A stretch of DNA of 25,536 nucleotides, taken from a virus. Each line of letters opens with the position of its first letter. Positions within the stretch are counted from its first letter, which is position 1. The notes below the pieces were generated by a model. That model was not told the origin of the DNA. It saw nothing but the letters and a program-made list of their open reading frames with translations, and made no database searches. Below are positions 1 to 25,536 of the stretch, one piece after another. The DNA is taken from positions 1 through 25,536 of IMG/VR virus record IMGVR_UViG_3300050821_000554; one strand, given 5' to 3'. The position numbers were made by a program, and so were the translations under genes.

Positions 1-571
1 TCGAGTTTCCCCAAAAAGTCTTACCGCGAGGAAGCTGATACGATGCAAATGGTGTCGGTGGTGGTGGAGCTAGGTTTGTTCCTAGAGCAAGCATCGGGGC
101 CGCGATTTGAGTTAGAACGGCCTCCTGATTGTATGGAATACCATCGCCGCCAATAGATTTATTGACGACCGCATAGTTGTAAGCCAAATCGCCATCACCG
201 CAATTTAGATCAACGAAGGTGTCTAGCTGGCTCTCAATGCCTATGATCACCTGCTTTATGTTGCCCCTAAATATAACCCCGAAATTTGAATCATATCCAG
301 CTTGCAAAATGACCCGTCCACGAGTTGTTGAGATCAATCCTGTCGGAGAGAAGTTCTGCTTGATATAGTTAGCAGTCTCAAGGCTCAAGTTATAGACGCG
401 GATATCTGCTGAGTTTGGAGTTTGATTGCTAGATTTCTTCGTTACGAACTTACATCTGAGTGGTGAGAGATCAATGCCATTCAAATCAGATCCGAATATG
501 ACGAGACTGAAGTTTCTTTTGAACTGCTGATTTGTTGGCGGGACCGTGACCGCACCTAGGCTACCCGCCAT
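1..571 (-). CDS. Baseplate hub protein, N-terminal part (cut by window edge)
   Basis: This is an open frame read from an ATG at 571 to the left edge, giving 190 visible residues with no stop, so the 3' end is missing. The start overlaps the end of the plug gene by 11 nt. The N-terminus reads MAGSLGAVTVPPTNQQFKRN, followed by strands such as NFSLVIFGSDLNGIDLSPLR, a segment with SADIRVYNLSLETANYI, a GxIKQ segment, and DLNCGDGDLAYNYAVVNKS. This layout is familiar from baseplate hub proteins (gp44/gp27-like) of small contractile phages, in which a DLSxLRxxF strand is followed by IRVYN, a GxIKQ segment and a GDGDxAYNxAVVN segment. It should form the trimeric hub that joins tail tube to spike. Its place after the Dit-like and plug genes fits. 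The family call rests on recalled patterns, not a search. Confidence 0.75.
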   Translation of the reverse strand, partial: MAGSLGAVTVPPTNQQFKRNFSLVIFGSDLNGIDLSPLRCKFVTKKSSNQTPNSADIRVYNLSLETANYIKQNFSPTGLISTTRGRVILQAGYDSNFGVIFRGNIKQVIIGIESQLDTFVDLNCGDGDLAYNYAVVNKSIGGDGIPYNQEAVLTQIAAPMLALGTNLAPPPPTPFASYQLPRGKTFWGNS

Positions 572-911
572 TATTGCCAACGCTAGTTTGAAAATATAGA
601 TTCGAATCAGATCCAAGATTTGTGAATGTTGGAACAGCAGTAGGATCACCACTCGTGAATGCAATGAGTGATCCTTGGATTCCAAGATACTCAAGTCCTG
701 ACAGACAATCGGCACCCGTGATCAAAGGAATATTGCATGCAAGCGGATTGTTGTTGCTGTCAGAAATATCAAGAGCCCAGCCGGCATAGTTTCCATCTGA
801 GTCCTGAGCATTATTCCATTTGCATGTCATGTTGTATGATATGCCAGCAAGATTAATCGTGAACATCTGAGGTGTTGACACAAGTGGAATCAGGTAATTG
901 CTAATGCTCAT
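561..911 (-). CDS. Baseplate plug protein (Pam3 gp18-like)
   Basis: This is a 116-aa protein whose ATG at 911 overlaps the TGA of the preceding gene (ATGA, 908-911), which implies translational coupling. It is a short all-beta-looking protein with the core segments FTINLAGISYNMTCKWNN, WALDISDSNNNPL and IPLITGADCLSGLEYLGI. The pattern of an L.G..Y.....WN...G.W.LDI.D....PL....PLV.G.DLL..Y.YLGIGG type is the one I associate with the cyanophage Pam3 baseplate plug family. These proteins close the tube lumen next to the hub in minimal myophages. Its place between the Dit-like gene and the hub gene is the expected one. Function is inferred from pattern and synteny. Confidence 0.72.
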   Translation of the reverse strand: MSISNYLIPLVSTPQMFTINLAGISYNMTCKWNNAQDSDGNYAGWALDISDSNNNPLACNIPLITGADCLSGLEYLGIQGSLIAFTSGDPTAVPTFTNLGSDSNLYFQTSVGNNGG

Positions 912-1438
912 GGTGTTGGTCCTTGAACTCCAGGACCACCAACCAAATTAAGGAGAGCTGATTTTTGACCACCGTTTTGAGTCGCTTGAGTTGCTGCTGC
1001 GTTTTTCTGGTTTGAAGGATCAACCTGCACTGTCGATAGTGGCACAATAATTATTGATTGATATGTCGCGTGAATAGACAAGCAATTCTCTGTCAATTTA
1101 TCTGTGGTCTGAGTGAGAACCCCAAGAAGCATATTTCTGTAGATTCTCTTTGGCGTCACAATGTCAAATGGTATGGCGCTTGCTTGAAGTGTTAAGAACT
1201 GCTGATACATTTTTGTGAGAGAAACATTTGAATTATATGCGTAAAGAATTGTGTGCGAAAATGATGTCGGCTCAAGGTACGCATGATCTGTGATCGATGC
1301 GCCTTGTTGTATCGGTTGCTTGGTGATCGTCAAAGTATCGGTCGTGACTTCATTCACAATGACCGTGACTGCGATCGTACCGATCATTCTCTTTGGCTGA
1401 ATCAAGATATTCTGAAGTGGTTGCGATAGAAAACTCAA
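908..1438 (-). CDS. Dit-like baseplate protein
   Basis: This is a 176-aa protein read from a TTG codon at 1438, which overlaps the tape measure stop (TTGA, 1435-1438). The TTG is preferred because an AAGGGAG Shine-Dalgarno sits about 7 nt upstream. The next Met is residue 18 and is poorly served. The core contains GTIAVTVIVNEVTTDTLTIT, followed by HAYLEPTSFSHTIL, PFDIVTPKRIYRNMLLGVL and a beta-rich end. A DALTITxHPVExGAxITDHA-like segment followed by PFxVxTxxRxYxNM is typical of the Dit-like N-terminal domain in baseplate proteins of small myophages and siphophages. The last 30 or so residues are low-complexity Gln/Asn/Gly. It probably forms the baseplate ring around the hub. Confidence 0.75.
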   Translation of the reverse strand: MSFLSQPLQNILIQPKRMIGTIAVTVIVNEVTTDTLTITKQPIQQGASITDHAYLEPTSFSHTILYAYNSNVSLTKMYQQFLTLQASAIPFDIVTPKRIYRNMLLGVLTQTTDKLTENCLSIHATYQSIIIVPLSTVQVDPSNQKNAAATQATQNGGQKSALLNLVGGPGVQGPTP

Positions 1439-2694
1439 GCGATTGCTCCCTTAAGATTTCTAACGAAGTCACGATTCACACCTTGTTGCTCATATGCCGA
1501 TGCTCTTGCTGTTCCGGCAGAATCAGGTGTCCCAGAAATATTTATTGATGTCTGCATGTTGGCATTGATATTTGACGTGTTACCACCACCGGACCCTAAT
1601 GGGTTGCTCAACGGCGAATTTAGCGCATTCAACTGATTGTTGAGATTAAATCCAGAGTTGCTCGCACCATTATCCCCACCCTTGAATAGGTCAAAGAACC
1701 ATTTGTCAACTTTGTCTCTGAAATTCAGGATGTCATTAAAGATCTTTCCACCTAATTTGCGAGCAATTGAATCAATAGCAGCATCAATTCTTAAAAAGGC
1801 ATCAGCAATCTTTCCAAGATCAGATATGAGACCGCCACAGTTTCCTTTGAATATATCTGAAAATGCTCTGCCGATCTGAATCGCAAGGTCCCTGATCGAT
1901 GTCAGTATGACGGCAACTTGATCGAGAACAGGAATCAGCGGCGCCCAATTAAAGAATGACTTTCCGCCCTCTTTAAAGGTCTTGAAGTCATCGTATAGAG
2001 CAAGGATTGCCAAAAACCCAGTAAGCAAGGCTCCGAGAGGTGTTGCGATGAAAGATAGGTTCAATAGTTTCCACGCAGCCACAAGACCTAATACGATCGT
2101 AGACCAACCATTTGTTGCCTTATCAAGCTCAATGAAGAAGTCATAGACTCTGGTAAATATTGACCATAGTCGCAATCCTAATTGAGTTACGGACTCAAGG
2201 GCTTTGAAAGTGAACTTCACCAAATGCTCAAGGGCATTGATGATATATGGCATGTTCTGGTAGAGCTTTTTGCGGAATGCGTCTGACTGCTTTGTCAGCA
2301 AACCAAAGAATTTTGAACCAACTGATTTATAAATGGCTTCGAGTGCAAACTTGGTCTTCTCAAATGAAAAGTTCAACTTCAATGATTCGGCTATAGTCTT
2401 TCGAATATTTATTCCAGCCGCAGAATAGGCCTTGAGCAGCTCATTTCTCAGAAGAATCGCTTTGCTCACGGCGGGCGCAATGAGATGGTATTCGTATCCC
2501 ATTTGCTCAAAACCTTCAGAGATTTTGCTGAACGCAAATACCATGCTGCCGGCAAATGCATTGATTGTGGTATAAAGCGCGGTGATTCGAATGGCTGCTG
2601 TGGCTATGTTTTTATTGAATACGGCCAGGGATGATTCATCAACGTCAAAACCAAGTCCAACTAAGAATGACTTTATGATTTCGCCGCTTGCCAT
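1435..2694 (-). CDS. Tail tape measure protein (short)
   Basis: This is a 419-aa protein with ATG at 2694, directly after the TAA that ends the frameshifted chaperone (2695-2697). The N-terminus MASGEIIKSFLVGLGFDVDE is typical of tape measure proteins in DUF3383-sheath phages. The body is mostly predicted helix, with a strongly hydrophobic stretch at about residues 197-235 and a Gly/Asn/Ser-rich C-terminal region at about 340-390. The tape measure sets tail length and may contribute to DNA ejection. By the usual rule of about 1.5 angstrom per residue the tail would be roughly 60 nm, which is short for a myovirus. No lytic transglycosylase or peptidase motif is visible. Location after the chaperone pair and before the baseplate genes supports the call. 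Confidence 0.8.
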   Translation of the reverse strand: MASGEIIKSFLVGLGFDVDESSLAVFNKNIATAAIRITALYTTINAFAGSMVFAFSKISEGFEQMGYEYHLIAPAVSKAILLRNELLKAYSAAGINIRKTIAESLKLNFSFEKTKFALEAIYKSVGSKFFGLLTKQSDAFRKKLYQNMPYIINALEHLVKFTFKALESVTQLGLRLWSIFTRVYDFFIELDKATNGWSTIVLGLVAAWKLLNLSFIATPLGALLTGFLAILALYDDFKTFKEGGKSFFNWAPLIPVLDQVAVILTSIRDLAIQIGRAFSDIFKGNCGGLISDLGKIADAFLRIDAAIDSIARKLGGKIFNDILNFRDKVDKWFFDLFKGGDNGASNSGFNLNNQLNALNSPLSNPLGSGGGNTSNINANMQTSINISGTPDSAGTARASAYEQQGVNRDFVRNLKGAIA

Positions 2695-2928
2695 TTATCC
2701 CTCGTTAGCTTTTCTAAACCTTCGCTCGTTCTCCATCTTGACATCCAGTGCGCTATTCATTCGCGCGACATCTTCTAGGTCAAGAGTACCATCCTTTAAA
2801 GATTCATACCGGCACATGCCTTCAAGTGCTGGCCTGATTAACCAGTCTTCATTGTCGGTCATAGAGAGCCAACGCATCTCAGATTTTGTCGATACTCCGC
2901 CGCCACTGATTAACGTCGGAGAGAAGCG
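2695..2928 (-). CDS. Tail assembly chaperone, -1 frameshift extension (gpGT-like T domain)
   Basis: This frame is open across the end of the chaperone gene and continues 78 codons (77 residues plus stop) past the slip site to a TAA at 2695. It has no convincing Shine-Dalgarno and start of its own. A -1 slip at 2928-2934 joins it to the upstream protein, so the fused product spans 3353-2695, with the junction reading NLSGFF then RFSPTLISGGG. The extension has a helical, charged end (DLEDVARMNSALDVKMENER). In lambda and many other tailed phages the tail chaperone G and its frameshifted form GT are made this way, and the T part contacts the tube protein while G coats the tape measure. The internal Met codons (as in EMRWLSMTDNE) could instead start a separate small protein, but the position and overlap favour frameshifting. 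Confidence 0.72.
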   Translation of the reverse strand, partial: RFSPTLISGGGVSTKSEMRWLSMTDNEDWLIRPALEGMCRYESLKDGTLDLEDVARMNSALDVKMENERRFRKANEG

Positions 2929-2934
2929 AAAAAA
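2895..2934 (-). other. Programmed -1 ribosomal frameshift site with predicted stem
   Basis: On the minus strand the heptamer TTTTTTC (2934-2928) fits X XXY YYZ in the chaperone frame, with zero-frame codons GGT TTT TTC. After a 6-nt spacer, CTCCG (2921-2917) can pair with CGGAG (2899-2895), a GC-rich 5-bp stem with a 17-nt loop that contains the zero-frame TAA stop. A slip of one base back gives TTT TTT CGC and enters the open -1 frame. Heptamer, spacer and stem match the usual design of a -1 frameshift signal. Frameshifting efficiency cannot be judged from sequence. Confidence 0.75.
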
Positions 2935-3353
2935 CCTGACAGATTGTACATCAGCGCTCGTCCCGCTGCTTGTAGCAGCATTGGCAATTCCAGATCCTGC
3001 ATCATGAGCATTGCGTTTCCGTCCGGACCAATGACCGCGATACGCGCCCAACTGTTTGATGCTGGCTGTTTCACCTCCACGGCAGATAGCAATCGGTACA
3101 GAACATAGTCAGAATCGGCGTCAGAAAGCTTTGAGATACCCGCCATGAACGGGGTTGCGATGCGGGCAAACTCCTCAAGCTTCTGCTCTTCAGTCATAGA
3201 GTCAGAATTTACCTTGCTGATTCCCTTCATCGCCGGCACGAGCTCGGCCAAGATTGGTCCGATCCTTCGTGCTACGTGAAACTGCTTCATTGCGTCGATT
3301 TTATTTAACTTAAATTCCCTGCCACCGATTTCAAAACTACGGTCGTCGCTCAT
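2910..3353 (-). CDS. Tail assembly chaperone (gpG-like)
   Basis: This is a 147-aa protein with ATG at 3353 and an AAGGA Shine-Dalgarno upstream. The sequence opens MSDDRSFEIGGREFKLNKID, followed by AMKQFHVARRIGPILAELVP. It then runs helical, with PFMAGISKLSDADSDYVLYR and an end in LSGFFASLRR. A short beta N-terminus (the FEIGGREFKLNKIDAMKQFH type) followed by helices is typical of tail assembly chaperones in DUF3383-sheath phages. It lies between the tube and tape measure genes, as expected. It should bind the tape measure during tail assembly and be absent from the mature virion. A slippery heptamer close to its stop allows a longer product (see 2695-2928). Confidence 0.8.
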   Translation of the reverse strand: MSDDRSFEIGGREFKLNKIDAMKQFHVARRIGPILAELVPAMKGISKVNSDSMTEEQKLEEFARIATPFMAGISKLSDADSDYVLYRLLSAVEVKQPASNSWARIAVIGPDGNAMLMMQDLELPMLLQAAGRALMYNLSGFFASLRR

Positions 3354-3365
3354 CCTGATTCCTTG

Positions 3366-3815
3366 TTAGGTTGTGATTCCAACACCAAGAATAGTGTTAA
3401 TCGCCAGACTGTCAAACGTCCATTCGATCATTGGACCCGCTTTGTCATAAACGATTTCCGGCTTTTTCTTGAATGCACAACTCTGACAGGTACTCAAATC
3501 AAGGCGAAACGTGTCGGCAACCGTGATCAAGTTCTGACCCCACAAAGAGCTCGATGCTGACTGTAGGTCATACATGATCTGAAGGAATCCGTTGATCGGA
3601 GCAGTCTTTAGATACCGAAATGTTACGATACCAGCATTGCTCGCGATCAATGTATGCTGACCACGGCCGTCGGCGCCGATGATCATCGAGTTTTTGTCTT
3701 CAGTTGGTGCAATCGTGATGCCTTCTTCGGCAACGGCAGCGCCTGATCCTAGGTTGAGAGCTCCGCCAGGACCTGCAATCGCAGCAACCACATTTAGAAA
3801 ACTATACGACGACAT
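3366..3815 (-). CDS. Tail tube protein (DUF3277 family)
   Basis: This is a 149-aa protein with ATG at 3815 and a clear AAGGAG Shine-Dalgarno. The N-terminus MSSYSFLNVVAAIAGPGGAL, then EEGITIAPTEDKNSMIIGAD and a GQHTLIASNAGIVTFRYLKT segment, follow the DUF3277 pattern, in which an S.D....I.GPGG....G.GA..EEGI motif is followed by a GSLMHSLHA.K.GTVTVRLLKTSP.N-like stretch. These proteins have the tube fold and form the inner tail tube in phages that carry DUF3383 sheaths. The gene lies directly after the sheath gene. One CxxC (TCQSC) is present, a spacing often seen in this family as well. The family call is confident. Confidence 0.86.
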   Translation of the reverse strand: MSSYSFLNVVAAIAGPGGALNLGSGAAVAEEGITIAPTEDKNSMIIGADGRGQHTLIASNAGIVTFRYLKTAPINGFLQIMYDLQSASSSLWGQNLITVADTFRLDLSTCQSCAFKKKPEIVYDKAGPMIEWTFDSLAINTILGVGITT

Positions 3816-3827
3816 GTGAGCTCCTTA

Positions 3828-5663
3828 TTATTGATTAACTGTCACGAGTACATCAGCCGTTTGGAATGCGCCGGCAAGCTTCAAAGCGATCTGAATTGGA
3901 GGAGCTTTTCGTGTTGCTCGATCCGATTCTGACTGAGTGTTTACCGATGGCGCATAGACATAGAAACCTTGAGTCAAGTATTGACCAGTTTGCAATGTTC
4001 CAAATGTTGCAGTCGAGTTCCAAACTCCAGGAGCCGCAAGCCCATTGTAAACTGCACCACCCGGTTGGCTTCCGCAAACGCTTGCGCATGCATTGGTAAA
4101 TTGATTTAAGCCAGGATCAGTCTGCGGAATCTTGGTTGGAGCCGTGTAAAGCACATTGTAGACCGCAGTCTGCACAGCGTTTTGGAACCAATCAAGGCCA
4201 TGGATCTCGTCAAAGAAAGTTCCGCTGCTCATGCAACCAGTTTGAAGGATGCTTGTCGAATTATCGTAGGAGGCAAAGACGTTACAGTTCTTGGAAGCCA
4301 AAACATCGGCCTGACCCTCTTGAAGATTCTCAGCAGTAACTCCAGGCTCCTGCTTGTACATGAGCTCGATTGTCGAATTCTGGGCAGTGAAATCAACCGT
4401 GAAAGCTCTGCCAAACATTGAAGCAATCGCATATGCAGACGTGCTGCTGTATTGAATGCATGACTGGTTATATCCAGCACCACTCATGAGGCTTGCAAGA
4501 TCATTCATGACTAAAGCACTCAAAGTGTTTGGATCTTGAGTCGTAACACCGTAGATCCTCTTGAGAGTCAATGCCTCAACGTAAGAGCTTACAGCCAAGC
4601 TTTGAGCGGTAGTGACTGTGGCAGTAGACGCAAACATGATTCCATACCATTGAGACGATAGGCTTTGAAGGGCCGTAACGCACTGTACAGGCGTTTCAGA
4701 AGCGTAGCCATTTGCAAGACCCTGGCTTGTTGCAGAGGTCATTCCAAGCAGGCTCGAGATGTCCGTTCCCGACGCCGGAGCAACTGCGTAGCCAACCGAT
4801 GACGGCATTGTTCCGCCAGAAAGATCAGCACCAGAGACTGACAATGCAGAACTTGATTTTGCAAGAGTGAACGAGTTTCCGCCTGTTCCTGCTACTTTAT
4901 ATAGCAAAGTGATCACAAGGCCAGTCGACGTATATGTGCACTCATCGATATTGCTATCGTTTGATGCCTGCAAGAAGGCCAATAGGTTTGCAAGTGTGAT
5001 TGCGCTACTCGAGCCAATGACAACCTGATTGCCAACCGGGCTAGATGCAACGAATGTCACGGCTGTTCCACCAATGGTCACAGTATCGTTTGCAGCAGGA
5101 TTTCCAGTGAAAGTGATTGTGCCAGTTGCCGCAGCACCCGCACCAGTTGAGTTGCTGGTGATTTGAAAAGCAGATCCATTCCAAGTACAGACAGCGCCAA
5201 GGCTTGCGCCCGAAAGACCAGTGGTGATGACAGATGCCACGCCATTGAGATTTGTCACAGATGAAAAATTAAGACTGGTGACTGCGGTCAATGATCCGCC
5301 ATCGATTGCAATCTTAAATCCTCCACTGGTGATCCCTGTCCATGTCGATATTGCTTGTGCGGCAGGTGTTTGGATCTCACCAAGATTGAATCCAGATGTT
5401 GCAGCAGACAACCACCTGCCCATCATTGCGCTTGATGGCTGTGGAACTTGAGAGAAGTATAATTCAGCAGCCAAATATTCTGGAGCAGTCGAGCTGTACC
5501 CGAGGGCTGCTACTGCTTCAATGCTATTCACTGGAACAAATCTTTGAAGACCACTGATGACGTTTGAATCTCCAGCAATCATCAGAGTTCCAAACGAACG
5601 ACCGATTGCACCTGCTGGGCTGATATTTACTGTTACTTGTACAAGTCTGCTTACCGATAACAT
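3828..5663 (-). CDS. Tail sheath protein (DUF3383 family) with inserted domain
   Basis: This is a 611-aa protein with ATG at 5663 and an AGGGGG Shine-Dalgarno. It begins MLSVSRLVQVTVNISPAGAI, then a GRSFGTLMIAGDSNVI segment, which is characteristic of DUF3383 sheath proteins. The usual domain that follows (FKIAIDGGSLTAV, NLNGVASVI, FQITSNSTGAGA) is interrupted at about residues 179-285 by an extra beta domain, starting TGTITFTGNPAANDTVTIGG and ending near GNSFTLAKSSSALSVSGADL. The family sequence then resumes with GYAVAPASGTDISSLLGMTS. Family members are usually about 100 residues shorter, which matches the insert. The C-terminal half has the expected QPGVTAENL-like strand region and a QTESDRATRKAPPIQIALKL end. 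It forms the contractile sheath. Confidence 0.88.
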   Translation of the reverse strand: MLSVSRLVQVTVNISPAGAIGRSFGTLMIAGDSNVISGLQRFVPVNSIEAVAALGYSSTAPEYLAAELYFSQVPQPSSAMMGRWLSAATSGFNLGEIQTPAAQAISTWTGITSGGFKIAIDGGSLTAVTSLNFSSVTNLNGVASVITTGLSGASLGAVCTWNGSAFQITSNSTGAGAAATGTITFTGNPAANDTVTIGGTAVTFVASSPVGNQVVIGSSSAITLANLLAFLQASNDSNIDECTYTSTGLVITLLYKVAGTGGNSFTLAKSSSALSVSGADLSGGTMPSSVGYAVAPASGTDISSLLGMTSATSQGLANGYASETPVQCVTALQSLSSQWYGIMFASTATVTTAQSLAVSSYVEALTLKRIYGVTTQDPNTLSALVMNDLASLMSGAGYNQSCIQYSSTSAYAIASMFGRAFTVDFTAQNSTIELMYKQEPGVTAENLQEGQADVLASKNCNVFASYDNSTSILQTGCMSSGTFFDEIHGLDWFQNAVQTAVYNVLYTAPTKIPQTDPGLNQFTNACASVCGSQPGGAVYNGLAAPGVWNSTATFGTLQTGQYLTQGFYVYAPSVNTQSESDRATRKAPPIQIALKLAGAFQTADVLVTVNQ

Positions 5664-6017
5664 TTAAAACCCCCTGAGTGCGCAATGGAATGTTCGAGCT
5701 GCTACTTCAGTTTCATTTGAAACAATTTTAAAATAATTCACACCTTGAAAATCTTGCGGATTGATTGCCTGGAAAGTGGCCTCAGTCACAGTGTATGACA
5801 ACAGTGTCCCGGTTGTTGTGTTAAATAATGGCTGATAAGTTACGCCATCTGCACTTGCCAAGAATGAAATCGCTGTGCCAGTCAAAACGGCAGGAAGCTG
5901 AATACCGCAAAGAACAAAGCCCCCACAATCGACAGCAGGACTAGTAGTAGTGCTGATCGCAATCGTGACCGCCTGTGCCGGATTGAAATTACCTTGGTAT
6001 CCTGTTTCATAAAGCAT
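5664..6017 (-). CDS. Conserved small phage structural protein, function unknown
   Basis: This is a 117-aa protein with ATG at 6017. Its TAA is immediately followed by the sheath ATG. The pattern SPAVDCGGFVLCGIQLPAVL, then TAISFLASADGVTYQPLF, YTVTEATFQAINPQDFQGVN and YFKIVS, is one I recognise from a widespread phage family with a ...VDLGGYxLVGIxMPAAWTxAxLTFQxSxDG.TY core followed by a PxxFxGxxxLKVRSG segment. The fold looks like a beta sandwich of the kind used for decoration or neck whiskers, but its role is not established to my knowledge. It sits between the neck terminator and the sheath, so a neck or tail-surface location is likely. Confidence 0.6.
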   Translation of the reverse strand: MLYETGYQGNFNPAQAVTIAISTTTSPAVDCGGFVLCGIQLPAVLTGTAISFLASADGVTYQPLFNTTTGTLLSYTVTEATFQAINPQDFQGVNYFKIVSNETEVAARTFHCALRGF

Positions 6018-6019
6018 CT

Positions 6020-6625
6020 TTAACTCCCTGCCGAAAACGTTTCTTGATAATTCGTATTTGAGGCCGTTTGCGAATAAATTATTCCGGTTGCAGAGACAAA
6101 ATTTAAGATAGGATAGCTGCGCTGCACTTGTCTGCGCAAGAAGATCTCTGTCACATAGCGATCAATCCAACGCTCGTTGAAGAAATCTGGAATATGACGT
6201 GCTGGACTATCGTACGCAAACACCATATTCGCCGTGAGTAGTGATTTAAGATTCTGCTGAATCTGGAAGCCATCACGAATCAAAGTTATATTGCTCATCG
6301 CATTAGGACCGTATACAGAGCAAGTGATCGTCAATTCTTCCTGGCGCTGCAAAATTGGATTGTTGTCAGAGTCAAAGCCAATAAAAGCATTGGAATCAGG
6401 ATCTACATTGGCTATTCCAAATGCCATCCAATCGACTGTTAGGTCTGGCTGTTTCGGTGGTTCAACTTGCCACATGGGCCGCACAAGGCTTCCTGGAAAA
6501 TCTGAGATACCGACAAAGACCGTTTGAATGAACTGCACCAAGGTCAAATTTGGAGGTATGGTCTGTAGTCCTGGAACAAGTGGTGCTGGTATTAGAAAAC
6601 CACCGGTTGCTGAAGTATTGCTCAT
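6020..6625 (-). CDS. Neck/tail terminator protein (LIC_12616 family)
   Basis: This is a 201-aa protein if started at the ATG at 6625. That ATG overlaps the TGA of the preceding gene (ATGA, 6622-6625) and has GGAGGT 6 nt upstream, so it is preferred over an upstream in-frame start at 6682. The core reads FIQTVFVGISDFPGSLVRPM, then WQVEPPKQPDLTVDWMAFGI, ILQRQEELTITCSVYGPNA and FNERWIDRYVTEIFLRRQV. The succession of GIxGLPGxxVRPRWQPxPP, a W-[AM]-x-x-G-I segment and LQRxExLxxxCSFYGP is the LIC_12616/neck-terminator signature. The protein should cap the tail tube and join it to the neck. Synteny with connector genes upstream and the sheath downstream agrees. Confidence 0.8.
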   Translation of the reverse strand: MSNTSATGGFLIPAPLVPGLQTIPPNLTLVQFIQTVFVGISDFPGSLVRPMWQVEPPKQPDLTVDWMAFGIANVDPDSNAFIGFDSDNNPILQRQEELTITCSVYGPNAMSNITLIRDGFQIQQNLKSLLTANMVFAYDSPARHIPDFFNERWIDRYVTEIFLRRQVQRSYPILNFVSATGIIYSQTASNTNYQETFSAGS

Positions 6626-6987
6626 GACGGAACCTCCGCCACGCACGCACCCTCCGAATATCCCTGACCCCAAGCCGACCAATCATTTACCGTCATAACC
6701 TGAAACCTGCAGCCATTGAAAACCAGAATGTCAGAGTATTTCCCTGGCGAGGTAGCCTTAATGACTCCCTTGATCCAGAAGGTCATCATGTTTGCAACAC
6801 GCATGCTCTCAGGTATTTTAAAGATCTCGCGGCCCGAAATCGGCTGAATTGAGCCAAATGTATCATTGCAGCATTCTGTCAAAATGTTCTGGCCGAGGCC
6901 GTCGACTTGAGTCACCCGGGTGATTTGTTGCATAGGACCCACGAAGTCGGGATCTCCCAGCAGTTCGGTGACATCCACGAGAGACAT
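6622..6987 (-). CDS. Head-tail connector (stopper-like) protein
   Basis: This is a 121-aa protein with ATG at 6987, overlapping the preceding stop by one base (TAATG), with AAGGTGAG upstream. The ordered features are DVTELLGDPDFVGPMQQITR near the N-terminus, a beta-rich middle, and YSDILVFNGCRFQVMTVNDW, then SAWGQGYSEGACVAEV at the end. Small phage proteins of this type (ADIVxWxGRxYTVxxVxDWSxYGxGFVxAxC) lie between the DUF4054 adaptor and neck terminator genes and are head completion or stopper proteins. Three consecutive connector genes here are coupled by 1-4 nt overlaps, consistent with stoichiometric expression. The exact neck position is inferred from synteny. Confidence 0.65.
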   Translation of the reverse strand: MSLVDVTELLGDPDFVGPMQQITRVTQVDGLGQNILTECCNDTFGSIQPISGREIFKIPESMRVANMMTFWIKGVIKATSPGKYSDILVFNGCRFQVMTVNDWSAWGQGYSEGACVAEVPS

Positions 6988-7502
6988 TATGTCTCACCTT
7001 TTACGACGTAAGTGATTGCATTTCTCATCTGTCCAGTGACGATCAAAGCTTTTTGACCGCGAAATGGTGTTGGCTTTCTGCGAAGGCGCGCAAGCAATGT
7101 CGCCTCAGCTGGCCCGTCGATGCCGTCTTGATCGTTGATTACTTTTTTGACTGAGTTTGAGGCAATGATACCAGCTCTATTGTAATAGATATCGAGAGCA
7201 TTCAAGCCGACCTTGAAGGCATTGATGACAGCTTTTTTATACTGCTCAGCGATCTCGTTCTGTGCTCTTCGAATCCCTATGGCCATTACCGGCCGAGGTG
7301 GAATGTTGTTTGCTGTGGATCCAAATTCGTTGATTGCAAGCAAAGCAGCATTAGTGATCGGTTGAGGCGAGTCATCATCTGTCTTTTTTCGTGCGGTGTC
7401 TTCTTCGGGAATGCCAATTAAAACAGCATCATTCTTGAATTTCTTGATGATGTCGTTGAACTCTTTGGTCATGTCTTTGTTGATGGTGATTGTGGGCTTC
7501 AT
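6987..7502 (-). CDS. Tail completion / minor neck protein (HK97 gp10-like)
   Basis: This is a 171-aa protein with ATG at 7502, overlapping the TGA of the preceding gene (ATGA, 7499-7502). The sequence has VLIGIPEEDTAR, then AALLAINEFGSTANNIPPRP and VMAIGIRRAQ, later RPVMAI-type helices, and near the C-terminus FRGQKALIVTGQMRNAITYV. The ALLAxIHEFGxxxxIPPRPFL and LxDTGxLRxxItY segments are hallmarks of the gp10-like neck/tail completion family. It probably acts at the head-tail junction. The call rests on motif order and on neighbours. Confidence 0.75.
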   Translation of the reverse strand: MKPTITINKDMTKEFNDIIKKFKNDAVLIGIPEEDTARKKTDDDSPQPITNAALLAINEFGSTANNIPPRPVMAIGIRRAQNEIAEQYKKAVINAFKVGLNALDIYYNRAGIIASNSVKKVINDQDGIDGPAEATLLARLRRKPTPFRGQKALIVTGQMRNAITYVVKGET

Positions 7503-7882
7503 AGCTGAATCGCCCTACAGCCAAAGATTTTTATCAACCGGTTGAGCTGAATGCCGTAGGTTGTGCGGTTCCAGTAGCCACCATCTTTTTCGGTGGTCGT
7601 GGGAGCATCGTATCCGACAGTGGCTGATCCGACGGTCTTGGTGTTGGCTATTCCGCCACTCACACCTGGAGTTCCATTGGCTGTCGCCGCTTTTTGATTG
7701 ATGCCCGCGATGGTTATTTCGTGAGCAACATACAAATTGACGGCTTGAATCCATGCAGTGCCCCAGGTTTGTTGAGGCAGTTGCATTTCCGCTAGACCTA
7801 CCCAAAATTCTATCTGAGCAGTTGTGTAAACCGCTTCATTTGCGAATTCTGGGAAATTTCTGCGGAACAATGGGACATTCAC
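7499..7882 (-). CDS. Head-tail adaptor (DUF4054 family)
   Basis: This is a 127-aa protein starting with GTG at 7882, which directly follows the TGA of the preceding gene; an AAGG element lies about 5 nt upstream. The sequence FRRNFPEFANEAVYTTAQIE, then WVGLAEMQLPQQTWGTAW, AVNLYVAHEITIA and a Gly/Thr linker ending in a GIQLNRLIK helix, follows the DUF4054 pattern (FRxxFPEFxxxxxYPxxxIxxxxxxA, then WG...... LxxAHxLxL). DUF4054 proteins are adaptor proteins that bind the portal. It opens the group of connector genes immediately after the capsid genes. Confidence 0.82.
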   Translation of the reverse strand: MNVPLFRRNFPEFANEAVYTTAQIEFWVGLAEMQLPQQTWGTAWIQAVNLYVAHEITIAGINQKAATANGTPGVSGGIANTKTVGSATVGYDAPTTTEKDGGYWNRTTYGIQLNRLIKIFGCRAIQL

Positions 7883-8182
7883 TCAAGCCTTTTCCTTTGT
7901 TTTCTTTTTCTCTTTTTCCTTCTCATCGTTCTCAACATCTAGCTTGGCTCGCGCCTTAGCATTTGCTTCCAACTGCTTTTCGATCCTGGCAGCCAATCGC
8001 AAATTTCGCTGATGAACAGACTCGGTCTGACTTAAGACAGGCTTATCAGATTCGGCAATATAACCGGCCTTGATACACTTAAGTCCAGTTGCAGATTTCA
8101 ACAAAGCGTCTGGGATTTCAACAATCCCCTTCTTGAAGGAATGGCCACCAATCTTTATGGCCTGCACTACTTGAACCAACAT
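7883..8182 (-). CDS. Small charged phage protein, function unknown
   Basis: This is a 99-aa protein with ATG at 8182, two bases after the capsid gene stop. The first 45 residues (MLVQVVQAIKIGGHSFKKG, then VEIPDALLKS and CIKAGYIAES) look like the small beta domain seen in many short proteins coded between the capsid and connector genes, in which KxGxxVEVPDxxAxxLIxxGxA is typical. The C-terminal half is a highly charged helix rich in Lys and Glu. It may help head completion, but no function can be assigned. Part of the C-terminal charged run may be unstructured. Confidence 0.6.
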   Translation of the reverse strand: MLVQVVQAIKIGGHSFKKGIVEIPDALLKSATGLKCIKAGYIAESDKPVLSQTESVHQRNLRLAARIEKQLEANAKARAKLDVENDEKEKEKKKTKEKA

Positions 8183-8184
8183 GC

Positions 8185-9159
8185 TTAGATCCCGTCTACG
8201 TAAAGAGTTGTCTCTGGGTAAACAAACTCAACTTGACCAAATGCCCAGAGGTATGGAGCCGTGAATCGAATTCCTTGATAATACGCTGTCTCTCGTCGCA
8301 CTGGTACCATCGGGAATCGAACGCGGTTTTCTTCGTTGGTGTAAACCATCATGCGGTCTTCACCATCAGTGCCCGCACCTGTCAACCATTTCACTGGTTG
8401 AATGTCGAGCTCTTTGCCGTTGATCGACAAAGCAATTGAATTCTCTTTCAAGAACTTCAAGATTGAAATGTTTCCAGCTGAGCTCACTTTTTGCGATGCG
8501 ATCAAGCTGAACTGAGCAGGCGGCAAGAGCAATTTGCTCGGGCATACTGCATAAGCAGAAGCCAGCCAGCCAGCAGTCAAAGCGCTGTTCACATCTGCCA
8601 ACATCTCGTCAGCAGTCTTGTTGACCCAAAGAGCTGAACCGCTAACGCCGTTCACAGCAAAGTCAACTGTGGTGCTGGCGTTGTTTAAGAGTCCGGTTGC
8701 GCTCACATCTGTAGACCCGATGTAGACCATTTGGTCCGTGTTCATCTGGTACAGAGTATTGAATGCATCTAGCTTCTGAACATCGATCGGCTGGCCAGTT
8801 CTTTGCGAACGAGCAAGCTCCAAAGAGGTATAGGAAATTTCGCGAGCCAGCGGACGCAAGGGGAGGACCAGCTTCTCACCGTTCACACTCACGCCTTGGA
8901 TAGCAGTTGTCTCCGGCGAAATCCATGGCATGTTGCCCTGAGAATTCGAGAGAGAGCCAGCACCGGCGAAGGTGTTGAGAATGAAAGATGTCGACTCGTC
9001 ATCCAGCGTGATGCCGGGACGCAATTTGATGTCACGGCTCCAGCTAATGCTGACCAATGGCTCATAGAGCCTCTTGTCAAGATTCTCTAGCTGGTTGACG
9101 AAGTACGCCAAAGACGAGTCACGTGTCTGGCGTCGGCCCATTTTTCTCTTGATGTTCAT
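8185..9159 (-). CDS. Major capsid protein (DUF2184 family)
   Basis: This is a 324-aa protein with ATG at 9159 and an AAGGGGAG Shine-Dalgarno about 8 nt upstream. The sequence LAYFVNQLENLDKRLYEPLV, then TWSRDI-like WSRDIKLRPG, SFILNTFAGAG, MPWISPETTAIQGVSVNGEK and ISYTSLELARSQRTGQPIDV, follows DUF2184 capsid proteins. The end has RRETAYYQGIRFTAPYLWAF and GQVEFVYPETTLYVDGI. DUF2184 members are HK97-fold major capsid proteins in phages with this gene order (protease-scaffold, cement, capsid, DUF4054). Length is normal for the family. No separate scaffold gene is needed because scaffold sequence lies in 9707-11059. Confidence 0.85.
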   Translation of the reverse strand: MNIKRKMGRRQTRDSSLAYFVNQLENLDKRLYEPLVSISWSRDIKLRPGITLDDESTSFILNTFAGAGSLSNSQGNMPWISPETTAIQGVSVNGEKLVLPLRPLAREISYTSLELARSQRTGQPIDVQKLDAFNTLYQMNTDQMVYIGSTDVSATGLLNNASTTVDFAVNGVSGSALWVNKTADEMLADVNSALTAGWLASAYAVCPSKLLLPPAQFSLIASQKVSSAGNISILKFLKENSIALSINGKELDIQPVKWLTGAGTDGEDRMMVYTNEENRVRFPMVPVRRETAYYQGIRFTAPYLWAFGQVEFVYPETTLYVDGI

Positions 9160-9191
9160 TTGTCATTCTCCCCTTAAAGTTTGATTACCGA

Positions 9192-9704
9192 TTAGCGCTC
9201 GACTCGTAGTTCAGCGTTGTTGTTTGCGTCCATACCGTCTGTGGCCCAAGTTGCTTGTTGAGTGGTCAAAGCAATGTTGTAACCAGATTGATATGTAGCC
9301 TCAAAACCACCAACCACGCGACCAGTTGCCGCTTGGATGTTTACATAAACAATCCCGCCACGAGCAGGAGTGCCGTACTGGCAAACAACCGAGCAATAAC
9401 CACGAACCAATAAGCCTGCTGCTTGCAGAGACCATGGAGTGTTTGCGGTCAATGAATCACTGTTGCTTCCACTGATGCTTGGAACTTCGCGAATCAAAAC
9501 GCCGGCGAAATCGCCCTGAACGTTTCCTGTTCCCCACTGCTGAATTCCACCAGCAACGTAGATCATTGCAATGCCGAATGCCGACGGATAAACCGGAGGG
9601 CTGCTGCCGACGGCAACCAACATCGCCGGCTCAACGTTTGACTCATCAGTCCGAGTCACATCCCCAGGAACGCCAGTTGGTGCTTGTTTCAAATATGCCG
9701 GCAT
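9192..9704 (-). CDS. Head cement/decoration protein (gp24-like)
   Basis: This is a 170-aa protein with ATG at 9704, two bases after the preceding stop; GGAAGAGGAG within the end of the upstream gene supplies the Shine-Dalgarno. A TTG at 9728 would add eight residues but lacks a ribosome-binding site. The sequence MPAYLKQAPTGVPGDVTRTD, then SNVEPAMLV, PSAFGIAMIYV, GDFAGVLIREVP and GYCSVVCQYGTPARGGIVYV resembles the structural cement proteins coded before DUF2184-type capsids (AxxGxPGDVTR, then FGxxxxxxxG, FAGVLVREVP and GYVxVxxxxGTPAKGGxVY). It probably binds the capsid surface and stabilises the shell. Confidence 0.77.
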   Translation of the reverse strand: MPAYLKQAPTGVPGDVTRTDESNVEPAMLVAVGSSPPVYPSAFGIAMIYVAGGIQQWGTGNVQGDFAGVLIREVPSISGSNSDSLTANTPWSLQAAGLLVRGYCSVVCQYGTPARGGIVYVNIQAATGRVVGGFEATYQSGYNIALTTQQATWATDGMDANNNAELRVER

Positions 9705-9706
9705 GA

Positions 9707-11059
9707 TTATGCTCCTCTTCCTTGCCAATGTTTGGCGTTTATTTCATTCAGTTTTTCAGCAGTCATGAAGCCTGAGCTCGACTCCTGATTGAAATCTTTA
9801 GTTTGTTGTTTCGTGCGCGAGATATCAGTAACGCGCTTGTGCTTAAGAACTTCAGCGGCGCCGATGAATATGGTATCAACCATCTTCTCATCTTTGAAGT
9901 TAGGAGCCTTGCCGCTTGTGAATTTCTCGATTGCAGATTTGCCGTCTTTGGTGGCATACGCTGCTTGGAGGGCTTTCACTTTCACGTCTTTGGTCATCTT
10001 GATTCCGGGAGCCAAAATTTCTGCCCGAGACTTTGTATCTCCGGTCATTGTGGTCTCGTCGAAATCACCATCATCGCCAGTCATGTCGTCATCATCACCG
10101 TCGTCATCGCCGGTCATATCATCGTCGTCGCCGTCCATGTCGTCATCTTCTGTCGACTGGTTCTCAAGAAGCTTTGCGACGGCTGTTTCAAGAGCCTTCA
10201 TGCGATCTTCCATCGAAGACTCGTTGTCATCGGCGGTCTTCTCTTCTTTTTCTTTTGGCTCATCTTCTTTGGCATCTTTTTGCTTCATCATGCCATCGAT
10301 CTTGGCGCCAAGAGCATCGACCATCTTTTTCATTTCATCAAACGCATGCGCATCGCCAGCGGGACCATTGACGACAACGCCTTGAGAACCGCTGCTGCCA
10401 GCCGCATCCTTAGCTTTGTCTTTGTCGTCTTCTTTCGAAGCCTCGTCGAGAATTTTCAAAGCAGTGGCTTGAGCATCTTGAAAGATTGTTTTGATCTTTT
10501 CAGCAGTCAGTTTCATTTTTCTTACCTTCCCTTTATGATCGTTGATTGCGTAATCAGGACCTGCTCGGCCTTCGTCAACAAGAGCCAAATGGTTTCCGAT
10601 AATATTTGATTGAGAACCTTTGCCGTCGCCAGTCTGTTCGTAATCAGCTTCATACCCACACGATACCTCACGCAAACCATTTTTCACTAAATTAATTGCG
10701 AGAGCATCTGTGATTAGAAGATCGGCGATCAAACTATCTTTCATGTCGTCTTTACCGCGACGAACGTTTTGGATAACACCTTTGGCTAGATGTTTCCAAT
10801 TATCTGGACCGACGAACTCAGACGGGTGTCCAATGGTTAGAGGTTTGCCCTCGAAAGACGCCATTGTTTCTGGTCTGAATACTTCCTTCTCATCACGGGT
10901 AAGGATTACCCGGCCTTTTTTGTCAGCTTCGACAGGCGTCTCCCCATCACCGTAAATCATTTCACCCGTGCGCGCGATCGGCACTCCAATACAGATCAGA
11001 AACCCTTCTGGGGTCTCTGAGATGTTCTCGGAGATTTTTACCGGCGTGAAATACTTCAT
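9707..11059 (-). CDS. Prohead protease-scaffold fusion (DUF2213)
   Basis: This is a 450-aa protein with ATG at 11059 and GAGG upstream. Residues 1-172 form a DUF2213 domain, with the GHP motif (His78), a Ser in EVSCGY (Ser133) and NHLALVDEGRAGP (His157). These are placed as in serine prohead proteases of the herpesvirus-assemblin type, so His78/Ser133/His157 are the likely catalytic set. The rest is scaffold-like, with a helical, charged section (about 185-300), an Asp-rich repeat (about 305-341) and a C-terminal helical region that would bind the capsid protein. A protease and scaffold in one chain fits a product that cleaves itself and the capsid precursor during maturation. The protein lies two genes before the major capsid protein. 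Confidence 0.83.
   Translation of the reverse strand: MKYFTPVKISENISETPEGFLICIGVPIARTGEMIYGDGETPVEADKKGRVILTRDEKEVFRPETMASFEGKPLTIGHPSEFVGPDNWKHLAKGVIQNVRRGKDDMKDSLIADLLITDALAINLVKNGLREVSCGYEADYEQTGDGKGSQSNIIGNHLALVDEGRAGPDYAINDHKGKVRKMKLTAEKIKTIFQDAQATALKILDEASKEDDKDKAKDAAGSSGSQGVVVNGPAGDAHAFDEMKKMVDALGAKIDGMMKQKDAKEDEPKEKEEKTADDNESSMEDRMKALETAVAKLLENQSTEDDDMDGDDDDMTGDDDGDDDDMTGDDGDFDETTMTGDTKSRAEILAPGIKMTKDVKVKALQAAYATKDGKSAIEKFTSGKAPNFKDEKMVDTIFIGAAEVLKHKRVTDISRTKQQTKDFNQESSSGFMTAEKLNEINAKHWQGRGA
10037..10147 (-). repeat. Acidic Asp-rich tandem repeat in the scaffold region
   Basis: Within the protease-scaffold gene, about 37 residues are made mostly of Asp with recurring units of MTGDD and MDGDDDD type. 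The unit M-T-G-D appears three times and M-D-G-D once. The DNA shows a near repeat of catcatcgtc/atcatcaccg-like triplets on the plus strand. Such a repeat may vary in length between relatives by replication slippage. It may serve as a charged spacer between protease and scaffold core. Confidence 0.7.
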
Positions 11060-11069
11060 CGAACCTCGA

Positions 11070-11834
11070 TTAAAGTGGTGATGCTACGATCGGGACCATG
11101 TTGAAAGTCATTCCAATAACCGTATTATCGGCTGGAGCTGTCAAAATTTTGGATGTTGTGCCGGTCAATACTGCTGGTGTGCCAGTGAAAATTGGAGGAG
11201 TTGCGCTGTTGTTTGTTCCAGCAGGGGTGTAAGAATTCAGAGTCACATTTCCGCTCATGCACTGAAGTATGATCAAAGCGCCGGTTGCAACGTTGCAAGT
11301 CGTGTTCGGATCGCCAACAATCTCAAGATGATCAATGCCGGCTCCAGCCGCCGCAGCCAACATTACAACGCCTGTTCCTGTTCCAGCCGATGCCGATGTG
11401 CAAATGAATGCCACGCCAACTGCTGGCACAACGCCAACTGGTAAACCGATGGCCTGCCAATTGGCAGCCGTCGATGTTCCGACCGTGGTGATGACGTATG
11501 CTTTGCCAAGAGAGAGGCCTGATGTGATGTTTACGGCCGAGCCGGAAACTGGAGACACAAAGCCATATGTGCCATTAATGTAGGCAGCGTAAGGATTTGC
11601 AAGTTCAACCAAGATCAAACCGGCAACGGGATTTGGATTTCCGGTGGCAGGAGTTTGCGAAGTGTTCATGAACACGTTTGCAGCGCAATTTCCCTTCAGA
11701 GATCTAATGCCAAGTCCATTTCCATTGCTGTGATCGACAACGAAATTCAGCCAAAGTTGCGAAGATCCGGCGATGATTGATTGATTGATCTGTTCGCCTT
11801 GCTGATTCTTCGTGATCAGAGTTGGAAATGACAT
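11070..11834 (-). CDS. Putative phage structural protein, function unknown
   Basis: This is a 254-aa protein with ATG at 11834 and GGGAG about 8 nt upstream. It is rich in Thr, Gly, Ala and Val with little charge, and looks all-beta. The region at about residues 107-158, including LGKAYVITTVGTSTAANWQA, then VGVAFICTSASAGTGTGVV, is a module found in many unrelated phage structural proteins (YxIxxxGTTxWxxxG... GxxFTATxxGTGTG). The flanks look like another beta domain. The gene lies between the minor head protein and the protease-scaffold, where decoration or head-fibre proteins can occur, but I cannot assign a function. The 77-nt gap upstream (11,835-11,911) is the largest in the window. Confidence 0.55.
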   Translation of the reverse strand: MSFPTLITKNQQGEQINQSIIAGSSQLWLNFVVDHSNGNGLGIRSLKGNCAANVFMNTSQTPATGNPNPVAGLILVELANPYAAYINGTYGFVSPVSGSAVNITSGLSLGKAYVITTVGTSTAANWQAIGLPVGVVPAVGVAFICTSASAGTGTGVVMLAAAAGAGIDHLEIVGDPNTTCNVATGALIILQCMSGNVTLNSYTPAGTNNSATPPIFTGTPAVLTGTTSKILTAPADNTVIGMTFNMVPIVASPL

Positions 11835-11911
11835 TCGGAGATCTCCCTGTTATGGAATTGGAAAACAGACGTTGACTTTATGGTGATGTTAAATTCTAAC
11901 GTTGTCCAGAA

Positions 11912-12685
11912 TTATTCGTCATCGAAGATCGGTTCGGCAAAGCACCGACACCGTGGAAACGTCCCCGGATGACCTTGCATCCCATCGTCGAGTGTCGGCG
12001 GCTTATCCCAATGAAAAATCTTTCCCTGCAGGCGTTGTCCCTTGTACGTTTTATGAGACTTTCGTACAGCGGCGTCGCCTGAATTGTGCCAGCGATATGC
12101 TGGAGATCCAACTGCCATTGCACGCGCTTGATTTATTGACGCATTTGCTCTTGCTGTTTCTGTCACTGCAATTAATTGCGCGCGCGATATGGCGACCTCA
12201 GTCGAAAGTCCTAATTGCTTTTGAAGTTCGGCGATCGTGTCGAGATCAGGTTGGGCCCGTGTTCCGTGGAGAGCAGCCTCGTAGGCTATTTTCTGAGCTC
12301 GAACACCGGCCTCGATTGGAATCGATTGGATAAGTCCCACTTGTTCAATTTGCAATAACATGGCGACTTCACCGACCTGAGTGTCTCCCATGCCTGCCTT
12401 AAAAGCTTTGCCAAGCGCTTTTGACTTGTTCGCATAAGCTCGCTTGTTTGAGCGTTGGACTTGCTGGAGAAGTTTCTGTGATTGTCTGTTAGCCCATGGT
12501 CCTATGAGTTTCGAATATTCTCGAAGCAATCTCTGCAATTGCGCATCGTCATTGATTTTCACGCCATCGACATGATTCTCAATAATATGGCCAGAGACAC
12601 GCGCAACCTTTTTGAGTGATCTCATAAAGTCGCGCTCAGCAGTTGGACTTGGTCTGAACTTACCTTTTATTGTTTTTGAAGCCAC
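11912..12685 (-). CDS. Minor head protein (MuF / SPP1 gp7-like)
   Basis: This is a 257-aa protein starting with GTG at 12685, overlapping the end of the portal gene by 19 nt; the Shine-Dalgarno is weak (AAGAAGA). It is helical for the first 160 residues. The C-terminal domain carries AQLIAVTETARANASINQAR, then a short RWHNSGDAAVRKSHKT stretch, IFHWDKPPTLDDGM and HPGTFPRCRCFAEP. The succession RAxxIARTExxxAxxxGxx, W.....D.RVR..H, and PGxxxxCRCxxxP defines the phage Mu gpF/SPP1 gp7 family. These proteins bind the portal and enter the prohead in a few copies. Position directly after the portal gene agrees. The last residues are acidic (IFDDE). Confidence 0.87.
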   Translation of the reverse strand: MASKTIKGKFRPSPTAERDFMRSLKKVARVSGHIIENHVDGVKINDDAQLQRLLREYSKLIGPWANRQSQKLLQQVQRSNKRAYANKSKALGKAFKAGMGDTQVGEVAMLLQIEQVGLIQSIPIEAGVRAQKIAYEAALHGTRAQPDLDTIAELQKQLGLSTEVAISRAQLIAVTETARANASINQARAMAVGSPAYRWHNSGDAAVRKSHKTYKGQRLQGKIFHWDKPPTLDDGMQGHPGTFPRCRCFAEPIFDDE

Positions 12686-14379
12686 TTGACGATCTTCTTG
12701 TGGGCAGAATCACCAGTCTTTGTTTTTGCTGCGGGAACTACTGCGCTCACATTTCCTTTGTTTTCAGTTGCTCCAGGTGGTTTTTCTTCCACTTCCGTCG
12801 CCGGATCATCTTCGCCTTCAGGCATGGGTGGGTCTTCGCCTTCGGCCTCTTCAATTTGCTCATCTGTGATATTGCTGAACACACCAGTGTCGCCAGATGA
12901 GTTCCTGAGTTCCTTAAGGCTAGTCGAGCGATCAGTAATTCCAGCCTCGAAAACCTCGACGATGGTGTCTGCATTTGTCTTTGCATTAGCTGCCTTATCA
13001 GTGGGTGTCTGCTGCCATAGAGGTGTGAAGATGAATTCAAGGTCATCTGGAGCAGGTTTTCCAAGAGTCGACTTCCAAAGGATCTTTAACAATACCTCCC
13101 ATGGATTTCTGAGCTTTGCTTCTTGCTGAGCATTGATGTTGTCATAGTACATTCTCATGTCCGACTCGCCAGTCGAGTTCAAGCCAGATGGTGATTGACC
13201 GAATAGACGAACGAGAGGAATACCGCTAGATCCAGAAAGCTGCTGGCCAAATTGCAGCATCATATCTGAAAGGCCGGCAAACGTGTAAGGTGTGGCAGCA
13301 AAGGTGTCTTCCTTATCGATCAGCGTAAGGCCCTCGTTCACCTGAGCAAGCCTCATCATCTCAAACGATGCCGTAAGACCCGCAAGGGCTGCACCACCGC
13401 CGCCCACGACCTCTCTAAAGCCATCTATGCCTATAGTCCTAAGATTTGCACGATCGATCAGAGATGCTGACGACATGGTGGCATTATCAAACGCAATCAA
13501 GCGATCCCAAAGACGCTCAAGGATTGATTCGCCCCACATCTGCTCAGTTATTGCCTGAAAAAATGGCAGCTTTATTCCATCGTATCGAATCATACGCGAG
13601 AAATGAACGGTCATTTGTCCCGTTGGTGTTGGATTGCTTGGCTCGTACTGAGCAGGATTGTTTACGATATTGTAGAACTTTGGCAGGCCCATATCAGGAC
13701 CTGAGTCGATGATGTTATTGAGATCAGGATTCAACTGCCATCGATCAAATGGCACAATTCCTTGGAACTGATCTTGGCCAATCGTATCTAGATCTAAAGG
13801 CGTTTCAGTGTCCTGGCCTTCAATCTGAATCATTCCACAGCATGATCCGTAAAGACGTCCCCACTTAATAGTGCTGTTCAGCGATTGCGCAACTTGAAGT
13901 TTTGATATCGCGCTATTGATTTTTTTGATGTCTTCGTCTTCTTTGCTGGTGGAAATCTCCACGCCAGCCCTGGTCATATCATCCGCAACAGAATCAACAA
14001 CAGCGCCAACCACCCAACTGCCACGATAAGCTGCTTCGAGTAGTATGCGATTGCGCGTAATGAGATTGAATTCGTAGGTTCCCGCTGAAAGCGCATTTTC
14101 ATTATCCAACCCAAGTTTAGAAATGAAATTGTCGTAACCATCTTCAGTTCGACCGCGTACTGTGTCCATTGCGCGGCCCGTTGCAATAGCTTTAGCAGTA
14201 GCAAATATATTCCTTGCGTCAAGGATTTTATTTTTGTTATTTGACTTCTTATCTTTGTTAGATTTGCCAGCTTTTTTCATGGCAATCGCTATGGCCTGTT
14301 TCTTGGGTTTGCCACTTGCTATTTCTTTTTTGATGTTTTTTCCAATTGTTTTATTCGAACTTCCTGATTTAAGAGGCAT
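12667..14379 (-). CDS. Portal protein (DUF1073 family) with extra N-terminal peptide
   Basis: This is a 570-aa protein if started at the ATG at 14379, which has GGGGAG 5 nt upstream; an in-frame GTG nine codons earlier is less likely. It overlaps the end of the terminase gene by 11 nt. Residues from about 75 onward match the DUF1073 portal pattern, with [20 protein letters not shown], then [38 protein letters not shown] and a long C-terminal acidic/proline tail. The first 45 residues ([20 protein letters not shown], then [19 protein letters not shown]) resemble a small Lys-rich peptide usually coded by a separate phage gene. The dodecameric portal is the packaging and ejection channel. The gene order terminase, portal, gp7 is standard. 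Confidence 0.86.
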
Positions 14380-15913
14380 CTTTACTCCCCAGTCTTTCCC
14401 AGACACTCATCTTGTTGCCGGCCGAGATCATATCAATAATTGCATCAAGCATTGGATCTATCTGATCGTCAAACATATGACTGTCATTTGACGTGAAAGC
14501 TTCGCACTCTGCAATAAAATCATTTGTGAATGCCGCATCTTCTGGCAAGCATATCCTGCCGGCCTCGATATATGGAAGGGCGTCCAGGACTCTGGTGTAT
14601 TTGTCTTTGTTCCGCTCAAGACCCTTGATTGGAATGTTGTTGAGCAATTTCACCGTTTGAACCAAGCCTGTACCAGATGACTTATCCTCGACAATCATTT
14701 GTCTTAATTGACCAAAAATCTCAACGTCGAAGTCTTTGCATTTATTCCAAAAAGCAATTGCCCTGGACTGAAGCTCCGGCGCCTCCCACTTGCCCCTGAT
14801 CATGTCTAGTAGATATAGGCGATTGTCGTCGCCCAATCCCCAGCATTCAAAGACTGAGTAATCGTTTGCCTCTTTGGTTTTCTGCGCCGTGTCTGCAAAG
14901 ATCTTGCGATACTTGATCTGCGGTAGAACCTTGTACCTGACAAAGTATTTTCCCTTGATAATGTTACCGCCGAGTGATGTTGGCTCCTGCTGATATTGAG
15001 ATGAGAACACATGGCGACTGATCTGCGCGCCACTTTGATCTACTCCTCGACCTTCGGACATGGCAACAAGGTCAAGTGCACGCTCTTTGAACTCCCAGTA
15101 TGAATATCTTCCCAGACTATCTCTATTGGCTGAATCAATAAATGGGCGGTATTGATCTGGAACTGTTCCCATGTATCCGTCGTCAACCAGAGCTGGAATT
15201 TTGATAAATCGCCAATCCCCTTGAAGCCCTCCATCCTTAATGAACTGTACTGGATCTCCGTCGGATATTCTTTGCATGATAAGGATAATCGGAGTGTCTG
15301 GCCTTGCTCGTCGAGACTTGACAGTAGTGAGCAGTTTTCGATTTGCCGATTCCAGTTTAGATTTTGAAAAAGCATCTTCAGGTTTGAGAGGGTCATCGAT
15401 GATAATGGCACCTTGAAATCCATCAGCCATATGTCCGGCGCGGAATCCTGTGACCTGTCCTGACAGACTAGTAGCGTATACGCCTCCTGCAAGCTTTCCG
15501 TCGACGAGGATGTTCCATCGCTTTTTGGCTTTGGTATCAGTTGCAATGGCACGCGGCCAAAGTTCTTGGTATTCATCACTGCGTATTATCTCCCGCGCTA
15601 TTTGTGAGTTCAACAAGGCAAGGTCGTCCGAATAACTAAGATGAAGAAATCGCGCAAATGGATTTATTGCAAGACCCCGTGCGATGAGATTTATCACAAC
15701 GATCTCGGTCTTTGAAGATCCTGGTGACACGTTGATCACCAGATTTTTGGTTTCACCGTCGATGACTTTTTGGACTTCATCGCACATGTATTGATGATGC
15801 CAATTAACTATGAACTTAGTTCCATGTCGCTGCTTGAAAAAATATCGCGTGAAGAATAAATGATCCTTCTCGGCTTTATGTTTCGCGGCAGCGAGATAGA
15901 ACTCATCGCCCAT
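14369..15913 (-). CDS. Terminase large subunit
   Basis: This is a 514-aa protein with ATG at 15913 overlapping the preceding stop by one base (TAATG). The ATPase half has a Walker A of the form [10 protein letters not shown] (residues 61-70), a Walker B GAIIIDDP (about 168-175) and a coupling motif near LIMQR (211-215). The nuclease half has an acidic residue in [18 protein letters not shown] (Asp341), VEDKSSGTG (Glu409/Asp410) and [12 protein letters not shown] (Asp482/Asp483). These are the positions of the metal-binding residues of terminase nucleases. The Walker A is GSSK rather than the common RSGK or GSGK type. It packages DNA into the prohead through the portal coded next. Confidence 0.92.
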
Positions 15914-16095
15914 TAAGAAGCTGGAGCCGAAGTGCCTAAACCTATGCCGTGAATTCGCGAAAGAGGATAAGTGTACTCGCCAGCCGTCTCCTGAATAGAA
16001 AATGTAAAGTCATCAAAATCCATGAGAGTGCCTGATACCGAAATACCGCCACCATCAAGCATGATAAGCACAGCTAGACCTAACCATTTTTGCAT
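15913..16095 (-). CDS. Sm/Hfq-like small protein (putative)
   Basis: This is a 60-aa protein with ATG at 16095, GGAG 5 nt upstream, and its stop overlapping the terminase start (TAATG, 15913-15915). The middle reads [20 protein letters not shown], then DFTFSI, followed by a turn and [12 protein letters not shown]. This parallels the Sm1 motif (hxhxLxxGxxhxGxhxxaDxahxh) and an Sm2-like strand (compare YKHAIS in Hfq). The length fits a minimal five-strand Sm barrel, but the N-terminal helix normally present in Hfq is nearly absent. It could act as an RNA chaperone or a ring-forming protein. The alternative is a short membrane peptide, since residues 4-13 are hydrophobic, but the run is broken by Asp14. 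The family assignment is my inference from pattern only. Confidence 0.5.
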
Positions 16096-16108
16096 ATGAA
16101 CTCCGTAA

Positions 16109-16912
16109 TTAAGGATTGTTTGTGGGACTTAGTCTCAACGTATAGTAATCATCCGTGTATTGACTGTCCATAAATTCGTAAGGCATATGGAAATAACCAT
16201 CGATGCCCCAAGCATTTCCCCACGAGTTCCTGACAATGAAGCATCCACGCGCATCATCATATCCAACGCACAACACCGCATGACCGCCGACGATCTGCTC
16301 ATCGGCAGCCGGCATAGGCATTAATCCATTGGCCGCAATATCGGGTCCCATAAAAGATTCAAACACCTGGAAACCAAACATGAACGGAAATCCAGAGAAC
16401 AAGCAATGCTTCAGTTCATATCCAGAGTTCAAGGCGTAGTAGTTGTCGAGCTTGTGTTTGGCGGCATCTGCATAGGCTTCAGCAGATGGCTTTGTGAAAA
16501 GAGTTGCTGCATCATATGGCCAAAGAGTCTCACGGCAAACACCTTCTCCCATCAAAACCTTGCAAGCATCTCGAAGCGTTGTGGCTCCGTCATCCTGCAT
16601 GATCGATCCTTCTATGTCGCGCTCACCGTAGTAAATGAAATTACGAGATACGCGTTCAAAGGTGTTCGGGTCATAAACCTGTGGTCCTTCTGATTTTTCT
16701 TTGATCTCCAAGAACTCAACACCACCGGCTGTCGCATGACCGCTGCATGATCCCTCATCTCCTTGGTTCTCGACTGGCGAGCAACCTGGACGCAAGTCAA
16801 CCAAGCTTGGCAAAGTCTTTCGATACTTGTCCATGATGATTCTGTATCGCTGATTTGGCGTGTGGTTCTTGTTGGTTTCAAATTTATAGTTGAGACGTCT
16901 TCCATTGACCAT
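16109..16912 (-). CDS. Papain-like cysteine peptidase (C1A type)
   Basis: This is a 267-aa protein with ATG at 16912 and AAAGGAAG upstream. The catalytic set of papain-type peptidases is present in order: an oxyanion Gln (Gln50) and nucleophile Cys (Cys56) in VENQGDEGSCSGHA, His211 in GGHAVLCVGYDD, and Asn229 in VRNSWGNAWGIDGYF. The preceding DLRPGCSPVENQG stretch is typical of bacterial and phage C1 peptidases (DLRxxxxPVxDQGxxGSC). There is no signal peptide and the prodomain is at most about 35 residues, so it may be active soon after synthesis in the host cytoplasm or be packaged. It lies among cargo genes and not in the head maturation block, which has its own protease. Substrate is unknown. 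Confidence 0.85.
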   Translation of the reverse strand: MVNGRRLNYKFETNKNHTPNQRYRIIMDKYRKTLPSLVDLRPGCSPVENQGDEGSCSGHATAGGVEFLEIKEKSEGPQVYDPNTFERVSRNFIYYGERDIEGSIMQDDGATTLRDACKVLMGEGVCRETLWPYDAATLFTKPSAEAYADAAKHKLDNYYALNSGYELKHCLFSGFPFMFGFQVFESFMGPDIAANGLMPMPAADEQIVGGHAVLCVGYDDARGCFIVRNSWGNAWGIDGYFHMPYEFMDSQYTDDYYTLRLSPTNNP

Positions 16913-16922
16913 TTAACTTCCT

Positions 16923-18014
16923 TTATGTTTTGCGGAATTCAGGAATATCCTCGTTACGCTGTCGCATGTAATACCTGATCTCATCTCGCAATCGTATTTG
17001 CTTTTCAGTGAATGTTTCAAGCTGCAATAAGCCCTGGTGGTCATATTTGACGTCTTTTTCAGGATCGTAATCGTTGAGCGTCAAGATTTGTTTGCGACCC
17101 ACATAGTTGCGATTGACCTTGGCTCCATGATTGTCGTGGAATATTCCGCCGCGCACTACACCAACGTCGCGCTTGATCCAGCGATTGCACTTGGTTTGAT
17201 ATTCAAGCAGATATTCCGTGTACTTATTGTTGATCATCTCGGGATCAGTCGGGTTCATGGACTCGGTCACGGCTGCGGCGAAATGCCAATCGCCAGACCC
17301 TAGAATGCATTTGTCCGGCAGCATGCCAATCTCATTGAGAGCCTTTACGTCGGCTGCCCAGGCTCCTCCGGGAGGTCCGAACCAATGGTTACCGCCTGAG
17401 TTCGGATTGATCGGATGCTTGTGGTGGCGGTGATGTCTGTGATGACGATGGCGATGCCAGCAGAGATTTGGGTGCTCTTTGCAATGTTGATTTGGGATCG
17501 GCCCTGTCATGCCATTCTGAAAGTAGGTCGCCATATAACTTTGCGACGTGCCATTTAGCGGGCTGTAGTTCGAATCAAGATCCATAAAATGCTCATACAT
17601 CTGGACGAACTTGAAATGCTGGAGCTCATGCCAAGTTTCTTCAAACCAATCTCTGGCTGCCCGCATAGGCTTAAGATCAGCGTCAATCCAGGCAACCTTA
17701 TCGACCAACGGATCAAGCTGCATTGCGCGCCTGACACCGATGTTGACCATGTTTTCCTTATGCCACAACTCTTCGAATGTCCTTAGCTGGACGTGTCTCG
17801 GATTGCTGCTATCAGTAACCATGTGTACCCGATCACCAAAAGCACATTCCACGGTGATGAGCTTAGCTCCAGTTGATTCAACCATAGCTGCGAATGGATG
17901 ATAAAGTTCATAGCGCCTCTTGAATCTAACTGAGTTGCTCAAGACCGTGATCACCCAGAAGTGACTTAGGTCTGCGTGGACTTCATGACTTCTGTGCGGC
18001 CTGACATCGATCAT
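16923..18014 (-). CDS. Glycosyltransferase (GT-A-like, DxD) with His-rich loop
   Basis: This is a 363-aa protein from the ATG at 18014, which overlaps the preceding TGA (ATGA, 18011-18014); a TTG at 18029 would add five residues. The start of the domain is FWVITVLSNSVRFKRRYELY, and the DxD motif lies in KVAWIDADLKPMR (Asp111-Asp113). Further family-like segments are GPPGGAWAADVKAL, ILGSGDWHFAAA and VVRGGIFHDNHGAKVNRNYV. These parallel the nucleotide-sugar-binding and acceptor regions of GT-A fold enzymes. At about residues 187-200 there is a run of ten His in fourteen residues. The enzyme may modify phage DNA, host surface or virion proteins; the substrate cannot be told. Confidence 0.7.
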   Translation of the reverse strand: MIDVRPHRSHEVHADLSHFWVITVLSNSVRFKRRYELYHPFAAMVESTGAKLITVECAFGDRVHMVTDSSNPRHVQLRTFEELWHKENMVNIGVRRAMQLDPLVDKVAWIDADLKPMRAARDWFEETWHELQHFKFVQMYEHFMDLDSNYSPLNGTSQSYMATYFQNGMTGPIPNQHCKEHPNLCWHRHRHHRHHRHHKHPINPNSGGNHWFGPPGGAWAADVKALNEIGMLPDKCILGSGDWHFAAAVTESMNPTDPEMINNKYTEYLLEYQTKCNRWIKRDVGVVRGGIFHDNHGAKVNRNYVGRKQILTLNDYDPEKDVKYDHQGLLQLETFTEKQIRLRDEIRYYMRQRNEDIPEFRKT

Positions 18015-18220
18015 ACTTTTTTGATCCAAACCTTTGTGACTTCGAGTTGTGTGGCGTCGCCAGTGTAATTATAACAAAACCGTTCTGCACCAACTAAATT
18101 CGCAGACCTATACAAACGTATTGATCCATTCGGTCCGTTGGCCATTACATGGAACACCGCGATCCATTTAGATTGGTTTTTGGTTAGGACGTCGACTCTG
18201 CCAGATGAATAACCACTCAT
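18011..18220 (-). CDS. Small hypothetical protein
   Basis: This is a 69-aa protein from the ATG at 18220, chosen because it overlaps the TGA of the zinc-ribbon gene (ATGA, 18217-18220) in the same manner as its neighbours. An ATG at 18244 is in frame but has no Shine-Dalgarno and would run 28 nt inside the previous gene. The sequence is VDVLTKNQSKWIAVFHVMAN, then GSIRLYRSANLVGAERFCYN and LEVTKVWIKKV, which looks like an alternating-strand beta protein. I do not recognise a family. It is followed by an ATGA junction to the glycosyltransferase. Confidence 0.6.
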   Translation of the reverse strand: MSGYSSGRVDVLTKNQSKWIAVFHVMANGPNGSIRLYRSANLVGAERFCYNYTGDATQLEVTKVWIKKV

Positions 18221-18330
18221 TTTTGCTTTCTCGCATCTCGGCATGGCTTACAATGCCCGCTGTAGTGTCCCGTCGGCGCTTGGCATGACAGGCATGGTTT
18301 ATAGGTTCCGCGATCGTTCTTTTTACTCAT
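18217..18330 (-). CDS. 37-aa zinc-ribbon peptide
   Basis: This is a small gene with ATG at 18330, an AAAAGG Shine-Dalgarno 6 nt upstream, 8-nt overlap with the previous gene, and an ATGA junction to the next. The peptide MSKKNDRGTYKPCLSCQAPT, then GHYSGHCKPCRDARKQK, has two CxxC pairs (CLSC and CKPC) 12 residues apart and a basic tail, so it should bind one zinc ion. Such mini zinc ribbons are common in phages and often bind nucleic acid or RNA polymerase, but no target is evident here. Confidence 0.7.
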   Translation of the reverse strand: MSKKNDRGTYKPCLSCQAPTGHYSGHCKPCRDARKQK

Positions 18331-18340
18331 TGATTACCTT
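18323..18340 (-). repeat. Gene-junction repeat, copy A
   Basis: The plus-strand bases read ttactcattgattacctt. The copy at 18543-18560 reads tcactcatttattacctt, differing at two of eighteen positions. On the minus strand each contains the Shine-Dalgarno AAGG, the end KVINE of one gene and the ATG of the next, with an 8-nt overlap. See copy B. Confidence 0.8.
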
Positions 18341-18550
18341 TTTGACTTTAAAATATTTTCCCTTGCCCCAATTCCTTATTGCGTAGTTTTCATCGGCGCA
18401 AACATCAAGATCGTTGGATATCCAAAATTCATCGCCTTCACAAAGACATTCATTCGATGGTTCTTTGTTTTCGAATTCTTGTATTTCATGCAAGTCTTGT
18501 ATTTTTATGCAAAGATCATCGTATTTTTTCTTCCAATAAAACTCACTCAT
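18323..18550 (-). CDS. Small hypothetical protein
   Basis: This is a 75-aa acidic protein with ATG at 18550, GAAGG upstream, and 8-nt overlaps at both ends. It starts MSEFYWKKKYDDLCIKIQDL, contains CLCEGDEFWISNDLDVCADE, and ends WGKGKYFKVKKVINE. Three Cys in the middle (CLC and VCAD) may be coincidental. I recognise no family. The ending KKVINE is encoded by the same bases that provide the ribosome-binding site and start for the following gene, as also happens one gene earlier. Confidence 0.6.
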   Translation of the reverse strand: MSEFYWKKKYDDLCIKIQDLHEIQEFENKEPSNECLCEGDEFWISNDLDVCADENYAIRNWGKGKYFKVKKVINE

Positions 18551-18560
18551 TTATTACCTT
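18543..18560 (-). repeat. Gene-junction repeat, copy B
   Basis: This is the second copy of the junction sequence, 220 nt from copy A. It again encodes the end of one gene (KVINE), the Shine-Dalgarno and the start of the next gene within eighteen bases. Confidence 0.8.
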
Positions 18561-18761
18561 CACGCAATACTCCATAGCATCATCAATAGATGCCTTATTA
18601 ATATCATTCGATATATTCGAAGATGCATTAACGCCAATGACCCGCAGGCATTCAATGAATCTTCGAATTATTGAAGTAGCCTTAAATTCATCATCTGGAT
18701 TTGCAAACGATGATTCATCAAAATTATCGCACCAGTTCAGGATCTTTTCTTCGTTGGTCAT
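18543..18761 (-). CDS. Small hypothetical protein (paralogue of 19338-19610)
   Basis: This is a 72-aa protein from the ATG at 18761, which overlaps the preceding TGA (ATGA) and has AAAGGAAACAGA upstream; an in-frame start at 18803 is less likely. The sequence MTNEEKILNWCDNFDESSFA, then a middle with SIIRRFIECLRVIGVN and an end VKVINE, shares a WCD motif near residue 10 and an IIRR..EC motif with the gene at 19338-19610. The pair seems to have arisen by duplication. Function is unknown. The C-terminal VINE also encodes the next gene's start region. Confidence 0.6.
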   Translation of the reverse strand: MTNEEKILNWCDNFDESSFANPDDEFKATSIIRRFIECLRVIGVNASSNISNDINKASIDDAMEYCVKVINE

Positions 18762-19177
18762 TCTGTTTCCTTTAGCGCTTGTTGTGCCACTTTCCAGCCG
18801 CAAAACTCTTCTGGCGGTTTATTCGGATCACAGTTATAAGTAACTCCTGGAACCTTAAACCAATGCTCTCTCCATTCATATTTTTCAGCATAAAACTCAA
18901 GCGCCTCCCGCAGTTTTGCAACCTTGGCATCAAGCTTAGTGTTCCGTTCGCATTGCTGCAAATAAGCTTGTGCGTGTCCTTTGTTTTGGATAGTTAGCTC
19001 TACAATTTTTTCGTGCTGATATTGTTGCCCGTGCTCATACCCGAAGTCGGCGCCAGCTTTGAATTCTTCGCATTCCCATCCTTCATAAGTTTCGTCACAT
19101 CTATAAACTTCATCGAAATATTTTTCAGCAGCCTCATCGCGCAGCTTCGTCCATTCTGATTTGTCGGAGTCGGTCAT
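18758..19177 (-). CDS. Hypothetical phage protein with coiled-coil segment
   Basis: This is a 139-aa protein with ATG at 19177, ATGA overlap with the membrane-peptide gene, and GGAG 8 nt upstream. It has an acidic N-terminal part with FKAGADFGYEHGQQYQHEKI, then a long helix with KLDAKVAKLREALEFYAEKY, and a short end with FCGWKVAQQALKETE. The pattern of a coiled-coil followed by ALEFYA and a terminal A..AL is widespread in small phage accessory proteins. No enzyme motif is visible. It ends in the sequence KETE followed by TGA, whose bases supply the next gene's ribosome-binding site. Confidence 0.62.
   Translation of the reverse strand: MTDSDKSEWTKLRDEAAEKYFDEVYRCDETYEGWECEEFKAGADFGYEHGQQYQHEKIVELTIQNKGHAQAYLQQCERNTKLDAKVAKLREALEFYAEKYEWREHWFKVPGVTYNCDPNKPPEEFCGWKVAQQALKETE
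18759..18773 (-). repeat. Identical 15-nt translation start module, copy A
   Basis: The plus-strand bases cattctgtttccttt are identical to 21379-21393. On the minus strand they give AAAGGAAACAGAATG, a Shine-Dalgarno, spacer and ATG. In this copy the ATG opens the gene at 18543-18761 and the same bases encode KETE, the end of the previous gene. Confidence 0.75.
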
Positions 19178-19341
19178 TTCCAGCACTCCGGTGATTTGGT
19201 ATCAAGAAAACATTTTGCCTGAGAAGATCGCCTATTATTCGAATCAGCTGAGCCGCACCAGCATATCATCATGATTACGAATAAAATTGCAGACGTAAGA
19301 ACCAATACTGGCAACATAAAATCTACGATAAACTCTCTCAT
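19174..19341 (-). CDS. 55-aa membrane peptide
   Basis: This is a small gene with ATG at 19341, an AGAGGA Shine-Dalgarno 7 nt upstream, and ATGA overlaps at both ends (19338-19341 and 19174-19177). The peptide has one clear transmembrane segment (about residues 8-28, FMLPVLVLTSAILFVIMMIC), then a WCGSADSNNRRSSQ region and two Cys near the end (CFLD, ECWK). The N-terminus is short and the tail polar, so it may be a single-pass membrane peptide. No lysis gene has been seen in this window, so a role in lysis or superinfection exclusion is possible but not shown. Confidence 0.68.
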   Translation of the reverse strand: MREFIVDFMLPVLVLTSAILFVIMMICWCGSADSNNRRSSQAKCFLDTKSPECWK

Positions 19342-19610
19342 CGTATGTCCTCTGGTCTCACGGGCGGATTGTGATCGAGCTCATTTCCATGAATAAGCTC
19401 CACACAATCTCTTAAACTAATAGAACAAATCGCTTTGATGCCAAGAAGTTCGCCTTCTGCGTTCATGCCTTCTGCATTAGATTTTGCAGCATCTATGCAT
19501 TCGACAAGACGGCGAATAATCGCTGCCGAATTTGAGTTTCTGTTGCACACCTTGAGCATCACTTCATCTTGCCAATCGCACCAACTAATAAGCATTTCTG
19601 AATCTGTCAT
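19338..19610 (-). CDS. Small hypothetical protein (paralogue of 18543-18761)
   Basis: This is a 90-aa protein from the ATG at 19610, which overlaps the preceding TGA (ATGA, 19607-19610) and has GAAGGAATC upstream; an in-frame start at 19640 would add ten residues without a better site. The sequence begins MTDSEMLISWCDWQDEVML, contains SAAIIRRLVECIDAAKSNA and ends DHNPPVRPEDIR. It shares the WCD and IIRR..EC motifs with 18543-18761. No known function. It is longer at the C-terminus than its paralogue. Confidence 0.6.
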   Translation of the reverse strand: MTDSEMLISWCDWQDEVMLKVCNRNSNSAAIIRRLVECIDAAKSNAEGMNAEGELLGIKAICSISLRDCVELIHGNELDHNPPVRPEDIR

Positions 19611-20005
19611 TTTGATTCCTTCAAATGATTTTTTGCCCATTGATACATTTTACTCCAGCGCATCTCATCTGTAGGCCAACAATTTTCATCATTCTCATAT
19701 TCAATTTCTTGAACCAGTTGATGAGCTATATTCAACTTTTTTGAGAGTTCTTCATGATCGCTAGGATCTATAGCTTCAATGTTAATTCCTCTAGCATGTC
19801 CTATTGCGCCTAATGTGCAAAATTGACCGTCTTTAACGAGTTCATGCCTAATCAACTTCTTTTCTGGCATTGCTTCCAATACTTGAATAAGTTCCTTCAA
19901 AAACTCTTGCCCACGCTTGCCTCTAATGGCACTTGCCACTTGACCTCGCCATCGTCCATGCTGCAAATAATCATCGCAATCATCTGAATATCCATGTCTG
20001 CTCAT
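19607..20005 (-). CDS. Conserved hypothetical phage protein
   Basis: This is a 132-aa protein with ATG at 20005 and ATGA overlap with the preceding gene. The sequence MSRHGYSDDCDD, then GRWRGQVASAIRGKRGQEFL, KELIQVLEAMPEKKLIRHEL and VKDGQFCTLGAIGHARGINI, is a recognisable conserved phage protein that occurs in many phages of Proteobacteria. It has no established function that I know of. The C-terminal part contains a short WPTDEMRWSKMYQWAKNHL helix. The family call is confident, the function open. Confidence 0.72.
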   Translation of the reverse strand: MSRHGYSDDCDDYLQHGRWRGQVASAIRGKRGQEFLKELIQVLEAMPEKKLIRHELVKDGQFCTLGAIGHARGINIEAIDPSDHEELSKKLNIAHQLVQEIEYENDENCWPTDEMRWSKMYQWAKNHLKESK

Positions 20006-20208
20006 CGGTACACCCGATAAGTAGTGGTGGCTTTAGCATTTCCGTTTGGATCATTGGAATGAACGATGGCTTGATCTGTGTCCTTCAATTGCTGAAAGAT
20101 CCGTTCGCCTTGATAAACAAAATTGTCTTCACGCCTAATGCGGGCCATGTACCATTCGAGCCATTCCTGGTCGATGTTTTCGTAGACTGTGGTGATCGCG
20201 AGTCGCAT
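20002..20208 (-). CDS. Small hypothetical protein
   Basis: This is a 68-aa protein from the ATG at 20208, preceded by GAAGGA 7 nt upstream; a GTG at 20223 is in frame but less likely. The sequence is MRLAITTVYENIDQEWLEWY, then ARIRREDNFVYQGERIFQQL and NPNGNAKATTTYRVYR. I recognise no family. It has no Cys and a helix-rich N-terminus. ATGA overlap (20002-20005) couples it to the following gene. Confidence 0.58.
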   Translation of the reverse strand: MRLAITTVYENIDQEWLEWYMARIRREDNFVYQGERIFQQLKDTDQAIVHSNDPNGNAKATTTYRVYR

Positions 20209-20235
20209 AAATGATTCCTTCACTTTCTAAACCTA

Positions 20236-20517
20236 TTAGATTGATTGTAATTTGGTAACATCTTTCTCGGAGTCACGCAACTCTGCTGCTCTTTGAAATG
20301 CGGCATCGTCGGCATCCAACTGCTTATTTATCATGCGGGTTATGAAGTTAGCCATGAACGTCGATTGCTCAGCTGTGCCCGATACCACCGAACACCTGGC
20401 TCCAGCTGTACCGATTGAAACAATGATGCACGCATGCGGATTCTGCCCTATATGCTGATCCATTTGTTCCTTAATTTGTTGCGCTGGCGTCTTTGGTCCG
20501 TCTTCTTTCTTGCTCAT
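20236..20517 (-). CDS. Small hypothetical protein
   Basis: This is a 93-aa protein with ATG at 20517, ATGA overlap with the terminase-small-like gene, and an excellent GAGGAGG Shine-Dalgarno. The sequence has a helical N-terminus (TPAQQIKEQMDQHIGQ), a hydrophobic strand pair (NPHACIIVSIGTAGARCSVV) and a helical end (FMANFITRMINKQLDADDAA). No family is recognised. The strong ribosome-binding site suggests it is well expressed. Confidence 0.58.
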   Translation of the reverse strand: MSKKEDGPKTPAQQIKEQMDQHIGQNPHACIIVSIGTAGARCSVVSGTAEQSTFMANFITRMINKQLDADDAAFQRAAELRDSEKDVTKLQSI

Positions 20518-21134
20518 ACATCCTCCTCAAGTTTGTCGATCGCTTCCGCGATTCGTTGTTCAAATGTTATTGCTTCACGAGTTTCTGGTTTCTTATTGTC
20601 GTAGGTCAATACTGCTTCTTCCGATGCCGTATCGCGGCTAGCCCAATAGCGTGGTTTTCGGCGCGACAGACGTTCGAGCGCAGCCTTCCAGTCGGCCTTG
20701 ATCTCAGACCGCTTGACGATCGGATTGCCATCCTTGTTCCGCGCGACCTGCATCACCGGATTGCCACTGGCATCGCGTATTAATTGCCCATGCTCATCAA
20801 AGACCACGTCCATTTGATACTCAGCAGGTGCTCCCATTGCGTGTTTTTCGAGCACGGAAATGTCCCGGACTTCCCATTCAGCTATCGCTTTTTCGATGGC
20901 CCGAATTAGCTCACCGTATATAGTTTCTGGGTGTTCCTTGCCCTTTAAAACCCACATGCGCATAGTGTCATAATGTACGCCATTAAACGCAGAAGCCGTT
21001 GTCACAGAGGCGCCTATCTGAAGCGGCTTGATGATTTTTGCAATGAGCTCTGGGGTCAAGTCGGTGATATCGCCGATCTTGGTTTTGACTAATGATCGTT
21101 TTGGAAGCTGGCCATCGACTAACCTACGACTCAC
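20514..21134 (-). CDS. Terminase small subunit-like HTH protein
   Basis: This is a 206-aa protein starting with GTG at 21134; AAGGA lies 8 nt upstream, and no ATG is near. The sequence LTPELIAKIIKPLQIGASVT, then TASAFNGVHYDTMRMWVLKG and IRAIEKAIAEWEVRDISVLE, is a helix-turn-helix domain of the type found in phage small terminases (IxxxIxxGxxxxxAAxxAGVxxxTxxxWxxxG...). The end has KADWKAALERLSRRKPRYWA, the recurring W.AA...L.RR.P..W segment. The protein would recognise the packaging site. It lies more than 4.6 kb before the large subunit gene, which is unusual. Alternatively it is a transcription regulator with the same fold. Confidence 0.72.
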   Translation of the reverse strand: MSRRLVDGQLPKRSLVKTKIGDITDLTPELIAKIIKPLQIGASVTTASAFNGVHYDTMRMWVLKGKEHPETIYGELIRAIEKAIAEWEVRDISVLEKHAMGAPAEYQMDVVFDEHGQLIRDASGNPVMQVARNKDGNPIVKRSEIKADWKAALERLSRRKPRYWASRDTASEEAVLTYDNKKPETREAITFEQRIAEAIDKLEEDV

Positions 21135-21159
21135 GGCGATAATCCTTATCTGGCCAATT

Positions 21160-21291
21160 TTATGGTTGGCGTCTTATCAAAGTACTCTTCCTAGCCTTAA
21201 TCGCAAGTCTCACAACGCGTCCGGCGCGTTTGACCACCACTAACGAATCACCGATCTGGACGGCCTCGCCTTCGTTGAACTCCATGATCAT
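21160..21291 (-). CDS. CsrA-like RNA-binding protein (putative)
   Basis: From the ATG at 21291, which overlaps the RusA TGA (ATGA, 21288-21291), this encodes 43 residues: MIMEFNEGEAVQIGDSLVVV, then KRAGRVVRLAIKARKSTLIR and RQP. The GE..xIGDxxxV, VRLxIxA and IxR positions match the core of CsrA (E. coli CsrA reads MLILTRRVGETLMIGD, and later VRIGVNAPKEVSVHRE), with two residues fewer in the middle loop. The C-terminal helix of CsrA is missing and the first-strand Arg residues are replaced. An alternative ATG at 21381 would add 30 residues and has an AAAGGAAACAGA leader, but it would run 94 nt inside RusA. CsrA proteins bind GGA-containing leaders and affect translation and stability of mRNA. 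Confidence 0.6.
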   Translation of the reverse strand: MIMEFNEGEAVQIGDSLVVVKRAGRVVRLAIKARKSTLIRRQP

Positions 21292-21785
21292 GAACCCCGA
21301 ATATGGCGCTGGCTGTTCATCATCTGAATGATCTCCTGCTGGCTTCTCGGTGACATCGGGGCAATCCTTATGATTGTGCATTCTGTTTCCTTTGATTTGG
21401 CAATGACCTTTTCGCAGTGTTCCGCAAAGAAGTGCTTGTCGTCAATTGAAAGCACCGTGGACAAGCCGTCCATGAGAGCCTTAAGTCTGTTTGAGCCGTC
21501 GAGTTGTTCCGTCTTGTTATTCACTGTCAAGAGCCTTGATTCCTCAAATGCGAGGTAGACACTGATCTCTAGTGCGAACGGGCGCTTTGCGGTCTCATTG
21601 CGCTTCTTAAGCTCCAGCAGCCAGTTCTTGATAGAGGTGAGGGCCCCACGATTTTGCGAGGCCCATAGCAGGCATAGGTCACCGTAATCTCGGTGAACCT
21701 TGGTCTTGACGAGACGTCCGTGAATGACCATGAGGTACTCATTGACGCTCGGTGGGAGTGGAAAATTGTTGAACCAAACAGGCAT
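21288..21785 (-). CDS. rusA: RusA-like Holliday junction resolvase
   Basis: This is a 165-aa protein with ATG at 21785 and TAGGAAC upstream. It begins VWFNNFPLPPSVNEYLMVIH, and has the family's LPPSxNxxY, then EQLDGSNRLKALMDGLSTVL and SIDDKHFF, where the acidic residues (Asp96, Asp106, Asp115, Asp116) are the expected metal ligands of RusA nucleases. E. coli RusA has DLDN where this protein has QLDGSN, so one acidic position differs. The C-terminus (about residues 143-165) goes beyond the family core and overlaps the start of the CsrA-like gene. RusA resolves branched DNA before packaging and fits with the recombination genes upstream. Confidence 0.8.
   Translation of the reverse strand: MPVWFNNFPLPPSVNEYLMVIHGRLVKTKVHRDYGDLCLLWASQNRGALTSIKNWLLELKKRNETAKRPFALEISVYLAFEESRLLTVNNKTEQLDGSNRLKALMDGLSTVLSIDDKHFFAEHCEKVIAKSKETECTIIRIAPMSPRSQQEIIQMMNSQRHIRGS
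21379..21393 (-). repeat. Identical 15-nt translation start module, copy B
   Basis: This is the same 15 bases as at 18759-18773. Here they lie inside the RusA coding region (also encoding KETE) and would place a ribosome before the ATG at 21381, the start of the longer form of the CsrA-like protein. Confidence 0.7.
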
Positions 21786-21792
21786 TTAGTTC

Positions 21793-22074
21793 CTAAGCAG
21801 ATACTGCGTTTTCTATTATCTTTGATTGGATCATGCGTAGCAATCGCTCATTGCTCATCAATGTGGCAATTTCGACCCTATCACATGGTCTGCCATCGAT
21901 CTCCCAAGACGAATCATCGAAATTAAAGCCATCGCAATTGACCGACACTTCGGCCAAATATTCTTCGCCGTGATCGATGCAATGGCCACATGGCGGCAAG
22001 GTGTGACAACCGCACCCATTACAGCCCTTCGGGCATGGTCTATTTAGGATTAGACTCACCGTGACAGAGGTCAT
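21793..22074 (-). CDS. Cys-rich small protein, putative zinc binding
   Basis: This is a 93-aa protein with ATG at 22074 and ATGA overlap with the preceding gene (22071-22074). Residues 14-32 hold six Cys (RPCPKGCNGCGCHTLPPCGH followed by C), arranged as two Cys-rich clusters with adjacent His, so it probably binds zinc. The rest (EEYLAEVSVNCDGFNFDDSS, then RVEIATLMSNERLLRMIQSK) is a mixed domain of unknown type. It lies between the annealing-protein gene region and RusA and may serve DNA metabolism. No family is recognised. Confidence 0.6.
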   Translation of the reverse strand: MTSVTVSLILNRPCPKGCNGCGCHTLPPCGHCIDHGEEYLAEVSVNCDGFNFDDSSWEIDGRPCDRVEIATLMSNERLLRMIQSKIIENAVSA

Positions 22075-22319
22075 GTCGCACCGGCCATTTTTATTGCCGC
22101 TTTTTGGTCTTCAAATGCCTCTTCTTCGGTCTTAATTGACGACTGAAAATACCTTATCGCACAACCTCCGTCGGGCAGCCAAAACATGATCGGGTTGTGG
22201 TAATCCATCTCAGATACCGTCGGCATCAATTTTTTTACATGCTGGTTTATGATGATCGAAACCTCTTCGGCCGTGAGCACGATTTCCTTGACCTTTGAAC
22301 TTCCAACTTGCTGCTTCAT
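22071..22319 (-). CDS. Small hypothetical protein
   Basis: This is an 82-aa protein with ATG at 22319, ATGA overlap with the annealing-protein gene, and GGGGG upstream. The sequence has VKEIVLTAEEVSIIINQHVK, then a HNPIMFWLPDGGCAIRYFQS strand pair and an acidic, helical end (EEEAFEDQKAAIKMAGAT). No family is recognised. It is probably cotranslated with its neighbours. Confidence 0.58.
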   Translation of the reverse strand: MKQQVGSSKVKEIVLTAEEVSIIINQHVKKLMPTVSEMDYHNPIMFWLPDGGCAIRYFQSSIKTEEEAFEDQKAAIKMAGAT

Positions 22320-23203
22320 TTTACCCCCATTTTTTCACGTAGCGATGCGACCTTGCCGTCATCGTCTCGATCATCTGGGAAATTGAAAAAATCTTTACGC
22401 TCAGCCTGCTTGTCTTTGATCGACGTGTAGACTGCTGTCAGATCAACGATTTCTTCAGGTGTCGTGAGATCAATTGCATGACCGATCTTTTCTTCGATCA
22501 TTGGCTGATTCACACCGATGTCCTTGAATGCAACGACCATTTTTCTGATTCTATCGACCAATGGTTCGCCGTCGCCCTTTGCAATTGTTGTTCTGCATTG
22601 CTTCACAGCTGACTCAACTATGTCACTCGGTATGATCGCTAGAATACACGCGCGAACACGCCTGGCGCCCTCATTAGCCACTTTCTCGTAGATATCCCTA
22701 GGGTCGGTAAGGATTTTCTTCTTGCCACCCTTAAGGCCTATTGCGTGCTCGACATCGAACTCCAGTTTCTTAATCGTGTTTGACTCTTTGTCCCAGCAAA
22801 AAGCCTGGACCTTAGAACTGCCAGGAAAACCTACTGAGCCGTTTCGACGCTCAAGCTCACGCATTCCAAATTCCATATTGCCGTAATTTTGAGCAAGCAC
22901 TTCAGCAAGCCTGATCGATGGTCCTGTGACTGTCGTTCCTGCGCGAGGATACGAATACATGGCGGCCTTTGCCAAAGTCATACGCTTGCATGACTCAATG
23001 ATGCGTGAATGTGCCGCTGTGGTATCCCGCGGGAATTTCTTTGCGATGATAAGTGCTGCTTGAACTTCTTGAATTGCTCGATTTGATTCAACCTCAACTG
23101 AGGAATTTGGAACTATCGCTTGCGATTCTCGAACTGTCATTGATGTCTCAGATTCTGGCGGCCCGTCCATTTCAAATGAATTTGAATCTTCCCAATTTTT
23201 CAT
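22316..23203 (-). CDS. Probable phage single-strand annealing protein
   Basis: This is a 295-aa protein from the ATG at 23203, overlapping the exonuclease stop by one base (TGATG); a GTG one codon earlier is possible. The core has AIQEVQAALIIAKKFPRDTT, SRIIESCKRMTLAKAAMYSY, then PRAGTTVTGPSIRLAEVLAQ, YGNMEFG and LTDPRDIYEKVANEGARRVR followed by ACILAIIPSDIVESAV. This is a widespread phage family (the EVQAA...FPRD, YPRGGTTVTGPSIRLAE, and TDPRDIYExVANQGARRxR series). It lies directly after the RecE-type exonuclease, where RecT/Redbeta-type annealing proteins usually sit, so annealing activity is the likely function. This is inferred from position, not from a recognised RecT motif. The C-terminal region is acidic. 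Confidence 0.65.
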   Translation of the reverse strand: MKNWEDSNSFEMDGPPESETSMTVRESQAIVPNSSVEVESNRAIQEVQAALIIAKKFPRDTTAAHSRIIESCKRMTLAKAAMYSYPRAGTTVTGPSIRLAEVLAQNYGNMEFGMRELERRNGSVGFPGSSKVQAFCWDKESNTIKKLEFDVEHAIGLKGGKKKILTDPRDIYEKVANEGARRVRACILAIIPSDIVESAVKQCRTTIAKGDGEPLVDRIRKMVVAFKDIGVNQPMIEEKIGHAIDLTTPEEIVDLTAVYTSIKDKQAERKDFFNFPDDRDDDGKVASLREKMGVK

Positions 23204-24096
23204 CACACACCACCAATTTGATATTTCTGTACAGCATAAAAAGGTAGGCTGATATTCTGCATTCCCATTTGATATCTCTGCCAGCCAGATTCCATTTCGA
23301 ATTTCAATTGATCCAGAGCTCTGCGGTAGTCAAGCTGGCCAATCTCCATGCACAGATCATCGGCGATATAAACAGCAACTTCATACGGAGGCTTCTTTTC
23401 AACGACAATGAATGTCCCAAACTCAATCTTCTTTTTCGAGATGATTGATGATCCTTCGCAATACTGTCCCATCTGAAAGTCATATCGAAGGTTCCAAATG
23501 GTCTTTGAGAATTCTTCAATCGAGCAGTCAGTGGTGGTCTTCACATCGGCTAACACTCCAAGGTTCAATGACAAGAAGTCAGGCCTGATCTTGCACTTGA
23601 TGCCTGTCACAGGGTCTGCATAGTAACCGCTGATCTCAGTCTGGCCATCCTTCAAAATATTAAAGGCATCGGGATGCTTAATCACTGACTCAATCATGCC
23701 AATCAAATCATCTCGCTCTTCTTGCGTAACTATGACCGCACCAGGTGCCTGCTCCATCTCCCATCGAGCCTTGGCGTCCTTGACCTCTTTGCAGTTGGCA
23801 TTGTTGGTCTTCTCACCTTTTTGCGTGAATCCCCAGAACTCGGGCATCACGATATATCGATCTAAGAATTTCTGGCCTTCGAGAATCGCCATATGTGCGA
23901 GTGTTCCGAATCTCATCGGCTCGGTCTGCTCTTTGACGGTGGTCATCGCGCTCACGAATGATTGACCTGATTTTAAAATAGTCTTGAGGTTTGAATTACC
24001 GACTGCCGTTTTGTCTGCATGGTAATCTTCGTGAGTCATTTCAGGCTTCCAAAATGGTTGAAAGTCTGATCCTGGAACTTCAATCTGTAGTTTCAT
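23203..24096 (-). CDS. RecE-type PD-(D/E)XK exonuclease
   Basis: This is a 297-aa protein with ATG at 24096, 19 nt after the ATPase gene. The ordered motifs are FGTLAHMAILEGQ (His68), TEISGYYADPVTGIKCKIRP (Glu154), KIRPDFLS (Asp173), LADVKTT (Asp184, Lys186) and LRYDFQMGQY (Gln208). These match the metal-binding and lysine positions of exonuclease VIII/lambda-exonuclease-like PD-(D/E)XK enzymes (GxxxHxxxLE, E, RxDxxx, DxKTT, YxxQxxxY). It should degrade one strand of double-strand DNA from the end, providing substrate for the annealing protein in the next gene. The pairing supports a two-gene recombination system. Confidence 0.86.
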   Translation of the reverse strand: MKLQIEVPGSDFQPFWKPEMTHEDYHADKTAVGNSNLKTILKSGQSFVSAMTTVKEQTEPMRFGTLAHMAILEGQKFLDRYIVMPEFWGFTQKGEKTNNANCKEVKDAKARWEMEQAPGAVIVTQEERDDLIGMIESVIKHPDAFNILKDGQTEISGYYADPVTGIKCKIRPDFLSLNLGVLADVKTTTDCSIEEFSKTIWNLRYDFQMGQYCEGSSIISKKKIEFGTFIVVEKKPPYEVAVYIADDLCMEIGQLDYRRALDQLKFEMESGWQRYQMGMQNISLPFYAVQKYQIGGV

Positions 24097-24115
24097 TTCT
24101 GCATTCCTTGTTTAG

Positions 24116-25528
24116 TTATTGAATTACTTGACCATTGCTCATGGGAATAACCGAATCATTTAGTCCGACGAAACATCCTCCTACCTTGGTTATGAAATAT
24201 ACGAAGCCATCATTGTCGATTTCTTTCCTAAAGTCAGCCCAAGTTTTCTCATCAAGCATCTCCGCACCATCGATGCAAATCACCTTGTTTTTCTTTGCAA
24301 TCTTGCGAGCCACGCCGATCGCAAGCTTTAAGGCCAGTGATGATGAAAGATTGTCAACCGGAATACCATCAACCACAAACTGTCCATCGGCAAATGAAAG
24401 ACCCTTGATCGGCATTTCAATGCCAGCCATCAATTTCTCACGCAACGGTCCTGCCAAAATATCGACTCGCTTCTTAAGTTCGCCAGCAATCTTTTCAGCC
24501 TTCAAGAATTGAGCATGCATGTCATCAACCATCACGCGCTGTTTTTGCACAGCCACATAAGCATCGGCCTCTTTCATCTTCGCTTTCAATTCGCCTTCTT
24601 GAATTTGCAAGTTCGTGCAGCTTTCACGAATTGCCGTAGTGTCCGGACTTTCTTTTGGCGTCTTTACTTTCAAATCATCAATTTCATTTAATATATATTC
24701 GCGCTTTGATTTGACTCTTGCAACTGCTTCTTTGTGGGCCGACTCCATTATTTCTCTTTGACTGTCTAGCGCAAGAATTTCTTTTTTCAACTTATCAAGG
24801 CGCTCATCTTGTTTTTTGATGACTTCAATTTCTGCCAATGCCTTTTCGAGAACTCGGTTTGCCATAACTTTTTGATCATTGATGGTTTCTATTTTACTCA
24901 AAATTTCATCATGCATCAATGGTCGTTCTGCGTCTTGAGGTAAGTCGTTGTGATAGGTTTGCCAGCGTTTTTTCTTTTCTTCAGCTTCTTTGTTTGCCTC
25001 GGCCCGTCGCTGATAGAATCCTTTGTAGAGTTGATCGATGACTTTCAAACCATGCTCGCCGTAATTTATTCCGGCTGGCAATCTGTCAATTGGGCAGCTA
25101 AGCTCCTGCGCAATCTGTTCAGCCGTCACCTTGAATTCAAGTGCTTGCATGATCGCATCGTTTCGCTTTTTTGGATCTAGCAGGTCTAAAGGATTAAATG
25201 CAGTCGAATCAAACAAGGCATCGAGATGCGCCTGTGGACTTGTGGTCTTAAACTCACCTCTCCGAACGTCTACACTTTGCATACCTTTCGCATTGATTCT
25301 TCTTTTGATAATTGTCTCATCATCGAGCTCAACAATAACCTCTGCCGACTCTTCTCCGCGACGAATCAGCGAAGCATCTGGCTTGCCTTTGATGGCCCAT
25401 TCAAGCGCTTTGAGTATCGTCGTTTTGCCATTGTTGTTTTGGCCAACGATTTGATTCACCTGACTTGGATGAATATCAACATCAATTATGCTCATAAAAT
25501 TGAGAATTTTAAGTCTTACGATATTCAT
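24116..25528 (-). CDS. SMC/RecF-like recombination ATPase
   Basis: This is a 470-aa protein with ATG at 25528, close to the window edge; the few bases before it show only a weak AGG. Residues 29-37 hold a Walker A (GQNNNGKTT), 394-406 the ABC signature region (LSSSLALKLAIGV) and 416-423 a Walker B (VICIDGAE). Between about 170 and 360 the sequence is strongly coiled-coil. The start MNIVRLKILNFMSIIDVDIH is typical of RecF/Rad50/SMC N-termini. There is no CxxC zinc hook, and the signature lacks the usual GG or GE, so the protein differs from Rad50. It may assist the exonuclease and annealing protein, or act in end processing. A different phage role such as DNA condensation cannot be excluded. 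Confidence 0.83.
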   Translation of the reverse strand: MNIVRLKILNFMSIIDVDIHPSQVNQIVGQNNNGKTTILKALEWAIKGKPDASLIRRGEESAEVIVELDDETIIKRRINAKGMQSVDVRRGEFKTTSPQAHLDALFDSTAFNPLDLLDPKKRNDAIMQALEFKVTAEQIAQELSCPIDRLPAGINYGEHGLKVIDQLYKGFYQRRAEANKEAEEKKKRWQTYHNDLPQDAERPLMHDEILSKIETINDQKVMANRVLEKALAEIEVIKKQDERLDKLKKEILALDSQREIMESAHKEAVARVKSKREYILNEIDDLKVKTPKESPDTTAIRESCTNLQIQEGELKAKMKEADAYVAVQKQRVMVDDMHAQFLKAEKIAGELKKRVDILAGPLREKLMAGIEMPIKGLSFADGQFVVDGIPVDNLSSSLALKLAIGVARKIAKKNKVICIDGAEMLDEKTWADFRKEIDNDGFVYFITKVGGCFVGLNDSVIPMSNGQVIQ

Positions 25529-25536
25529 ATATGCCT

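Follow-up and report, generated by a model that had tools for sequence, protein, structure and literature searches.

An acidic Sm-like candidate ORF adjoining the terminase gene of a phage

Sm-family proteins and the candidate gene

The described systems closest to the locus analysed here are the Hfq proteins (PF17209), the LSm/Sm proteins (PF01423, including LSm5) and 1ycy, a conserved hypothetical protein, Sm/SH3-like by sequence, which we take to be archaeal, from Pyrococcus. Hfq needs its N-terminal helix. An Sm-like protein of putative cyanophage origin has also been solved (PDB 3BY7). Our search of the open literature found no paper on a phage-encoded Hfq. True Hfq genes are present in two virus contigs: L010 (positions 3530-3781, plus strand; about 32.5-32.8 bits against PF17209, with a cut-off of 27) and L013 (702-950, plus strand; 30.1 bits against the same cut-off). 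The two proteins are 89% identical, are nearest to alphaproteobacterial Hfq, and carry NTHA in place of YKHA and VG in place of FD. The gene for the terminase large subunit (terL) of L010 is 37-39% identical to the one described below, and the L010 Hfq gene lies 2.2 kb upstream of it.

The sequence analysed (the window) is an entire IMG/VR virus record, 25,536 bases long. An ORF encoding 60 amino acids is located on the minus strand at 15913-16095, with its start at 16095 and a TAA stop at 15915-15913. A sequence-only reading had described this ORF, naming no strand, as an Sm/Hfq-like gene with a good ribosome-binding site, and both the ORF and the site are there: the 13-nt gap separating it from the gene upstream (16096-16108, minus strand; TTAATTACGGAGTTCAT-ATG) holds a GGAG 6 nt 5' of the ATG. 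Codon usage is gene-like, with a score of 0.269 bits per codon relative to 0.259 +/- 0.10 for the real genes of the window, and above the 99th percentile of wrong-frame windows (0.250 bits per codon). No in-frame start codon was seen upstream of the ATG in the bases inspected, and the predicted RNA structure of the start region was not above chance (z +1.3). The 60-aa ORF is a real gene. It resembles the L010 case in being a small gene of Sm-like sequence upstream of terL in a phage related by terL, but L010 and L013 encode true Hfq and the L010 gene stands apart from terL, whereas the candidate adjoins it. Since the pairwise score of the L010 Hfq and the candidate is 1.4 bits, the two are not orthologues.

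The Sm1-like block and the predicted fold

Pfam matches, PDB sequence matches and a pattern scan delimit an Sm1-like block at residues 9-34 (15994-16071, minus strand). The motif L..G...G.L..FD.F, close to the pattern first pointed out in the sequence-only reading, is present in the candidate protein. Among 15,784 six-frame phage ORFs it was found in the candidate alone, and five shuffled sets contained no instance; this pattern is post hoc, being fitted to E. coli Hfq and the candidate, and it misses the true Hfq of L010. The Sm1-like block is real and unusual.

Two of the three Pfam matches of the candidate are Sm families, and both fall in the register that had been proposed, at scores far under the curated cut-offs. 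Hfq (PF17209) matched with an E-value of 0.24 (residues 16-37 to profile positions 22-43; 11.5 bits, cut-off 27) and LSM (PF01423) with an E-value of 0.28 (residues 3-30 to profile positions 5-31; 11.4 bits, cut-off 23.4). The other sub-threshold matches were phrog_18244 (E 0.13) and DUF2964 (E 0.14). At E <= 1, PF17209 was not reported in G000 and PF01423 was not reported in a separate profile search; NCBIfam yielded no match. The top three PDB sequence matches were 1ycy and two LSm5 entries, all in register, with E-values of 1.3-1.6. Such scores can be real, since E. coli Hfq, used as a calibration, finds its true distant relatives MJ1435 and LSm2 near this level (E 0.68 and 0.83, respectively). 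No Sm-clan match was obtained for any of nine shuffled or reversed controls of the candidate. With a profile built from over 60 Hfq proteins of alphaproteobacteria, phages and E. coli, the candidate scored, as a single sequence, only 4.4 bits (p 0.002), and hhalign of the candidate versus Hfq returned 5% probability with p 0.007, compared to p 0.09-0.49 for four controls. The sequence alignments to Sm/Hfq span Sm1 only or little beyond.

The structure of the monomer was predicted with and without the guidance of Hfq sequences. The unaided AlphaFold model (pLDDT 61) has four strands, one of them at residues 8-12, and no N-terminal helix; searches with Foldseek and VIA listed no Sm fold for this model, which is too poor. 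When eight true Hfq rows were included, an alignment that biases the result, pLDDT rose to 74 overall and to 74-86 in the core. Strands at residues 8-13, 18-27, 31-36, 39-44 and 48-53 then follow the Sm order in a five-strand barrel, which is seen only when the model is Hfq-guided. The best 50 Foldseek matches listed for the guided model are all Hfq chains (TM 0.66-0.77), and VIA-align gave a Z of 8.0 to 6gwk across 54 residues. Because the Hfq rows push the model toward this fold, it is no proof of it; what the modelling establishes is that an Sm-type barrel is compatible with the sequence. Overall, the claim of an Sm-like protein is partly supported: the in-register Sm, Hfq and LSm matches and the guided model speak for it, the sub-threshold scores and the poor unaided model against it, and it constitutes the best single lead rather than a proven assignment. 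Tentatively, and with somewhat less than even confidence, we favour a helix-less acidic Sm-like small barrel that is accessory cargo in the slot between terS and terL and is coupled to terL.

The main rivals are a non-Sm barrel and a short secreted peptide. Under the first, the product would be another small barrel (SH3-like, RimP-C-like or PRC-like) and its G-x-L-x-x-x-D resemblance to Sm proteins would be convergent. The 1ycy segment matches LSm5, LSM, RimP-C and DUF6897 models, and for this nearest PDB sequence LSM is a poorer fit than either DUF6897 or the RimP C-terminal SH3. In VIA-align of the guided model, non-Sm SH3-like barrels (Kustd1711, biotin ligase and a designed barrel) equal the Z of Hfq, and many unnamed phage proteins reach similar Foldseek scores. 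Against convergence, the Hfq and LSM families both match in the right register, and FDDF is nearer to the SFDQF of Hfq than to generic barrels. We consider a non-Sm barrel unlikely, while giving it real weight.

The hydrophobic N-terminus allows for the second rival, in which residues 1-17 (MQK, ten residues and DGGG) would be a Sec signal releasing ~43 mature, beta-rich residues into the periplasm or envelope, perhaps together with the papain-like peptidase encoded upstream. Residues 4-13 could form the core of a signal peptide: their 8-residue hydrophobic maximum is 2.92, versus 2.66 and 2.73 for two signal-like phage N-termini in relatives and 2.15 for Hfq, and by eye K3 suits a short n-region and G-x-G the cleavage rule. 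However, the 11- and 19-residue averages (2.12 and 1.62) lie below those of the signal-like N-termini (about 2.5 and 1.95), the core is only 10 residues long, being ended by D14, and an A-x-A is lacking. A strand at residues 8-12 is moreover present in the unaided model, and export would leave the Sm-register matches unexplained. We see this as a rather improbable reading. A transmembrane helix was rejected, the hydrophobic core being just 10 residues long. The sequence-only reading, which rated a membrane peptide as weak, had overlooked a signal peptide for this N-terminus.

The junction with terL and the terS-terL slot

The terL gene occupies 14369-15913 on the minus strand (phrog_38, E 1.3e-100; PF17289). 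Its start is probably the correct one, since the N-terminus is conserved: the terL products of relatives begin with MDEFKSAAAK or MDEYYLAAAK. The overlap claimed between the candidate and the terminase gene is confirmed: the last A of the TAA stop is also the first base of the terL ATG, forming TAATG (junction CTTCTTAATGGGC). No Shine-Dalgarno was found in the 15 bases 5' of the terL ATG, unlike in the relative L203, where GGAGGAG is present ahead of the terL start. From the TAATG overlap and a terL start devoid of a Shine-Dalgarno, it is fair to infer that terL translation is coupled to the candidate ORF; ribosomes terminating at the candidate TAA would reinitiate on the overlapping terL ATG.

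The same two features would suit a leader whose peptide hardly matters and whose ORF mainly delivers ribosomes to terL, and L018 likewise possesses a small unrelated ORF (51 aa) terminating beside terL. A leader would not need a barrel-like sequence, though, and the codon usage of the candidate matches that of full genes. We rate this alternative as very unlikely.

Directly upstream of the candidate, a gene for a papain-like (C1) cysteine peptidase is found at 16109-16912 on the minus strand (PF00112, E 5.7e-13; phrog_16701), with catalytic Cys, His and Asn motifs recognized by eye. The closest phage-encoded relatives of this peptidase come from jumbo phages, namely a 595-kb uncultured phage (44% identity) and Burkholderia phage FLC9 (38%). 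It is preceded by a gene at 16923-18029 (minus strand) for a 368-aa protein with a His-rich stretch (HRHRHHRHHRHHKH) and no Pfam, PHROG or NCBIfam match; the only relatives of this protein that were found belong to Xanthomonas jumbo phage XaC1 and to a single IMG/VR contig. The terS-like gene (20514-21134, minus strand) is 45% identical to an ORF of L016/L205 located in a matching RusA-CsrA-terS-terL order.

About 4.6 kb of variable cargo separates terS and terL in the window. The genes from 16109 to 20513, between terS and the candidate, account for ~4.4 kb; L205 has one gene between terS and terL. The terS-sharing phages L203, L204 and L205 all keep the order RusA, CsrA-like, terS, terL. In L205 the slot is filled by a LuxR-type HTH gene, in L204 by a gene of 201 aa, and in L203 by genes that include HTH, Dam-like, HNH and PAPS-reductase-like ones (names given by eye). 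This region looks like a cargo hotspot, and since its cargo differs in each terS relative, the candidate is private cargo and no conserved packaging gene. In each of the four terS-related phages, RusA and terS are separated by the CsrA-like gene (70-73 aa, with an extended N-terminus), which lies at 21160-21381 on the minus strand of the window (PF02599, E 9e-4, below the cut-off) and at L203:7753-7971, L204:2501-2713 and L205:7779-7997. CsrA is already known in phages, with one virion peptide reported for JC1 (PMC9144972).

Direct tblastn of the candidate peptide against phages and plasmids returned chance matches only. Exact-peptide scans of IMG/VR and 85,000 GTDB genomes yielded zero hits; they require eight consecutive identical residues, such that relatives of ~50% identity could escape. 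A degenerate G-x-L-x-D-F-D-D-F scan of IMG/VR retrieved 21 stretches, none of which was Sm-like by eye. At loci related by terL, terS, the peptidase or the 16923-18029 protein (gp16923), the only Sm-like neighbour was the unrelated true Hfq of L010/L013. These searches, which covered the position upstream of terL in related phages, found no orthologue.

Departures from Hfq and LSm, and their meaning

The elements of the Sm1 block are ordered and spaced in the candidate as they are in Hfq, and the guided model superposes on Hfq over about 53 residues. The features on which Hfq depends are absent. Seven residues precede strand 1, and the N-terminal helix is missing from the unaided and guided models alike. 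The candidate has a net charge of -4 and a pI of 4.2; the corresponding values of the E. coli Hfq core are +4 and about 10. The Sm2 motif YKHA is not there either: the candidate has YPLS or PLSR at this place. The sequence-only reading had aligned YPLSRI with YKHAIS, which is a poor match; by secondary structure, the guided model sets P44-L45-S46-R47-I48 at the place of Hfq Y55-K56-H57-A58-I59. That reading put too much trust in the Sm2 strand; it was correct on the motif and right to flag the ORF. The likeness to LSm/Sm proteins, LSm5 included, lies in the VLIxL...GTLxxFDDF register, but the Asn that follows FDxxM in Sm1 and the IRG of Sm2 are missing (the candidate reads FDDFTF and LSRIHG), and the protein has only 60 residues. 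As for 1ycy, it is the best PDB match, over residues 2-36 with GTLxDFD in common, but at an E-value of only 1.3 and with 71 aa.

The candidate is not an Hfq. An RNA-chaperone role is unlikely because there is neither an N-terminal helix nor YKHA and because of the net charge of -4 and the pI of 4.2, the latter arguing against RNA binding. A phage RNA chaperone resembling Hfq, which the sequence-only reading had envisaged, finds some encouragement in the Sm1-like block and in the true Hfq of the related phage L010, but these same absences, together with the 4.4 bits of the Hfq profile, render it highly improbable.

The ORF is an accessory gene of small size that lies in the variable cargo region between terS and terL of a tailed phage. 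Under the favoured reading of an Sm-like barrel, its product would be a minimal Sm-like (SH3-type) beta-barrel of five strands that lacks an N-terminal helix. The acidic charge and the absence of the residues through which Hfq makes its contacts suggest that it would probably bind a protein partner or self-assemble rather than act as an RNA chaperone. A more specific version, which we regard as a long shot, is that a helix-less acidic Sm ring is made, through coupled translation, in fixed proportion to TerL and joins the packaging machine, or caps the host Hfq via its strand-4/strand-5 edges; such a ring would bind protein instead of chaperoning RNA.

If the barrel is not confirmed, the candidate would be another orphan small phage gene, and a lone Sm1-like block would have to be viewed as weak evidence. 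If it is confirmed, 60 residues would be enough for an Sm fold, without the helix and with an acidic surface, that is still kept as phage cargo, and an Sm-like protein would be tied to the expression of the terminase.
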